This document shows, in pieces, positions 1 to 64,000 of a stretch of DNA of 64,000 bases (its first letter is position 1; each line of letters begins with the position of its first letter). The notes under the pieces are model-generated. The model was not told the origin of the DNA, did no database searches, and was given only the letters and a program-made list of their open reading frames with translations. The translations under genes and the position numbers were made by a program. The stretch covers positions 682,001-746,000 of the forward strand of contig NZ_JAIWZC010000001.1 in NCBI RefSeq assembly GCF_020297485.1. Direction: 5' to 3'. The DNA is from Enterocloster clostridioformis (lineage in GTDB: Bacteria > Bacillota > Clostridia > Lachnospirales > Lachnospiraceae).

Positions 1-1394
1 GGGCGTGCGAAGTGACCCGCCTGGGACTGGGTGTGCCAGCCATGTATAACGACGAAGTCATCATTCCCGCATTGTGTAACAGAGGCGTATCCCTGGCGGA
101 TGCCAGAAGCTATTGTATCATCGGGTGCGTGGAGCCTCAGTGTCCGCATAAGACAGAGGGCTGGCATGACGCTGCATTCTTTAATATTGCCAAGGTCCTG
201 GAAGTCACCCTGAATAACGGCAAGGTAGGCGACAAGCAGCTGGGACCGCAGACAGGCGATATCACCTCCTTTAACAGCCTGGAGGATATCTTTGCTGCAT
301 ACAAAAAACAGATGGAATACTTCGTATATCATCTGGCCGAAGCTGACAATTGTGTTGACTTCGCACATGCAGAGAGAGCCCCTCTTCCATTTCTGTCAGC
401 ATTGGTTGATGACTGTATAGGAAGAGGAAAAAGCGTTCAGGAGGGCGGAGCAATCTACAACTTTACAGGACCTCAGGCATTTGGCGTAGCTGATTCCGGC
501 GATTCCCTGTGTGCTATCAAGAAGCATGTATTTGAGAGCAAAGAAGTGACCATGGCCCAGTTAAAGGAAGCCTTGGCCAATAACTTCGGCTATGCATGCA
601 GTGTTTCCGCTCCTGCGGCTGATGTGTGCACGGATGAGGCGAAGATTTACGAGGCAGTGAAACGGATTCTGAGTAATAACGGTTCCATCAATCTGGCAGA
701 CCTTCAGTCACAGCTGTCCGCGCCAGCACAGGCATGCCGCTGGCCGTCAGCAGCAGAGGCGGCTAAGACAGAAGCGGCCTGTGTGAATGCCGATTATGCA
801 CATATTAAGAGGCTGATGGAGAACACGCCCTGGTTCGGAAACGATGATGATGAAGTGGATATGATTGCAAGACGCTGCGGACAGATTTATTCCTATGAGG
901 TAGAGAAGTATAAGAATCCGCGCGGCGGACAGTTCCAGGCAGGCTGCTATCCTGTATCAGCCAATGTATTATTTGGAAAGGACGTAGGCGCCCTTCCGGA
1001 CGGCAGACTTGCCAAGGCTCCTTTGGCCGACGGCGTATCTCCGAGACAGGGCAAGGATATCAACGGGCCGACGGCAGCAGCCATGTCCGTAGCTAAACTG
1101 GACCATGCAAACTATTCCAACGGTACTCTGTACAACCAGAAGTTCCTTCCCTCCGCACTTGCAGGAGACGAGGGACTGAAGCGTTTCGCATCCATTGTGC
1201 GTTCCTATTTTGACCACAAAGGCATGCATGTGCAGTTTAACGTAATTGACAGGGAAACGTTGCTTGCCGCCCAGGAGCGTCCTGAGGATTACAAGGACCT
1301 GGTGGTCCGCGTCGCAGGATACAGTGCCCAGTTTACCGTTCTGGCAAAAGAAGTTCAGGATGATATTATCAGCCGTACAGAACAGACCTTATAG
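1..1394 (+). CDS. cutC: Choline trimethylamine-lyase, glycyl radical enzyme (C-terminal part, 5' end outside window)
   Basis: This is the C-terminal half of a glycyl radical enzyme that cleaves choline to trimethylamine and acetaldehyde inside a microcompartment. The frame is open from the first bases, so the start lies upstream; about 463 codons of a usual 800-850 are present. The active-site loop reads GCVEP (Cys codon near 126), the variant typical of CutC rather than GCVES (isethionate lyase) or diol dehydratases. The glycyl radical loop RVAGYSA has its Gly at 1317-1319. The activase gene follows after 36 bases, then shell genes, which supports the choline assignment. No frameshift or missing key residue is seen in the visible part. 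Confidence 0.93.
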   Translation, partial: ACEVTRLGLGVPAMYNDEVIIPALCNRGVSLADARSYCIIGCVEPQCPHKTEGWHDAAFFNIAKVLEVTLNNGKVGDKQLGPQTGDITSFNSLEDIFAAYKKQMEYFVYHLAEADNCVDFAHAERAPLPFLSALVDDCIGRGKSVQEGGAIYNFTGPQAFGVADSGDSLCAIKKHVFESKEVTMAQLKEALANNFGYACSVSAPAADVCTDEAKIYEAVKRILSNNGSINLADLQSQLSAPAQACRWPSAAEAAKTEAACVNADYAHIKRLMENTPWFGNDDDEVDMIARRCGQIYSYEVEKYKNPRGGQFQAGCYPVSANVLFGKDVGALPDGRLAKAPLADGVSPRQGKDINGPTAAAMSVAKLDHANYSNGTLYNQKFLPSALAGDEGLKRFASIVRSYFDHKGMHVQFNVIDRETLLAAQERPEDYKDLVVRVAGYSAQFTVLAKEVQDDIISRTEQTL

Positions 1395-1430
1395 TGAGGT
1401 TTCAGCATAATACAGTGAAGGGAGTTCGGC

Positions 1431-2348
1431 ATGGATTCAATCAATTATAATTTAACAGGAACCGTGTTCGACATACAAAGGTTTTCCCTGCATGACGGTC
1501 CGGGAATCCGGACAATCGTGTTTTTAAAGGGCTGTCCTCTCTCCTGCAAGTGGTGCAGTAATCCTGAATCTCAAAGTATCAAGCCAGTTATCATGTATAA
1601 AGCAGCTGATTGCCTCCATTGCGGCCGTTGTATGACGGCCTGCAGGAAGGGGGCAATCAGCCCGGAACATAAAAATTGGGTCAACAGGGATCTGTGCAGC
1701 GGATGTGGCGAGTGTGCCAACGCATGTCCTGCAGGTGCTCTTGTGCTTAAAGGAAAAACAATGTCAATCCAACAGGTAATCCGGGAGCTGAAAAAGGATG
1801 CCACTACCTACAGGCGTTCCGGCGGGGGCATCACCCTGTCAGGCGGTGAACCGCTGGTACAGTATGAATTTGCCTCTGAACTACTGCAGGCATGCAAGGG
1901 GCAGGGATGGCACACTGCTATTGAAACCACAGGCGTGGGAAGCAGGGAAGCCATTGAAAAGGTGATTCCTTATGTGGATACGGTGCTTCTGGATTTAAAG
2001 CACATGGACAGCGGGCAGCATAAAAAGTTTACAGGCATTGGCAATGAACCGGTCATTAAAAATGCTCCCGAAATCTGTAAAATATCCAAAACCGTAATCC
2101 GTGTTCCTGTGATCCCGGGCTTTAATTACTCGGTGGAGGCCATTAAGGCAATTTCGGAGTTTGCCAGAACTCTGGCGGGCATACGGACCATACATCTGCT
2201 GCCGTACCATTCCTTTGGCGAGAACAAATATGGATTGTTAGGCCAGGATTATACTATGAAGCAGGTTAAGCCGCTGGCGCCGGAGGATTTGGAGGAATGC
2301 AGGACAGTGGTGGAGAGTTATGGTTTTCAATGTATCATCGGCGGTTAG
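1431..2348 (+). CDS. cutD: CutC-activating enzyme, radical SAM glycyl-radical activase
   Basis: This 305-residue radical SAM enzyme installs the glycyl radical on CutC using S-adenosylmethionine and electrons from iron-sulfur clusters. The SAM-cluster motif CPLSCKWC (Cx3Cx2C) lies near residues 35-42. Two ferredoxin-type clusters follow, CLHCGRC...C and CSGCGEC...C, at about residues 60-105, as in activases of the larger glycyl radical enzymes. SAM-binding glycines occur in SGGEP near residue 138. It starts at an ATG preceded by GAAGGGAG and is transcribed with cutC. Its need for SAM makes the metK gene later in the same operon noteworthy. Confidence 0.93.
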   Translation: MDSINYNLTGTVFDIQRFSLHDGPGIRTIVFLKGCPLSCKWCSNPESQSIKPVIMYKAADCLHCGRCMTACRKGAISPEHKNWVNRDLCSGCGECANACPAGALVLKGKTMSIQQVIRELKKDATTYRRSGGGITLSGGEPLVQYEFASELLQACKGQGWHTAIETTGVGSREAIEKVIPYVDTVLLDLKHMDSGQHKKFTGIGNEPVIKNAPEICKISKTVIRVPVIPGFNYSVEAIKAISEFARTLAGIRTIHLLPYHSFGENKYGLLGQDYTMKQVKPLAPEDLEECRTVVESYGFQCIIGG

Positions 2349-2375
2349 ACACGATTTTAGAATGGAGGAAGAAGA

Positions 2376-3170
2376 ATGGATCAGCAGTTAATTGAGAAGG
2401 TAATGAAGCAGGTTTCTGACGAGCTTGGTATCAAGCAGGAGGAATGCAGGTCAGAGGCGACAAAGGAAAAATGCTGCGGCAGCAATATCGGACTGACCGA
2501 GTTTGTAGGAACAGCAATCGGAGATACAATCGGACTTGTGATTGCCAGTGTGGACCCCCTTCTGGTAGACGTGATGAAATTAGGCAAATACCGTTCTATC
2601 GGTATTGTAGGCGGAAGAGTCGGCGCCGGTCCTCAGATTTGGGCGGTTGACGAGGCTGTAAAGGCAACTAATACCGAGATTATCTCTGTGGAGCTTCCCA
2701 GAGATACAAAGGGCGGGGCCGGACACGGCAGTCTGATATATATTGGTGCAGACGATGTGTCGGACGCACGAAGAGCAGTTGAGATCGCCCTTCAGGTCCT
2801 TCCGAAATATTTTGGCGATGTATATGGAAACGATGCAGGTCATCTGGAGTTCCAGTATACCGCAAGAGCCAGCTACTGTCTGGAAAAGGCGCTGGGCGCA
2901 CCGGTTGGAAGGGCATTCGGCATGACATGTGCAGGGCCGGCTGCAATCGGTACAGTTCTGGCAGATATTGCAGTGAAGGCAGCTAATGTGGAGGTGGTAG
3001 GGTACTGCTCACCGTCCAGCGGCACCAGCTATTCCAATGAGGTTATCCTTACATTTACAGGTGATTCAGGAGCTGTACGCCAGGCAGTGAAAGCTTCCAT
3101 TGAAGCCGGAAAGAAGATGCTGGGGGCATTGGGGGATGAACCGAAATCTACAACAACTCCGTACATCTAG
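2376..3170 (+). CDS. BMC-T trimeric shell protein, PduB-like
   Basis: This 264-residue protein has two BMC domains in tandem, as in PduB-type trimers that form pseudohexameric shell tiles. The first domain spans about residues 40-150 and the second about 160-255. The N-terminal 20 residues (MDQQLIEKVMKQVSDELGIK) form a predicted amphipathic helix followed by a linker. This resembles the extension of PduB that tethers cargo to the shell. It starts 28 bases after cutD with the ribosome site GGAGGAAG. The C-terminal tail PKSTTTPYI is short and polar. The homologue assignment is firm from fold-level motifs; the exact partner is inferred. Confidence 0.85.
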   Translation: MDQQLIEKVMKQVSDELGIKQEECRSEATKEKCCGSNIGLTEFVGTAIGDTIGLVIASVDPLLVDVMKLGKYRSIGIVGGRVGAGPQIWAVDEAVKATNTEIISVELPRDTKGGAGHGSLIYIGADDVSDARRAVEIALQVLPKYFGDVYGNDAGHLEFQYTARASYCLEKALGAPVGRAFGMTCAGPAAIGTVLADIAVKAANVEVVGYCSPSSGTSYSNEVILTFTGDSGAVRQAVKASIEAGKKMLGALGDEPKSTTTPYI

Positions 3171-3214
3171 TAAGACAGTTCCGGAGAATGTGAATCAATT
3201 AAGGAGGTTCTAAT

Positions 3215-3493
3215 ATGAATGCAGATGCATTAGGTATGGTCGAAACAAAAGGCTTAGTGGGTGCGATTGAAGCAGCGGATGCCATGGTCAAAGCAGCCAA
3301 TGTTTCTCTGGTAGGATATGAGAAGATTGGTTCAGGACTTGTTACCGTCATGGTAAGAGGCGACGTTGGCGCGGTTAAGGCAGCCACCGACGCTGGTGCG
3401 GCTTCTGCGGCAGCAGTTGGAGAGGTTGTATCTACCCACGTTATACCGCGTCCTCATACAGATGTTGAAAAGATTCTTCCACATCTTGAATAA
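3215..3493 (+). CDS. BMC-H hexameric shell protein (first PduA/CmcA-like copy)
   Basis: A 92-residue single BMC domain protein that forms the hexagonal facets of the shell. It opens with [20 protein letters not shown] and has the pore loop KIGSGLVTV, the canonical PduA/PduJ-type pore, so it should pass small polar metabolites. The ribosome site AAGGAGG is strong, as expected for an abundant structural protein. It is closely similar to the second copy at 7888-8166 (about 80 percent by eye), differing mainly in the first three residues, a few helix residues and the C-terminus. An intercistronic hairpin follows it at 3536-3568. Confidence 0.95.
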
Positions 3494-3535
3494 AGGCAGC
3501 AGATAAAAACACTTATCTGTCAGCGGTTGCAGCGG

Positions 3536-3568
3536 GGAATGCCCCTATCCAACGGATAGGGGCATTCC
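3536..3568 (+). promoter_or_regulatory. 15-bp perfect intercistronic hairpin after a shell gene
   Basis: Bases 3536-3550 are perfectly complementary to 3554-3568, with a 3-base loop. Only two T residues follow, so it is not a good intrinsic terminator. Its place between a highly expressed shell gene and the next operon gene suggests mRNA 3'-end protection, processing or partial attenuation (inference). Confidence 0.75.
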
Positions 3569-3587
3569 TTGAAACGAGGTGAAGGAA

Positions 3588-4364
3588 TTGAATATCAGTG
3601 AAGAACAGCTGAAAGAACTGGTACTGCGTGTGTTAAGTGACCTGGAGGCGGAAAAAAGAGCGGAATGCATGAAGGATTCCAAACAGACTCTGTATATGCT
3701 GTGCGTATCCCCGTGGAGTGAACGGTATATGGAATTTCTAAAGAAAATGGAAGGGTCGGATGCATATGATATTGTTCCCGTCATCCCCCCATCCTGGAAG
3801 AATATGGGATATGAGGCCAGACTCAGGCAGTCCGTATCCTTTGGCAAAATTCTGTACCGCTCCGGCGAAATGCCGGATAATCTGGACAGAGCAGTGACGC
3901 TGCTTCCGGTAGTTCCCAGGGACGTACTGGTGAAAACAGCATTATGCATCAGCGATACATACGAGACTTCATGGATAGCAGAATGCATGAAACAGGGCAG
4001 CCGGGTTGTATTGCTTCTAACGGGCCTGGAAAAATTTTCCGGAAACGAAAAACCTGCATACCGGAAACGTATCATGGAGTATTACAGACAGGTGCTGGAA
4101 TTTGGAGTCGAGATATGCAGCACAGAGGAGCTTTCGGGCAGAGTCCCTTATGAAATACCGTGTGAAGGGACGGACCGGACAATGGCCTGCCGGACAGAAA
4201 ACAGCACATGTACATTGGAGCCGGATAAAAAGAAAAAAAGAGTAATATCGTCATCCAACGTGGAACAATTTGTTTCTGACGGCGTCATATATCTCCAGCC
4301 CGGAGATATCGTGACGGATTTGGCAAAAGACAGGGCGAAATTTCTAAAGATAGTATTCAAATAA
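3588..4364 (+). CDS. Uncharacterised BMC-locus protein with encapsulation-peptide-like N-terminus
   Basis: I do not recognise this protein with certainty. It has 258 residues if started at the TTG at 3588, which has GAGGTG six bases upstream; the in-frame GTG at 3579 lies inside that ribosome site and is less likely. The N-terminus (ISEEQLKELVLRVLSDLEAE) looks like an amphipathic encapsulation helix. The middle (about residues 35-170) alternates hydrophobic strands and helices like a Rossmann or flavoprotein-type fold. A low-complexity Lys-rich hinge (about 215-222) leads to a C-terminal module with LQPGDIVTDLAKDRA. Placement among shell genes argues for a structural, chaperone or cargo role. 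A distant PduM-like role is possible but unproven. Confidence 0.7.
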   Translation: MNISEEQLKELVLRVLSDLEAEKRAECMKDSKQTLYMLCVSPWSERYMEFLKKMEGSDAYDIVPVIPPSWKNMGYEARLRQSVSFGKILYRSGEMPDNLDRAVTLLPVVPRDVLVKTALCISDTYETSWIAECMKQGSRVVLLLTGLEKFSGNEKPAYRKRIMEYYRQVLEFGVEICSTEELSGRVPYEIPCEGTDRTMACRTENSTCTLEPDKKKKRVISSSNVEQFVSDGVIYLQPGDIVTDLAKDRAKFLKIVFK

Positions 4365-4385
4365 AAAGGAGAGTGAGGTGATAGG

Positions 4386-4949
4386 ATGAAACAGGCATTG
4401 GGATTAATTGAAATCAGCGGACTGTCCACAGCAGTTTTGGCCGCCGATACCATGGCCAAAGCAGCCAATATCCGCATTCTGGAGATTGAAAATACAAAGG
4501 GTCTGGGATATATGACTATAAAGATTGCCGGGGACGTGGGAGCTGTTAACGCTGCCGTCAATGCGGGAAAGCAGATTGGAGCGGCAAACAATAAACTGGT
4601 CTCATGGAAGGTCATTCCAAGACCGTCCGATTATGTGGAACAGGCATTCTGTTGTCCCGAACCGCCAGTACCGCCCTCCCCTCCGATGAAAGAGGCGCAG
4701 GAGGAGACAGGAACCGGAAAAACAGGGGAGACAATGCGGGAAAGCCCGGAAACAGCCGGAGAACCGGAGCCGGACGGCGGGCAGGCAGATTCTGTGAGGG
4801 AAGAGACGGATTCAAAGGATGAGCCGCAGGCAGAAGCCGAACAGCCGTCAGAGGAAGAGGACTTTAAGCTGGCGGAAAAACCAAAGAAAGTTTCCAGGCG
4901 CACATCAGCTGCCAAAGACACAGGTACCGCAAGGACCAAAAACAGTTAA
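4386..4949 (+). CDS. BMC-H shell protein with long acidic C-terminal extension
   Basis: A 187-residue protein. Residues 1-90 form a BMC domain (starting KQALGLIEISGLSTAVLAAD, ending KVIPRPSDYVE), followed by about 95 residues of low complexity. The pore region NTKGLGYMTIKI differs from the KIGSGLV loop of the two other BMC-H copies. The extension is Pro-rich first, then strongly acidic with many Glu, Asp and Gln, and ends basic (KPKKVSRR...). This charge pattern suggests a disordered tail that could bind cargo or link the shell to the cytoplasm. PduK and EutK also carry extensions, but no known domain is visible here. It starts 21 bases after the preceding gene with GGAGAG. Confidence 0.85.
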   Translation: MKQALGLIEISGLSTAVLAADTMAKAANIRILEIENTKGLGYMTIKIAGDVGAVNAAVNAGKQIGAANNKLVSWKVIPRPSDYVEQAFCCPEPPVPPSPPMKEAQEETGTGKTGETMRESPETAGEPEPDGGQADSVREETDSKDEPQAEAEQPSEEEDFKLAEKPKKVSRRTSAAKDTGTARTKNS

Positions 4950-5015
4950 TTGAAATCAGGAATACCGGTAATGGCAAGGGACGGCCGGTTTCTCCGTGAA
5001 AGGAATGTGAAAGGC

Positions 5016-5279
5016 ATGAGATTAGCTAAGATAATAGGAACAGTTGTGGCTACCAGAAAAGATAATTCTCTGGTGGGTTATAAACTGATGATTATCAGAC
5101 GGATTGATGGACATGGTAATTTCATTGATTCAGAGGAAGTGGCTGTGGATTATGTAGGGGCCGGAATTGGTGAGACAGTCCTGATTGGTTCGGGCTCTTC
5201 TGTACGTGTGGACCAGTCCAAGCGGGAGGCCGTCATTGATATGGCAATTATCGGAATCGTAGATACAATGGATATATAG
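5016..5279 (+). CDS. BMC-P pentameric vertex protein (EutN/CcmL/PduN family)
   Basis: An 87-residue pentameric vertex protein that closes the corners of the microcompartment. The start was set at the ATG at 5016 because family members begin MxLAKIIGTVVATRKD; the frame is open upstream to 4950 but those residues do not fit the family. Conserved features are VGYKLMIIRR, a central VDYVGAGIGETVLIGSGSS segment and the C-terminal IGIVD strand. It follows the extended BMC-H gene and precedes an aldehyde dehydrogenase gene. One vertex protein per locus is normal. Confidence 0.92.
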   Translation: MRLAKIIGTVVATRKDNSLVGYKLMIIRRIDGHGNFIDSEEVAVDYVGAGIGETVLIGSGSSVRVDQSKREAVIDMAIIGIVDTMDI

Positions 5280-5317
5280 TGTAATCATTTTTAGTGGGAA
5301 AGGAGGTAATGAATGAC

Positions 5318-6631
5318 ATGAAAAGCAGTATTTACTCCAGCGTGACTGATGCAGTAGCATCTGCAAAGGGAGCCTACGGCAGATATATAAAGCTGACCCT
5401 GAATGAACGGCAGGAAATTCTGGAAGGAGTGAAAAAAGCACTTCGTCCCCTTGCAAATGAACTCGCCGCCATGACAGTTGCGGAAACCGGCATGGGAATT
5501 GTCCAGGATAAGGCACAGAAAATAAAACTTGCCATCGAGAAAACGCCCGGCGTGGAGGACCTGATTACAGAAGTCAATACAGGCGACCATGGAATGACAC
5601 TCTATGAACTTTCCTCTTTTGGTATCGTATGTGCGGTACAGCCATGCACCAATCCCTGCGCGACTCTTATCAGCAACACTATCGGTATGCTGGCTGCGGG
5701 GAATGCAATCATCCATTGCCCACATCCGAGAGCAGTTAAGGTTTCACAATTCCTGACCACGATTATCAGCGAGTCAATCCGCAGTATCAGCGGCATTGAC
5801 AATCTGGTAGTCACCCTTCATGAAAGTCTGATGGGATTTACCACAGAGGTCATGAGCCATCCTGATGTTGACTTGGTTGTCTGCACCGGGGGCAGCGGTT
5901 CCCTGCGCCAGGCCATGACGTCCGGTAAAAAGGTGATTGGAGCCGGACCGGCCAATCCTGTCACGATTGTGGATGCCACAGCGAATCTGGAAAAGGCGGC
6001 CAGAGATATTGTAAGAGGCGCTTCGTTTGACAACAATCTGATGTGTACATCAGAAAAGTGTATGGTTGTGGAGGAGAGCGTATCAGACCGTTTTATATAT
6101 GAACTTCTGAAAAACGGTGTGTACTATATCCGGAATGAGGCGGAAATCCAGAAACTTCTGAATGCCGCAGTCACAGAGGATTTTGTGATTAATAAGAAAC
6201 TGGAAGGCCGGAGCGCCAAGGAGATTCTTGAATATGCCGGCATTCCCGCCAGCAAAGCCATAAAACTGATTGTGGCAGAGACAGGGCGGATGCATCCCTT
6301 TGTTATCACAGAACTTATGATGCCTCTTGTGCCGTTGGTAAAGGCGGCTGATTTTGACGAGGCTCTGGAAATCGCCTTGGAAGTGGAGCAGGGATATAAA
6401 CATACGGCAACCATTCATTCTGAGTCCATCGAGCATCTGAACCGGGCTGCCAGGGAATTACAGACCTCAGTGTTTGTTAAAAACGGTCCTTCCCTTATGG
6501 GAATCGGCTTTGATAAAGAAGGTCATACCAGCTTTACAATCGCAACCACCACAGGAGAGGGAACTACCACGGCAAGGCATTTTGCCCGCAGGAGAAGATG
6601 CACGTTGACAAGTGGATTTTCGATTCGCTGA
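5318..6631 (+). CDS. CoA-acylating aldehyde dehydrogenase homologue, first copy (CutB-like)
   Basis: About 437 residues of the EutE/PduP aldehyde dehydrogenase family, which oxidises acetaldehyde to acetyl-CoA. The presumed catalytic Cys lies in FDNNLMCTSEK, where the family usually has NNxPC; here Met replaces Pro. NAD-site features include VVCTGGSGSLRQAM and GAGPANPV. Start choice is uncertain: AAAGGAGG at 5299-5306 is 11 bases from the ATG at 5318 and only 2 from the ATG at 5309. Unlike the copy at 9739, its N-terminus lacks an obvious encapsulation helix. Choline loci often carry two such genes; this one may have a modified or structural role (inference). Confidence 0.82.
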   Translation: MKSSIYSSVTDAVASAKGAYGRYIKLTLNERQEILEGVKKALRPLANELAAMTVAETGMGIVQDKAQKIKLAIEKTPGVEDLITEVNTGDHGMTLYELSSFGIVCAVQPCTNPCATLISNTIGMLAAGNAIIHCPHPRAVKVSQFLTTIISESIRSISGIDNLVVTLHESLMGFTTEVMSHPDVDLVVCTGGSGSLRQAMTSGKKVIGAGPANPVTIVDATANLEKAARDIVRGASFDNNLMCTSEKCMVVEESVSDRFIYELLKNGVYYIRNEAEIQKLLNAAVTEDFVINKKLEGRSAKEILEYAGIPASKAIKLIVAETGRMHPFVITELMMPLVPLVKAADFDEALEIALEVEQGYKHTATIHSESIEHLNRAARELQTSVFVKNGPSLMGIGFDKEGHTSFTIATTTGEGTTTARHFARRRRCTLTSGFSIR

Positions 6632-6658
6632 TTGTAATTAGGAAAGCAGGTTGATGGA

Positions 6659-7843
6659 ATGATGGAAGGACGGGATGACAGATTTTATTACGTAACTTCG
6701 GAATCTGTAACCGAAGGCCATCCTGATAAGGTGTGTGACCAGATTGCAGACGGCATTCTGGATGCATATTTGGAGCAGGATTCGAAATCCAGGGTGGCAA
6801 TAGAGGCCATGGCATCTGCGAACACGCTGATGCTGGCAGGCGAGGTCACATCAGAGGGCCATGTGGATGCAGCGGCAAAGGCCAGGGAGATTATCAGAAG
6901 AATAGGCTACACGGAACATGGAAAAGGATTTGACGCTGATACATGTATGATATTTACCAATATCCATAACCAGTCACCGGATATTTCCATGGGTGTCACC
7001 AGAAGCAGCGAAACCGGGAAGGAGGTTCTGGGCGGAGGAGACCAGGGAATCATGTATGGCTATGCTGTCAATGAGACAGAAAGCCTGATGCCGCTGTCCT
7101 GCCATCTGGCAAACCGCCTGGCCCAACGTCTGGCCTATGTGAGAAAGGTTCTGAAAACAGATTTTTTATATCCTGACGGCAAAACCCAGATTACGATGAA
7201 GTACGACGAGGCAGGGAAACCGGTGAGCATTCACAGTGTTGTTGTGTCCGCACAGCACGGAGAGGCAGTTTCCCATGAGCTGCTGGACGCGTTTATACGC
7301 TGTACGGTCATAGAGCCGGTCATTGATTCCCGCTGGATTACGCCGGAAACCAGGATTCATGTAAATCCCACAGGACGCTTTGTCATAGGAGGGCCTGCCG
7401 GGGATACGGGCGTCACCGGAAGAAAAATCATGGTTGACACCTATGGTACCGTTGGAAAACATGGAGGCGGCGCCTTCTCGGGAAAGGACCCCACAAAGGT
7501 AGACCGATCGGCTGCTTATATGGCCCGCTATGTGGCTAAGAATATTGTGGCGGCGGATTTGGCAGACCGATGTGAGGTTGCCCTGGCATATGTAATCGGA
7601 GGCATTGAACCGGAGGCAATTACCATTAATACCTTTGGTACCGGCAGGATTCCGGACAGCCACATCGAGGAGCTGGTCAAATCCGTATTTTCATTTGGGT
7701 TGTCTGATTACATAGAAGAACTGAATCTTCGGACACCCCAGTATTTAAAGACAGCGGCATACGGGCATTTCGGAAGGGATGACCAGGGTTTCAGGTGGGA
7801 AGAAACCGACAAGGCCTGGCTGCTGAAACAGTTGGCTTTTTAA
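6659..7843 (+). CDS. metK: S-adenosylmethionine synthetase inside the BMC operon
   Basis: A complete 394-residue methionine adenosyltransferase that makes SAM from methionine and ATP. Family motifs are intact: TSESVTEGHPDKVCDQIAD near the N-terminus, GGGDQGIMYGYA near residue 122, and GGGAFSGKDPTKVDRS near residue 275. It sits 27 bases after an aldehyde dehydrogenase gene and 44 before a shell gene, all on one strand, so it is an operon member rather than a neighbour. No SAM riboswitch-like leader is seen. The likely job is local SAM supply for CutD, or replenishment of the methyl cycle during trimethylamine production (inference). It is probably a second metK copy in this genome. Confidence 0.95.
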   Translation: MMEGRDDRFYYVTSESVTEGHPDKVCDQIADGILDAYLEQDSKSRVAIEAMASANTLMLAGEVTSEGHVDAAAKAREIIRRIGYTEHGKGFDADTCMIFTNIHNQSPDISMGVTRSSETGKEVLGGGDQGIMYGYAVNETESLMPLSCHLANRLAQRLAYVRKVLKTDFLYPDGKTQITMKYDEAGKPVSIHSVVVSAQHGEAVSHELLDAFIRCTVIEPVIDSRWITPETRIHVNPTGRFVIGGPAGDTGVTGRKIMVDTYGTVGKHGGGAFSGKDPTKVDRSAAYMARYVAKNIVAADLADRCEVALAYVIGGIEPEAITINTFGTGRIPDSHIEELVKSVFSFGLSDYIEELNLRTPQYLKTAAYGHFGRDDQGFRWEETDKAWLLKQLAF

Positions 7844-7887
7844 AGTTTTTATAATAAATAAAAAATAACATTCAGGAGGAAAATAAT

Positions 7888-8166
7888 ATGTCAAATGAAG
7901 CATTGGGAATGGTTGAGACAAAAGGTTTGGTAGGAGCAATTGAGGCAGCGGATGCAATGACAAAAGCAGCAAATGTGGCTCTTATCGGTTATGAGAAAAT
8001 TGGTTCCGGCCTGGTTACGGTTATGGTCCGCGGGGATGTGGGCGCAGTGAAGGCATCGGTTGATGCAGGCGCTGCCGCTGCGGCAAATGTGGGCCAGGTA
8101 GTATCCCAGCATGTAATCCCAAGACCGCATACGGATGTAGAGAAAATTTTACCCAAATCGTTATAG
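7888..8166 (+). CDS. BMC-H hexameric shell protein (second PduA/CmcA-like copy)
   Basis: A 92-residue single BMC domain shell protein, nearly identical to the copy at 3215-3493 through residue 60, including the pore loop KIGSGLVTV. It differs in the start (MSNEALGM), in KASVDAG...AAANVGQ and in the last residues PKSL. The ribosome site is CAGGAGG. The pair parallels PduA/PduJ, near-duplicates with different roles in permeability and assembly; whether that holds here is unknown. An intercistronic hairpin follows, as with the other copy. Confidence 0.95.
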
Positions 8167-8181
8167 GATGCCAGTAAGTGT

Positions 8182-8204
8182 ATACCGGCTTCCGTGGCCG
8201 GTAT
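8182..8204 (+). promoter_or_regulatory. Intercistronic hairpin after the second BMC-H gene
   Basis: ATACCGGC (8182-8189) pairs perfectly with GCCGGTAT (8197-8204) around a 7-base loop. No T-run follows. The position right after a BMC-H stop codon mirrors the hairpin at 3536-3568. Confidence 0.6.
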
Positions 8205-8228
8205 CCAAACTTCCGGAAGGGGTTGAAC

Positions 8229-8867
8229 ATGATGGTAAATGAAGAACTGCTGAAACTGATTACCGGACGGGTAATAGATAAGATTACAAAATATAATGCG
8301 TTTAAAATCCCTGTAGGAGTTTCCAACCGGCACGTTCATGTGACCTCGGAAGATTTGGAAACCTTGTTTGGAAAAGGGTATCAGCTCACCAAAAAAAGCG
8401 ATTTAAAACAGCCGGGGCAATATGCCTGCAATGAGACTGTGACAATCCGCGGACCAAAAGGAGAGTTTGAACGGGTGCGTATACTGGGGCCGGTCAGAAA
8501 GCAAAGCCAGATAGAGATATCCAAAACAGACAGCTTCCGCCTGGGCGTCAAAGCTCCCATCAGGGAGTCGGGGGATCTGACAGGAACGCCCGGACTGGAA
8601 ATGGTGGGACCCAAGGGCACGGTTTGGCTGCCCCGGGGAGCGATTGTAGCGCTCCGCCATATCCATATGACGCCGCAGCAGGCGGAGGCCATGGGCGTAT
8701 GGGATAAGGATATCGTGGAGGTGGAAACATTCGGTGAAAGACACGGAGTGTTTGGAGATGTATTAATCCGGGTGTCAGAACAATTTGAACTGGAGATGCA
8801 TGTGGATGTGGATGAAGCCAATGCATGTGCGCTTAAGAACAATGATTATGTCATAATCCGGCGATAA
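8229..8867 (+). CDS. pduL: Phosphate propanoyl/acetyltransferase, PduL type
   Basis: A 212-residue BMC-type phosphotransacylase that converts acetyl-CoA to acetyl-phosphate and recycles CoA inside the shell. The start at 8229 has GGAAGGGG six bases upstream; longer in-frame starts lack a site. Metal-binding motifs are visible in both beta-barrel halves: GVSNRHVHVT near residue 28 and LRHIHMTPQQAEAMGV near residue 140. The first 18 residues (VNEELLKLITGRVIDKI) form an amphipathic helix like known encapsulation peptides. It lies between a shell gene and eutJ. No acetate kinase gene is visible nearby. Confidence 0.93.
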   Translation: MMVNEELLKLITGRVIDKITKYNAFKIPVGVSNRHVHVTSEDLETLFGKGYQLTKKSDLKQPGQYACNETVTIRGPKGEFERVRILGPVRKQSQIEISKTDSFRLGVKAPIRESGDLTGTPGLEMVGPKGTVWLPRGAIVALRHIHMTPQQAEAMGVWDKDIVEVETFGERHGVFGDVLIRVSEQFELEMHVDVDEANACALKNNDYVIIRR

Positions 8868-8892
8868 ATCAAGCTTAGAAAAGAGGGGTTAT

Positions 8893-9717
8893 ATGCTCAT
8901 GACCAAAGAAGTGCTGTCTGAATTTTCGGAGCTGATAAGGGAGAACAAATGCAATCCCTTTTCAGGGATGTTAAAGACAGGTGTGGATTTGGGAACTGCC
9001 AACATAGTAATCGCTGTCACGGATGAGAATAACCATCCTGTTGCAGGCGCGACCGCTGTTTCCAAAGCAGTAAAGGACGGCATTGTGGTGGATTTTGTGG
9101 GCGCGATGCAGACCGTACGCCGCCTGAAGGCCCAGCTGGAGGAAATGCTTGGAGTGCCCCTGGAAACAGCGGCCACCGCGGTTCCCCCGGGAATCATTGA
9201 GGGGAACGTAAGGTGTATTGCTAATGTGGTGGAGGGGGCCGGATTTGAAGTGATTCATGTGATTGATGAACCCACCGCTGCAGCCTCGGTACTGGGAATC
9301 AGAGACGGGGCAGTTGTGGATGTCGGTGGCGGAACCACCGGAATCAGCATACTGAAAGACGGAAGGGTGATTTTTACCGCAGATGAGCCTACCGGCGGAA
9401 CCCATATGACTCTGGTCCTTGCGGGATATTATGGAATCTCAATTGAGGAAGCTGAAAAACTGAAAACAGATAAGGATAGAGAGAGGGATGTCTTTCCAAT
9501 CATAAAACCAGTGGTTGAAAAGATGGCATCTATCGTCAAGGGATTCCTTTCCGGGTATGAGGTGGACTGTGTTTATGTAGTAGGCGGAGCCAGCTGCTTC
9601 AGCGAGTTTGAACATACATTTGAGAAGGCATTGGGCATCAAAACGGTCAAGACGAATGATGCGCTCTTGGTTACTCCTCTCGGCATCGCATGGAGTGCCT
9701 CTGCTGGCCCCGTATAA
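8893..9717 (+). CDS. eutJ: EutJ family Hsp70-like protein
   Basis: A 274-residue actin/Hsp70-fold ATPase of the EutJ family found in ethanolamine and glycyl-radical BMC loci, probably a chaperone for enzyme assembly or reactivation. Phosphate-binding motifs are clear: VDLGTANIVIAV near residue 30, the DEPTAAA segment, VDVGGGTTGIS near residue 142, and the adenosine motif VVGGASCF near residue 232. The start ATG at 8893 follows AGAGGGG. The stop codon is directly followed by the ATG of the next frame, so translation is likely coupled. Confidence 0.92.
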   Translation: MLMTKEVLSEFSELIRENKCNPFSGMLKTGVDLGTANIVIAVTDENNHPVAGATAVSKAVKDGIVVDFVGAMQTVRRLKAQLEEMLGVPLETAATAVPPGIIEGNVRCIANVVEGAGFEVIHVIDEPTAAASVLGIRDGAVVDVGGGTTGISILKDGRVIFTADEPTGGTHMTLVLAGYYGISIEEAEKLKTDKDRERDVFPIIKPVVEKMASIVKGFLSGYEVDCVYVVGGASCFSEFEHTFEKALGIKTVKTNDALLVTPLGIAWSASAGPV

Positions 9718-9738
9718 ATGAAGGAAGGTGTGATACGC

Positions 9739-11154
9739 TTGGATATGGATATAAAAGTAATTGAACAGATGGTAGAACAGGCTTTAAAGGAGATAAAGGC
9801 AGAACAGCCCCAGAAGTTCATAATGCCAAAGGCAGAGCTGTATGGCGTATTTAAAACAATGGATGAGGCGATTACAGCTTCAGAAGAAGCCCAGAAAAAG
9901 CTGTTATTCTCTAAAATTTCTGACAGGCAGAAATATGTGGATGTGATCCGCCGGACGATTCTTAAAAGAGAGAATCTGGAGATGATATCCAGGCTGTCTG
10001 TGGAAGAGACGGAGATTGGCGACTATGAGCATAAATTAATTAAAAACCGGCTGGCGGCTGAGAAGACTCCGGGTACGGAGGATTTGCTGACAGAGGCCGT
10101 GACCGGTGACAACGGACTGACTTTGGTGGAATATTGTCCCTTTGGCGTCATTGGGGCCATTACGCCGACCACTAATCCCACCGAGACAATCATCAATAAC
10201 TCCATTTCCATGATTGCCGGAGGGAATACAGTGGTGTTCAGTCCTCATCCCAGGGCAAAAAAGGTTTCGCAGATGACAGTAAAGCTGTTGAACAAAGCCC
10301 TGACAGAGAGCGGCGCCCCGGAGAACCTGATTACCATGGTGGAAGAGCCGTCCATAGAAAATACCAATAAAATGATTGAGAACCCAAGTGTCCGTCTGCT
10401 GGTGGCCACCGGAGGTCCCTCCATTGTCAAGAAGGTACTGTCTTCCGGAAAAAAGGCAATCGGCGCAGGTGCCGGCAATCCTCCGGTTGTGGTTGACGAG
10501 ACAGCCGATATTGTAAAGGCTGCAAAAGATATCGTGGATGGATGCAGTTTTGATAACAACGTTCCATGTATCGCAGAAAAGGAAGTCTTTGCTGTGGATT
10601 CAATTTGTGATTACCTGATTCACAACATGAAGGAAAACGGGGCGTATCAAATTACGGACCCGGCACTGTTGGAGAAGCTGGTAACGCTTGTAACCAATGA
10701 AAAGGGAGGTCCGAAGACATCCTTTGTGGGAAAGAGCGCCCGTTATATCCTGGATAAGCTGGGAATCACAGCGGACGCCAGTGTCAGGGTCATCATCATG
10801 GAGGTTCCGAAGGAGCATCTGCTTGTTCAGGAGGAAATGATGATGCCCATTCTTCCGGTGGTGCGGGTCTGTGATGTGGATACGGCAATTGAATATGCCC
10901 ATCAGGCAGAGCACGGGAACCGTCACACAGCCATGATGCACTCCAGGAATGTAGAAAAGCTCAGCAAGATGGCTAAAATTATGGAGACCACTATCTTTGT
11001 CAAAAATGCTCCGTCCTACGCCGGAATCGGCGTGGGGGGAGAAGGTTATACCACCTTCACTATTGCCGGACCTACCGGAGAGGGACTTACCTCCCCCAGG
11101 GCATTTTGCAGGAAGCGCAAATGTGTTATGACCGATGCTTTTAGTATCCGTTAA
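9739..11154 (+). CDS. cutF: CoA-acylating acetaldehyde dehydrogenase, second copy (EutE/PduP/CutF-like)
   Basis: A 471-residue aldehyde dehydrogenase that oxidises acetaldehyde to acetyl-CoA with NAD. The catalytic Cys is in the canonical FDNNVPCIAEKE motif, and AGAGNPPVVVD is intact. The TTG start at 9739 has AGGAAGGTG eight bases upstream. The frame is also open from an ATG at 9718, directly after the eutJ stop, but that ATG precedes the ribosome site. Residues MDMDIKVIEQMVEQALKEIK form a textbook encapsulation helix followed by a Pro/Gln linker. This is therefore the likely luminal acetaldehyde dehydrogenase; the first copy is more divergent. Confidence 0.92.
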   Translation: MDMDIKVIEQMVEQALKEIKAEQPQKFIMPKAELYGVFKTMDEAITASEEAQKKLLFSKISDRQKYVDVIRRTILKRENLEMISRLSVEETEIGDYEHKLIKNRLAAEKTPGTEDLLTEAVTGDNGLTLVEYCPFGVIGAITPTTNPTETIINNSISMIAGGNTVVFSPHPRAKKVSQMTVKLLNKALTESGAPENLITMVEEPSIENTNKMIENPSVRLLVATGGPSIVKKVLSSGKKAIGAGAGNPPVVVDETADIVKAAKDIVDGCSFDNNVPCIAEKEVFAVDSICDYLIHNMKENGAYQITDPALLEKLVTLVTNEKGGPKTSFVGKSARYILDKLGITADASVRVIIMEVPKEHLLVQEEMMMPILPVVRVCDVDTAIEYAHQAEHGNRHTAMMHSRNVEKLSKMAKIMETTIFVKNAPSYAGIGVGGEGYTTFTIAGPTGEGLTSPRAFCRKRKCVMTDAFSIR

Positions 11155-11201
11155 TCCCTGTACGCGGCAGTATATGGACTGAATATGAAGGAGAAGTGCA
11201 A

Positions 11202-12317
11202 ATGTCTAATGTATATATAAAGACAAAGATACGCAGCGGAAGCTACGCAATGGAATATCTGCGGAAAATCCGAAAAAAAAGGATCTTGGTGGTTTGTGAT
11301 AAGTTCCTTGCAGAGAGCGGGGCAATCAGCTACATATTAGATGCGCTGGATTCCAGCAATACCGTGGACATTTTTGACCAGGCCATACCGGATCCCACCA
11401 TCGAGGTGGTGGGAAAGGGGCTTAGCGTAATCTGTAAGGTACGTCCTGAGATTGTCATTGGTTTTGGAGGCGGCTCTGCCATTGATACGGCCAAGGGAAT
11501 GATTTACTTTGCCGGAGTGAGGAATCTGGTTCCGAAGCCGAAATTCATCACCATACCCACAACCAGCGGAACCGGCTCAGAGGTCACCTCAGCCGCTGTC
11601 ATAACGGATTCAGAGAGTAAGAGCAAGCATCTGATATCATCGGATGATATTCTGGCAGACGTGGCCATCCTTGACCCAAGGCTTACATTGTCTGTACCGC
11701 CTTCCATTACGGCAAATACAGGGATGGATGTGCTGACACATGCCCTGGAGGCCTATGTTGCAAACGGGAGCAATGTATTCTCGGACGCGCTGTCAGAAAA
11801 GGCAATTGAATTATTGATTAAGGCGCTTTTACAATGCTACAGGGATGGAAAGAATTTGGAGGCCAGAACCCTGATGCATGAGGCGTCCACACTGGCGGGA
11901 ATGGCTTTTAATACGGCAGGCCTGGGATTAAACCACAGCATTGCCCATCAGCTGGGAGGTACGTTCCACATACCCCATGGATTGGCCAATGCCCTACTGT
12001 TAAATCAGATCATTGATTATAATAGTGTAAACCATGATATCATGAACAAATATGCAAGTCTTGCCTGCAAGGTCCAGTTGGTTGACATGAACGAATCACC
12101 GGTAATGGCTGTCAACACCTTAAAGGAGCTGATTCGTACCCTGATGCGGTGCATGGAAATGCCATCCTCAATCAGGGAGCTGGGAATTAATATAGAGGCA
12201 TATGAAGAGCAGCTACAGAACATGACGGATAACGCCCTGATGGATAACTGCCTTGCTGGCAATCCAAGGGAAGCCGGAACAGAGGCTATTAAAAAAATAT
12301 TATTAAGTATTTACTAA
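11202..12317 (+). CDS. cutO: Iron-containing alcohol dehydrogenase (CutO/EutG/PduQ-like)
   Basis: A 371-residue group III alcohol dehydrogenase that reduces acetaldehyde to ethanol and regenerates NAD inside the compartment. The nucleotide loop GFGGGSAIDTAKG (about residue 88) and metal-site regions THALEAY and LNHSIAHQLGGTFHIPHGLANA are all present. The ATG at 11202 has AAGGAG eight bases upstream; the GTG at 11196 is too close to that site. It is the last enzyme gene of the operon. A weak terminator-like hairpin follows before the regulatory genes. Confidence 0.9.
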   Translation: MSNVYIKTKIRSGSYAMEYLRKIRKKRILVVCDKFLAESGAISYILDALDSSNTVDIFDQAIPDPTIEVVGKGLSVICKVRPEIVIGFGGGSAIDTAKGMIYFAGVRNLVPKPKFITIPTTSGTGSEVTSAAVITDSESKSKHLISSDDILADVAILDPRLTLSVPPSITANTGMDVLTHALEAYVANGSNVFSDALSEKAIELLIKALLQCYRDGKNLEARTLMHEASTLAGMAFNTAGLGLNHSIAHQLGGTFHIPHGLANALLLNQIIDYNSVNHDIMNKYASLACKVQLVDMNESPVMAVNTLKELIRTLMRCMEMPSSIRELGINIEAYEEQLQNMTDNALMDNCLAGNPREAGTEAIKKILLSIY

Positions 12318-12353
12318 CTGACAGTAAAGATGACTTGTGACAAGCTGGACATA

Positions 12354-12391
12354 AGACCGTGTTACCCTAAAGGAGCTGGCACGGCCTTTTT
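12354..12391 (+). terminator. Possible intrinsic terminator after the BMC operon
   Basis: An 8-bp stem with one A-C mismatch (12354-12361 with 12380-12387), an 18-base loop and T residues at 12387-12391. It is imperfect, so termination may be partial, letting some transcription reach the sensor and regulator genes. Confidence 0.4.
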
Positions 12392-12491
12392 CCATACGCC
12401 GTTGTACCGTCTCCTGGTCGGAATAGGATTGTTTAAATGGTGAAAAGATGCTAAAATAACAATTACAGGCATAAAGAGAGGGATTAATCAG

Positions 12492-13823
12492 ATGGCAGAA
12501 TATCATAAGATGATGCATATGGAAGGGATAGAACCAGATGCATTGGATGAATATCTCAGCATCAATGAAGAAAACAGTATTAATCAACTGGATATCATCC
12601 ACCTGTTCGGAAAAGAAAAGCTGGAGACAATACAGGAGAGCCTATCCAAGGCAACCGGACTGGCTTTCATTACAGTTGATTTCAAGGGGGATCCCATTAC
12701 ATCGGCAACCTCCTTTTCACGCTATTGTGGGAAGGTTCGCAATAACCCGGAGGCAATGGAGAGATGTAAATCTTCGGATGCCTTCGGTTCCATCCAGGCA
12801 GCAGTTACACAAAAGACAAACGTATACTTTTGTCCCTGCGGACTTTTGGAGGTGGCCATTCCAATTATTGTCCGCGGCCATTATCTGGGAGGTTTTATTG
12901 GGGGGCAGATTCAATGCAATGATGCCCCGGAATCTGTCAGCAGGCTGTCATCGGTTATGCATTCTGCCAAGGCGGATGAGGCGGTTGCAGAATACAGGCC
13001 GTTGCTGGAGGAAATTCCTTTTTATTCATATGAAAAATTTCTGGATATTGCGAACCTGGTTTTTCTGGTAATTAACCAGCTGAGTGAGAACGAGGTCAGC
13101 CAGCACCTTCAGGAAGATATTCTGAAGAAACGGATGAAAAAGCTGCAGGTATTGAACCACAGCTATGCCAAGGAAATCACACAAATTAACAGGCGGATTA
13201 TGGAACTGGAGATGCAGAGCAATCAATATGAGCTTCTGGACATGCTGACATCGCTGTTGAATCTGACAATTATAGAAGAAGCAGACAGGACAAATGAGCT
13301 GCTGAGCACCTATATTGATTACATAAAATATAAATATACGGAAAAGAGCACCTTTGTTCATATTTCCGGAGAGCTGGAGCATGCGGAGCGGTACCTGATA
13401 TTCCAGAAAAAGAAAACAGGGGACCGGCTGGAGTATTCCATCCAGGTTCCAAAGGAACTGCATATGCAGAAGATGCCTTCTGATATTTTAATGCCGTTTA
13501 TACAAAACGCCTTTTATAATGGTATTATGCTGGAGAAGGAAGGCGGAGAAATTACGGTGACAGGGTATATGCACAGTGGTAATATGTTTCTGGAGATAAA
13601 TGACACAGGCCCGGGACTGACGGAAGAAGAGCTGGATATCAAGTATGAAGCTTATAAGGACAAACATGAAGGCTATTATATAAAAATGGGTATGGAATAT
13701 GCAAAGGAGAAGATGAAAAGACTGTTTGGAAAGGAATACGGCATTATTACGGAGAATTACAGAAACAAAGGATCGAAAAGTATCTTATTGTGGCCGGAGC
13801 ATTATGAAGAAAGGACTGAGTAA
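12492..13823 (+). CDS. PocR-domain sensor with LytS-like ATPase lacking the usual phosphoacceptor His
   Basis: A 443-residue cytoplasmic sensor without membrane segments. A PocR ligand-binding domain spans about residues 38-195 (ATGLAFITVDFKGDPI, FCPCGLLEVAIPI, GGFIGGQI), a domain that in other BMC loci senses small substrates. A coiled coil (about 205-245) leads to a LytS/YesM-type histidine kinase region. The ATPase parts are recognisable: LMPFIQNAFYNGI (N box) and INDTGPGL (G1 box). The expected PHFLYNTLN phosphoacceptor motif is replaced by YELLDMLTSLLN, with no His. It may signal by another route, for example by binding the regulator. The response regulator gene starts two bases downstream. 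Confidence 0.85.
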   Translation: MAEYHKMMHMEGIEPDALDEYLSINEENSINQLDIIHLFGKEKLETIQESLSKATGLAFITVDFKGDPITSATSFSRYCGKVRNNPEAMERCKSSDAFGSIQAAVTQKTNVYFCPCGLLEVAIPIIVRGHYLGGFIGGQIQCNDAPESVSRLSSVMHSAKADEAVAEYRPLLEEIPFYSYEKFLDIANLVFLVINQLSENEVSQHLQEDILKKRMKKLQVLNHSYAKEITQINRRIMELEMQSNQYELLDMLTSLLNLTIIEEADRTNELLSTYIDYIKYKYTEKSTFVHISGELEHAERYLIFQKKKTGDRLEYSIQVPKELHMQKMPSDILMPFIQNAFYNGIMLEKEGGEITVTGYMHSGNMFLEINDTGPGLTEEELDIKYEAYKDKHEGYYIKMGMEYAKEKMKRLFGKEYGIITENYRNKGSKSILLWPEHYEERTE

Positions 13824-13825
13824 TC

Positions 13826-14854
13826 ATGTACAGGGTTTTGATAGCAGATGATGATATACTGATGCGCGAAGCGCTGCATGTGATGATTGCAAAGGATAGT
13901 GCTTTCAAAGTGGTTTCCATGACAGATACCGGTGAGCGCGCGGTCCGTGTCTGTAAAGAGGATGTGATTGATATTGTATTCATGGATATGCAGATGCCGG
14001 GAATCACCGGTCTGGAGGCCAGCAGGATTATTCACCAGTCCAATCCGGAGATTAGTATATATATCCTTTCTGCCCATGCCGCCAACGTTCTGATTCGGAG
14101 TGCTGCCCAAAGCCAGGTAAAGGACGTTCTGGAAAAACCGATTACATACAGTTGTCTGAAGAAAATCATGGAAAATTACAAAACAGAACATGAGGATTCC
14201 GTGCAGAACCAACTGGAAATCCTTGCCTCCTATCTTCGGAATAAAGATTTCGGGGATTTTTATGACGGAATTGCCGGTGTAATTGATGAAATTTACGCAA
14301 TTGGCGGTGAGGATCCCGTTCGGCTGATTAAACTTTTTACCTATTTGGGACAGAACCTGCTGGACACCAGGAGTGTGTATGGCGACAGCGGAAACATATC
14401 AGAACTGTTCCCGATTAATGAGGTACTGATTCCGGACAGAAAAACATCAGAACTCTGGCTTTTCAGAGTCATGGATTATCTGTTCCGGCAGAACAGTATT
14501 GGCCGTTATCCGCTGCTGGAGAATATTTTTATTTATATAGAGAAACATATAAAAGAAGATATTACTCTCAACAGTATTATTGAGAACTGTGCAATCAGTC
14601 AGGGATACCTGAGCCGTATATTCAGGGAGCAGTTTAAGGTCAGTGTTACGGAGTATCTTCATATGAGAAAACTGCATCTGGCTAAAGGCTATTTTTACTT
14701 TACGGAGGACAGTATTGCGGAGGTTGCATTCCGTTTGGGCTACAATGAAAGCAGTTATTTCAGTAAGGTTTTCAAAAAGTTTGAAAATATGACGGTAAAG
14801 CAATATAAGAAAAAAATTCGGCTCGACTCTTCTGGAAAAAAAACGGAAATATAG
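13826..14854 (+). CDS. Response regulator with AraC-type DNA-binding domain
   Basis: A 342-residue regulator. An N-terminal receiver domain (1-120) has the acidic pair DDD near residue 8, the phosphoacceptor Asp in VFMDMQMPG near residue 53, and a conserved Lys in VLEKPI. A linker domain of about 110 residues follows. The C-terminal AraC double helix-turn-helix (about 235-335) shows ISQGYLSRIFREQF and IAEVAFRLGYNESSYFSKVFKKF. Translation is probably coupled to the PocR sensor gene. The likely target is the upstream cut operon (context inference). The stop codon directly abuts a strong promoter for the next genes. Confidence 0.9.
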   Translation: MYRVLIADDDILMREALHVMIAKDSAFKVVSMTDTGERAVRVCKEDVIDIVFMDMQMPGITGLEASRIIHQSNPEISIYILSAHAANVLIRSAAQSQVKDVLEKPITYSCLKKIMENYKTEHEDSVQNQLEILASYLRNKDFGDFYDGIAGVIDEIYAIGGEDPVRLIKLFTYLGQNLLDTRSVYGDSGNISELFPINEVLIPDRKTSELWLFRVMDYLFRQNSIGRYPLLENIFIYIEKHIKEDITLNSIIENCAISQGYLSRIFREQFKVSVTEYLHMRKLHLAKGYFYFTEDSIAEVAFRLGYNESSYFSKVFKKFENMTVKQYKKKIRLDSSGKKTEI

Positions 14855-14883
14855 TTGACAAAATGTGCAATGGTATGTATAAT
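14855..14883 (+). promoter_or_regulatory. Consensus sigma-A promoter for yceD-rpmF
   Basis: TTGACA (14855-14860), 17-base spacer, TATAAT (14878-14883). It is a perfect match to consensus, starts right after the regulator stop codon at 14852-14854, and lies 27 bases before the yceD ATG. Confidence 0.95.
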
Positions 14884-14910
14884 GCAAGAGATGCGTATTA
14901 GGAGGTTAAT

Positions 14911-15438
14911 ATGCTAATTAACTTATCTGAGCTGTTTCCTGTTGAGGGAAAGTCCAAAACATATACGCCTGAGCTTGAGATGACCCAGTTCAGGATGGCC
15001 GACACTGTATACGACATTGCAGAAAAGGGACCATTGTCATTGGTGATAACAAATAGGGGAAATAAGAAGCTGACCTTAGCTGGAACCGCTGATTTGGTTC
15101 TGATTATGCCATGCGCCAGATGCCTTGACCCCGTGAGAGTTCCTTTCCATCTGGAAATTGACCAGGAACTGGACATGAACCAGAGTGATGAAGAGCGGGT
15201 GGAAGATTTGGACGAGCAGCCCTACGTAAATGGTTATAAACTGGATATCGACCAGTTGGTTGGTAATGAGTTAACCTTGAACCTGCCTATGGCGGTTCTC
15301 TGCAGTGATGAATGCAAGGGAATCTGTGATAGATGTGGCACAAATCTCAACCACGAGACTTGTGACTGCGATAATAGGCCACTTGACCCAAGGATGTCAG
15401 TTATCCAGGATATTTTTAAACAGTCGAAGGAGGTGTAA
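14911..15438 (+). CDS. yceD: YceD/DUF177 family protein
   Basis: A 175-residue DUF177 protein, conserved beside rpmF in most bacteria and linked to 23S rRNA processing or ribosome maturation. The Cys pair in IMPCARCLDPV (about residue 68) and the C-terminal cluster CSDECKGICDRCGTNLNHETCDC match the Cys-rich family pattern and may bind zinc. The ribosome site AGGAGG is ideal. It ends three bases before rpmF, a classic two-gene operon driven by the promoter at 14855-14883. Confidence 0.88.
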   Translation: MLINLSELFPVEGKSKTYTPELEMTQFRMADTVYDIAEKGPLSLVITNRGNKKLTLAGTADLVLIMPCARCLDPVRVPFHLEIDQELDMNQSDEERVEDLDEQPYVNGYKLDIDQLVGNELTLNLPMAVLCSDECKGICDRCGTNLNHETCDCDNRPLDPRMSVIQDIFKQSKEV

Positions 15439-15441
15439 ACC

Positions 15442-15624
15442 ATGTCTATCTGTCCAAAGAATAAATCTTCTAAAGCTAGAAGAGACAGCCGTAGAGCAAA
15501 CTGGAAGATGAGCGCTCCAAATCTGGTAAAGTGCAGCAAGTGCGGTGCCCTGATGATGCCTCATAGAGTTTGCAAGGCTTGCGGTTCTTACAACAAGAGA
15601 GAAATCGTAAGCGTTGAAGATTAA
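15442..15624 (+). CDS. rpmF: 50S ribosomal protein L32
   Basis: A 60-residue ribosomal protein of the large subunit. The start SICPKNKSSKARRDSRRAN and the zinc-ribbon pairs CSKCG and CKACG are the C+ form of L32, which holds zinc. Length and composition (basic) are typical. It is followed by a strong terminator hairpin. Confidence 0.97.
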   Translation: MSICPKNKSSKARRDSRRANWKMSAPNLVKCSKCGALMMPHRVCKACGSYNKREIVSVED

Positions 15625-15662
15625 GAACAAGCATTTTTGTAAAAAGTGAAAAAAGCTAGGAA

Positions 15663-15703
15663 AAACAAGGGTTTTCGGCTATATTGACCGAGAACCCTTG
15701 TTT
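15663..15703 (+). terminator. Terminator hairpin after rpmF
   Basis: A 16-bp stem (15663-15678 with 15688-15703) with one G-U pair and a 9-base loop, ending in TTT. The flanking AAA on the left and TTT on the right make it potentially active on both strands. Confidence 0.7.
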
Positions 15704-15776
15704 ACATAATACCCATTTCCGAAAGGATTTTTCGGAGCTTTCCGAAGAAATTAATGTTCAAAGAAAACAATTTTAT

Positions 15777-15829
15777 CAGATGTAAAAATGCACAAAAAAA
15801 TAGTTGAGAAGTGTGCATTTTTACATCTG
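15777..15829. repeat. Perfect 17-bp inverted repeat next to the licT promoter
   Basis: Bases 15777-15793 and 15813-15829 are perfect reverse complements separated by 19 bases. The right arm ends within the first two bases of the -35 element at 15828-15833. It could be an operator or a long RNA hairpin from upstream transcription. A smaller TCCGAAA/TTTCGGA hairpin lies just upstream near 15719-15736. Confidence 0.75.
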
Positions 15830-15856
15830 GACAATAAAAAACAAGAATGTTATACT
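15828..15856 (+). promoter_or_regulatory. Sigma-A promoter for licT
   Basis: TGGACA (15828-15833), 17-base spacer, TATACT (15851-15856); one mismatch to consensus in each hexamer. Transcription would start near 15863, just before the antiterminator RNA site. Confidence 0.75.
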
Positions 15857-15873
15857 ACGCATAGTGAATAGAC

Positions 15874-15964
15874 GGTAGTTTGTGACCGGTAATGCGGGCA
15901 AGGTCTACAAGAAAATGACTCCATGGTGGATGGCGGAGTTTTATTTTGTGGAACTTGTTTTTTT
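15874..15964 (+). promoter_or_regulatory. RAT antiterminator site overlapping a terminator, upstream of licT
   Basis: Bases 15874-15905 resemble a ribonucleic antiterminator (RAT), with TTTGTGACC on the left and GCGGGCAAGG on the right. It is followed by a terminator whose arms include ACAAG (15907-15911) and CTTGT (15954-15958), with an inner CTCC/GGAG stem and a T-run at 15958-15964. BglG/LicT proteins bind such RNA and prevent the terminator forming. This implies licT controls its own expression. Confidence 0.6.
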
Positions 15965-16120
15965 ATTTCTGCCAACAACGAGCTGCGTTGACATGTTTGC
16001 ATGTCTGTATGGCTGTTGCTGCGAGAGTCAAATATCTCGCCGCTTGGGGAGCTGCAAATAGAACGCCCGCTGTTTGGGATGGGAGATTTGACTTACAAAA
16101 CACATGGGGGAAGGTCCGGT

Positions 16121-16954
16121 ATGGTAATTGAAAAGGTGCTGAATAATAACATGGTTGTATCCCGCAACCCGGAGGGGAAGGAAATTATTCTCCAGGGAAA
16201 GGGAATCGGATTTAACAAAAGAAAAAGGGATTCCATAGTAAGCACCCAGGTAGAGCGCATTTTTACACCCAATGACAAGAATGAAATTAAGAGGTTTCAG
16301 GACTTTTTTGCAAAGCTGCCGGAGGAATATTGGGAGATCGCGGAGCAGATGACCCATTACGCCAGAGAAGTCTGTGAGCTTAAGGTTTCGGAACGGGTGC
16401 TGATTCCTATCTGTGATCATTTGGCAGGAGCAGTGGAACGCTATCAATCAGGAGCAGTCTTAAAAAATCCCATGCTTTGGGAGGTAAAGCATTTATATCC
16501 CAAGGAATATCAGGTGGGCTGCCGGGGGCTTGAGCTGGTGAAAAAGAGGTTTCATATCCAGATGGAGCCGGATGAGGCGGCGTTCTTAGCCTTTCATTAT
16601 GTATGCTCCCAGCTTGGAGACAGCCAGGTAGAGAATCTGGAAGCCATCACAAGGCTCATTAAGGAGATCACACAGATTGTGGAGGCCTGCTACCAGATCC
16701 GGATGGATGAGGAAAGCTGGGATTACCAGAGGTTTATCACTCATTTAAAATTCTTTGCCAAGAGGATGTTTGAGGGAAAGCAATGCGCCGGCTCAGAGGA
16801 TGAATGGTTTCATCTGATCAAGGAAAAGTATCCCCAATCCTACAAATGTATTGTAAAGATAGCAGATTTTATTCACGATGTGTATCATTATGAATTGAAC
16901 AGGGAAGAGATGCTTTACCTGATGATTCATATTGAAAAAATAACCAGACAATAA
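16121..16954 (+). CDS. licT: BglG/LicT family transcription antiterminator
   Basis: A 277-residue RNA-binding antiterminator. An N-terminal co-antiterminator domain (about 1-55: IEKVLNNNMVV, GKGIGFNKRKRD) binds RAT RNA, and two PTS regulation domains (about 65-170 and 175-275) are phosphorylated by the PTS on His residues. The start at 16121 has GGGGGAAGG six bases upstream; the frame is open further up but those residues do not match the family. It lies upstream of a beta-glucoside PTS gene and its RAT site at 16972-17011, so it is the specific activator of that operon. Confidence 0.93.
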   Translation: MVIEKVLNNNMVVSRNPEGKEIILQGKGIGFNKRKRDSIVSTQVERIFTPNDKNEIKRFQDFFAKLPEEYWEIAEQMTHYAREVCELKVSERVLIPICDHLAGAVERYQSGAVLKNPMLWEVKHLYPKEYQVGCRGLELVKKRFHIQMEPDEAAFLAFHYVCSQLGDSQVENLEAITRLIKEITQIVEACYQIRMDEESWDYQRFITHLKFFAKRMFEGKQCAGSEDEWFHLIKEKYPQSYKCIVKIADFIHDVYHYELNREEMLYLMIHIEKITRQ

Positions 16955-16971
16955 TTCTAAAATAGAATACA

Positions 16972-17088
16972 GGCGTGTTACCTGACTGGCTTTCCGGGAG
17001 GGGCATGACCCTGACAATTCTCTGCTGTCCGCCAGAGGCTGTAATTTTCAGCCCGGCGGAAGAAGGCAGGCTTTGTCAGGGTTTTTTT
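16972..17088 (+). promoter_or_regulatory. RAT site and terminator upstream of bglP
   Basis: A RAT-like segment at 16972-17011 (GTGTTACC left, GGCATGACCC right) overlaps the 5' arm of a strong terminator. That stem is formed by 17008-17017 and 17073-17082 and followed by seven T residues at 17082-17088. Nested stems (CCGCC/GGCGG and GGCTG/CAGCC) sit in its loop. The overlap is the classic mutually exclusive layout of LicT-controlled operons. Confidence 0.7.
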
Positions 17089-17135
17089 GCAGCTGAAAGC
17101 TATGGCTATCAAAAAATAAAGAGGAGGTAGAAAAA

Positions 17136-19022
17136 ATGGCATTCGATTATGCGAAAACAGCCGGACAAATCTTAGAAATGGTCGGCGGAAAGGCAAATGT
17201 GGAGGGTCTGACCCACTGCATCACAAGGCTGCGCTTTATGTTAAAGGACATGGGGCTTCCAAAGGATTCAGAGGTGGAGAAAATTCCCGGAGTTTTACGG
17301 GTCATCAAACAGGGAGGTCAGTACCAGGTGGTTATTGGCAATGAGGTCACTCATGTGTTTGCCGAGCTTCAAAAGCTGGGTGATTTCTCAGACGGAGGGA
17401 GGGCGGAAAACGGCGGTCCAAAGGAAAACCTGTTTTCCAGGCTCTGCGCTTTTGTGGCGGGCTGCATGACGCCCCTTCTTCCGGCCATGCTGGGATGCGG
17501 TATGATTAAGGTGATTCTGACCTTGCTCACCGCCTTCAATCTGGTGGACACCACGGGCAGCACCTATATCATCCTGAACACAGTGGGAGACGCTTTCTTT
17601 TATTTTATGCCGATCATGCTGGCATACACAACGGCTAAGAGGCTGAACAGCAACCCCTTTTTAGCAATGGTGATGGCCGCCGTACTGCTTCATCCCGATC
17701 TTGGGGCCTTGCTTTTACAGGGAAACACCTCTTATTTCGGGCTTCCCGTAACCTCGGCTTCGTATAGTTCTTCTGTCCTTCCGGTGCTTTTGATGGTCCC
17801 GTTTATGAGGTGGATTGAAAGGTTTGCGGATAAGATCTGCCCAGATATGGTGAAGGTGTTTTTAAAGCCTTTAATTGTCATATTTGTTTCTGTTCCCGTG
17901 GTTCTGGTAGTGATTGGCCCTATTGGAGCCATAGTGGGAAATTATCTGGCGGATGGAGTTAATTTCCTTTATAATAAGATTGACTGGCTAATCATTGCCG
18001 TGCTTTCCGCAATCATGCCTTTTATTGTTATGACCGGAATGCACTATGCTCTGATCCCCATCTGTACCATCAGTCTGGCCAGCTTTGGTTACGACGCGGT
18101 ATTAATTACCACCATGTTCTGCTCCAATTTAGCTCAGGGCGGAGCCTCCATGGCTGTAGCCGTCAAGACCAAAGATAATATTGTAAAATCCACAGCATCA
18201 GCCGCTGGGATTTCTGCCATTGTGGCGGGCGTCACTGAGCCTGCCATGTATGGAATTACTTTAAAATACAAAACACCCATGATTGCGGCAGTCTGCGGTG
18301 CGGGAGCCTCCGGGCTTTATTCCGGAATCACCCATCTGGTGGGGTATACCATGGGAGGTTCCCCCTCCGCTCTGACGCTCATTCAGATGATCGGCGGAGA
18401 GGGATTGGCAAATCTTCTTAACGGCGTTATCGCCCTGGCTATATCCCTGGGCGTTTCTTTCCTGGTCAGCCTTGCGCTTTATAAACCCGACCCGGCAGAA
18501 GCGGGAGAGAAGGAAGCCGCCAGCGCAGAGGAGACAAAGACCCCGCCGCAGGAAATAAAGCCTTTGGTGGAGCGCATTGAAATCAAAAGCCCTTTAAACG
18601 GCGCTGTAATTTCTTTGAAGGAGGTATCGGACCCGGTATTTTCCGGCGGCGTTTTAGGAGAGGGAGCAGCCGTTATTCCTTCTGACGGAAAGGTATATGC
18701 TCCTGCAGATGGAATGATCAGCGCGGTTATGGATTCCAAACATGCGGTGGGAATCACTGCAGATAACCAGGCCGAGATTTTAATTCATGTGGGCCTGGAC
18801 ACGGTAAATTTAAAAGGAGAAGGCTTTAATCTTCATTGTAAAATGGGCGACAGGGTGAAGGCGGGAGATCTGCTTCTGGAATTTGACCTAAGCTTATTAA
18901 AGGAAAAGGGCTATGATGTGATCACTCCTGTGCTGATTTCCAACCCCGCTGATTTTATCAGCATCAAGGCGGCGGAAACAAAAGAAATTGCAGCAGGAGA
19001 GGTATTGCTTACCATTGTATAA
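17136..19022 (+). CDS. bglP: PTS beta-glucoside transporter subunit EIIBCA
   Basis: A 628-residue membrane permease that imports and phosphorylates aryl-beta-glucosides. The order is EIIB (1-90, phospho-Cys in THCITRLRF), EIIC (about 105-455, roughly ten hydrophobic segments, with GVTEPAMYGI) and EIIA (about 495-628, phospho-His in ILIHVGLDTVNL). An Ala/Glu/Pro-rich linker (460-490) joins EIIC to EIIA. Length is normal for the family. The terminator and RAT site just upstream place it under LicT control. It is followed after 19 bases by a lipoprotein esterase and then bglH. Confidence 0.94.
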   Translation: MAFDYAKTAGQILEMVGGKANVEGLTHCITRLRFMLKDMGLPKDSEVEKIPGVLRVIKQGGQYQVVIGNEVTHVFAELQKLGDFSDGGRAENGGPKENLFSRLCAFVAGCMTPLLPAMLGCGMIKVILTLLTAFNLVDTTGSTYIILNTVGDAFFYFMPIMLAYTTAKRLNSNPFLAMVMAAVLLHPDLGALLLQGNTSYFGLPVTSASYSSSVLPVLLMVPFMRWIERFADKICPDMVKVFLKPLIVIFVSVPVVLVVIGPIGAIVGNYLADGVNFLYNKIDWLIIAVLSAIMPFIVMTGMHYALIPICTISLASFGYDAVLITTMFCSNLAQGGASMAVAVKTKDNIVKSTASAAGISAIVAGVTEPAMYGITLKYKTPMIAAVCGAGASGLYSGITHLVGYTMGGSPSALTLIQMIGGEGLANLLNGVIALAISLGVSFLVSLALYKPDPAEAGEKEAASAEETKTPPQEIKPLVERIEIKSPLNGAVISLKEVSDPVFSGGVLGEGAAVIPSDGKVYAPADGMISAVMDSKHAVGITADNQAEILIHVGLDTVNLKGEGFNLHCKMGDRVKAGDLLLEFDLSLLKEKGYDVITPVLISNPADFISIKAAETKEIAAGEVLLTIV

Positions 19023-19041
19023 AAGAAAAGAAGGTGTGGTT

Positions 19042-22259
<3,218 letters not shown>

Positions 22260-22280
22260 TGGCTGGCCTTGCTTAATGGA

Positions 22281-23147
22281 TTAGTACGTAATAACCGGCT
22301 CCTGATTCTTGTACCGTTCAATGGCCCGGTCCAGTTTATCCAGCATCTTCTCCCTTTCGCCGGGCAGGGTTCCCCGGACCCGGAACTCAATGCGGTCGTG
22401 GAATCCGTCGTATACCAGGGGCCCCGGGGTGGTCAGAAGTTCCAGAAGCAGCCGTTCCTCCTGCAGGTTTTCCAGCTCCGTGGCAGGAACAAAGGTTTTG
22501 GCCTGGGCCTCGCGGTACAGAGGGGCGCTGTGAGACAGGAACAATGAGAAGTTTATGACACGCCGGGGCCTGGTGCGGTTGAAGAATTCTGCGGTGGCAT
22601 ATGCATTTTCCCTTCCCCTTCCGTGCCCTGCAATTCCGGTCATGATATGGGCATCATAAATAAATCCCGCATTTTGAATCCGGTCAATCTGGCGGTATGC
22701 CTGGTCCAGGTTATGGTCCTTTTCCATACGGACAAGGACATCGTCCAGGCCGCTTTCAATGCCTAAATACAGATGGCGTATACCGGCAGCCCGGAGGGCC
22801 TGCAGCTCCTCTTGGGATTTGGCCCGGATATTGGTGACAGTGGCATCCATGTTGATGGCGCAGCAATCCGGAAAATACCGGTGGATCAGGTCTGTTATCT
22901 TAAGAAGACGGCCTGTGTCCAGTCCAAAGGCATTGCCGTCACCGAGAAAGACGTGCTTTGGATTCCCTCCCAGATTACGGACCCGTTCCAGCTCCCCCTC
23001 TATCTGCTCCATGGGAAGCTCCCTGTATTTCAGGTGTCGGAACAGAGTGCAGAATTTGCACCGGTTGTAGGAACAGCCAACGGCAACCGGAAGCATATAG
23101 GATGAGCGTTCCATGGGACCGCGGCAGATTTGTCCTTCATAATTCAT
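22281..23147 (-). CDS. Radical SAM protein of unknown substrate
   Basis: A 288-residue radical SAM enzyme. The cluster motif CSYNRCKFC (Cx4Cx2C by the visible spacing C-SYNR-C-KF-C) lies near residue 25, an atypical spacing shared by the YgiQ/Elp3-like oxygen-independent branch. A SAM-contact segment FLGDGNAF and the TIM-barrel motif IRHLYLGIESGLDDVLVRM follow. No additional domain (TRAM, HemN C-terminal, SPASM) is evident. It starts at 23147 after GGAGGGAT on the minus strand and is a single gene facing bglH. The substrate cannot be told from the sequence. Confidence 0.85.
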   Translation of the reverse strand: MNYEGQICRGPMERSSYMLPVAVGCSYNRCKFCTLFRHLKYRELPMEQIEGELERVRNLGGNPKHVFLGDGNAFGLDTGRLLKITDLIHRYFPDCCAINMDATVTNIRAKSQEELQALRAAGIRHLYLGIESGLDDVLVRMEKDHNLDQAYRQIDRIQNAGFIYDAHIMTGIAGHGRGRENAYATAEFFNRTRPRRVINFSLFLSHSAPLYREAQAKTFVPATELENLQEERLLLELLTTPGPLVYDGFHDRIEFRVRGTLPGEREKMLDKLDRAIERYKNQEPVITY

Positions 23148-23325
23148 AGAAATCCCTCCTAAATATCATAAAAGTATCACTGGCTTTATCTGCTTTTATT
23201 TTACCACTCCGGAGGCCGGTTGACAATCCAAACGTTGCAGAAGTATGCATATTCCTGACGTATGTACGCCTGGAACAGACACAAACAGGGGCCTTCAATT
23301 CCCCAAAAACCAGTGAAAAAACATA

Positions 23326-23354
23326 TTGATTTATAGAATGATATCTAGTATATT
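23326..23354 (+). promoter_or_regulatory. Probable sigma-A promoter for plsX-acpP
   Basis: TTGATT (23326-23331), 17-base spacer, TATATT (23349-23354), about 35 bases before the plsX ATG. The rest of the 23148-23388 gap holds no other clear site; no FapR-type box was recognised. Confidence 0.6.
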
Positions 23355-23388
23355 ATAAGTTGTATGCAGGACCGAAAGGAGAGTCATT

Positions 23389-24396
23389 ATGATTAAAGTA
23401 GCGGTAGACGCTATGGGCGGAGATTATGCGCCGGGCGAGATGGTAGCCGGAGCAGTGGAGGCTGTGAACGCAAAACCTGGCATCCAGGTATTTCTTGTGG
23501 GGCAGGAGCAGGCAGTTGTTTCAGAACTGTCAAAGCACACCTATAACAAGGACCAGATTCAGGTGGTGAACGCCACAGAAGTAATTGCCACTGAGGAGCC
23601 GCCGGTAAACGCTATCCGTAAGAAGAAGGACTCTTCCATTGTGGTGGGCTTAAACCTTGTAAAACAGGGAGAAGCCGATGCCTTTGTATCCGCCGGAAGT
23701 TCCGGGGCAATCCTGGTAAGCGGACAGGTGATAGTGGGACGCAATAAGGGTGTGGAACGTCCGCCGCTGGCACCGCTTATTCCTACGGAGAAAGGCGTAT
23801 CACTTTTGATTGACTGTGGAGCCAATGTGGATGCCAGAGCGTCTCACCTGGCGCAGTTTGCCCAGATGGGTTCCATCTATATGGAGCATGTGATGGGAAT
23901 TAAGAACCCGCGGGTAGCCATTGTCAATATCGGTGCGGAGGAAGAAAAAGGCAATGCGCTGGTGAAGGAGACATTTCCCCTGTTAAAGGAATGTAAGGGG
24001 ATTAACTTCATCGGAAGCATTGAAGCCAGGGAAATTCCCCATGGCGGAGCGGATGTCATTGTCTGTGAGGCATTTGTGGGCAATGTAATCCTGAAGCTGT
24101 ATGAAGGGGTTGGGGCCACCTTAATCAGCATGGTGAAGGGCGGTATGATGTCTACCCTGCGCAGTAAGATTGGCGCCCTTTTGGTAAAGCCGGCTCTCAG
24201 GGAAACACTTAAATCCTTTGACGGCAGCCAGTACGGCGGAGCCCCCCTGCTGGGTCTGAAAGGCCTTGTAGTCAAGACCCACGGCAATTCAAAGCGCACG
24301 GAGGTGCGTAATTCCATTATTCAATGTGTGACGTTTAAGGAACAGGATATCAATGGTAAAATCCGTCAGTGCCTGGACGTCCAAAACGAAAAATAA
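23389..24396 (+). CDS. plsX: Phosphate acyltransferase PlsX
   Basis: A 335-residue enzyme that makes acyl-phosphate from acyl-ACP for phospholipid synthesis. Conserved PlsX features are the N-terminal VAVDAMGGDYAP, SAGSSGAILVSGQ and PLAPLIPT, the GSIEAREIPHGGADVIVCEAFVGNV region split across about 205-230, and the C-terminal YGGAPLLGLKG. Its length is typical. acpP follows after 50 bases, a common pairing in Firmicutes. Confidence 0.96.
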   Translation: MIKVAVDAMGGDYAPGEMVAGAVEAVNAKPGIQVFLVGQEQAVVSELSKHTYNKDQIQVVNATEVIATEEPPVNAIRKKKDSSIVVGLNLVKQGEADAFVSAGSSGAILVSGQVIVGRNKGVERPPLAPLIPTEKGVSLLIDCGANVDARASHLAQFAQMGSIYMEHVMGIKNPRVAIVNIGAEEEKGNALVKETFPLLKECKGINFIGSIEAREIPHGGADVIVCEAFVGNVILKLYEGVGATLISMVKGGMMSTLRSKIGALLVKPALRETLKSFDGSQYGGAPLLGLKGLVVKTHGNSKRTEVRNSIIQCVTFKEQDINGKIRQCLDVQNEK

Positions 24397-24446
24397 GTCC
24401 GAGGGACGAAGTTAAAAATCAAGATTTAAGAAAGAGGAGCTAAGAG

Positions 24447-24677
24447 ATGGAATTTGAGAAATTACAGGGTATTATCGCAGAAGTTTTGAACATTGAACCG
24501 GAGGAAGTGACAATGGCAGCTACATTCGTAGATGACCTGGGTGCGGATTCACTGGACATTTTCCAGATTATCATGGGAATTGAAGAGGAATTCGACATTG
24601 AGATTCCAAATGAGGCTGCAGAACAGATTGTGACAGTAGGCGATGCAGTAGAGCAGATTAAGAACGCTTTAAACTAA
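24447..24677 (+). CDS. acpP: Acyl carrier protein
   Basis: A 76-residue acidic carrier protein. The phosphopantetheine Ser is in GADSLD (about residue 36). Helices and composition are canonical, and the ribosome site AAAGAGGAG is strong. It sits between plsX and rnc. A terminator follows immediately, separating it from rnc to some degree. Confidence 0.97.
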
Positions 24678-24690
24678 CGGACAGGCACAG

Positions 24691-24713
24691 GGGCTGTAAG
24701 CACAGCCCTTTTT
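24691..24713 (+). terminator. Intrinsic terminator after acpP
   Basis: A 7-bp GC-rich stem (24691-24697 with 24702-24708), a 4-base loop, and five T residues at 24709-24713. Confidence 0.75.
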
Positions 24714-24775
24714 GTGCGTTTGGGAGGCATGTTTTAAGACCTGCCCCACGGGTATTTGAAGAAGGAAGGATCATT

Positions 24776-25480
24776 ATGAACAGTCATTTAAAAGAACTGG
24801 AAGAGAGGATTTCATACGAGTTTAAAAACAAGAACCTGTTTACCCAGGCCCTGACCCACAGCTCCTATGCCAACGAGCACCGTCTGGACCACAGCAGGTG
24901 CAATGAGCGCCTGGAGTTTTTGGGGGATGCTGTCCTGGAAATCGTGACCAGCGAATTCCTCTACCGCAAGTATGAGACACTGCCGGAAGGAGATTTGACA
25001 AAAATCAGGGCCAGCATTGTGTGCGAACCCACCCTGGCTTACTGCGCTGGGGATATTAAGCTGGGCCAATACCTGTACCTGGGCAAGGGCGAGGATGCCA
25101 CCGGCGGCCGGAACCGCAATTCCGTGGTGTCAGACGCCATGGAGGCACTGATTGGCGCGATTTACCTGGACGGTGGTTTTGCTAATGCAAAAGAGTTCAT
25201 TCATCGTTTTATCTTAAACGACATCGAACACAAGCAGCTCTTTTATGATAGCAAGACTATCTTACAGGAGATGGTGCAGAGCCGCCAGGAGGCGCCCCTG
25301 TCCTATGAGATTATCCGTGAGGAAGGGCCGGACCACAATAAATCCTTTGAGGTCTGTGCCAAAATCGGGGATGAGGAGGTCGGCCGGGGCGCGGGACGTA
25401 CCAAGAAGGCGGCAGAACAGGTGGCTGCCTATAACGGCATCCTGAAGCTTAAGGCGCAGGAAGCCGCAGCAGAAGAATAA
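24776..25480 (+). CDS. rnc: Ribonuclease III
   Basis: A 234-residue double-strand RNA endonuclease involved in rRNA processing. The RNase III signature ERLEFLGDAVLE (about residue 43) and the second acidic site DAMEALIGAIYLD (about 120) carry the metal-binding residues. A dsRNA-binding domain occupies about 155-228 (GRTKKAAEQVAA). The Ala/Glu tail is normal. smc starts 11 bases later, the standard Firmicute order. Confidence 0.96.
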   Translation: MNSHLKELEERISYEFKNKNLFTQALTHSSYANEHRLDHSRCNERLEFLGDAVLEIVTSEFLYRKYETLPEGDLTKIRASIVCEPTLAYCAGDIKLGQYLYLGKGEDATGGRNRNSVVSDAMEALIGAIYLDGGFANAKEFIHRFILNDIEHKQLFYDSKTILQEMVQSRQEAPLSYEIIREEGPDHNKSFEVCAKIGDEEVGRGAGRTKKAAEQVAAYNGILKLKAQEAAAEE

Positions 25481-25491
25481 GCAGGTGGACT

Positions 25492-28400
25492 ATGTATTTA
25501 AAAAGTATTGAGATTCAGGGGTTTAAATCCTTTGCCAACAAGCTGGTATTTGAATTCCATAACGGCATTACCGGTATCGTTGGCCCCAACGGCAGCGGCA
25601 AGAGCAATGTGGCCGACGCAGTGCGCTGGGTACTGGGCGAGCAGCGCATCAAGCAGTTGCGCGGCGCCAGCATGCAGGATGTCATCTTTGCGGGAACCGA
25701 GATGAGAAAGCCCCAGGGATTTGCCTACGTGGCTATCACCCTGGACAACAGCGACCATCAGCTGGCCATTGACTATGACCAGGTGACGGTATCCCGCCGT
25801 CTCTACCGTTCCGGTGAGAGCGAGTATATGATAAACGGCAGCGCCTGCAGACTAAAGGATATCAACGAGCTGTTCTATGATACGGGTATAGGCAAAGAGG
25901 GATACTCCATTATCGGACAGGGACAGATTGACAGAATACTAAGCGGTAAGCCGGAAGAACGCCGGGAGCTTTTTGATGAAGCTGCCGGTATCGTTAAATT
26001 TAAGCGCCGCAAGGCCATTGCCCAGAAGAAGCTGGAGGACGAGCAGGCCAACCTGGTCCGCGTAAGCGATATCCTCTCCGAGCTGGAGAAGCAGGTGGGC
26101 CCCCTGGAGCGTCAGTCCAGGGCGGCCAGGGAATATCTTCAGTTAAAGGACAGCCTTAAGATATGCGATGCCAACCTGTTTCTCATGGAGACAGAGGGAA
26201 CGGGAAAGCAGCTGGAGGAAGTGGAGAAGCGCCAGCAGATCCTCTCCGGCGATATGGAAGACACAGGCAGGGAATCTGAGCGCCTGAAGGCCGGATATGA
26301 GGAGCTGGAGCAGTCCCTGGCAGATCTGGAGCGCCGCATGGCAGCTGACCGGGATGAGCTGAGCCAGGGCACGGTGCTGAAGGGAAATCTGGAGGGCCAG
26401 ATCAATGTCTTGAAGGAACAGATACATACGGAGGAGATGAACCAGGAGCATCTGGAGCACAGGCGGGATGTGATTAAAGAGGAGCTGGCCGCCAAGAATC
26501 AGCAGCTGGACTCCTATAGAGAAGAACTAAAGGCCATGGGCGGCCAGGTGAGGGATGCCCTAAAGCGCCAGGAGGAAGCCGGAGCCCGCCTGGAGGGACA
26601 GGATGAGGCCATCCGCCGTCTGGAGGAAGCCATTGAGGGGGCAAAGGGGAGCATCATACAGGCCCTTAACGAGAGAGCCTCCCTGACGGCCAGACAGCAG
26701 CGCTATGAGACCATGCTGGAGCAGGTGAATTTACGGCGCAGCGAGGTATCGCAGAAGCTTCTCAGATTTAAGAGCGACGAGTCGGTGCAGGATGAGCACA
26801 TCGGCAGGGAACGGGCTTTGTTAGACCAGCTGAATGAGGAGCTGGAGCAGAAGCAGTTCGCGGCTCAGGAGACTGAGGACGCCCTTCTTAAGGCAGAGCA
26901 GGAATCCCGCCGCCTGAACCGGAATTTAAACGACACCCAGCAGGAGTACCATATGGCCTACACCAAGCTGGAGTCCCTTAAGAACCTGGCGGAACGCTAT
27001 GACGGCTACGGCAACAGCATCCGCAGGGTCATGGAGGTGCGTGACCGGGTACACGGCATTCATGGGGTGGTGGCTGATATCATCACCACCAGCCAGAAGT
27101 ATGAGACAGCCATCGAGACAGCCCTGGGCGGAAGCATCCAGAACATTGTAACGGATTCAGAGGCAACGGCCAAACAGCTGATTGAGTATCTGAAGAAGAA
27201 TAAATACGGCAGGGCCACCTTCCTTCCGCTGACCAGCATTAACGGCAAACAGGTATTTTCCCAGCCCGCGGCCCTGAAGGAAAAGGGAGTTCTGGGACTG
27301 GCCAGCGATCTGGTCCAGGTGGACTCCCGGTATGAAGGCCTGGCCAGGTACCTGTTAGGCCGTGTGGTAGTGGCAGACACCATCGACAACGCCATTGCGC
27401 TGGCCAGAAAGTATAAGTACAGTCTGCGCATCGTCACCCTGGAGGGCGAGCTCTTAAGCGCCGGCGGTTCCATGACGGGCGGCGCCTTTAAGAATTCCAG
27501 CAACCTGCTGGGACGGCGCAGGGAGATTGATGAGTTAGAGAACACCTGCAGCAAGGCGCTGGTCCAGGTGGAGAAGATTCAAAAGGAACTGAACCTGGAA
27601 GAATCCCTGGCTCAGGAGAAAAAGGGGGAACTGGAGAAGCTGCGCGCCGACATCCAGTCCATGGCCATCCGGGAGAATACCATCCGTATGAACATATCCC
27701 AGCTGGAGGATAAAAAGGCGGAGATTGCGGAGTCATCCACGGACCTGGTGCGCGAGCACGGACAGCTGGAGGAGCAGGTAAAGGAAATCAACGAGAGCCG
27801 TACGGCTCTCACCCAGGACTCCAGGGAACTGGAGCAGGTGAGTACCCAGGCCAACCAGGAGATAGAGGACAAGACGGTTCTCCTGGAGAACTCCAGGAAA
27901 GAGCGGGAGACCTGTGCTGCGGACCTGTCGGCCCTTCAGATGGAGGCAGCCAACCTGCGCCAGAAACAGGACTTTATCCGTGAAAACTCAGACCGTGTGT
28001 CCGGAGAAATAAAGAAGCTTACAGAGGAGTTTGACTCGCTGGCCGAAGGCACGGAAAATTCCGGGCAGGTGATTGAGGGCAAGCGCCAGGAGATTGCGCA
28101 TCTGGGAGAACTGATTCAGAATGCCATGGTGCACATGAAGGAACTGGAACAGGTGATGGCGGGCCATGAGGCTGAAAAGGAGGAGATGTCCTTAAGGCAG
28201 AAGGCGTTTCTGGCAAAGCGGGAGGAACTGACCGCCCGCCTGGCAGAGCTGGACAAGGATATGTTCCGCGTCCAGGCCCAGAAGGAAAAGCTGGAGGAAA
28301 AGCTGGAGGCTTCCACCGCCTATATGTGGTCGGAATATGAGATGACCTACTCCACGGCACTGGAGCTTAAAAGGGAGGAATACCAGTCCGTCCCTGAGGT

Positions 28401-29052
28401 AAAGAAGCTTATAGATGAATTGAAATCCAGAATAAAGGGACTGGGCAACATCAATGTCAACGCCATTGAGGATTATAAAGAGGTATCGGAGCGCTACGAG
28501 TTTATGCGGACCCAGCACGAGGACCTGGTCACTGCCCAGGCCGAGCTGGAGAAAATCATTGAGGAACTGGATACCGGGATGCGGCGTCAGTTTGAAGAGA
28601 AGTTTGGTGAAATACGGGCTGAATTCGACAAGGTCTTTAAGGAATTGTTCGGAGGCGGACGGGGCACACTGGAACTGATGGAGGACGAGGACATCCTGGA
28701 GGCAGGCATACAGATCATTGCCCAGCCCCCGGGCAAGAAGCTGCAGAACATGATGCAGCTCTCAGGCGGTGAAAAGGCTCTCACAGCCATTTCCCTGCTG
28801 TTTGCCATCCAGAACCTAAAGCCGTCCCCATTCTGTCTTCTGGATGAGATTGAGGCAGCCCTGGACGATTCCAATGTGGACCGTTTCGCAGGATACCTTC
28901 ACAAGCTGACCAGGAATACCCAGTTCATCGTTATCACCCACAGAAGAGGCACCATGGTCTCAGCGGACCGCCTCTACGGCATCACCATGCAGGAGAAGGG
29001 CGTGTCCACGCTGGTCAGCGTGAACCTCATTGCAGATGACCTGGATAAATAG
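25492..29052 (+). CDS. smc: Chromosome segregation protein SMC
   Basis: A 1186-residue SMC ATPase for chromosome condensation. The Walker A motif GPNGSGKSN is near residue 32. Two long coiled coils (about 170-500 and 670-1000) flank a hinge domain (about 515-640, GVVADIITTSQKYE to AGGSMTGGAFK). The C-terminal head has the signature LSGGEKAL and Walker B FCLLDEIEAALDDSN. Length matches the family and no interruption is seen. It is the third gene of the rnc-smc-ftsY run. Confidence 0.97.
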   Translation: MYLKSIEIQGFKSFANKLVFEFHNGITGIVGPNGSGKSNVADAVRWVLGEQRIKQLRGASMQDVIFAGTEMRKPQGFAYVAITLDNSDHQLAIDYDQVTVSRRLYRSGESEYMINGSACRLKDINELFYDTGIGKEGYSIIGQGQIDRILSGKPEERRELFDEAAGIVKFKRRKAIAQKKLEDEQANLVRVSDILSELEKQVGPLERQSRAAREYLQLKDSLKICDANLFLMETEGTGKQLEEVEKRQQILSGDMEDTGRESERLKAGYEELEQSLADLERRMAADRDELSQGTVLKGNLEGQINVLKEQIHTEEMNQEHLEHRRDVIKEELAAKNQQLDSYREELKAMGGQVRDALKRQEEAGARLEGQDEAIRRLEEAIEGAKGSIIQALNERASLTARQQRYETMLEQVNLRRSEVSQKLLRFKSDESVQDEHIGRERALLDQLNEELEQKQFAAQETEDALLKAEQESRRLNRNLNDTQQEYHMAYTKLESLKNLAERYDGYGNSIRRVMEVRDRVHGIHGVVADIITTSQKYETAIETALGGSIQNIVTDSEATAKQLIEYLKKNKYGRATFLPLTSINGKQVFSQPAALKEKGVLGLASDLVQVDSRYEGLARYLLGRVVVADTIDNAIALARKYKYSLRIVTLEGELLSAGGSMTGGAFKNSSNLLGRRREIDELENTCSKALVQVEKIQKELNLEESLAQEKKGELEKLRADIQSMAIRENTIRMNISQLEDKKAEIAESSTDLVREHGQLEEQVKEINESRTALTQDSRELEQVSTQANQEIEDKTVLLENSRKERETCAADLSALQMEAANLRQKQDFIRENSDRVSGEIKKLTEEFDSLAEGTENSGQVIEGKRQEIAHLGELIQNAMVHMKELEQVMAGHEAEKEEMSLRQKAFLAKREELTARLAELDKDMFRVQAQKEKLEEKLEASTAYMWSEYEMTYSTALELKREEYQSVPEVKKLIDELKSRIKGLGNINVNAIEDYKEVSERYEFMRTQHEDLVTAQAELEKIIEELDTGMRRQFEEKFGEIRAEFDKVFKELFGGGRGTLELMEDEDILEAGIQIIAQPPGKKLQNMMQLSGGEKALTAISLLFAIQNLKPSPFCLLDEIEAALDDSNVDRFAGYLHKLTRNTQFIVITHRRGTMVSADRLYGITMQEKGVSTLVSVNLIADDLDK

Positions 29053-29132
29053 TGCAAGTTGTGATATGATGATTCATATATATTGATTGTATATAAGACC
29101 TAATATGTAAGACACAAAAAGGAGAATGATTT

Positions 29133-30065
29133 ATGGCAGAGGGAAAGAAGGGCTTTTTCGGGCGCCTGGTAGAGGGCCTGGCCAAAACCCGCAGCAATAT
29201 CGTGTCAGGGATAGATTCCATTTTCAGTGGTTTTTCCGCCATTGACGATGATTTCTATGAGGAGATAGAGGAGACCCTTATCATGGGAGATTTGGGAATC
29301 CAGACCACCATGTCCATTGTGGAGGATTTGCGTAAGAAGGTGAAGGAGCAGCACATCCGGGAACCGGAGGAGTGCAAGGAGCTTTTAATCAACAGCATAA
29401 AGGAGCAGATGGACCTGGGCGAAAACGCATACGAATTCGAGCACAGGAAGTCCGTGGTTCTGGTCATCGGTGTCAACGGAGTGGGCAAGACCACATCCGT
29501 GGGCAAGCTGGCCGGACAGCTTAAGGACGACGGACGCAGGGTCATACTGGCGGCGGCGGATACCTTTCGGGCGGCTGCCATTGAGCAGCTGACTGAATGG
29601 GCCTCACGGGCCGGAGTGGAGCTTATAGCGCAGCAGGAGGGGTCTGACCCGGCGGCTGTTATCTATGACGCGGTGGCGGCAGCCAAGTCCAGGAAGGCGG
29701 ACGTGCTTATCTGTGATACGGCCGGAAGGCTTCACAATAAGAAGAATCTGATGGAAGAGCTTAAGAAAATCAACCGGATCATTGACAAGGAATATCCGGA
29801 TGCCTACAGGGAGACTCTGGTGGTGTTAGACGGCACCACGGGACAGAATGCCCTGGCCCAGGCCCGCCAGTTTATGGAGGTGGCCGACATCACAGGCATT
29901 ATCCTGACTAAACTGGACGGCACAGCCAAAGGCGGCATTGCCGTGGCCATTCAGTCCGAGCTGGGAATTCCTGTAAAATACATTGGAATCGGGGAGAAGA
30001 TAGACGACCTGCAGAAATTCAATGCGGATGATTTTGTCAATGCCCTGTTCCATGTGCAGAAATAA
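29133..30065 (+). CDS. ftsY: Signal recognition particle receptor FtsY
   Basis: A 310-residue SRP receptor GTPase that brings ribosome-nascent chain complexes to the membrane. The NG domain is complete: G1 [15 protein letters not shown] near 113, [24 protein letters not shown] and [10 protein letters not shown], ending in a C-terminal [12 protein letters not shown]. The long acidic A domain of E. coli FtsY is absent, as is usual in Firmicutes. In many relatives ylxM and ffh follow; here ilvA follows instead. Confidence 0.96.
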
Positions 30066-30076
30066 CCGAACGTGGA

Positions 30077-30104
30077 TTGAAACAATACATTGACGTGCTA
30101 TAGT
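30077..30104 (+). promoter_or_regulatory. Possible promoter for ilvA
   Basis: TTGAAA (30077-30082), 16-base spacer, TATAGT (30099-30104), ending 34 bases before the ilvA ATG. It is a moderate match only. Confidence 0.4.
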
Positions 30105-30138
30105 ATAGAATAAAAGCAAGGGAAAGAAGGACAAAGAT

Positions 30139-31371
30139 ATGGAAGAACTGACATTGGAAAAATTTGAGGAGGCCTCCGAGCTTGTGAAGGATGTGACCAC
30201 AGAGACAAAACTGGTATACAGTGAGTATTTCTCTGCCCGGACAGGAAACAAGGTATTTTTCAAGCCGGAGAACATGCAGTACACGGGAGCCTATAAGGTG
30301 AGGGGCGCCTACTATAAGATACACACCCTGACCGAGGAGGAAAAGTCCAAGGGTCTGATTACAGCGTCGGCCGGCAACCATGCCCAGGGTGTGGCCTACG
30401 CGGCCAAGCTGGCCGGTGTGAAGGCCACCGTGGTCATGCCCACCACCACGCCTCTTATGAAGGTGAACCGCACCAAGAGCTACGGCGCCGACGTGGTGCT
30501 GGAGGGGGATGTGTTTGACGAGGCCTGCGATCACGCATATAAGCTGGCGGACGAGTTCGGATATACCTTTGTACATCCCTTTGACGATCTGGACGTGGCT
30601 ACGGGGCAGGGCACCATTGCAATGGAAATTATCAAGGAGCTTCCCACCGTGGACTATATCCTGGTTCCCATCGGCGGAGGCGGTCTCTGTACCGGCGTTT
30701 CCACTCTGGCCAAGCTTCTGAATCCGAAAATTAAGGTCATTGGCGTGGAGCCCGCAGGCGCCAACTGTATGCAGGCATCCCTTAAGGAGGGAAAGGTGGT
30801 GGGACTTCCCCAGGTGAACACCATTGCGGACGGTACGGCAGTGAAGCGTCCCGGCGAAAAGCTGTTCCCTTACATACAGGAAAATGTGGACGGTATCATC
30901 ACCATAGAGGACAGCGAGCTGATTGTGGCTTTCCTTGACATGGTAGAAAACCATAAGATGATTGTGGAGAATTCCGGCCTCCTGACCGTGGCTGCCCTAA
31001 AGCATCTGAACGTACAGAAAAAGAAGATTGTATCCATCTTAAGCGGCGGCAATATGGATGTCATCACCATGTCCTCCATTGTACAGCACGGCCTGATTGA
31101 GAGGGATCGTGTATTTACCGTGTCCGTGCTCCTTCCCGACAAGCCGGGAGAGCTGGCCAGGGTATCCGCCCTTCTCGCCAAGGAGCAGGGCAATATCATC
31201 AAGCTGGAGCACAATCAGTTTATCAGTATCAACCGCAATGCTGCCGTGGAGCTGCGCATCACCATGGAGGCATTTGGAACAGACCATAAGAATCAGATTG
31301 TATCTGCCCTTACCAGCGCGGGATACCGTCCCAAGCTTGTAAAGTTCAAGGGCACCTACAGTGAGATGTAG
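30139..31371 (+). CDS. ilvA: Threonine ammonia-lyase (threonine dehydratase) with ACT domain
   Basis: A 410-residue PLP enzyme converting threonine to 2-oxobutyrate and ammonia. The PLP Lys is in YTGAYKVRGAYY (about residue 57), the phosphate-binding loop is GGGGL near 178, and SAGNHAQGVAYAA is conserved. A C-terminal ACT-like domain (about 330-405) suggests allosteric control. Its length fits the clostridial form between short catabolic TdcB and long biosynthetic IlvA, so the role (isoleucine synthesis or threonine catabolism) is open. The CLC gene follows 34 bases downstream. Confidence 0.9.
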   Translation: MEELTLEKFEEASELVKDVTTETKLVYSEYFSARTGNKVFFKPENMQYTGAYKVRGAYYKIHTLTEEEKSKGLITASAGNHAQGVAYAAKLAGVKATVVMPTTTPLMKVNRTKSYGADVVLEGDVFDEACDHAYKLADEFGYTFVHPFDDLDVATGQGTIAMEIIKELPTVDYILVPIGGGGLCTGVSTLAKLLNPKIKVIGVEPAGANCMQASLKEGKVVGLPQVNTIADGTAVKRPGEKLFPYIQENVDGIITIEDSELIVAFLDMVENHKMIVENSGLLTVAALKHLNVQKKKIVSILSGGNMDVITMSSIVQHGLIERDRVFTVSVLLPDKPGELARVSALLAKEQGNIIKLEHNQFISINRNAAVELRITMEAFGTDHKNQIVSALTSAGYRPKLVKFKGTYSEM

Positions 31372-31405
31372 GCATCAGACCAGACAAGATACAGGGGGAA
31401 ACGTT

Positions 31406-32992
31406 ATGCAGCCGGAAGAACATACGGTTACTCATACCATTAACCGTTACCGGAGTTTTCGTTATGAGTTAATTTTAGAGGGGGTAGTGGTGGGCGCCCT
31501 GGCAGGCGCCGTGGTGGTGGCCTTCCGCTATCTCATAGGTTCCGCGGATATACTGCTGAACATGATACTGGACTATGGCAGGAGCCATACCTGGTTTGTG
31601 CCGGTATGGATTCTGATTCTGGCCGCCGCCGCATGTGTGGTGTCCCTTCTCCTTAAATGGGATTCCCTGATATCAGGCAGCGGCATTCCCCAGATTGAAG
31701 GGGAAATCATTGGGGAAATTGATGAGAAGTGGTGGCGTGTGCTGCTTGCCAAGCTGGGAGGCGGCATTATATCCCTGGGATGCGGATTGTCCCTGGGACG
31801 CGAAGGCCCCAGCATTCAGCTGGGAGCCATGACGGCAAAGGGGTTCTCCAGGGCCGCCAAACGGGTAAAAACAGAGGAAAAGCTTCTCATTACCTGCGGA
31901 GCCAGCGCCGGATTGTCGGCCGCCTTCAATGCGCCCATCGCAGGTATACTGTTTTCCCTGGAGGAGGTACATAAGCATTTTTCACCGGAGCTTCTCCTTT
32001 CCTCCATGGCGGCATCCATTACTTCGGATTTTGTATCCAGGAATGTATTCGGCCTGACGCCGGTATTTTCCTTTCACATCACCCATATGATGCCCCTGGG
32101 CACCTACGGTCATGTGCTGGTTCTGGGCGTGATCATGGGAGCCATGGGTGTGGTTTATAATACCACTCTGTCCAAAACCCAGGATTTATACGGAAAAATT
32201 CCCTGGGGCACGGTGAAGCTTCTGATTCCCTTTCTGCTGGCAGGCGTATTTGGATTTACATACCGCAGCGTGCTGGGCGGAGGTCATGCCCTGGTGGAGG
32301 AACTGTCCACGGGTGAGATGGCGCTTGGCGCCCTGTGCCTGCTGCTGGCGGTCAAATTTGCCTTCAGTATGATAAGCTTCGGCTCCGGGGCGCCGGGAGG
32401 TATCTTCCTGCCTCTGCTGGTGATGGGAGCCATCATAGGAACCATATATTACAATGTGGCCCTCCTTGTCAGTCCCTCTCTGAGCGGCCTGGTGGGGAAT
32501 TTCATCATCCTGGGCATGGCGGGCTATTTCTCAGCCATTGTGCGGGCGCCGATTACAGGCATCATACTGATTAGTGAAATGACAGGATCCTTTTCTCATC
32601 TGCTGACCCTGTCCATGGTTTCACTGGCAGCCTATCTGGTTCCGGACATGGTTCACTGCGCACCGGTGTACGACCAGCTTCTTCACCGCCTTCTGGCAAA
32701 GCAGAACCCGGACAAGAAGGTCACGCTTACAGGGGAAAAGATGCTGGTGGAAGGCATGATTTACCATGGAAGCGCAGCCGAGGGAAAGAAGATTTCAGCT
32801 ATCGCCTGGCCAAGGACCTCTCTGGTGGTGTCCCTTATGCGCGGGGAGGCCGAGTTTGTGCCCAGAGGGGATACAGTGCTCAGGGCAGGGGACAAGATAG
32901 TAGTGCTGTGCGACGAGGCTTCACAGGGACAGCTGCACAGGGCGCTGCAGGAATATTGTGAGACGGTAGCACCCATGCAGAAAGGGCAGTGA
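31406..32992 (+). CDS. CLC family chloride channel or H+/Cl- antiporter with TrkA-C domain
   Basis: A 528-residue membrane protein. The start at 31406 follows AGGGGGAA. CLC ion-path motifs are visible: GSGIPQIEGE, GREGPSIQLGA and GAPGGIFLPLLVMGA, with about ten to twelve hydrophobic segments. The residue after GREGP is Ser, and no eukaryotic CBS domains are present. Instead a C-terminal cytoplasmic TrkA-C-like domain (about 440-525) may bind a regulatory ligand. It could serve acid stress or anion (fluoride or chloride) movement; the motif set favours the chloride branch. Confidence 0.9.
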   Translation: MQPEEHTVTHTINRYRSFRYELILEGVVVGALAGAVVVAFRYLIGSADILLNMILDYGRSHTWFVPVWILILAAAACVVSLLLKWDSLISGSGIPQIEGEIIGEIDEKWWRVLLAKLGGGIISLGCGLSLGREGPSIQLGAMTAKGFSRAAKRVKTEEKLLITCGASAGLSAAFNAPIAGILFSLEEVHKHFSPELLLSSMAASITSDFVSRNVFGLTPVFSFHITHMMPLGTYGHVLVLGVIMGAMGVVYNTTLSKTQDLYGKIPWGTVKLLIPFLLAGVFGFTYRSVLGGGHALVEELSTGEMALGALCLLLAVKFAFSMISFGSGAPGGIFLPLLVMGAIIGTIYYNVALLVSPSLSGLVGNFIILGMAGYFSAIVRAPITGIILISEMTGSFSHLLTLSMVSLAAYLVPDMVHCAPVYDQLLHRLLAKQNPDKKVTLTGEKMLVEGMIYHGSAAEGKKISAIAWPRTSLVVSLMRGEAEFVPRGDTVLRAGDKIVVLCDEASQGQLHRALQEYCETVAPMQKGQ

Positions 32993-33026
32993 TGCCTGTG
33001 CATGGGCAGATGGAAGGAGGAATTAC

Positions 33027-33614
33027 ATGAATCGAACCAAAAGGCTTTTGGGCAGAAAGGGTATTCTGCTGGCCGTAGCGCTTACGGCCCTTCTGGCCGC
33101 GGGCTGCGGCGGCAAAAAGGAGCCTGTTAAGACTTCTGAGGCAGAGACATCCGCTCCGGCGGAGACAGGGACAAGGGCTGAGTCAGGAACTGCAACCCGG
33201 GAACTGCCAAATCCCATGGCGGAGGTAAAGGATGTCCTGGCCTTTGAGGCCATAGGAGTCCATATGGTGCTGCCAGAGGGGGCTGAGGATACCAGCTTTT
33301 TCATCATCAACCAGGAGGTGGCGGATGCCCGGTTCTCTCTGGACGGTGTGCCATACACCTACAGGGCCTCGGATACGGCAGAGGACTTTGCGGGGATTTT
33401 CGAGCGCTTTAAGGATGAGGCCATTTCCCGGAACTATGATTACGGTGAAACCAGCCTGGAAGTCCTGATTAAAACCACGGACAGCGGCGGCCGTCTGGCC
33501 TCCTGGGAGTGGGGAAGTACCAAGTACACACTTTATACGGCGGCCCAGGTGGACGATGACACCATCACGGATTTGACCATGCACCTGGTGGAGCTGAGCC
33601 AGTATGAAAAGTAG
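33027..33614 (+). CDS. Predicted lipoprotein of unknown function
   Basis: A 195-residue secreted protein. A basic N-terminus and hydrophobic stretch end in the lipobox LLAAGC near residue 27, followed by a Thr/Ser/Ala/Glu-rich linker (30-60). The mature domain (about 65-190) has aromatic beta-rich sequence with no family I recognise. The ribosome site GGAGGA is strong. It lies between the CLC gene and another small unknown gene, which gives no functional clue. Confidence 0.8.
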   Translation: MNRTKRLLGRKGILLAVALTALLAAGCGGKKEPVKTSEAETSAPAETGTRAESGTATRELPNPMAEVKDVLAFEAIGVHMVLPEGAEDTSFFIINQEVADARFSLDGVPYTYRASDTAEDFAGIFERFKDEAISRNYDYGETSLEVLIKTTDSGGRLASWEWGSTKYTLYTAAQVDDDTITDLTMHLVELSQYEK

Positions 33615-33632
33615 TTTAAAAGAGGTTAGCAT

Positions 33633-33926
33633 ATGCTGGAGCTGAAGAATTTCATGCCCATTAATTTCCTGAAAAAAGAGAAATTTACAGGAAGTCACAA
33701 CGGTATGCGTTTTCGTATGGAAAAGCTGGATTTGGAAGGTGAGGACGGACCGCGCCTGGGTGTTACCATTTGGCCTGAGCCATATGGTTATGATGCCACT
33801 CCTGAGGAAGAAAAGGAACAACAAATCCTGTCCTTTGACGCGGACGGCATAGCAAAAGGCGTGGACTGGCTGAACGAGCAGTTTGAAGGCCAGAAAGCCA
33901 GATGGAAGGCTGCGAGCCGCAGTTAA
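33633..33926 (+). CDS. Small conserved-type hypothetical protein
   Basis: A 97-residue protein of unknown function. It has a compact mixed pattern (FTGSHNGMRFRMEK, VTIWPEPYGYDATP, a Glu-rich turn, and DADGIAKGVDWLNEQFE) and no signal peptide. The RBS AAGAGG and the 18-base gap after the lipoprotein gene suggest co-transcription. Codon use resembles the neighbours. Homologues in related Lachnospiraceae are expected, but I cannot name a family. Confidence 0.7.
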   Translation: MLELKNFMPINFLKKEKFTGSHNGMRFRMEKLDLEGEDGPRLGVTIWPEPYGYDATPEEEKEQQILSFDADGIAKGVDWLNEQFEGQKARWKAASRS

Positions 33927-34014
33927 ACGGATTAGGAGGGCAGCGGAAATCTGCCGAAACTTTCCATTATTTTATTGCTTTTTTATAGTTTATTTACAAA
34001 ATCTTAATTTGTCA

Positions 34015-34043
34015 TTGACTTTTCGGAAAGCGGACACTATAAT
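34015..34043 (+). promoter_or_regulatory. Sigma-A promoter for the amt leader
   Basis: TTGACT (34015-34020), 17-base spacer, TATAAT (34038-34043). The start point would fall near 34050, only about 8 bases before a terminator-like hairpin, so transcripts may be attenuated. Confidence 0.85.
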
Positions 34044-34057
34044 AAGCCACATAAAGA

Positions 34058-34088
34058 AAAGCGCCGGTGCTTAGACATCCGGCGCTTT
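34058..34088 (+). terminator. First leader hairpin of amt, terminator-like
   Basis: A perfect 10-bp stem (34058-34067 with 34079-34088) with an 11-base loop, ending TTT then CTCTGTTTTC. It lies between the promoter at 34015-34043 and amt, so it is either an attenuator of amt or the end of a very short transcript. Confidence 0.6.
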
Positions 34089-34120
34089 CTCTGTTTTCTG
34101 CGTAGATAACAGATACACAA

Positions 34121-34168
34121 AGAGGTGTATTGCCGCGGCCAGGTACCGGGCGGGCAATGCACCTCTTT
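34121..34168 (+). promoter_or_regulatory. Second leader hairpin of amt
   Basis: A 14-bp stem (34121-34134 with 34153-34166, one G-U pair) around an 18-base GC-rich loop, ending TTT. With the first hairpin it forms a two-hairpin leader typical of attenuation control of nitrogen genes; no specific class could be assigned. Confidence 0.55.
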
Positions 34169-34230
34169 CTGCGTATTCCCCCATGAATGCGCATCCCCAT
34201 CAAATATAAACCCTCAAGGAGGAATGCATT

Positions 34231-35928
34231 ATGGAATTTTCAGCGGTAAACACAATTTGGGTCCTGTTAGGCGCGGCCCTGGTTTTCTTCATGCAGGCAG
34301 GCTTTGCCATGGTGGAGACAGGTTTTACAAGAGCGAAGAACGCAGGAAACATTATCATGAAGAACCTGATGGATTTTGCCATTGGTACCCCTTTGTTCTG
34401 GCTTACAGGCTTCGGCATCATGTTCGGGGGTGCAGGGGCCTTCATTGGAGGATTTGATCCGCTGGTGCGGGGGGATTATTCCGGAATCCTTCCGGCAGGC
34501 GTTCCCCTTCCCGCCTACCTGATTTTCCAGACTGTGTTCTGTGCCACGGCGGCAACCATTGTGTCGGGAGCCATGGCAGAGCGCACCAAGTTCATTTCCT
34601 ACTGTATCTACAGCGCCGTAATCAGCGCAGTGGTCTATCCCGTGTCGGGACACTGGATTTGGGGCGGCGGATGGCTGGCCCGGATGGGATTTCACGATTT
34701 CGCGGGCTCCACTGCCGTCCATATGTGCGGCGGGGTTGCGGCCCTGATTGGGGCCAAGGTACTGGGACCGCGTATCGGAAAGTACACAGAGGACGGAAAG
34801 CCCAACGCGATTCTGGGTCACAGCCTCACCCTGGGCGCCCTTGGCGTGTTCATCCTGTGGTTCTGCTGGTTTGGTTTTAACGGCTGTTCCACTGTTGCCA
34901 TGGACAGCGACGCGGCTGTATATTCCGCCGGCAATATCTTTGTGACCACCAACCTGGCGGCTGCCACAGCCACCGCGGCCACCATGGTTATCACCTGGCT
35001 CCGCTATGGAAAGCCGGATATCTCCATGACATTGAACGGTTCCCTGGCTGGCCTGGTGGCAATCACGGCCGGCTGCGATATGGTCAGCCCGGCAGGCGCG
35101 TTTTTTATCGGACTCATAGCAGCCTTTGTGGTGGTATTCGGAATTGAATTCATTGACAAGGTGTGTAAGATAGACGATCCGGTAGGCGCCATCGGAGTCC
35201 ACGGCATGTGCGGGGCCGCGGGCACCCTTCTCACCGGCGTCTTTGCGGTGGACGGAGGCCTTGTATACGGAGGCGGTTTCTCCTTCCTGGGAATACAGCT
35301 TTTAGGTGTTGTCTGCGTTATCCTGTGGGTAAGCGTAACCATGATCATCACCTTCAATGTGCTGAAGCATACCATCGGCCTTAGGGCCAGTGAGGAGGAG
35401 GAGACAAAGGGACTGGATGTGACGGAACACAATCTGGCCAGCTCCTATGCGGATTTCATGCCAATGGTATTTATGGGAAAGGCAAAGGAGGGGGCGGCGG
35501 ACGCCGGTGTCTCTGTTGAAAAAGCTGTTCCGGTGGAGCATTATCCATCGGCAAAGCCGGTGTCCGCCAATGTCAAGCTGTCCAAGGTAGTGATGATATT
35601 TAACCAGGCCAGGTTCACCGCTCTTAAGGATGCGCTTACGGACCTGGGCGTCACCGGCATGACCATCACCCAGGTCATGGGCTGCGGTACGCAAAAGGGC
35701 CATGTAAATTACTATCGCGGCATCAAGGTGGAGGAGGCGGCCCTTCTTCCAAAGATGAAGCTGGAAGTGGTGGTGAGCAAGGTACCGGTGGAGGATGTAA
35801 TAGAGACAGCCAGAAAGGCTCTTTACACAGGCAATATCGGAGACGGAAAGATTTTCGTGTACGATGTGGAAAATGTGGTGAAGGTCCGCACCGGAGAGCA
35901 GGGATATGACGCGCTCCAGGGGGAATAA
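34231..35928 (+). CDS. amt: Ammonium transporter fused to a PII signalling domain
   Basis: A 565-residue fusion. Residues about 1-405 are a complete Amt ammonium channel with eleven hydrophobic segments (start NTIWVLLGAALVFFMQAGFAM; GHWIWGGGWL; SHSL-type HSLTLGALG; GVHGMCGAAG). After a linker, residues about 448-565 form a PII (GlnB) domain, with GTQKGHVNYYRG in the T-loop and TGNIGDGKIFVYDVE at the nucleotide site. Where E. coli GlnB has the uridylylated Tyr51 (YRGAEY), this protein has YRGIKV, so that control is absent. The fused PII probably gates the channel in response to ATP/ADP and 2-oxoglutarate. A structured leader precedes it. Confidence 0.93.
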   Translation: MEFSAVNTIWVLLGAALVFFMQAGFAMVETGFTRAKNAGNIIMKNLMDFAIGTPLFWLTGFGIMFGGAGAFIGGFDPLVRGDYSGILPAGVPLPAYLIFQTVFCATAATIVSGAMAERTKFISYCIYSAVISAVVYPVSGHWIWGGGWLARMGFHDFAGSTAVHMCGGVAALIGAKVLGPRIGKYTEDGKPNAILGHSLTLGALGVFILWFCWFGFNGCSTVAMDSDAAVYSAGNIFVTTNLAAATATAATMVITWLRYGKPDISMTLNGSLAGLVAITAGCDMVSPAGAFFIGLIAAFVVVFGIEFIDKVCKIDDPVGAIGVHGMCGAAGTLLTGVFAVDGGLVYGGGFSFLGIQLLGVVCVILWVSVTMIITFNVLKHTIGLRASEEEETKGLDVTEHNLASSYADFMPMVFMGKAKEGAADAGVSVEKAVPVEHYPSAKPVSANVKLSKVVMIFNQARFTALKDALTDLGVTGMTITQVMGCGTQKGHVNYYRGIKVEEAALLPKMKLEVVVSKVPVEDVIETARKALYTGNIGDGKIFVYDVENVVKVRTGEQGYDALQGE

Positions 35929-36217
35929 GTATGGTATTCAATGCTATATTTTTTATGTGCCTTCTGCTATAATATAACAGAATCAGGTACAGACACACGG
36001 GGGACGCAGGGATGAGGCAAATTTCAATCACTTTACCTTTTTCTGCGGTAGGAAGGCGGCCATGGTCCTGTGTGCATATCTGGCTGGATTTGAGAAAATG
36101 ATCCGAATTGTATCCGCCATCGGACCTGTCATAATCGTATTCACCCTGATGTGGGGCTTGCAACCGTAATCCGCGGCTCCGGGAATCTTTCCCACATTCG
36201 CCAGTACGAGACAGTGC
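35929..36217. other. Non-coding stretch, probably decayed sequence
   Basis: No convincing gene. An isolated TATAAT lies near 35970 without a good -35 partner. All frames are short or broken, and the segment runs into the NadR remnant, so it may be the eroded 5' part of that gene. Confidence 0.4.
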
Positions 36218-36397
36218 TGGGCGCTGGGACACTGGGATTACATTCCCTCTGTGTGCCGGGATTACTATGCCCGGCGTGTGCTGGTCCTGGGGAGCGAAAG
36301 CACGGGAAAGAGCACCCTGGTCCGGAATCTGGCGCACCTTGCGTCCGGCGTCCTTATCATTGCCGCTGTCAATCAGACAGAAAAATTACTACTATGA
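36218..36397 (+). pseudogene. Remnant of a NadR-like gene (nicotinamide-nucleotide adenylyltransferase/kinase)
   Basis: In the frame from 36218 to the TGA at 36395-36397 the translation includes WDYIPSVCRDYYARR and then VLVLGSESTGKSTLVRNLA. These match the join between the adenylyltransferase domain and the P-loop kinase domain of NadR-type proteins, where GSESTGKS is the Walker A motif. The frame stops about 27 residues after the P-loop and the N-terminal domain is not recognisable upstream. Only about 60 of some 350 codons remain, so this is a decayed fragment. Confidence 0.7.
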
Positions 36398-36478
36398 TAC
36401 CATAGGAAAAGATGAAAGGAAAGGAAGAAAATGGCGGAACAGGGAAAGGGCAAAAGAAACGGCAGTGAAAAACCGTGC

Positions 36479-36506
36479 TTGAATTTTCTGTCAATTCCTG
36501 TATAAT
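36479..36506 (+). promoter_or_regulatory. Probable promoter for the DUF368 gene
   Basis: TTGAAT (36479-36484), 16-base spacer, TATAAT (36501-36506), 69 bases before the start codon. Confidence 0.6.
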
Positions 36507-36574
36507 TATTCAGAGAAAATCATACTGCCATCCGGAACAGCCGGGCGGCGGCAAAATGACAGGAGGAAGATTAC

Positions 36575-37450
36575 GTGCTTTTAAATGGAATAAGAGGTTT
36601 CTGCATGGCCCTGGCGGACAGCGTTCCGGGGGTATCCGGAGGAACCATTGCCTTTTTACTGGGTTTTTACGATACATTTATTGAATCCCTGAACGACCTG
36701 ATGGGCCGGGACAACGGCAGAAGGAAAACTGCCTTTTTGTTTCTGGTAAAGCTGGGAGTGGGATGGGTCATCGGCTTCTGCATGTCGGTGCTGATTCTGT
36801 CCAGCCTCTTTGAGGCTCACATCTACCGGATCAGCTCCCTTTTTCTTGGACTGACCTTATTCGCCATTCCCATGGTGATCCGTGAGGAAAGGGAAGTGCT
36901 TAAAGGCAGGTACGGAAATACGGTATTCACCCTTATGGGAGTCCTGCTGGTATTTTGCATCACCTATTTTAATCCCTCAGGCGGCGAGGGAATCCGTGTA
37001 TCAGTGGAGCATCTGTCACTGGGACTGGTGGTGTACGTGTTCTTCACTGCCATGATCGCCATTACCGCCATGGTGCTTCCGGGCATCTCAGGTTCCACGC
37101 TCCTTCTCATATTCGGGCTCTATGTGCCCATCATAGGTGCTGTGAAGGAATTCCTGCACATGAATATGGACTATTTCCCCATCCTGATGGTATTTGGTCT
37201 GGGCATCGTCACAGGTATTGTGGGAATTATTAAAATCATCAAGATGTGCCTGGAGCGGTTCCGCTCCCAGACCATTTACACCATCATCGGCCTGATGACA
37301 GGCTCCCTCTATGCCATCACCATGGGGCCCACCACCCTGGATGTGCCCAAGGCGCCCATGAGTCCCTCCACCTTCAGTATCCTGTTTTTCATACTGGGCG
37401 GCGTGATACTGGCAGGGCTGGAGCTTTTAAAGGCACGTCTGGACAAGTAG
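36575..37450 (+). CDS. DUF368 family membrane protein, probable polyprenyl-phosphate translocase
   Basis: A 291-residue integral membrane protein beginning at GTG with AGGAGGA seven bases upstream. The N-terminal ALADSVPGVSGGTIAFLLGFY motif and the repeated MVLPGISGSTLLLIFGLY in the second half are the inverted-repeat signatures of DUF368. About eight hydrophobic segments are visible. Members of this family (PopT) were shown to recycle undecaprenyl phosphate across the membrane for wall synthesis, so that role is inferred here. It is followed by a regulator gene after 23 bases. Confidence 0.88.
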   Translation: MLLNGIRGFCMALADSVPGVSGGTIAFLLGFYDTFIESLNDLMGRDNGRRKTAFLFLVKLGVGWVIGFCMSVLILSSLFEAHIYRISSLFLGLTLFAIPMVIREEREVLKGRYGNTVFTLMGVLLVFCITYFNPSGGEGIRVSVEHLSLGLVVYVFFTAMIAITAMVLPGISGSTLLLIFGLYVPIIGAVKEFLHMNMDYFPILMVFGLGIVTGIVGIIKIIKMCLERFRSQTIYTIIGLMTGSLYAITMGPTTLDVPKAPMSPSTFSILFFILGGVILAGLELLKARLDK

Positions 37451-37473
37451 TCATGTAAAAAGGGGAAAGCGGC

Positions 37474-39369
37474 ATGGGGAAAATCGTTCTTCTGGTGCCA
37501 AGGGAGGAAATGCTCTACCTGGCCCACAACATTCTTCAGGAAAAGAAGTATGCCATTGCGCAGATGCGTGTCATCCAGACAGAGAATACGGTGGTGGAGG
37601 CCAGGAATTCCATTGCCGCCGGGGCGGACATCATCATTGCCAGGGGCCTTCAGGCATCCCTCATCAAGCAGTATACGGATGTGCCTGTGGTGGAAATCGT
37701 GGCCACGGCCCAGGAGATGGCTCTCCTGGTGGTAAAGGCCAGGCAGATAGTAAAAAAGGCCAGGCCAATCATTGCTGTGGTGGGCTTTCAGAATATGTTC
37801 TGCGACATGTCATACTTTGAGACGATCTATGACATAAAGCTGCGCACTTATTTTGCCGCCAATGGTTCCGGGTTAAAGGAAAAAGCCATGGAAGCCGTGG
37901 AGGATGGCGCTGACCTTATGATTGGAGGGGACATAGCGGTTGAGACTGCCAAGGAGGCGGATATCCCGTCCCTGTTCCTGTCGATCACCGAGGATTCCCT
38001 GCGCACTGCCTTTTCCATGGCTGAGAGCCTGGATTTTGCCATGGGCGCAGAGAAGAGGAGCAATGCCCAGATTGAGACACTTCTGGACTATTCCTTCAAC
38101 GGGGTGGTGAACATGGACCGGAAAGGAGTCATCACCACGGTGAATCCGGTAATGCGGGACATACTGGGAGCTGACGGTGAACAGGTGGCAGGCCGGCACA
38201 TTACCCAGGTATTCTCCGACATAGACAGGGATAAGCTTTCACAGGTCCTGGAGGGAAAGGAGGAGAGCTATTCCTCCTTCATGCAGGCCGGAAAGACCTC
38301 CATCTTCGCCATTCTGGCCCCTGTCCGCGTGGGAAATGAGACAGAGGGGGCCATTCTTACCTGCCACAAGGTAAAGCAGCAGAGCCGCGGTGAACGGCGC
38401 CCGCAACGGGATGGAGCAAACAGGGTTCAGGGCCTGATTGCCAGGAGAAATTTTTCAAGTATACGCCAGGAGTCAGGGGCCATGAAGGAGTGCGTCCACC
38501 TGGCCAGGCTTTACTCCCAGTCGGAACAGCCTGTGCTGCTTTTGGGTGAAACCGGCACGGAGCGGAGAGCGCTGGCTGAGAGCATCCACAATACAGGGCT
38601 TTGCAGTGAAGGCCCCTTCCTGGCCCTTTCCTGCGCAGGCCTTGCCCGGGAGGAGCAGGAGGAAATGCTCTTTGGAAACAAGGGAGCCGTGTTTTTGGCA
38701 GAAGGCGGTACCCTGTATCTGGAGGATGTGGAGACACTGTCCTTAAAAAGCCAATACGGCCTGTACCAGCTCATTCGCTATAAGACAGGCAGCAGGGATT
38801 TTGCCAGGACCATGGGCTTTCATATCCGCGTTATCGCCTCCAGCATCCTCACACCGGAGGACCTGGGGCATCTTGCTTTTTCAGGAGGGTTCCGGCAGGA
38901 CCTGTATTATCTCTTCACGGGACTGGTCCTTCGGGTGCCGCCCCTTCGGGAACGGCCGGAGGATCTGGAACAGGCAATCAGGGACACGGTCAGGGAAGCC
39001 TGCGACCAATATTCCCGTTACCATGTGGTGACCCAGGGTGGGATGCAGTGCCTGAAAGCATATCCGTGGCAGGGAAACCTTCTCCAGCTGGAGACATTCT
39101 TAAAGCGGCTGATACTGACAGCTGAAAAGCGGAGCATTGACGAGATTCTGGTGAGGAAGCTGCTGCGGGAACTGTTTCCTTCTTCTGCTCCGGTCCGGAT
39201 GATGCCGGACGGACAGGGGATAGGGGGGCCGGTTGCCTGTGAGGAGGAACGGCAGATACGCCTGGCCCTGGCAGCCCAGGGCGGCAGCAGAGAGCGCGCC
39301 GCTGCCTGCCTGGGAATCAGCAAGGCAACCCTGTGGAGAAAGATGAAAAAATACAATATCGAACTATAA
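37474..39369 (+). CDS. PrpR_N / PAS / AAA+ / Fis regulator with degenerate sigma-54 activator domain
   Basis: A 631-residue regulator. Domains in order are PrpR_N sensory (about 1-190), PAS (about 200-300), sigma-54-interaction-type AAA+ (about 325-545) and a Fis-type helix-turn-helix (about 590-631, RERAAACLGISKATLWRKMKKY). The AAA+ domain is degraded: Walker A reads GETGTERRAL instead of GETGTGKEL, and the GAFTGA loop that contacts sigma-54 is missing between MLFGNKGAVFL and AEGGTLYLEDVE. It may therefore work as a sigma-54-independent activator or repressor. It lies immediately upstream of garR and probably senses an aldarate-pathway metabolite. Promoter-proximal TGAAA/TTTCA sites follow. 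Confidence 0.88.
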   Translation: MGKIVLLVPREEMLYLAHNILQEKKYAIAQMRVIQTENTVVEARNSIAAGADIIIARGLQASLIKQYTDVPVVEIVATAQEMALLVVKARQIVKKARPIIAVVGFQNMFCDMSYFETIYDIKLRTYFAANGSGLKEKAMEAVEDGADLMIGGDIAVETAKEADIPSLFLSITEDSLRTAFSMAESLDFAMGAEKRSNAQIETLLDYSFNGVVNMDRKGVITTVNPVMRDILGADGEQVAGRHITQVFSDIDRDKLSQVLEGKEESYSSFMQAGKTSIFAILAPVRVGNETEGAILTCHKVKQQSRGERRPQRDGANRVQGLIARRNFSSIRQESGAMKECVHLARLYSQSEQPVLLLGETGTERRALAESIHNTGLCSEGPFLALSCAGLAREEQEEMLFGNKGAVFLAEGGTLYLEDVETLSLKSQYGLYQLIRYKTGSRDFARTMGFHIRVIASSILTPEDLGHLAFSGGFRQDLYYLFTGLVLRVPPLRERPEDLEQAIRDTVREACDQYSRYHVVTQGGMQCLKAYPWQGNLLQLETFLKRLILTAEKRSIDEILVRKLLRELFPSSAPVRMMPDGQGIGGPVACEEERQIRLALAAQGGSRERAAACLGISKATLWRKMKKYNIEL

Positions 39370-39381
39370 ATGAACTATAAA

Positions 39382-39406
39382 TGAAACGATTGTTTCAAAT
39401 GTGAAA
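39382..39406. promoter_or_regulatory. Palindromic operator candidate between the regulator and garR
   Basis: TGAAACGATTGTTTCA (39382-39397) is a 6-bp-arm palindrome, overlapped by a second one, TTTCA-4-TGAAA (39393-39406). A further TTTGAAAT occurs at about 39412. The cluster suits a Fis-type dimeric regulator. Confidence 0.5.
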
Positions 39407-39423
39407 TGCGATTTGAAATCATA

Positions 39424-39453
39424 GGCGGCTTGTATAAAACAAGCTGCCTTTTT
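39424..39453 (+). terminator. Intrinsic terminator of the PrpR-like regulator gene
   Basis: A 9-bp stem with one G-U pair (39424-39432 with 39440-39448) and five T residues at 39449-39453. Confidence 0.75.
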
Positions 39454-39468
39454 CATTTACAATGCCAA

Positions 39469-39497
39469 TTGTAAGGAAGGAAGGGTACAGCTATAAT
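39469..39497 (+). promoter_or_regulatory. Sigma-A promoter for garR
   Basis: TTGTAA (39469-39474), 17-base spacer, TATAAT (39492-39497), 91 bases before the garR ATG. No GG-N10-GC sigma-54 promoter was seen here. Confidence 0.6.
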
Positions 39498-39588
39498 GTG
39501 GGCATAGGTCAGAAAAACAAGCTGACGGGAAAAGATGTTTGTAAAAAGATGTAACTAAAAATGTTTCTAAGAAAGGCGAGGAAATGAT

Positions 39589-40473
39589 ATGAAAGTAGGT
39601 TTTATCGGATTAGGAATCATGGGTAAGCCAATGAGCAAGAATTTATTAAAAGCAGGTTATGAGCTGGTTGTTTTTGATTTTAACAAGGACGCGGTGAAGG
39701 AAGTGACGGAATGCGGAGCTGTATCTGCCGCAAGCGGCAGGGAAGTAGCAGAGCAGTGCGGGGTAGTCATCACCATGGTTCCCAACTCTCCCCATGTACG
39801 CGCTGCCGTGCTGGGCGAAAACGGTGTTGCAGACGGCGCAAAACCGGGAACAGTACTGATTGACATGAGCTCCATTGACCCGACCGAGAGCAAGGCCATC
39901 GGCGCTGAGCTGGCGAAAAAGGGCATTGACATGCTGGATGCTCCTGTTTCCGGCGGAGAGCCAAAGGCCATCGACGGGACACTGTCTGTCATGGTAGGCG
40001 GCAAAAAAGAGCTGTTTGACAAGTATTATGACATGCTCATGGTAATGGCCGGTTCCGTGGTATACGTAGGCGAGCTGGGTTCCGGCAACGTGGCAAAGCT
40101 GGCAAACCAGATTGTGGTTGCTGTGAACATTGCTGCCGTATCTGAGGCCCTTACCTTCGCAAAGAAGGCGGGAACCGACCCTGAGCTGGTATATCAGGCC
40201 ATCCGCGGCGGACTTGCCGGATCCACTGTCATGGACGCGAAGGCACCCATGATGCTGGGCAGGAACTTTAAGCCGGGATTCCGCATTGAGCTTCACATCA
40301 AGGATTTGAACAATGCGCTGAACGCCGCGCATGCAATCAGCTCTCCGGTTCCCTTAACAGGACAGCTTATGGAAATCATGCAGGGATTGAAGGCTGACGG
40401 TTATGAGAAGGAAGACCACGCAAGCATTGTCAAGTATTACGAAAAGATTGCCAATACTACAGTTGAATCATAA
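39589..40473 (+). CDS. garR: 2-hydroxy-3-oxopropionate (tartronate semialdehyde) reductase
   Basis: A 294-residue member of the beta-hydroxyacid dehydrogenase family that reduces tartronate semialdehyde to glycerate. The dinucleotide motif GFIGLGIMGKPMSKNL is at the N-terminus, DAPVSGGEPKAIDGTLSVM is the substrate-binding signature near 120-140, and the catalytic Lys is in GSGNVAKLANQ near 170. It is followed after 34 bases by a DapA-family gene, as expected for aldarate breakdown. 3-hydroxyisobutyrate dehydrogenase is the main alternative, but context favours GarR. Confidence 0.88.
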   Translation: MKVGFIGLGIMGKPMSKNLLKAGYELVVFDFNKDAVKEVTECGAVSAASGREVAEQCGVVITMVPNSPHVRAAVLGENGVADGAKPGTVLIDMSSIDPTESKAIGAELAKKGIDMLDAPVSGGEPKAIDGTLSVMVGGKKELFDKYYDMLMVMAGSVVYVGELGSGNVAKLANQIVVAVNIAAVSEALTFAKKAGTDPELVYQAIRGGLAGSTVMDAKAPMMLGRNFKPGFRIELHIKDLNNALNAAHAISSPVPLTGQLMEIMQGLKADGYEKEDHASIVKYYEKIANTTVES

Positions 40474-40507
40474 TCGGACCTGGACCCGGATATAAAGGAG
40501 AAGCGTT

Positions 40508-41407
40508 ATGAATACAGATTTTATCAAGGGTGTTATTGTACCCATTCTCACCCCCATTAATGAAAATGAGTTTATTGACGAGGCGAAGCTGCGGGAACAG
40601 GTGAACTATGTGATTGAAGGAGGGGTGTCAGGCATCCTGGCCTTTGGAAGCAACGGCGAATTCTATGTCATTGAAGAGGATGAGATGGAGCGCGGACTTA
40701 AAATCATGATTGACCAGGCAGCGGGGCGTGTGCCCGTTTATTTCGGCATTGGCGCAATCAGCACAAAAAAATGCTGCCGTCTGGCTAAGATGGCAGCGGA
40801 CAACGGGGCAGCAGGCATATCCGTGCTGCAGCCCATGTTTCTGAAACCAACAGAGGATGAGCTTTATCTTCATTTTAAGACCATAGCGGAATGTGTGCCG
40901 GAGACCCCTGTGCTTCTGTACAACAATCCGGGAAGGGTGAACTATACCATGTCCGGAAAGCTGGTGGAGCGCCTGGCTCATGAGGTTCCCAATATCGTGG
41001 GAATGAAGGATACCAGCGGCGATATAACCCAGACAGCTGAATTTATCCGCAGGACAAGGGATGTGGGATTCAAGGTGTTTGGCGGTAAGGACACCCTGCT
41101 ATACGCTTCCATGTGCCATGGGGCAGTGGGAGGCGTGTGCACGGCAGCCAATTTCATGCCTGAGCTTATAGTGGATGTATACAATAAATATGTGGCCGGA
41201 GACCTGAAAAGGTCCCTGGAAGCCCAGTTCAAGCTGAATCCGGTCCGGCTTTCCATGGATGGAGCCAGCTTCCCTGTGGCCGCAAAGGATATGGCTAACT
41301 TAAGGGGACGCTCCGTCGGACTTCCCTATAAGCCAAACCTGGCCACGCCTGAAGGCCCTGTACTGGACAGAATCAAGTCAGAGATGAAACAGGCAGGGCT
41401 GATTTAA
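40508..41407 (+). CDS. DapA-family lyase, predicted 5-dehydro-4-deoxyglucarate aldolase or dehydratase
   Basis: A 299-residue class I aldolase-fold protein of the DHDPS/NAL family. The Schiff-base Lys is in GMKDTSGD (about residue 162), the Tyr in LLYNNPGR (about 137), and the GSNGEF motif near 47 replaces the usual GTTGE. Its gene lies 34 bases after garR. Family members in aldarate clusters include KdgD (dehydratase giving 2,5-dioxopentanoate) and various 2-keto-3-deoxy acid aldolases. Pairing with garR favours the aldolase reaction giving pyruvate and tartronate semialdehyde, a role filled in E. coli by the unrelated GarL. The choice between the two is inference. Confidence 0.8.
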   Translation: MNTDFIKGVIVPILTPINENEFIDEAKLREQVNYVIEGGVSGILAFGSNGEFYVIEEDEMERGLKIMIDQAAGRVPVYFGIGAISTKKCCRLAKMAADNGAAGISVLQPMFLKPTEDELYLHFKTIAECVPETPVLLYNNPGRVNYTMSGKLVERLAHEVPNIVGMKDTSGDITQTAEFIRRTRDVGFKVFGGKDTLLYASMCHGAVGGVCTAANFMPELIVDVYNKYVAGDLKRSLEAQFKLNPVRLSMDGASFPVAAKDMANLRGRSVGLPYKPNLATPEGPVLDRIKSEMKQAGLI

Positions 41408-41461
41408 AGCGCCTGTCTATGTATGGCGCCTGCCTATGTATGGCTCCAGCCTTATAAAGTC

Positions 41462-42391
41462 TTAATCTGTATGTAAGGCCGTTGTCCGGTCTCCCCATTG
41501 TTCCTTCATCAGATCGATGAAGCTGCGTGCGGGGCGGCTGAGATAGCGGCCTTTTTTGTAGCTGGCCGTAAACTGCCATGTGGGGCGGGAGGGAAGATGG
41601 AAACAGCAGAAGTCCTGATCCATGTCCTTCACATAGTAGTAGGGCAGGATTCCGCAGCACATGTTGGCCCGTATCATGGAGATAATGGTATGGTTATTGC
41701 CTGTCTCAAAGAGGACCTGGGGTGTAAAGCCTGCCTCCGAGAAAATACGGTTCAGCATGGTGTTCATGGTGGAATGGCGGTCCATGAGCACAAAGGGCTC
41801 GTACTGGAGCCTTCGGATATCCAGGGTGGCATAGTCCTCCCCCTCCTCAGGCGCCACGCTTGCCAGCGGATGTCCGGCGGGAATAACCAGATACAGTTCT
41901 TCCTCGTATATGGGTTCATAGATATCGTCGGTCCTGTCCTTGTCCGTAAGCGTCAGGAAGGCAATGTCCAGGCCGCCAATGGATATCATCTTCTGAAGAT
42001 GCTTTACAATGCCCTCCTGGGGCTCGATGATGACGTTGGGATAGAGCTGGTGGAAGGTGCCGTATACCTTTGTAAACATATTGATGCCGCGACCTGCCGT
42101 AAAGCCCACGGAGAGATGGCCGCATTTGCCGTCAGACAGGTCGTGGATGGTCTGGTAGGTTTCCCGCTTCAGCCTCATAATTTCCTTGGCATTCCGGATG
42201 TAAATTTCCCCGGCCTCCGTCAGATGCCAGTTGGTGCGGGAACGGTGGAACAGGGGAGTGCCTAACTCCTGTTCCAGTTTAATGAGCTGCTGGTTCAAAG
42301 CGGACTGGGTGATGAACAGCTTATTAGCCGCATGGGTAATGTTGTTTTCTTCCGCAATTTTTAAAATATATTCAATCTGCCGTGTGTCCAT
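41462..42391 (-). CDS. LysR family transcriptional regulator
   Basis: A 309-residue LysR regulator read on the minus strand. The start at 42391 has GGAGAA upstream and matches the family start MDTRQIEYILKIAEENN. The winged helix (1-62) shows ITHAANKLFITQSALNQQLIKLEQELGTPLF, and the effector domain spans about 90-295. It is convergent with the DapA-family gene and divergent from a glucarate dehydratase paralogue, with candidate operator sites between, so it probably controls that gene and tctBAC. Confidence 0.92.
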   Translation of the reverse strand: MDTRQIEYILKIAEENNITHAANKLFITQSALNQQLIKLEQELGTPLFHRSRTNWHLTEAGEIYIRNAKEIMRLKRETYQTIHDLSDGKCGHLSVGFTAGRGINMFTKVYGTFHQLYPNVIIEPQEGIVKHLQKMISIGGLDIAFLTLTDKDRTDDIYEPIYEEELYLVIPAGHPLASVAPEEGEDYATLDIRRLQYEPFVLMDRHSTMNTMLNRIFSEAGFTPQVLFETGNNHTIISMIRANMCCGILPYYYVKDMDQDFCCFHLPSRPTWQFTASYKKGRYLSRPARSFIDLMKEQWGDRTTALHTD

Positions 42392-42483
42392 GGTATTCTC
42401 CTTTTTCCATCCCGATGTATTTATTTTAACCCATAAAGGGAAAGAGTGCAAGATTAACTATAAGATTTATTAAGAGTAAAGAT

Positions 42484-42525
42484 AAGTTTTATAAACTTTA
42501 CTTGATTAACCCTGTCGTTTATACT
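42484..42525 (+). promoter_or_regulatory. LysR-type palindrome and promoter upstream of the gudD-like gene
   Basis: AAGTTT-TAT-AAACTT (42484-42498) is a perfect 6-bp-arm palindrome overlapping a promoter TTTACT (42497-42502), 17-base spacer, TATACT (42520-42525). This would leave a 5' leader of about 250 bases. The rest of the 42392-42779 gap holds a TTAATATTAA palindrome near 42622 and the weaker promoter at 42635-42664. Confidence 0.6.
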
Positions 42526-42634
42526 TGGCATGTGTTAAGAGAACATTAGGAAGCAAGGGAGCCGGGGCGAATCACATTAAGAAAACGTAAGAACAACAAT
42601 TAAAGATTCTTATTGACACGATTAATATTAACAA

Positions 42635-42664
42635 TTGGAATCCGAAAGTCGTTCCTGTTATAAT
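42635..42664 (+). promoter_or_regulatory. Possible second promoter for the gudD-like gene
   Basis: TTGGAA (42635-42640), 18-base spacer, TATAAT (42659-42664), with GGAA/TTCC dyad symmetry in the spacer. Confidence 0.4.
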
Positions 42665-42779
42665 GCGTACATAAATTACAATTATACAGCAAAAAACATA
42701 CATAATAACATCCGAATACGGGTGAACTCAATTTGCGTGTAGGCATTATGCATAAAACAAGAAAAAGGGGACAAACGAT

Positions 42780-44135
42780 ATGATGGAACACAAAGGCACA
42801 CCTGTTGTTACTGATATGCAGGTCATTCCCGTAGCCGGATATGACAGCATGCTGATGACATTGAGCGGAGCCCATGCGCCCTGGTTCACCAGGAACCTGG
42901 TCATCTTAAGGGACAGCTCCGGTCACACGGGCATTGGCGAGATTCACGGCGGGGATTACACATGCGAGGCGCTGAACAGCTGCATCCCTCTGGTAGTGGG
43001 ACAGCCAGTGGGCAGATACAGGAATATCCTGGATACCATCCACAAGAGCAGTACACGGGCGGCGGAGGACGATGGGGAGGGTATCCAGACATTGGATATC
43101 AGCAAGCTGAAATTCGTTGTCAAAGCTGAATGGGCAGTCGAATGCGCCCTTCTGGACCTTCTGGGCCAGTATCTGGATTTGCCCATGTGTGAACTTCTGG
43201 GCGACGGAAAACAGAGGGACCAGGTGGAGACCCTGGGGTATCTGTTCTATGTAAGTGATAAGGAAAAGGCTGCGCCGGCCCTTCCCTATATCGACGAAAC
43301 AGGAAGCAGCGATGCCTGGTTTCGTCTCAGACGGCAGGAAATGCTGACGCCTGAGCGCATCGTGGAGCAGGCGCAGGTATTAAACGAAAAATACGGCTTC
43401 AGAAACTTCAAGTTAAAAGGCGGGGTCCTCAGGGGAGAGGAAGAGATGGAAGCTATGCGCGCATTGAAAAAAGTATTTCCTGAGGGGCGGATTAACATTG
43501 ACCCCAACGGGGCCTGGAGCCTGGAGGAGGCCATCCGCATCTGCCAGCCCATGGAGGGAGTGCTTACTTATGTGGAGGACCCATGCGGCCCGGAAGCAGG
43601 CTATTCCAGCCGGGAGGTGATGGCGGAATTCAAAAATGCGGTAAATCTGCCTGTGGCCACCAACATGATAGCAACGGACTGGCGTCAGTTCTATCATGCC
43701 GCGGCCCTTAAATCCGTGGATATTGTCCTGGCAGATCCTCACTTCTGGGGATTCGGGGGAAGCGTCCGTATGGCCCAGATTTTAAACGACTGGGGTCTTA
43801 CCTGGGGCAGCCATTCCAATAACCACTTTGACATCACCCTCACCGCATTTGCCCATGTGGCAGCGGCTGCTCCCGGAACTCCCACTGCACTTGACACACA
43901 CTGGATTTGGCAGGACGGACAGAATCTGTTAAAGGATACGCCGAAGATTGTAAACGGGTATCTTCAGGTACCGGATAAGCCGGGTATGGGTGTTACCATC
44001 GACATGGACAAGGTCATGGAGGCCAATGGGCGTTACAACCGCCTTCCTTCCCATGAAAGAGATGATGCCATGGCCATGCAGTATCTGATTCCCGGCTGGA
44101 AATACGACTGCAAAAAGCCTGCGCTGGTCAGATAA
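42780..44135 (+). CDS. Glucarate dehydratase-like protein, enolase superfamily (divergent paralogue)
   Basis: A 451-residue enolase-superfamily dehydratase. The catalytic Lys pair is in FKLKGG, the metal ligands are in INIDPNGAW, YVEDPCG and ATNMIATDW, and the catalytic His is in SHSNNHFD, so it should be active. The N-terminal capping region differs from the second copy at 50415: GEIHGGDYT in place of GEVPGGQK, and an acidic AAEDDGEG insert in place of the usual loop. Those loops set substrate choice, so it may act on a related aldarate (or be GudX-like). It is first in a run with tctB and tctA. Confidence 0.87.
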   Translation: MMEHKGTPVVTDMQVIPVAGYDSMLMTLSGAHAPWFTRNLVILRDSSGHTGIGEIHGGDYTCEALNSCIPLVVGQPVGRYRNILDTIHKSSTRAAEDDGEGIQTLDISKLKFVVKAEWAVECALLDLLGQYLDLPMCELLGDGKQRDQVETLGYLFYVSDKEKAAPALPYIDETGSSDAWFRLRRQEMLTPERIVEQAQVLNEKYGFRNFKLKGGVLRGEEEMEAMRALKKVFPEGRINIDPNGAWSLEEAIRICQPMEGVLTYVEDPCGPEAGYSSREVMAEFKNAVNLPVATNMIATDWRQFYHAAALKSVDIVLADPHFWGFGGSVRMAQILNDWGLTWGSHSNNHFDITLTAFAHVAAAAPGTPTALDTHWIWQDGQNLLKDTPKIVNGYLQVPDKPGMGVTIDMDKVMEANGRYNRLPSHERDDAMAMQYLIPGWKYDCKKPALVR

Positions 44136-44171
44136 ATCCAGGCAAATCATAGAAAAAAAGGGGTAGAGAGA

Positions 44172-44669
44172 ATGTTTATTAAAAAGTATGGGGATATCAT
44201 TGTCGGAGTATTCTTCATGTTATTATCCGCAGCCATGTTGGTTATGGCCAAGATGCTTCCCAAGTCAACGGTCATGGATATCGGACCTGATTTTATGCCC
44301 ATGTGCATTGGTGTCATGACCTTTGTGCTGGCAGCAGCCCTGGTATTCCTCAATATCAAAAACATGAAAATATATGTGGCCCAGGCTGAGGCCGAGGGAC
44401 CGGAAAAGGCCGACTACAAGAGGGTGCTCACAAGCTTTATCATTATCCTGGTCTATGTGTTCGTGCTCAAGTCCGTGGGCTTCATCATCAGCACTCTGGT
44501 CTATCTTCCCGTCCAGATGTTTATCCTGGCGCCGGAAGAACGGAGAGGAAAAAAGGATGTCATTCAGCTGCTGATCACTGACGTATTGTTTACCTTCGTG
44601 GTATTTTTCTTGTTCCGCTACGGATTCAAGATTGTGCTGCCTGCAGGTATCTTTACCATCAACTTATAG
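44172..44669 (+). CDS. tctB: Tripartite tricarboxylate transporter small membrane subunit TctB
   Basis: A 165-residue membrane protein with four hydrophobic segments (about 8-27, 38-58, 88-122, 140-160), matching the TctB/DUF1468 family. It works with TctA and a binding lipoprotein to import carboxylic acids using the ion gradient. It lies 36 bases after the glucarate dehydratase-like gene and 10 before tctA, so an aldarate is the likely substrate. Confidence 0.88.
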   Translation: MFIKKYGDIIVGVFFMLLSAAMLVMAKMLPKSTVMDIGPDFMPMCIGVMTFVLAAALVFLNIKNMKIYVAQAEAEGPEKADYKRVLTSFIIILVYVFVLKSVGFIISTLVYLPVQMFILAPEERRGKKDVIQLLITDVLFTFVVFFLFRYGFKIVLPAGIFTINL

Positions 44670-44679
44670 GAGGTAGACC

Positions 44680-46203
44680 ATGAACGCATTAGCATCTTTG
44701 GGCGGTGCCTTTGTAAGCATCTGCCGCCCCACATCCTTACTGCTCATGGCGGCAGGCGTGGCAGTGGGAATAATATTCGGTTCCATTCCGGGACTCTCAG
44801 CAGCCATGGCAGTGGCATTGTTCCTGCCTCTGACCTTCAGCATGACGCCTTCCATGGGCATGAACCTGCTGGTGGCCGTGTACATAGGCGGTATCTCAGG
44901 GGGTCTGATTTCAGCCATTCTGCTCAACATGCCGGGAACCGCGTCATCCATCGCAACCTGTTTTGACGGACACCCCATGGCAAAGAAGGGGGAAGCCGGC
45001 AAGGCCCTTGGATACGGCATTGTATTCTCTTTCCTGGGTTCCGTGTTCTCCTTCCTGGTGCTCACCTTCTGCGCGCCGCTGCTGGCAGACATTGCCCTGA
45101 AGTTCACACCGGCTGAGAACTTCGGCATTTCATTCTTTGCGCTGACAATGGTGGCGGTACTGGCCTCCGGTTCCATGGTAAAGGGAGTGCTGGCCGGTAT
45201 GCTGGGGCTTATATTTGCCCTGGTCGGCATGGCGCCCATTGACGGAACTCCCAGGTTTACCTTTGGAAGCAGCTCACTGATGGCCGGATTTGACACCCTT
45301 CCAACCCTTATTGGTATTTTCGCTATCTCCGAGATCCTGATAACGGCTGAGAGCATGGGAAACGGCAAGGTGGAAGCCATGAAGATGAAGCCCATCAAAG
45401 GCTTTGGATTTACATGGAAGGAGTTTGTATATCAGATTCCCAACGCCATCCGTTCCGCACTGATAGGAACAGGAATCGGCATCCTGCCCGGCATTGGCGG
45501 CAGCACGTCCGGCATGCTTTCCTATGTGACCGCCAAGAACATGTCCAAACATCCCGATGAATTCGGCAAAGGCTGCCCTGACGGTATCGTTGCCACAGAG
45601 ACCGCCAATAACGCCACCATCGGCGGGGCTATGATTCCCCTGCTGGTACTGGGCATACCGGGAGACGGTGTTACAGCCATGATGTTAGGCGGTTTCCTGA
45701 TTCACGGTCTTTCAGCAGGCCCATTGCTTTTTGTCAAAAACGCAGATGTGGTGTACGGTATATTTGCGGCCTGCATGCTGTGCAGTCTTTTCATGCTGAT
45801 AATCGAGTTCTTTGGAATCAAGGGATTTGTCCAGCTGCTCAAGATACCCAAGCACATCCTGATGCCTCTTATTCTGGTTCTGTGCTGTGTGGGCGCCTAT
45901 GCCACCAACAACCGTATCTTCGATGTACAGTCCATCATCTTATTCGGAGCCGTGGGTTACTTATATCACAAGTTCAAACTTCCCACCACGCCCTTTGTGC
46001 TTTGTTTCCTGATAGGCGAGATGGTGGAAACCTATCTGCGGCGCGGTATTATGCAGTATAAATCTTTTGGCGCGTTCTTCAAGCGGCCTATATTCGATGT
46101 ATTCTTCTTCGTTGCCATAGCCGTTGTGGTCTGGTCCATTTATAAAGAATGGAGGATGACCAGGGCAAGGAAAATGCAGCATGTTTCAAAGCGGGATGAG
46201 TAA
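44680..46203 (+). CDS. tctA: Tripartite tricarboxylate transporter large membrane subunit TctA
   Basis: A 507-residue permease with about eleven to twelve hydrophobic segments. Family motifs are visible: GIIFGSIPGLSAAMAVALFLPLTF-like opening (about 28-50), ISGGLISAILLNMPGT, and GIGILPGIGGSTSGML in the second half. The repeated PG-rich hairpins are the ion- and substrate-binding parts of the family. The start follows AGGAGG. It is transcribed with tctB. A hairpin lies between it and the binding-protein gene. Confidence 0.93.
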   Translation: MNALASLGGAFVSICRPTSLLLMAAGVAVGIIFGSIPGLSAAMAVALFLPLTFSMTPSMGMNLLVAVYIGGISGGLISAILLNMPGTASSIATCFDGHPMAKKGEAGKALGYGIVFSFLGSVFSFLVLTFCAPLLADIALKFTPAENFGISFFALTMVAVLASGSMVKGVLAGMLGLIFALVGMAPIDGTPRFTFGSSSLMAGFDTLPTLIGIFAISEILITAESMGNGKVEAMKMKPIKGFGFTWKEFVYQIPNAIRSALIGTGIGILPGIGGSTSGMLSYVTAKNMSKHPDEFGKGCPDGIVATETANNATIGGAMIPLLVLGIPGDGVTAMMLGGFLIHGLSAGPLLFVKNADVVYGIFAACMLCSLFMLIIEFFGIKGFVQLLKIPKHILMPLILVLCCVGAYATNNRIFDVQSIILFGAVGYLYHKFKLPTTPFVLCFLIGEMVETYLRRGIMQYKSFGAFFKRPIFDVFFFVAIAVVVWSIYKEWRMTRARKMQHVSKRDE

Positions 46204-46224
46204 GAAAATTTATATATGATTCCG

Positions 46225-46274
46225 GCCCCAATCGGCTGAACCGGGATTTCCGGAAAATCAGCCGAATCCGGGGC
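46225..46274 (+). promoter_or_regulatory. Intercistronic hairpin between tctA and the binding-protein gene
   Basis: Two nested stems, GCCCC/GGGGC (46225-46229, 46270-46274) and TCGGCTGA/TCAGCCGA (46232-46239, 46258-46265), form one long hairpin without a T-run. It could raise binding-protein mRNA relative to the permease. Confidence 0.6.
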
Positions 46275-46349
46275 GGGATACATATAGAGGGGTATTATCA
46301 ACTAAACAAAAGACCCGGATGGGTTATCAGAAAAGGAGAGTAATAACTT

Positions 46350-47396
46350 ATGAAAAAAAGATGGTTAGCAGGAATGATGGCAGCAGCTATGGCACTGAGC
46401 ATGACTGCATGTGGAGGAGGAACTTCAAATACCACTGCTGCTGCGGCAGCTGATACCACCGCTGCCCAGACAGGCGCCCCGGCAGCCGCGGCAGATACAG
46501 AGGCGCAGGCATCTGACTGGGCCCCCGGCACAACGGTTTCCATTGTGGTCCCGGCTGGCGCAGGCGGCAATACTGACCTTTCCGCCCGTGTATTCGCGGA
46601 GTTTGCCAAGAAGATGACAGGCGCTGATTTCATCGTCGTAAACGCAAACGGCGCTGCCGGCTCCGTGGCTGCCAACCAGGTGCTTTCCGCTGCGCCGGAC
46701 GGCCATACCTTCCTGTACGGCCACAATCTGGTAAACGTAGCCAACATTTCCGGTGTAACGGATTATAATTACACCGCATTTAAATTAGGACCCACATTTG
46801 CACTTGATCCTGCACAGCAGATGTATGCAAACCCGGATAAATACAAGACCCTGGACGACTTCATCGAGGCAGCCAAGGCAGCTCCCGGACAGCTGAAGGC
46901 ATGTACCGAGGTGGGCGCCTACACTTACTACGAGCTGCTGGCATTTGAGAAGGCAGCGGGAATCGATCTGGACTTGGTGGACGTGGGATCCAACTCCGAC
47001 AAGGTGGCAGCCATGCTGTCCGGACAGGTGGACCTGATGCCGGGTGCGTACATCAACTGCAAGGATTATCTGGAAGCAGGACAGTTTGTTTGTCTGGGCG
47101 CTCCCACAGAGGATAGATATGACCTGATCAAGGATATCCCAACCCTGAAAGAGCAGGGCGTGGACCTGGTATATCCCAACTGCGAGTTCTCCTTCTACTT
47201 TCCAAAGGAAACACCTGACAGCGTAATCGCATGGTATGACAACCTGGTAAAAGAGATGACATCCGATCCGGAGGCCCAGGAAGCCATCAAGAAGGTGGAA
47301 ATGGAGCCATATTACTTAAGCGCAGCCGACTCCGAGAAAAACGACGAGAGAATCTACACTGAAATCAAGGAGATTGCAGACGATTTAGCAAAATAA
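46350..47396 (+). CDS. tctC: TctC family solute-binding lipoprotein
   Basis: A 348-residue extracytoplasmic binding protein of the tripartite tricarboxylate transporter. The signal peptide ends in the lipobox SMTAC near residue 21, followed by an Ala/Thr linker. The mature part starts the fold with VSIVVPAGAGGNTDLSARV, a family hallmark in the carboxylate-binding loop, and NANGAAGSVAANQVL. In this locus the ligand is probably an aldarate. The permease subunits are encoded just upstream, with a hairpin in the gap. Confidence 0.92.
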   Translation: MKKRWLAGMMAAAMALSMTACGGGTSNTTAAAAADTTAAQTGAPAAAADTEAQASDWAPGTTVSIVVPAGAGGNTDLSARVFAEFAKKMTGADFIVVNANGAAGSVAANQVLSAAPDGHTFLYGHNLVNVANISGVTDYNYTAFKLGPTFALDPAQQMYANPDKYKTLDDFIEAAKAAPGQLKACTEVGAYTYYELLAFEKAAGIDLDLVDVGSNSDKVAAMLSGQVDLMPGAYINCKDYLEAGQFVCLGAPTEDRYDLIKDIPTLKEQGVDLVYPNCEFSFYFPKETPDSVIAWYDNLVKEMTSDPEAQEAIKKVEMEPYYLSAADSEKNDERIYTEIKEIADDLAK

Positions 47397-47435
47397 CCAT
47401 CTAATCCAGGCTTTCAGGCAGCAGGGACGGAAAAC

Positions 47436-47471
47436 ATGGCCCCGGACAGAATCCATCTGTTCCGGGGCCAT
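47436..47471. terminator. Bidirectional terminator between tctC and the second LysR gene
   Basis: A 10-bp GC-rich core stem (47436-47445 with 47462-47471), extended inward by ACAGA/TCTGT across a one-base bulge. The two genes converge on it. T-runs are short on both sides. Confidence 0.6.
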
Positions 47472-47476
47472 GACGT

Positions 47477-48379
47477 TTACCCCTGATTGGAGAAGTAGTG
47501 GAGGATATCGTGGCAGAGAGTGCTTTCCGGCCGGTTCATGACCCAGTTCTTTCTGGTCACAAAGGCGTTCAAACGGTACAGCCTGGGCTCCAGCGGATAG
47601 TAAGATACATGCTCCCTGTCTATGGCACAGGAGGCTCCTATGAAGGTGACGCCGATTCCCATAGCCACCATGCTGCGGGTGGCTATGATGCTGTTGGTCT
47701 CGCACATGGTACTGGGAATCCAGCCGGCGGCCTCGATAATCTGGTCGGTCAGACAGCGGAGAGTGGAGCCCCTCTTGGACATCAGTATATTATCCTCGCT
47801 GAAATACCTGGCAAACTCAGGTATGGTAACGGGCCGCCCCGGATTAATCCTGCAGTAGGGATGGGTTCTGGGGATGGCAAAGAATATTTCCTCCCGTCTG
47901 AGCACATGGGCCTGGTCCCGCGAAAAGGGCTCCACGGTATTGAGAGCCATGATGCCGCAGTCAATGTTTTCCTCCAGAATAAGCTGGGTAAGGGAGGGAA
48001 CATTGGTTTCGGATATCTCGATGGTCACATCCGGGAATCTGGATTTGAAAGGCGGAATCAGCTCTGTCAGCATCCTGAGGGCAAACTGGGAGGTGACTCC
48101 AATGGTGATGTGTCCCCGGTTGTCCAGGTTTTGTATGTTCTGATAAAGATTGTCCTTAATGGCCATGACCTTTTCCGCCGCGTCAATATAGAGCCTGCCT
48201 GCTGCTGTGGGAGTAAGCCTGCCCTTGCTCCGGTAAAAGAGCGGGGTGCCCAGTTCGCTCTCCAGCTTGGACAGATACTGGCTCAGAGTGGACTGGGATA
48301 CAAACAGTTCCTCCGCGGCTTTTGTCATGTTCTCCTTTTTGGCTATGGTCAATATATAACTCAGGTATTTTGTGTCCAA
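47477..48379 (-). CDS. LysR family transcriptional regulator, divergent from garD
   Basis: A 300-residue LysR regulator. The winged helix contains MTKAAEELFVSQSTLSQYLSKLESELGTPLFYR, and the ligand-binding domain spans about 88-295. It is transcribed away from garD, with a perfect 18-bp palindrome and a motif shared with the gudD promoter in the gap. It is therefore the best candidate for the glucarate/galactarate activator. It differs in sequence from the LysR gene at 41462 and has a different operator. Confidence 0.92.
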   Translation of the reverse strand: MDTKYLSYILTIAKKENMTKAAEELFVSQSTLSQYLSKLESELGTPLFYRSKGRLTPTAAGRLYIDAAEKVMAIKDNLYQNIQNLDNRGHITIGVTSQFALRMLTELIPPFKSRFPDVTIEISETNVPSLTQLILEENIDCGIMALNTVEPFSRDQAHVLRREEIFFAIPRTHPYCRINPGRPVTIPEFARYFSEDNILMSKRGSTLRCLTDQIIEAAGWIPSTMCETNSIIATRSMVAMGIGVTFIGASCAIDREHVSYYPLEPRLYRLNAFVTRKNWVMNRPESTLCHDILHYFSNQG

Positions 48380-48465
48380 TTGGCTGGCCTCCTTGCGCTG
48401 AACCAGTTTTTTGCCGGTTCTTTAACGTTATTATAGCAAAGAAACACAGCCCTTGAAAGCAAAAC

Positions 48466-48483
48466 AGAACTATTAATAGTTCT
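48466..48483. promoter_or_regulatory. Perfect 18-bp palindrome, LysR operator candidate
   Basis: AGAACTATTAATAGTTCT is fully self-complementary and lies 25 bases upstream of the garD -35 element, a typical position for a LysR recognition site. It runs directly into the TTCTAAGA motif that also precedes gudD. Confidence 0.75.
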
Positions 48484-48507
48484 AAGAGAAAGCTTAAATT
48501 TAATAAT

Positions 48508-48536
48508 TTTACTTATGAGTACCCCATTGATATAAT
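48508..48536 (+). promoter_or_regulatory. Sigma-A promoter for garD
   Basis: TTTACT (48508-48513), 17-base spacer, TATAAT (48531-48536). The -35 hexamer is weak and equal to that of the gudD-like gene at 42497, consistent with a need for an activator. Confidence 0.7.
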
Positions 48537-48593
48537 TAAGCCAATGAAAAATACCATAGATTTTGAATCCAATCACAGCAGGAGGAGACAAAA

Positions 48594-50111
48594 ATGAGCA
48601 GTCCTTTATACATTAAAATCAGCGATAAAGACAACGTGGCCATTGCGGTCAATGACATTCCGGCCGGAACCCTGGTCATGGACGGCGTGCGCGCGAAGCA
48701 GGACATCCCGCAGGCCCATAAGATAGCCCTGTGCGACATACCGGAAGGCGGTAAGATTATCCGGTACGGCGTGGTCTTGGGATATGCCATTAACCCCATC
48801 GGAAAAGGGCAGTGGATTAACGAAAAGATGCTGGAGCTTCCCACCCCGCCCTCAGTGGACGAGATGAAATTTGCCGCCAATCTGGTGACAGATCTGCCAA
48901 AACCGCCTGTGGACACCTGGGAGGGGTATGTAAATCCAAATGGAGGATATGCCGGAACCCGCAACATACTGGGTATCAGCACCACGGTCCAGTGTGTCAC
49001 AGGCGTTCTGAATGTAGCCGTGGCCAGGATGAAGAGCGAGCTGCTTCCGAAATATCCCAATGTGGACGACATCGTCCCCATCAACCATGCTTACGGCTGC
49101 GGTGTGGCCATCAATGCCCCCGAGGCAAAGGTACCCATCCGCGCCCTGAGAAACCTGGCCAAGCATCCCAATTTTGGCGGGGAGCTGATGGCCGTGGGGC
49201 TGGGCTGTGAAAAGTTCACCGTGGAAATGCTCCTTGACCAGGCGGATATTTCCCCTGACAATGTCATCATACTGCAGGAGAAAAAGGGCTTTGACGATAT
49301 GGTAAATTCCCTGATGGAGATGGCGGACAGGAAGCTGGCCAGGCTTAACCGGAGAAGGCGCCAGACACTGCCCCTTTCCGAACTTCTGATTGGCATGCAG
49401 TGCGGGGGCAGCGATGCCTTTTCCGGCGTCACGGCCAACCCCAGCGCAGGCTATGCCGCGGACATGCTGGTAAAGGGCGGCGCCACGGTCCTGTTTTCCG
49501 AGGTGACGGAGGTAAGGGACGGCGTGTACCTTCTGGGAGAGCGCTGCGTCAGCGAGGAAGTGGGGAAGAAGCTGGCAGCCGAGATGAAATGGTATGACCA
49601 TTACCTGGAAAACGGCCAGGTGGACCGCAGCGCCAACCCCACTCCGGGCAACAAAAAGGGCGGGCTCTCCAACATCGTGGAGAAGGCCATGGGCTCCATT
49701 GCCAAGTCCGGCACCTCCCCCATCGTGGAAGTACTGTCTCCGGCGGAAAAACCTTCCAAAAAGGGGCTGATTTACGCTGCCACACCGGCTAGCGACATAG
49801 TCTGCGGACCCTGCCAGCTGGCCAGCGGCATCGGACTTCAGGTGTTCATGACAGGAAGAGGAACTCCTTACGGCCTGGCCATTGCCCCGGTCATCAAGGT
49901 GTGTTCCAGAAATGACATGAAGATGCAGTGGCAGGACCTGATTGATGTAAACGCAGGCCCCATTGCCACCGGAGACGCCACCATCCAGGACATTGGAACC
50001 CAGCTGTTCCATGAGATTGTGGATGTGGCCAGCGGCAGGAAGCAGAGTTATGCGGAGAAGTATAAACTGCACAATGATTTGTGCATCTTTAATCCTGCGC
50101 CGATAACCTGA
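48594..50111 (+). CDS. garD: Galactarate dehydratase
   Basis: A 505-residue enzyme that dehydrates galactarate to 5-dehydro-4-deoxyglucarate. An N-terminal SAF domain (about 1-90) precedes the large UxaA-type catalytic domain. Long stretches match known GarD closely by eye, for example [25 protein letters not shown] and [18 protein letters not shown] residues at about 345, and FNPAP at the end. Cys residues in [16 protein letters not shown] and VCGPCQ are candidates for metal or cluster binding. Family length is normal. It is followed by a strong terminator and then gudD with its own promoter. Confidence 0.93.
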
Positions 50112-50202
50112 TGAAAAATCCATTCATTAATTTAATCCCAACCACTGGAACCCTCCGTAGCTGCATGTTATAATCAATATAATGTTGGGGTAAACAAATC
50201 GG

Positions 50203-50231
50203 AAGCGGCAGTTTTTACTGCCGCTTTTTTT
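50203..50231 (+). terminator. Intrinsic terminator after garD
   Basis: A perfect 10-bp stem (50203-50212 with 50217-50226), TTTT loop, and T-run at 50225-50231. Confidence 0.9.
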
Positions 50232-50333
50232 GAACATTTTTCCGTATTGGCCTTCATATAAACACGGTTTTCCCAAAAGCCGGGCAGCCGAAAACAATAA
50301 GTTTTTCTAAGAATGAAAATAAATTTAAGTAAT

Positions 50334-50362
50334 TTGACTAAGTGTACATTCTCTTATAAAAT
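50334..50362 (+). promoter_or_regulatory. Sigma-A promoter for gudD
   Basis: TTGACT (50334-50339), 17-base spacer, TAAAAT (50357-50362). Just upstream, 50305-50339 aligns with 48480-48513 in front of garD: both have TTCTAAGA, TAAATTTAA and AATTT-N-ACT at matching spacing. Confidence 0.7.
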
Positions 50363-50414
50363 AAAGATAACAACAACGAAATTCAATCAAATCCTATCAA
50401 ATAAAAGGAGAGCA

Positions 50415-51752
50415 ATGATTATGACAACACCTGTAATCACAAAGATGGAAGTGTATCCGGTAGCAGGAAAGGATTGCATGGAGCTGAACCTGAGCGGCGC
50501 CCACGCACCTTATTTCACAAGGAATGTGGTGGTTCTTTACGCGGATAACGGCGAGATGGGCGTGGGTGAGGTTCCTGGCGGCCAAAAGATTACCAAAGCC
50601 CTGGAGGAATGCATTCCGATGGTGGAAGGAACCAGGATTGGCGAGTATAAAAGCACTCTGTTAAAGATAAAGAGATACCTGGATTCAAAAGGAGAGGAGG
50701 ACGTGAGAGGAAATCAGACCTTTGACCTGAGGACCGGAGTTCATGTTATCACAGCCATTGAGGCGCCCTGTCTGGATTTGCTGGGAAAACATCTGGATGT
50801 TCCTGTATGTGAGCTGCTGGGCGATGGACAGCAGAGGGACAAGGTAAGAATGCTGGGCTACCTGTTCTTTGTGGGGGACCGCAATAAGACGGACCTGGCA
50901 TACGATGCCGAACCGGACGCGGACTGCCAGTGGTACAGAATCCGCCATGAGGAGGCGCTCACCGCAGACAAGATTGTGGCTTTTGCCAGAGCCACAAAGG
51001 AGAAATACGGGTTCCAGGATTTCAAGTTAAAGGGCGGAGTCCTTGCGGGGAATGAAGAAATGGAAGTAATCCGCGCCTTAAAGAAGGAGTTTCCGGATGC
51101 AAGAATAGACCTGGATCCCAACGGAGGATGGCTCCTGGAGGAAGCCGTGGAGTATGTAAAAGGTATGCAGGGCATCCTGACCTATTGTGAGGACCCGTGC
51201 GGGGCCGAGGGCGTTTATTCGGGCCGTGAAATTATGAGCGAGTTCCGCCGCCGTACCGGATTCCCCACAGCTACCAACATGATAGCGACAGACTGGAGAG
51301 AGGTGGGTCATTCCCTGGAATCCCAGGCAGTGGATATTATTCTGGCCGACCCCCATTTCTGGACCATGAACGGTTCTGTAAGGGTTGCCCAGATGTGCCA
51401 TGATTTCGGATATACATGGGGCAGCCATTCCAACAACCATTTTGATATTTCGCTGGCCATGTTTACCCAGGTGGGAGCAGCCGTGCCGGGTGAATATAAT
51501 GCGCTGGATACCCACTGGATTTGGCAGGAGGGACTGGAGCGCCTGACCAAGGAACCCCTGCAGATTGTAAACGGCTGTGTGGAAGTTCCCAGGAAACCGG
51601 GACTTGGCATTGATGTGGACCTGGAACAGGTAAAGAAAGCCCATCAGCTGTATCTGGACAACTGTCTGGGCGGCAGGGATGACTCCGTTGTCATGCAGTA
51701 TCTGATTCCGGGTTGGAAGTTTAATTCCAAGAAACCCTGCCTGGTACGCTAG
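50415..51752 (+). CDS. gudD: Glucarate dehydratase
   Basis: A 445-residue enolase-superfamily enzyme that dehydrates D-glucarate (and L-idarate) to 5-dehydro-4-deoxyglucarate. It follows the E. coli GudD pattern throughout: [28 protein letters not shown] with the catalytic Lys, DPNGGW and YCEDPCGAE metal ligands, SHSNNHFD with the catalytic His, and ending KKPCLVR. The start is the ATG at 50415 or 50421 behind AAAGGAG; the frame runs on upstream but not with family sequence. It has its own promoter and shares an operator motif with garD. Confidence 0.94.
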
Positions 51753-51754
51753 AG

Positions 51755-51834
51755 CCTGTCTGAAACGCCATTGCATTCAGCTGTTTCAACGACAGCGGAT
51801 TCTGAGTATTCAGCGGAATGTTCGGTCTGACAGG
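51755..51834. repeat. Weak fold-back segment after gudD
   Basis: CCTGTC (51755-51760) faces GACAGG (51829-51834), with partial internal pairing such as CAGCTGT/ACAGC. It may be a degraded repeat or a processed 3' end. The pairing is incomplete. Confidence 0.3.
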
Positions 51835-51887
51835 ACTTGAAGGACCAGCTGAAATGTAAGACGGCAAGCTGTATATCGCATATACTT

Positions 51888-51917
51888 GAGCAGACAGAAT
51901 TTCCCCGCTGTCTGCTC
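51888..51917 (+). terminator. Terminator-like hairpin downstream of gudD
   Basis: A perfect 10-bp stem (51888-51897 with 51908-51917) with a 10-base loop, followed by ATACTGTTTTC. The T-run is short and interrupted. Confidence 0.5.
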
Positions 51918-51934
51918 ATACTGTTTTCTGTAAA

Positions 51935-52097
51935 TCACACATTTTTATAATAATCCAGTACAGTATTTAAAAACTTGACACAGGCATTTGAATGTACCGC
52001 GTTGTTTTTCCAGGCAATTGTCTTGCGGGCAGCATAGGGATGCAGCTTTGAGACAAGGAGCAGCGTGGTTTCTAATTTCCCGATTCTTTTAATCGTC
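51935..52097 (-). pseudogene. Remnant of a LysR-type regulator C-terminus
   Basis: On the minus strand an open frame of 54 codons ends at 51935. It includes LLLVSKLHPYAARKTIAWKN and ends DYYKNV, resembling the last segment of LysR effector domains (a conserved Trp-Lys near the end). No start or DNA-binding part remains. It abuts the dehydratase remnant on the other strand, so a deletion probably joined two once divergent genes. Family assignment is tentative. Confidence 0.4.
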
Positions 52098-52098
52098 C

Positions 52099-52326
52099 AG
52101 GCTGAAGGCTGTCCGTGAAGCGATTGGGCCTGATGTGGACATTATTATTGAAAATCACTCCTTTACAGACGCACAGTCATCCACTCAGATTGGCCTGACA
52201 GCAAAAAAATATGATATCTTTTACTTCGAGGAGCCCACGACCCCCACGCCCCAGCTCAGCAAATATGTTCACGATAACACGGGACTGGCCGTTGCAAACA
52301 GGGAACGGATTTATATTGTTGTCCCG
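52099..52326 (+). pseudogene. Remnant of a mandelate racemase/muconate-lactonizing (enolase) family dehydratase
   Basis: The frame encodes AVREAIGPDVDIIIENHSFT, then DIFYFEEPTTPTPQL, then NTGLAVANRERIYI. This is the metal-binding barrel section of acid-sugar dehydratases (ENHS..., FEEP, then GERIYTR in intact relatives). Both the N-terminal capping domain and the catalytic His section are missing. The frame then runs into the end of the opposite AEC gene and stops at 52425. Clearly broken, probably a lost sugar-acid dehydratase. Confidence 0.7.
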
Positions 52327-52349
52327 CCCTGTTCGTTTCATCTGTATTC

Positions 52350-53258
52350 TCATAAAAGCAGCATCAGAACCGGTATGGTTGCCAGGGACATGATGGTGGT
52401 GGTGACAATACAGCGGGAGGCGTAATCCTCATCCGCCCCGTATTTGGCTGCCAGAAGAGCACTGGTGCTTCCCGCAGGCATACCTGTAAGGATAAGGGAG
52501 ACACCTGCCAGCATGGGCTCCGCGTGAATGAGGTTCAATATAAACAGGGCCACTAAGGGCAGCGCTATGAGACGCACAAAAGCCAGATAAAAAATACTTG
52601 GATCCAGAAGTTTTTTCCACGGAACACCGATGAGCATGGTGCCAATCACCATCATGGAAAGCGGTGTGGTGACGGCTCCTATATTGGCAACGGCCTCGTC
52701 TAAAAAGCCCGGAACCGGATATCCGGTCATCCTGCGGACAATGCCCAGAAATACGGTGACGATACAGGGATTCAGAAGGATATTCCTGCATTTTGTCCTG
52801 AAATCAGCGGTAGTGAACATGGCCAGGCCCGCGGTCCACATGAAGATGCGGTTGGGAATGATAAAGATGGATGCGGCAAAAAGACCGTCGCTTCCATATA
52901 CCGCCGACACCATAGGCATTCCTAAAAACCCTGAATTATTGACCAAAGTACAGTATTGAAGGATACTCTTTTTCTTTTGCGGGTATTTATTATATATAAC
53001 TTTTCCCAACAGAAAGGAGAGGATGGAGATGGCAACAGCCACCACCATGATTAAGGCTGTCTGTATCAGCACCTCCGGAGTCAGGGGCTTGTTGAAGGAA
53101 TTAAAAATCATGCACGGCAGGGTGATTTTAAGTATGATGTCCACCAGTTTTTTCTTGGTGTCCCGGTCAATGAGCCCCTCCTTCATGCAGTACATCCCCA
53201 CAGCCAGGTAAGCCAGAAGTACCATCTGGGCATTGAGCATTCTCGAAAAGCTTTCCAT
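52350..53258 (-). CDS. AEC family transporter (auxin efflux carrier/malonate permease type)
   Basis: A 302-residue membrane protein with about ten hydrophobic segments in two five-helix bundles. Helix-break motifs typical of the family are ITLPCMIFNSF, NNSGFLGMPM and the C-terminal TGMPAGSTSALLAAKYGAD. The start on the minus strand has GGAGGAA. Members carry organic acids or act as anion/H+ carriers; nothing here fixes the substrate. Its 3' end lies next to a truncated dehydratase remnant, so it may have belonged to a lost sugar-acid cluster. Confidence 0.88.
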   Translation of the reverse strand: MESFSRMLNAQMVLLAYLAVGMYCMKEGLIDRDTKKKLVDIILKITLPCMIFNSFNKPLTPEVLIQTALIMVVAVAISILSFLLGKVIYNKYPQKKKSILQYCTLVNNSGFLGMPMVSAVYGSDGLFAASIFIIPNRIFMWTAGLAMFTTADFRTKCRNILLNPCIVTVFLGIVRRMTGYPVPGFLDEAVANIGAVTTPLSMMVIGTMLIGVPWKKLLDPSIFYLAFVRLIALPLVALFILNLIHAEPMLAGVSLILTGMPAGSTSALLAAKYGADEDYASRCIVTTTIMSLATIPVLMLLL

Positions 53259-53388
53259 AAGTTCGGTTCCTCCAATGATGTATAAAATAATGGCACTGTT
53301 TCCAGGGTGTGCCAGTTAAAGTATACCGCAATTCCCATGGCATGGCTAATTAGTTTTTCAACGAGATACAATTAGAAATTTTAATTCA

Positions 53389-53417
53389 TTGACAGCGGCC
53401 CTTTATTAAAATATAAT
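53389..53417 (+). promoter_or_regulatory. Consensus sigma-A promoter for dacF
   Basis: TTGACA (53389-53394), 17-base spacer, TATAAT (53412-53417); a perfect consensus pair 43 bases before the start codon. Confidence 0.92.
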
Positions 53418-53460
53418 CATGGATAGGCTGTTTTATTTTGATGAAAAAGAAGAGGTAATT

Positions 53461-54897
53461 ATGCGTCGTATATCCTACATAATCACAAGTCTAATCATGG
53501 TCTTTTCAATGACCGCCATCACTGCCTTTGCAAAACCGGACTGGCCCATAGATACAGGGGTTCAGTCAGAGGCAGGCATTGTCATGGATATGGATTCCGG
53601 GGCCGTGCTGTTTGCCCAGAACATACACGAGCAAAAGATTCCGGCCAGTATCACCAAACTGCTGACAGCTCTTGTGGTTATTGAAAATACCAATGACCTG
53701 GACGCGCCGGTTACATTTTCCCATGACGCCATATACAACGTGGAATCCGGGGCCGGCAACAAGTTCAACCTGGAGGAAGGGGATGTATTAAGCGTCCGCC
53801 AATGTCTCTACGCCATGCTGCTCCAGTCATCCAACCAGTCGGCCAACGCCCTGGCGGAGTATGTGGCGGGCAGCAGACAGGCTTTTGTGGACATGATGAA
53901 CCAGAGGATTGAGGAGCTTGGCTGTAATGAAAGCCATTTTGCCAATCCCTCCGGTTTGAACGACGACACCCAGCGCACCACGGCCTACGACATGGCCATC
54001 ATAGCCAGGGCCTGTTTCCAGAACCCCACCGTGCTGGAGATTGCCTCAGCCAGGACTTCTTCCATACCGGCCACTGCCAACAATCCCAATGGGCGGACAT
54101 TTTCCATCGAGCACAAGATGCTGCTGTCAGACGATTCCAACTATTATCCCGACGCCATTGCAGGTAAGACCGGCTGGACATCCCAGGCCGGACAGACCCT
54201 TGTCACCTACGCCAGACGGGAGGGCAGAGGCCAGATTGCAGTCACTCTTAAGAGTACCCAGAAAACCCACTATTCGGATACAAAGACCATTCTGGATTTC
54301 TGCTTTGCAAAATTCAAGAATGTGAACATAGCTGACAATGAAACCGAATACGTCACAGGCAGCGCGCCTGTAACCATTGGGGCGGAGACATATAATCCTT
54401 CGGAACTCTCCATTGACAGCGGAGCAGTCATCACCATCCCCAATGACGCGCAGTTTACAGATGCGAACAAGACACTTGAGACGGATTTGCCTGAGGGCCA
54501 TCCCCAGGAAGCCGTGGCCAGACTGGTCTACACCTATAACGAGCGCAGGGTTGGGGACGCGTGGATTTACAGCTCCAGTGCGCAGGCAGTAAACGCAACT
54601 CCCTCTGAGCCCGGCGGGGACACTCCACCGGAGAGCCGGCCTGCAGAGGACGGACAGGAGGGAAATACCGGCTTTACGCTTCCAAGGGCAGTGCTCATAG
54701 GCGGCGGCGCGGTCCTGGTTCTGGCACTGCTTGCAGGCGGCGGAGTATTCTGGTTTAAAAGACGGCAGGCAGCGGAGCGGGAACGCCAGCGCATCCTCAG
54801 GGAAAAGCGCAGACAGCGTCTGGCGGATATAGGTTATACGGAAGAGGATTTCGAGCGCCTGTTAGATGAACGAAGAAAGCAGCATGACATGCGCTGA
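53461..54897 (+). CDS. dacF: D-alanyl-D-alanine carboxypeptidase (PBP5/DacF type)
   Basis: A 478-residue secreted wall enzyme that removes the terminal D-Ala of muropeptides. The start at 53461 follows AAGAGG, and the signal peptide ends near FAKPDW. The three catalytic boxes are present: SITKLL (SxxK), SSNQSANAL (SxN) and AGKTGWTSQAG (KTG). A C-terminal domain and a Gly/Glu linker are followed by a transmembrane helix (about 415-435) and a basic cytoplasmic tail rich in Arg and Glu. The extra transmembrane anchor instead of an amphipathic helix is a clostridial trait. Confidence 0.93.
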   Translation: MRRISYIITSLIMVFSMTAITAFAKPDWPIDTGVQSEAGIVMDMDSGAVLFAQNIHEQKIPASITKLLTALVVIENTNDLDAPVTFSHDAIYNVESGAGNKFNLEEGDVLSVRQCLYAMLLQSSNQSANALAEYVAGSRQAFVDMMNQRIEELGCNESHFANPSGLNDDTQRTTAYDMAIIARACFQNPTVLEIASARTSSIPATANNPNGRTFSIEHKMLLSDDSNYYPDAIAGKTGWTSQAGQTLVTYARREGRGQIAVTLKSTQKTHYSDTKTILDFCFAKFKNVNIADNETEYVTGSAPVTIGAETYNPSELSIDSGAVITIPNDAQFTDANKTLETDLPEGHPQEAVARLVYTYNERRVGDAWIYSSSAQAVNATPSEPGGDTPPESRPAEDGQEGNTGFTLPRAVLIGGGAVLVLALLAGGGVFWFKRRQAAERERQRILREKRRQRLADIGYTEEDFERLLDERRKQHDMR

Positions 54898-55031
54898 TCC
54901 GCATTATGTGACAGATAAAAATAGCAGGAAAGAGACGCAGACAGGAGGTTTCGTGAATGGCTGTCTGCGTCTTTTTCGGTACTTTCGCCCGGACGGATAT
55001 GCCCGGGGATATAATGGGAGGAGCAAACTTC

Positions 55032-55682
55032 ATGGCATATTTTCCGTTTTTTGCAGATATTGAGGGAATGAAATGGCTGATTGCGGGCGGAGGCGGCGTG
55101 GCCTTGAGAAAGGTGCGGGATCTGCTTCCCTATGGAGCGGTCATCGAGGTGGTATCCCCGGACATGTGCCCTGGTCTGGATGCGCTGGCCCAAGACAATG
55201 CATACACGGACGTCCTTAAGCTGACAAGAAAAGAATTCGGGGACAGGGACCTGGACGGGGCCGACTTTGTCATTGCGGCCACGTCTGAGCCTGGCCTTAA
55301 CAGCAGGATATCCGCCCTGTGCCGTTCGAAAAGGATTCCTGTAAATGTGGTGGATGTGAAGGAGGAATGTTCCTTTATCTTCCCGTCCATTGTGCGGGAC
55401 GGTCCTGTGGTGGTGGGAATTTCTACCGGCGGCATGAGCCCTGTCATAGCCAGGTATCTGAAGGCCAGAATCCGGTCCGCAATGCCGGACAGCCTGGGAG
55501 AGCTGACAGCCCGGCTGGGGGCTTACAGAAAGACGGTCAAAGACATGTTCCCTGACTCGCCCCAGGTCCGTTCAGCCCTGTTTTACGAGCTGGCGGAGGA
55601 AGGGCTCAGCCATAACGGCTGTCTCACACAGGAACAGGCGCAAATCATAATAAACAGAAAGCTGGAACAGAAACATGAATGA
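55032..55682 (+). CDS. Precorrin-2 dehydrogenase / sirohydrochlorin ferrochelatase domain protein
   Basis: A 216-residue SirC/CysG-N type enzyme that oxidises precorrin-2 to sirohydrochlorin. The start at 55032 has GGGAGGAG eight bases upstream; the frame is open from 54957 but that part does not fit. The NAD loop reads IAGGGGVALRKVRDLL, and FVIAATSEPGLN and NVVDVKEECSFIFPS are the family signature segments. It overlaps hemC by eight bases. The usual gene name would be sirC or a cysG-like name. Confidence 0.88.
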   Translation: MAYFPFFADIEGMKWLIAGGGGVALRKVRDLLPYGAVIEVVSPDMCPGLDALAQDNAYTDVLKLTRKEFGDRDLDGADFVIAATSEPGLNSRISALCRSKRIPVNVVDVKEECSFIFPSIVRDGPVVVGISTGGMSPVIARYLKARIRSAMPDSLGELTARLGAYRKTVKDMFPDSPQVRSALFYELAEEGLSHNGCLTQEQAQIIINRKLEQKHE

Positions 55683-56583
55683 TATCATCCGCATTGGAAC
55701 AAGAAAAAGCGCGCTGGCGCTGATTCAGACACAGCTTGTAGCTGATGAATTAAGGCAGGTCTGTCCTGGCATACAGGTGGAAATCGTGACAAAGGATACC
55801 CTGGGCGATCGGATACTGGATAAGCCTTTACAGGAATTCGGGGGCAAGGGTGTCTTTGTATCTGAGTTCGAGCAGGCCATACAGGAAGGGGTCATAGACC
55901 TGGCGGTCCACAGCGCCAAGGACCTTCCCATGGAGCTGGCCGAAGGACTGACCATTGCAGCGGTATCCGGGCGGGAAGACCCGAGAGATGTGCTGGTCAC
56001 CATGAGAGGCCATGAGATTCAGCCGGAGAGCATGGTCCGCATCGGCACCTCCAGCCCAAGGCGGCAGCTTCAGGCCGGGTTGATGTGTAAAACACTGTGG
56101 CCGGGGGCTGCCGGGACAGAATGCAGCACCCTCAGGGGCAATGTGCATACCCGGCTCAGAAAACTGGAAGAGGGGAACTTTGACTGCATCATCCTGGCGG
56201 CTGCCGGATTAAAGAGACTGGGACTGCTTGAACAGGATACCTACGAATATACCTTTCTCAATCCGGAAGAATTCATACCTGCCGGAGGCCAGGGCCTGAT
56301 GGCGGTGGAGGCAAAAGCAGGAACCATGGCTCACAGCCTCACCCAGGCCATGGACCATGCCCACGGACGCCTGTGCCTGGAACTGGAGCGGAGAGTCCTT
56401 AAACTGCTGGATGCCGGATGTCATGAGCCTATCGGCATCTACTCTGTCCCTGATAATGGGCAGTTGGAGGTATGGGGCATCAGCAGCCGCAGGGGAGAGG
56501 TAAAGAGGATTCATATGACCGGCGGTACGTCCCGGGAGGATATGGAAAAACTGGCGTTAGAAGCATGGAAAGGATTGATGTGA
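55675..56583 (+). CDS. hemC: Hydroxymethylbilane synthase (porphobilinogen deaminase)
   Basis: A 302-residue enzyme that polymerises four porphobilinogens. It begins IIRIGTRKSALALIQTQLV, carries the catalytic Asp in HSAKDLPME, binds the dipyrromethane cofactor through a Cys in LDAGCHEPIGIYS (about residue 240), and shows GTSSPRRQLQ. It overlaps the upstream gene and is two bases from the next, so translation is coupled. It feeds sirohaem and perhaps cobalamin synthesis. hemA and hemB are not in the window. Confidence 0.95.
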   Translation: MNDIIRIGTRKSALALIQTQLVADELRQVCPGIQVEIVTKDTLGDRILDKPLQEFGGKGVFVSEFEQAIQEGVIDLAVHSAKDLPMELAEGLTIAAVSGREDPRDVLVTMRGHEIQPESMVRIGTSSPRRQLQAGLMCKTLWPGAAGTECSTLRGNVHTRLRKLEEGNFDCIILAAAGLKRLGLLEQDTYEYTFLNPEEFIPAGGQGLMAVEAKAGTMAHSLTQAMDHAHGRLCLELERRVLKLLDAGCHEPIGIYSVPDNGQLEVWGISSRRGEVKRIHMTGGTSREDMEKLALEAWKGLM

Positions 56584-56584
56584 T

Positions 56585-58165
56585 ATGGAGAATACGGGAA
56601 TGGTATATCTGGTAGGCGCAGGTCCGGGAGACCCGTCTCTGATGACCCTGAAGGGCCGGGCGCTTCTTAGCGCCTGCGGCGCCCTGGTCTATGACCATCT
56701 GGCATCCAGACGGTTCCTGGAATGGGTGCCCTCCGCATGCCGCAAAATCTATGTGGGCAAGCAGGCCGGGCATCACTCCATGAAACAGGATGAGATAAAC
56801 GCGGTTCTGGTGGAACTGGCCCTTTCAGGGCTTACAGTGGTTCGTTTAAAGGGCGGGGATCCCTTTGTGTTCGGGCGGGGCGGCGAGGAAATCCAGGCAC
56901 TTGAAGCCCACGGTATTCCCTACGAAACCGTTCCCGGCGTGACATCCGCCATAGCGGTCCCGGAATGCGCCGGGATACCCGTAACCCACCGGGGGGTAAG
57001 CAGAAGCTTCCATGTGATTACAGGCCACACCCTGGACGGAAAGGACTGTCTCCCCCCTGAGTTTGAAACATACGGGTCCCTGCCGGGCACTCTGGTGTTC
57101 TTAATGGGCCTGGGACAGCTTCCGGCCATTACAGCCAGGCTGATTGGGGGAGGATTGGCCCCGGACACGCCTGCGGCTGTCATTGAAAAGGGCACGCTGC
57201 CGGACCAGAAGGTAGTCCGGGCGCCGCTTTCAGGGATTCACGCCAAGGTCATGGAGGAGGGGATCGGCACCCCGGCCGTAATTGTTGTGGGCGAAACCGC
57301 CTCCTTTCATATGAACTGCGATATGAAATGCAGTTTTACCGGTCCTCTGGCCGGATACAGAATCGGCATGATTGGCACACGGCATTTTACAGACAGCCTT
57401 GGGCATGCCCTGGAACAGGAGGGAGGAGAGGCCCGCCCAATCCTGGAAATGGAAGTGATTTCCCATGCAGCAGATCCTGCCATGCAGGAAGCTTACAGGA
57501 ACCTGTCCGCGTATACATGGCTGATATTTACCAGCGCCAACGGCGTGCGCCTGTTCTTTCAGGGAATGCAGCAGGCCGGCAGGGATTACCGCTCACTCGG
57601 TCATGTGAAATTTGCCGTTATCGGCGACGGCACCGGCAGGGAACTGGCGAATTTCGGTTTCCACGCAGACTATATGCCGGATTCCTTCTGCGCAGAGGCA
57701 CTGGCGCAGGGGCTGGCATCCGTCCTTACCGGCAGCGACCGTATCCTGATTGCCCGTTCCAGGGGCGGCTCCCCGGTTCTTACCAGAATACTGGAAGAAG
57801 CCGGACTGGTTTATGATGATATTGCTCTTTACCAGGTGGAAGGCCGGCCGGTGAATGAGCAGAGTACGGAGGATACAGAAGGTCCGGCGGATGCCAAATC
57901 TCCGGAGGAAGAGGGATTTGATTACATTACCTTTGCCAGCGCATCCGGGGTAAGGGCTTACCTTTCAAGTGGCCTGGTTATAAAACCAGGACAAAGGTCA
58001 GGGCATACAAAGCTTGTATGCATCGGGGATATAACGGCAGAAGAGCTAAAAAAGCATGGAACAAAAGCAGATATCACTGCCGGAACATACCATATACAGG
58101 GATTGGTGCAGGCCATTGTGAAAGACGCCATATCCCGTAAGACGGAGGGACCGGCATCTGTATAA
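56585..58165 (+). CDS. cobA/hemD: Uroporphyrinogen-III C-methyltransferase fused to uroporphyrinogen-III synthase
   Basis: A 526-residue bifunctional protein. Residues about 1-245 are a SAM-dependent methyltransferase (VYLVGAGPGDPSLMTLKG; VVRLKGGDPFVFGRGGEE; GVTSAIAVPECAGIPVTHR) that makes precorrin-2. Residues about 255-520 are uroporphyrinogen-III synthase, recognisable from TWLIFTSANGVRLFF and YITFASASGVRAYL. Such fusions are common in clostridia. Together with hemC and the dehydrogenase, it completes a path from porphobilinogen to sirohydrochlorin. Confidence 0.94.
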   Translation: MENTGMVYLVGAGPGDPSLMTLKGRALLSACGALVYDHLASRRFLEWVPSACRKIYVGKQAGHHSMKQDEINAVLVELALSGLTVVRLKGGDPFVFGRGGEEIQALEAHGIPYETVPGVTSAIAVPECAGIPVTHRGVSRSFHVITGHTLDGKDCLPPEFETYGSLPGTLVFLMGLGQLPAITARLIGGGLAPDTPAAVIEKGTLPDQKVVRAPLSGIHAKVMEEGIGTPAVIVVGETASFHMNCDMKCSFTGPLAGYRIGMIGTRHFTDSLGHALEQEGGEARPILEMEVISHAADPAMQEAYRNLSAYTWLIFTSANGVRLFFQGMQQAGRDYRSLGHVKFAVIGDGTGRELANFGFHADYMPDSFCAEALAQGLASVLTGSDRILIARSRGGSPVLTRILEEAGLVYDDIALYQVEGRPVNEQSTEDTEGPADAKSPEEEGFDYITFASASGVRAYLSSGLVIKPGQRSGHTKLVCIGDITAEELKKHGTKADITAGTYHIQGLVQAIVKDAISRKTEGPASV

Positions 58166-58219
58166 CCTGTAGTTATGAACAATATATAAATAAAGTATAA
58201 AAAAAGTGTTAAAATATCA

Positions 58220-58248
58220 TTGATTTTTCTGTGTTAAAGTGGTAAACT
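58220..58248 (+). promoter_or_regulatory. Possible promoter of the T-box leader
   Basis: TTGATT (58220-58225), 17-base spacer, TAAACT (58243-58248). The leader RNA would begin near 58255. Confidence 0.45.
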
Positions 58249-58254
58249 TCTTGA

Positions 58255-58568
58255 CATCAAGAGTTTGATACTTGAGAAAAGCAATGACTGGGACATGTCA
58301 TGGTTTCAGATTCCGGCACAGAGAGCAGCCCGGCTGGTGGAAGGGCGCGCGCGAGGAATCATGGCCTCACCCAACAGCTTCTGTTTTGAACCCCTTTCCT
58401 GAGAGGGAGGATAGTAGGGATGGACGGGTTTCTTTCCGTTAACAAAGATTCCGGCTGACTGAGAGCAGCAGGAACTTAAGGGGCTGTTCTTTTAACGGGG
58501 CGGCAAACAGAGTGGTAACGCGGATTGATTCGTCTCTGCATCGCAAGGTGCAGGGACCTTTTCTTTTT
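58255..58568 (+). promoter_or_regulatory. T-box riboswitch leader upstream of cstA-like gene
   Basis: The T-box sequence AGAGTGGTAACGCGG is at 58509-58523. A terminator stem (58532-58540 with 58549-58557, one G-U pair) and T-runs at 58559-58568 follow. Upstream are a stem I with a distal loop (AGAGAGC...GGCTGGTGGAAGG) and the base stem GATTCC/GGAATC near 58310-58364. Uncharged tRNA would pair here and let transcription go on. The specifier codon could not be fixed by eye. Confidence 0.85.
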
Positions 58569-58674
58569 ACGGGCCCGGTCATTATTCTTTTCAGGGCAGG
58601 ATGCTGCGGCATGATGTTGAGGCATTGCCTGAACAAACTCTTTGAAACCTACTTTATATATGTGAGGAGACTTG

Positions 58675-60393
58675 ATGATGAATGGTTTAGTGATGATGCT
58701 TTTAGCCGTAGTGGTATTAGGCGGTGCCTATTTGCTTTACGGCAGATATCTGGCAAAGAAATGGGGCGTTGACCCCGATGCAAAGACACCGGCCTATGAG
58801 ATGGAGGACGGTGTGGACTATGTGCCGGCTGATACCAATGTGGTATTCGGCCACCAGTTTGCCTCCATTGCGGGAGCAGGCCCCATCAACGGACCCATCC
58901 AGGCCGCCATGTTCGGCTGGCTGCCCGTCATGCTGTGGATTCTTCTGGGAGGCGTATTCTTTGGCGCGGTTCAGGATTTTGCCGCCATGTATGCTTCCGT
59001 CAAGAACAAGGGCCGTTCCATAGGCTACATAATCGAGGTCTATATCGGCAAGCTTGGTAAAAGGCTGTTCCTTTTATTTACCTGGCTGTTCTCCATCCTG
59101 GTAGTGGCTGCCTTTGCTGACATTGTGGCAGGCACATTCAATGGTTTTGATGCCGCCACCGGCGAGAGAATCGCTGCTAACGGAGCCGTTGCCACCACAT
59201 CTCTTTTATTCATTGCATTTGCGGTTGTATTGGGATGCTTCCTGAAGTATGGAAAATGCAGCAAACTGGTAAACACCCTGGTTGCCATCGGCCTTCTTGT
59301 GCTGGCTGTTGCGCTTGGACTGGCGTTTCCCGTCTATGTGCCCCAGAGCGCATGGCTCATTTTCGTATTCCTGTATGTGATTGTTGCCTGCGTGACTCCG
59401 GTATGGGCCCTGCTTCAGCCCAGGGATTATCTGAACAGTTACCTGCTGCTGGCCATGATTATCGGTGCGGTTCTGGGAATATGTGTTTATAATCCGGCCA
59501 TCAACCTTCCCTCCTTTACATCATTTGTATTTACAGATGCAAAGGGAAATATTTCCTATCTGTTTCCAACCCTGTTCGTGACAATTGCCTGCGGCGCCGT
59601 ATCCGGCTTCCATGCTCTGGTATCCTCCGGAACAGCCAGCAAGCAGATTAAAAATGAAAAGAACATGCTGCCGGTATCCTTTGGCGCCATGCTGTTAGAG
59701 AGCCTTCTGGCCATCACCGCGCTGATTGCTGTGGGTGCGCTGGCTACCAGCGAAGGCCTTCCCACCGGTACGCCTCCCCAGGTATTTGCTAAGGCCATCG
59801 CCATGTTCCTTACCGCACTGGGAATGCCGGATTCCATCAGCTATACGCTGATAACGCTGTCCATTTCCGCATTTGCATTGACCAGCCTGGATTCAGTGGC
59901 ACGTGTGGGCCGTATTGCTTTCCAGGAATTTTTCACCAATGATGATATTGATCCGGCAAAGCAGAGTTCCCTGAACAAGGTGCTGACAAACAAATACTTC
60001 TCCACCATACTGACACTGGCTCTCTGCTATGCGTTATCCAGGGCAGGTTATGCAAGCATCTGGCCGCTGTTCGGCTCTGCCAACCAGCTGCTTTCCGCAC
60101 TGGCCCTGATTGCCTGCGCCGTATTCTTGAAAAAGACCCACAGACAGGGCGTTATGCTCTGGGGGCCCATGGTCATCATGCTGGGCGTCACCTTTACGGC
60201 CCTGACTCTCAAAATAAAGGACCTCGTATCAGCCCTGTCAAACCAGTTTGTATTCGGCAATGCCCTTCAGCTGGTGTTCGCAATTCTTCTTCTGATTCTG
60301 GGCGTGATTGTTGCCTTTGAAGGCATCCGCAAGCTTTTGGCTAAGGATACGGAGGCTGATAAGGCGGCTTCAGACAAGGGCGTGACTGCGTAA
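58675..60393 (+). CDS. CstA-family carbon starvation transporter
   Basis: A 572-residue membrane protein of the CstA family, which includes peptide and pyruvate transporters. About fourteen to sixteen hydrophobic segments are seen. Conserved segments are FGHQFASIAGAGPINGP, AAMFGWLPVMLWILLG, QDFAAMYASVKNKGRSIG and a FGSANQLLSALAL motif. The start could be the ATG at 58675 or 58678, with GAGGAG just upstream. The T-box leader means expression rises when a certain tRNA is uncharged, which favours amino-acid or peptide uptake over pyruvate. Confidence 0.88.
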   Translation: MMNGLVMMLLAVVVLGGAYLLYGRYLAKKWGVDPDAKTPAYEMEDGVDYVPADTNVVFGHQFASIAGAGPINGPIQAAMFGWLPVMLWILLGGVFFGAVQDFAAMYASVKNKGRSIGYIIEVYIGKLGKRLFLLFTWLFSILVVAAFADIVAGTFNGFDAATGERIAANGAVATTSLLFIAFAVVLGCFLKYGKCSKLVNTLVAIGLLVLAVALGLAFPVYVPQSAWLIFVFLYVIVACVTPVWALLQPRDYLNSYLLLAMIIGAVLGICVYNPAINLPSFTSFVFTDAKGNISYLFPTLFVTIACGAVSGFHALVSSGTASKQIKNEKNMLPVSFGAMLLESLLAITALIAVGALATSEGLPTGTPPQVFAKAIAMFLTALGMPDSISYTLITLSISAFALTSLDSVARVGRIAFQEFFTNDDIDPAKQSSLNKVLTNKYFSTILTLALCYALSRAGYASIWPLFGSANQLLSALALIACAVFLKKTHRQGVMLWGPMVIMLGVTFTALTLKIKDLVSALSNQFVFGNALQLVFAILLLILGVIVAFEGIRKLLAKDTEADKAASDKGVTA

Positions 60394-60517
60394 AAGGCGT
60401 GTGACGCGCAGAAAGCCGGAAGTGGGAATAATCCCGCCTTGCTGAAACATGATAATAAATAGCGCATTGTTTTTTGATAAAATATACGGATACAGGTTCC
60501 GGAAAGCAGGATGGAAA

Positions 60518-61276
60518 ATGAAACGCAGATACAAATGGCTCCGCATATTGGCCGCGCTGGTAGTTTTGGCAGCCTTTGCTGCCGGCATCATGGCTTATCT
60601 GATATGGAACGGACGGATTCTCTTAAATAATCCTTCCAGAACCCGTTATCCGGTGCGCGGTGTGGATGTGTCCCATTATCAGGGAGAAATTGACTGGGTA
60701 GTACTGGGGCAGCAGGATATTGATTTTGCTTACATCAAAGCCACGGAGGGCAGCTTCCATATAGATGAGAAATTTTCTCAGAACTGGTCCGGGGCGGCCC
60801 TGTCAGGACTGGCTGTGGGAGCATACCATTTTTTCAGCTTTGACAGCAGCGGAAAAGACCAGCTGGCGCATTTCATTCAGTGTCTGCCCCCCGGGGACGG
60901 GATGCTTCCGCCGGCAGTTGACGTGGAGTTTTACGGAGACAAGGCTACCAATCCTCCAAACCCGGCGGATGTGGGGCTGGAGCTTGCGGTCCTGCTTGAA
61001 GGTCTGGAAAGACAGTACGGGATGGTTCCTGTCATCTATGCCACGGAGGAATCCTGGAACCTGTACATCCGCGGAAGATTTGACCAATATCCCCTCTGGA
61101 TTCGCAACGTAAAGACAAAGCCCCGCACAGACGGAAAACCATGGCTGCTGTGGCAGTATACCAACCGCCAGCGTCTGGCGGGATATGAAGGAGAAGAGAC
61201 CTTCATTGACATGAACGTGTATTACGGAAGCCGTGAACAGTGGGAAACCTGGTACGGGAATCGTAATAAATCGTAA
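60518..61276 (+). CDS. Membrane-anchored GH25 family lysozyme
   Basis: A 252-residue protein. A basic start and one transmembrane helix (about 10-32) anchor a GH25 muramidase domain. Family motifs are RGVDVSHYQGEIDW, FAYIKATEG, AVGAYHFFSF, PAVDVEFYGD (catalytic Asp-x-Glu) and PLWIRNVKTKP, then LLWQYTNRQRLAGYEG. The start at 60518 is chosen because the residues before it do not fit. The enzyme would cut its own wall for remodelling. It lies 124 bases after the transporter gene. Confidence 0.9.
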   Translation: MKRRYKWLRILAALVVLAAFAAGIMAYLIWNGRILLNNPSRTRYPVRGVDVSHYQGEIDWVVLGQQDIDFAYIKATEGSFHIDEKFSQNWSGAALSGLAVGAYHFFSFDSSGKDQLAHFIQCLPPGDGMLPPAVDVEFYGDKATNPPNPADVGLELAVLLEGLERQYGMVPVIYATEESWNLYIRGRFDQYPLWIRNVKTKPRTDGKPWLLWQYTNRQRLAGYEGEETFIDMNVYYGSREQWETWYGNRNKS

Positions 61277-61295
61277 GGAGGAGCAACGATTTTAT

Positions 61296-61828
61296 ATGGA
61301 ACCAACAACAGATGAATTAATAAAATCTATACCTCATATTCCCAGCGTGATACGCGCTGGAGCAGCAGTCCTCTGGGCATTTCCAAGGACACCATGGGAA
61401 GTTCCGGATGCCTGACCAGCTGTATCGCCGCATCCCTGACCGCTCAGGGAATACACAGTTTTTCACCGGGGGAACTAAATCAGGTTTTCAATGAAAATAA
61501 TGTTTACAACGGCCAGGGCTCCATTGTGTGGAAGGAACTGGAACAGGCATTGCCCTATGCCAGGGTCCGGCTGGACTGCGGTACAGCCAGTGAGAGCATC
61601 GACCGCCTGCTGGAAGAAAAAATGTATCCCATTGTAAAGGTAAGGCGGAAAAGCGGAGCAGTGCACTGGATTATGCTCACGGGTACGGAAAAGGATACTC
61701 ACGATATCACGGCCATGGATCCCATTGACGGGTTTGTTCACATGAGTGATTATGATAACCGTATCTATGGGGTCAGGGTAGTGACCGGCAGCGTGGAAAC
61801 ACTGGAAACTAACGGCGCTTGCCTATAA
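61296..61828 (+). pseudogene. Frameshifted C39-like (papain-type) cysteine peptidase domain protein
   Basis: The main frame reads QRDTRWSSSPLGISKDTMGS and then SGCLTSCIAASLTAQGI, the active-site region of bacterial C39-like peptidases, followed by VHWIMLTG with the catalytic His and a DPIDGFV segment. In this frame a TGA at 61313 leaves no proper start. The only start with a ribosome site (ATG 61296 behind AGGAGGAG) is one base out of phase, and one extra A in the run near 61321-61325 would join them. It is therefore probably inactive, although a frameshift event cannot be excluded. Confidence 0.65.
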
Positions 61829-62032
61829 GCTTGATGAGGAGAAAAACACGGTCACATTCTACGATGAATCAGAAAAATCGTATCCTTACCGTTAGAGGAC
61901 CTGGACAGAAGCCGCATTCAGGATGTCATTTACACTGATTTCGTGGCCTTTAAGCCGAACCAGACCGTTATCCGGGATATTGAAAAGGCGGGGACTGATT
62001 TCGGGATTAAATTGCGCTTTACGACATTTTAG
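61812..62032 (+). pseudogene. Decayed gene fragment of unknown function
   Basis: One frame encodes LAYKLDEEKNTVTFYDESEK to a TAG near 61893. After a shift of one base the text continues sensibly as LEDLDRSRIQDVIYTDFVAF to KLRFTTF and stops at 62030-62032. No start codon or ribosome site precedes it. It looks like the 3' part of a lost gene; no family was recognised. Confidence 0.45.
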
Positions 62033-62081
62033 GTTTTTGGACATTTTAAGAACAATTTACAAACATTCTACACAATCCCTC

Positions 62082-62112
62082 TTGACTTGGAGTTGACTTT
62101 AAGTTGTAGACT
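62082..62112 (+). promoter_or_regulatory. MerR-type promoter with operator in an over-long spacer, upstream of the DUF362 gene
   Basis: TTGACT (62082-62087), a 19-base spacer, and TAGACT (62107-62112). The spacer holds an imperfect dyad, CTTGGAGT-TG-ACTTTAAG (62086-62103). This layout is diagnostic of MerR/NmlR-family control. The merR gene at 63337-63711 is the probable regulator. Confidence 0.8.
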
Positions 62113-62266
62113 CTCATTATATCCAGGATTTATCACCCCAACAGGCCATCTGTCAGGGGTTTTACCTGTCCTGGACATTCTGCACCACAGTCTGTAAGAA
62201 CTGCTGAAATGCAGACTGCCGATATGCGGACTACAGCCTGACAACATTTCAAGGAGGACAATCATT

Positions 62267-63145
62267 ATGTCTATTGTTTACATGACAAAGGAAATCACAC
62301 CGGAAAGCCTGGTCCGGATGTACCATGCATTGGGTATCTCGTTACCCGGCAGCGTTGCGGTGAAGATCTCCACAGGTGAACCGGGTGGCCGTAACTTTCT
62401 GCAACCAGAACTTATCAGGAACCTTGTACAGGAACTTAAGGGTACCATTGTTGAGTGCAACACTGCCTATGAGGGAAGAAGGAACACTTCCAAGGCTCAC
62501 TGGGAAACCATGCGGGACCATGGGTTCACAGCCATTGCACCCTGTGATATCCTGGACGAGGAGGACCACATGCCCCTTCCGGTAACAGGCGGTTTTCATC
62601 TGACGGAAAACTATGTGGGCTCCCATCTTCAAAGCTATGATTCCATGCTCATGCTTTCTCATTTCAAGGGCCATGCCATGGGAGGCTTTGGCGGAGCCTT
62701 AAAGAACATGTCCATTGGCCTGGCATCTTCTTACGGCAAGATATGGATTCATTCTTCCGGCACCAGCACCAGGTTTGAGGATGTATTCACAGCTGACCAC
62801 GATTCATTCCTGGAATCCATGGCGGACGCTGACCGCTCCGTCATGGACTATATGGGCCGGGAAAATATAGTGTACATCAATGTGGCCAACCGTTTATCCG
62901 TGGACTGCGACTGCGACGCCCATCCACATGATCCGGAAATGGGGGACATCGGCATTTTCGCCTCCACTGACCCTGTGGCCCTGGACCAGGCGTGCGTGGA
63001 TGCGGTATACGCTTCTGAGGATGGCGGAAAGGCTGCTCTGATAGAGCGAATAGAATCCCGGAACGGGATACACACCGTGGAGGCCGCCCATTCTCTTGGC
63101 CTTGGCAGCCGCGGATATGAACTCAGATGTATCGATTCATACTAG
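62267..63145 (+). CDS. DUF362 domain-containing protein
   Basis: A 292-residue protein of the DUF362 family (function not established; some members sit near iron-sulfur or cofactor genes). Conserved segments are VAVKISTGEPGGRNFLQPEL, SHFKGHAMGGFGGALKNMSIG and STDPVALDQACVDAVY. The ferredoxin-like Cys motifs found in some members are absent; the Cys/Asp cluster VDCDCDAHPHDPEMGDIG is the only metal-like spot. The ribosome site AAGGAGG is strong. It is preceded by a MerR-type promoter, and its stop codon lies in the CTAG flank of a fold-back element. Confidence 0.85.
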   Translation: MSIVYMTKEITPESLVRMYHALGISLPGSVAVKISTGEPGGRNFLQPELIRNLVQELKGTIVECNTAYEGRRNTSKAHWETMRDHGFTAIAPCDILDEEDHMPLPVTGGFHLTENYVGSHLQSYDSMLMLSHFKGHAMGGFGGALKNMSIGLASSYGKIWIHSSGTSTRFEDVFTADHDSFLESMADADRSVMDYMGRENIVYINVANRLSVDCDCDAHPHDPEMGDIGIFASTDPVALDQACVDAVYASEDGGKAALIERIESRNGIHTVEAAHSLGLGSRGYELRCIDSY

Positions 63146-63308
63146 TATGACCCACGTTAAATGCCTTGCTGGTTCGGTGAGGATGATTTTTTGAGAGTGC
63201 AGGTGCAAAAACGGAGGCGTAGTGGGTTCTACGCTGAGTATTTTGCACCTGTGCTATCGGAAAATCAGACCAGCGAAACAGTAAGGTGTTTAGTGTGGGT
63301 TATACTAG
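63142..63308. mobile_element. Fold-back element, MITE-like or structured RNA element
   Basis: Bases 63146-63304 form one long imperfect palindrome (TATGACCCAC at the left, GTGGGTTATA at the right) centred on a 6-bp hairpin at 63217-63234 with a TGGGTT loop. CTAG occurs on both sides (63142-63145 and 63305-63308) and could be a target-site duplication. Most mismatches between the arms are G-T, so the RNA would pair almost throughout, about 70 bp. No transposase is encoded. No second copy was seen in the window. Confidence 0.75.
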
Positions 63309-63336
63309 ATTACAGTGTAAAGGAGCTGATGAAGGT

Positions 63337-63711
63337 TTGACCATAGCAGAGGTAAGCAGACAATATGACATATCGGCCGATACACTGCGCTACTATGAGC
63401 GAATCGGCCTTCTTCCCCATGTGGGCCGCACGTCCGGCGGCATCCGCAATTATTCCGAGGATGACTGCCATTGGGTGGAGTATATCAAGTGCATGCGCAG
63501 TGCAGGGGTTTCTGTGGAGACATTGCTGGAATATGTGACATTGTTCCGTCAGGGAACCTCCACCATCCAGGCCAGAAAAAACCTTCTTCTGGAACAGCGG
63601 GAGCGGATTGTGGCCCGAATCAATGAGCTGAACCAGGTCCTGGCAAGGCTGGACTGGAAACTGGACGGCTACGAGGAACGGATGCTTAGATGCGAGGAAC
63701 ATTTGAAATAG
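63337..63711 (+). CDS. MerR family transcriptional regulator
   Basis: A 124-residue MerR-type activator. The TTG start at 63337 is chosen because the family begins MTIAEVSRQYDISADTLRYYERIGLLP; AAAGGAG lies 11 bases upstream, a loose spacing. The winged helix (1-70) is followed by a coiled-coil dimer helix (about 78-118). No C-terminal effector domain is present. A Cys near the end (MLRCEEHLK) could be redox- or electrophile-sensitive, as in NmlR-type members. It probably controls the MerR-type promoter of the DUF362 gene. Confidence 0.88.
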   Translation: MTIAEVSRQYDISADTLRYYERIGLLPHVGRTSGGIRNYSEDDCHWVEYIKCMRSAGVSVETLLEYVTLFRQGTSTIQARKNLLLEQRERIVARINELNQVLARLDWKLDGYEERMLRCEEHLK

Positions 63712-64000
63712 CTTTGCTCCGACATGGAAAACGCCTTATATTATAAGGGTGCAACAGATTGTTGCGTGACACCGGAACCAAAGGCAGGTAATATGAAACT
63801 TATTCTGCATTTTTTAGAACAGGATTTGTCAAGAGCTTGTTGTGTAGCAATGCGTTAGCACTCTTGATAAGGCATGGGATAAAAAATATTATCCGTAAAG
63901 CAGAAAAGAAATGACTAAATAAAATGCCGTACACATTTCAATCAGTGAAAAACATGGAAAAATTAACAGATAGCAGTAAACTATGTAATTTTATTGAAAG
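63712..64000 (+). other. Terminal non-coding region with a possible small ORF
   Basis: Nothing firm is seen. ATG at 63793 opens a 21-codon frame (MKLILHFLEQDLSRACCVAMR) with GGCAGG four bases upstream. CAAGAG (63830-63835) and CTCTTG (63861-63866) could pair across its end. This looks like a leader peptide or small ORF ahead of a gene beyond the window, but the evidence is thin. Confidence 0.3.

Follow-up and report, generated by a model that had tools for sequence, protein, structure and literature searches.

The 167-bp element at positions 63142 to 63308 of the window, the 64,000-nucleotide stretch of Enterocloster clostridioformis DNA analysed here, is probably a MITE with IS630/Tc1-type ends and an inner hairpin that is under selection on one strand only, most probably as RNA. 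In the proposed arrangement, a trans-acting IS630/Tc1-type transposase would use the outer ~23 bp at each end, at the DNA level, as terminal repeats and insert the element into CTAG-like sites at TA. The selected hairpin, with its conserved internal loops, would be formed by the inner ~113 nt. Mobility, the CTAG target, the IS630-like ends, covariation, the one-strand excess of G-U pairs and random orientation relative to genes all find support in the comparisons described below; we infer that the hairpin strand serves the element's own spread.

As the first-pass annotation had stated, a near-palindrome of 159 bp (63146-63304), paired almost throughout, lies between two CTAG tetramers and touches the stop codon of a DUF362 gene. 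The left CTAG provides the TAG stop of this open reading frame (62267-63145). The + strand of 63130-63320 folds into a single hairpin of -103.6 kcal/mol (z -14.5), and none of 200 shuffled sequences was as low (mean -47.45, sd 3.87). The - strand of the element region folds at -66.1 (z -10.6), and the energy gap arises largely because G-U pairs of the + strand become A-C on the - strand. There are 11 G-U pairs in the drawn + strand fold of the window copy, including those noted beforehand at positions 4, 11 and 12 inward from the CTAGs. The mid-stem internal loop (Table 1) possibly contains tandem G-A pairs, the pairing type being judged by eye. Identity with a named RNA motif, for example the K-turn, was weighed and set aside. 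The ORF list of the region held no ORF confined to the element, and Rfam models gave two weak matches in 62000-64000, both below the gathering score and neither on the element.

Table 1. Features of the element (window positions).
Feature	Position	Strand	Basis
Whole element with both CTAG target copies	63142..63308	+ (best-folding strand)	sequence, folding, copies, empty site
Left CTAG, target; duplicated part probably TA	63142..63145	no strand	
Right CTAG	63305..63308	no strand	
Left terminal inverted repeat, IS630-like (GTAYRNC...TAAAT), apparent DNA-level constraint	63145..63168	+	
Right terminal inverted repeat	63282..63305	-	
Inner hairpin, apparent one-strand (G-U) constraint	63169..63281	+	covariation, G-U excess, sister pairs
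Mid-stem internal loop, 5' side AGGAT, opposite TCAGAC of 63265-63270	63180..63184	+	drawn fold
Mid-stem internal loop, 3' side TCAGAC	63265..63270	+	drawn fold
G of a G-A mismatch within GAGAG/CTATC, partner A63256; G-C in some copies	63195	+	
U-G and G-U pairs with 63253 and 63252; majority pair in 41/49 and 40/49	63198..63199	+	
Apical motif CGGAG - stem-loop - TGAG, common to Selenomonas and Geobacter copies	63212..63238	+	

Judging from its copies and one empty site, the element is mobile. Other copies, whose existence had been named beforehand as a test, were found: a second one in the same genome is 98% identical, and a third (L175, G000 C1:4461065-4461230) is diverged and has other ends. 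At E <= 0.001 the element was matched in 4 of 17 genomes of the genus and in 21 of 397 of the family, the own genome included in both. Two candidates per genome were scored in the family search; some of its matches are short pieces only, and at least one, L035, has no hairpin of this kind. A plasmid search gave no match to the element, and a phage search gave one 27-base match in one record. At locus L011 of genome G004 the order is CTAG-element-CTAG, and at the same place the own genome has continuous flanks around a single tetramer. The tetramer of this empty site is CCAG. It was the only clean one among the sites compared in the own genome, G004 and G011. The site of the second own copy in G004 lacks the element but has altered flanks and so does not count as clean; the window's own site lacks it in G011, with altered sequence. 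Among 94 near-full-length copies, which include some loci twice from two collections (e.g. L016 and L100), the flanking tetramer was CTAG at both ends in 56 and another identical tetramer at both ends in 5. Target duplications of 2 bp and 4 bp are indistinguishable on these data.

The first-pass annotation had also offered a structured RNA between the DUF362 and merR genes. The element is not tied to that pair: elsewhere, copies adjoin other genes and occur in either orientation. In G004, a close relative, this CTAG is followed within the same flanks, on two contigs, by ends that belong to another MITE, family B.

Five copies in MAG RUG13451 (L068, L079 on the - strand at 6203, L124, L159 and L114) have a variable left and a fixed right breakpoint. 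Of the 5' end, 26, 32, 38 or 51 nt are kept (none in L114) and then joined to the apical point ACGTAGGCG. Hairpin cleavage, a template jump or an assembly artefact may have produced these breakpoints.

Movement is best explained by IS630-type transposition at CTAG. Passages of PMC2170065 describe IS630-type elements as duplicating TA and moving by cut and paste of double-stranded DNA, and its reference list includes a paper on the preference for TA in CTAG. The own genome contains an IS with ends CTAGTACAGC, with at least 23 end pairs 1375 bp apart among the places listed (part of 144). The two ORFs of this IS gave DDE_3 and HTH_32 matches above the cut-off; as each covers just a portion of a transposase, their match to the IS630 NCBIfam model was below the model cut-off. 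At L207:1530-2839 the IS630 transposase is split over two ORFs of 184 and 199 aa, for which a programmed frameshift or decay is possible. A matrix was built from 76 ends of 38 elements, with 126,152 window positions tested as background. On it the left end of the IS scored 13.8 bits (no position as high) and the right end 10.1 bits (three as high); the element ends themselves had a mean of 21.0 bits and a lowest value of -6.6. From these scores the element ends appear to resemble the IS630-family ends of the same genome, being similar and not identical. Counting against an IS630 mover, the IS ends read GTACAGC and those of the window copy GTATRAC. Together with the copies and the empty site, the IS630-like ends support the MITE, though not its copying as a folded unit, that the earlier annotation suggested.

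MITE family B, in the same genome, has the same CTAG target and GTATAAC ends, which scored 14.0 and 12.2 bits on the element-end matrix. At least 19 of its end pairs lie 144 bp apart among the places listed, and five sequences were examined. Unlike the element, it folds more weakly, shows no strand preference (-41.8/-44.1) and lacks the apical motif. IS630 and 144-bp MITE B copies abut in genome G000, e.g. at C1:2170130-2170279, with one CTAG in common, as if one had been inserted at the other's end.

To find an autonomous element with the hairpin inside it, collected loci and the window were scanned for matching ends at a distance of 500-4500 bp; two pairs turned up, and neither was accepted. 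At L079 the candidate consisted of two inverted copies around ORFs that by eye resemble host genes. In the window, a pair of CCAGTATGAAAA-like ends lies 3.8 kb apart (33598-37397, 10/12 matching) and may be due to chance. No recognisable transposase ORF was seen by eye in the ORF lists of the half-elements L114, L051 and L060.

To judge from the variation among its copies, the part of the hairpin that lies inward of the outer ~23 bp is under one-strand constraint. Alignment A1, of 21 sequences, was built without structure, and the structure was then predicted from it. Paired cells made up 93.4%, and covariation, which had likewise been named beforehand as a test, was present, with two-sided changes in 45 of 64 pairs (240 two-sided cells). 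Shuffles gave a mean of 78.7 such cells and slid structures a maximum of 54, controls that favour the structure somewhat because it was derived from the same alignment. Base pairs were also counted in 49 representatives of clusters below 90% identity (5 of 54 clusters were dropped for length or anomaly). Their paired columns hold 2540 Watson-Crick, 335 G-U, 49 A-C and 147 other cells, so the arm mismatches are mainly G-U compatible, as first described. This description fits the inner part strongly and the outer part weakly. G-U and A-C cells number 36 and 21 in the outer columns 2-23, against 57 and 7 in columns 25-35, 179 and 18 in columns 40-70, and 63 and 3 at the tip (299 and 28 in the inner part overall). 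With four G-U-majority pairs removed, the overall counts are 178 G-U and 49 A-C; a Watson-Crick-only arm alignment of 24 clusters, loops included, gave a milder ratio (165 to 58). Part of the A-C cells are real pair breaks, a point against the proposed explanation.

A comparison of 32 sister pairs gave a similar division. Inner single changes were 61 between Watson-Crick and G-U, 17 between Watson-Crick and A-C and 37 other; the outer ones were 12, 9 and 24. Standard pairs were kept in 56 of 62 two-sided changes. The two-sided changes and the G-U excess together support the selection on the hairpin strand that had been suggested. A plain DNA palindrome MITE would need no RNA function: the transposase, with template switching or repair, would keep the arms alike, and G-U pairs would come from strand-biased mutation. 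The outer part fits this account in both the column counts and the sister pairs, and a passage of PMC8794818 indicates that template switching can maintain hairpins. For the element as a whole it is distinctly unlikely, given the inner excess of 299 G-U over 28 A-C. Changes in sister pairs are balanced (C/T 36, A/G 37), unlike cytosine deamination, as are those in unpaired columns (A/G 30, C/T 26). Moreover, repair between arms would erase the conserved mismatches and G-U pairs.

All 98 copies found by the model fold better on the + strand, the model having been built from copies oriented by folding energy. This orientation agrees with the tip sequence where the tip is on one strand only (21/27). 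Orienting by tip sequence alone gave the same + preference in most loci among those listed, with exceptions that include the half-element L060 and L061 with its flanks.

The selected strand is most likely RNA rather than single-stranded DNA, although fold asymmetry by itself cannot tell the two apart. Under DNA folding parameters, four of five test sequences were clearly better on the + strand (+/-: Geobacter -52.9/-37.9, Selenomonas -48.4/-37.9, L175 -56.1/-38.5, ERIC -23.2/-17.1), the fifth being L165 (-56.0/-55.1). Such values would suit selection on single-stranded DNA, where the folded + strand would act during replication or transfer as an intermediate or recognition site, in the manner of IS200/IS605 or integron sites. 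We consider this unlikely. In the middle stem, G-U (179) is far above G-A plus A-G (14), T-T (15) and G-G (3), and DNA stability would not favour G-U that strongly over these mismatches. GC skew, an indirect measure, revealed no replication-strand bias (24 and 35 of 59 loci, p 0.19), which does not fit the IS200/IS605 type. In addition, the ends and target look like those of IS630, described as a double-stranded cut-and-paste type in part of PMC2170065.

The gene context of 91 distinct loci was assigned by a simple ORF rule, with no gene caller. Between co-directional ORFs, 23 copies were sense and 27 antisense; 14 loci were convergent, 7 divergent, 19 without an ORF on one side and 1 inside an ORF. 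Orientation to genes is thus random, and the constraint would accordingly seem to be a property of the element itself. These numbers stand against an RNA acting in place, kept by the host as a terminator or mRNA-processing site of neighbouring genes. So does a comparison of 22 sense with 25 antisense copies, which showed no difference in energy, strand difference, pairing or G-U count (p 0.36 to 0.81). Copies do often adjoin genes, some at stop codons, three terminator-like sites were found in 351 bases scanned around the element (0.2 expected), and part of PMC2229807 reports that the effect of ERIC on mRNA depends on orientation. Nevertheless, the T-run near the tip is missing in F-type relatives, for which reason an intrinsic terminator at the tip was rejected, and a role in place is very unlikely. 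For the preferred reading, a one-strand RNA serving the element, a scan of the element found no promoter-like site, leaving no evident source of a + transcript in antisense places; this counts against it.

The tip pattern was found in at least 119 stretches, with Lachnospiraceae, Blautia, Hungatella, Selenomonas, Mitsuokella and Geobacter among the matches listed, and also in a gammaproteobacterial MAG (L144). In the drawn Selenomonas and Geobacter copies the ends are different ones, and the tip and the preference for + are shared. With filters that lose weak matches, model R1 gave hits in 8 of 299 phylum genomes, the own one included. A stricter tip pattern, which misses the own copies, occurred in 5 of 398 phylum genomes at 10 places; the reversed pattern, used as a control, occurred in none of them. 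The internal loops are retained in nine relatives from other Firmicutes families. Of these, six have a slightly better fold on + and three on -, with mostly small margins that amount to no clear preference and count against the proposed explanation. Shorter relatives of 111-137 nt, L165-L174, from other Firmicutes families, have GC-rich stems, share both internal loops and favour neither strand clearly. It is conceivable, if somewhat unlikely, that an inner RNA module sits on different ends in Lachnospiraceae, Selenomonas/Mitsuokella and Geobacter. The lasting unit would then be the RNA and not the ends, and the spread of a DNA-transposase element would depend on a folded RNA.

The nearest analogue of the element is ERIC (IRU, RU-1) of enterobacteria, described in part of PMC2229807 as a mobile hairpin of ~127 bp with TA at its termini and a target duplication. 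In one E. coli ERIC copy one strand also folds better (-52.3/-38.2) and the tip is GGAG-stem-TGAC; the strand-asymmetric hairpin and the GA-rich loop near the tip of that copy are a resemblance, not homology. Length and arms differ, and ERIC was rejected as a sequence homologue, model R1 giving the E. coli copy 4.9 bits (E 0.41 in 344 bases). We know of no established mover of ERIC. The third own copy, L175, has ends GAGTGTGTTTGAAAA and a GGAG/TGAC tip like that of ERIC; L175-like single ends occur, with two mismatches, at seven other genome places. By description, the element is also likened to three further groups: RUP of pneumococcus, a MITE inserted at TA, and Correia/NEMIS of Neisseria, a MITE with a hairpin in its transcript that RNase III processes (both in part of PMC2229807), and the dispersed Geobacter multicopy palindromes and Chunjie MITE (passages of PMC2996986 and PMC10969869). 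A literature search, with subscription journals largely outside its coverage, found no title naming the element. For RUP, an IS630-type transposase has been proposed as the mover. To our knowledge, no one-strand constraint has been described for Correia/NEMIS.

How the hairpin might favour spread can be outlined tentatively, in a mechanism that we regard as possible but doubtful: the fold of a + transcript is recognised by a host RNA-binding factor, raising the spread of that copy. A copy transcribed by chance on the + strand would yield a folding transcript, whose loops the factor would recognise. Recognition would increase the chance of new copies arising from that transcribed copy, and copies in antisense positions would be mere descendants.

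It has long been asked what moves ERIC-like palindromes and what makes them fold so strongly. In this one element two layers can be told apart: ends that at the DNA level resemble those of an IS630 in the same cell, and an inner hairpin, its role inferred from sequence, that is constrained on one strand regardless of which way the neighbouring genes run. A covariance model is now at hand for a repeat without an Rfam match, and with separable layers it becomes testable whether RNA contributes to the spread of a DNA transposon.
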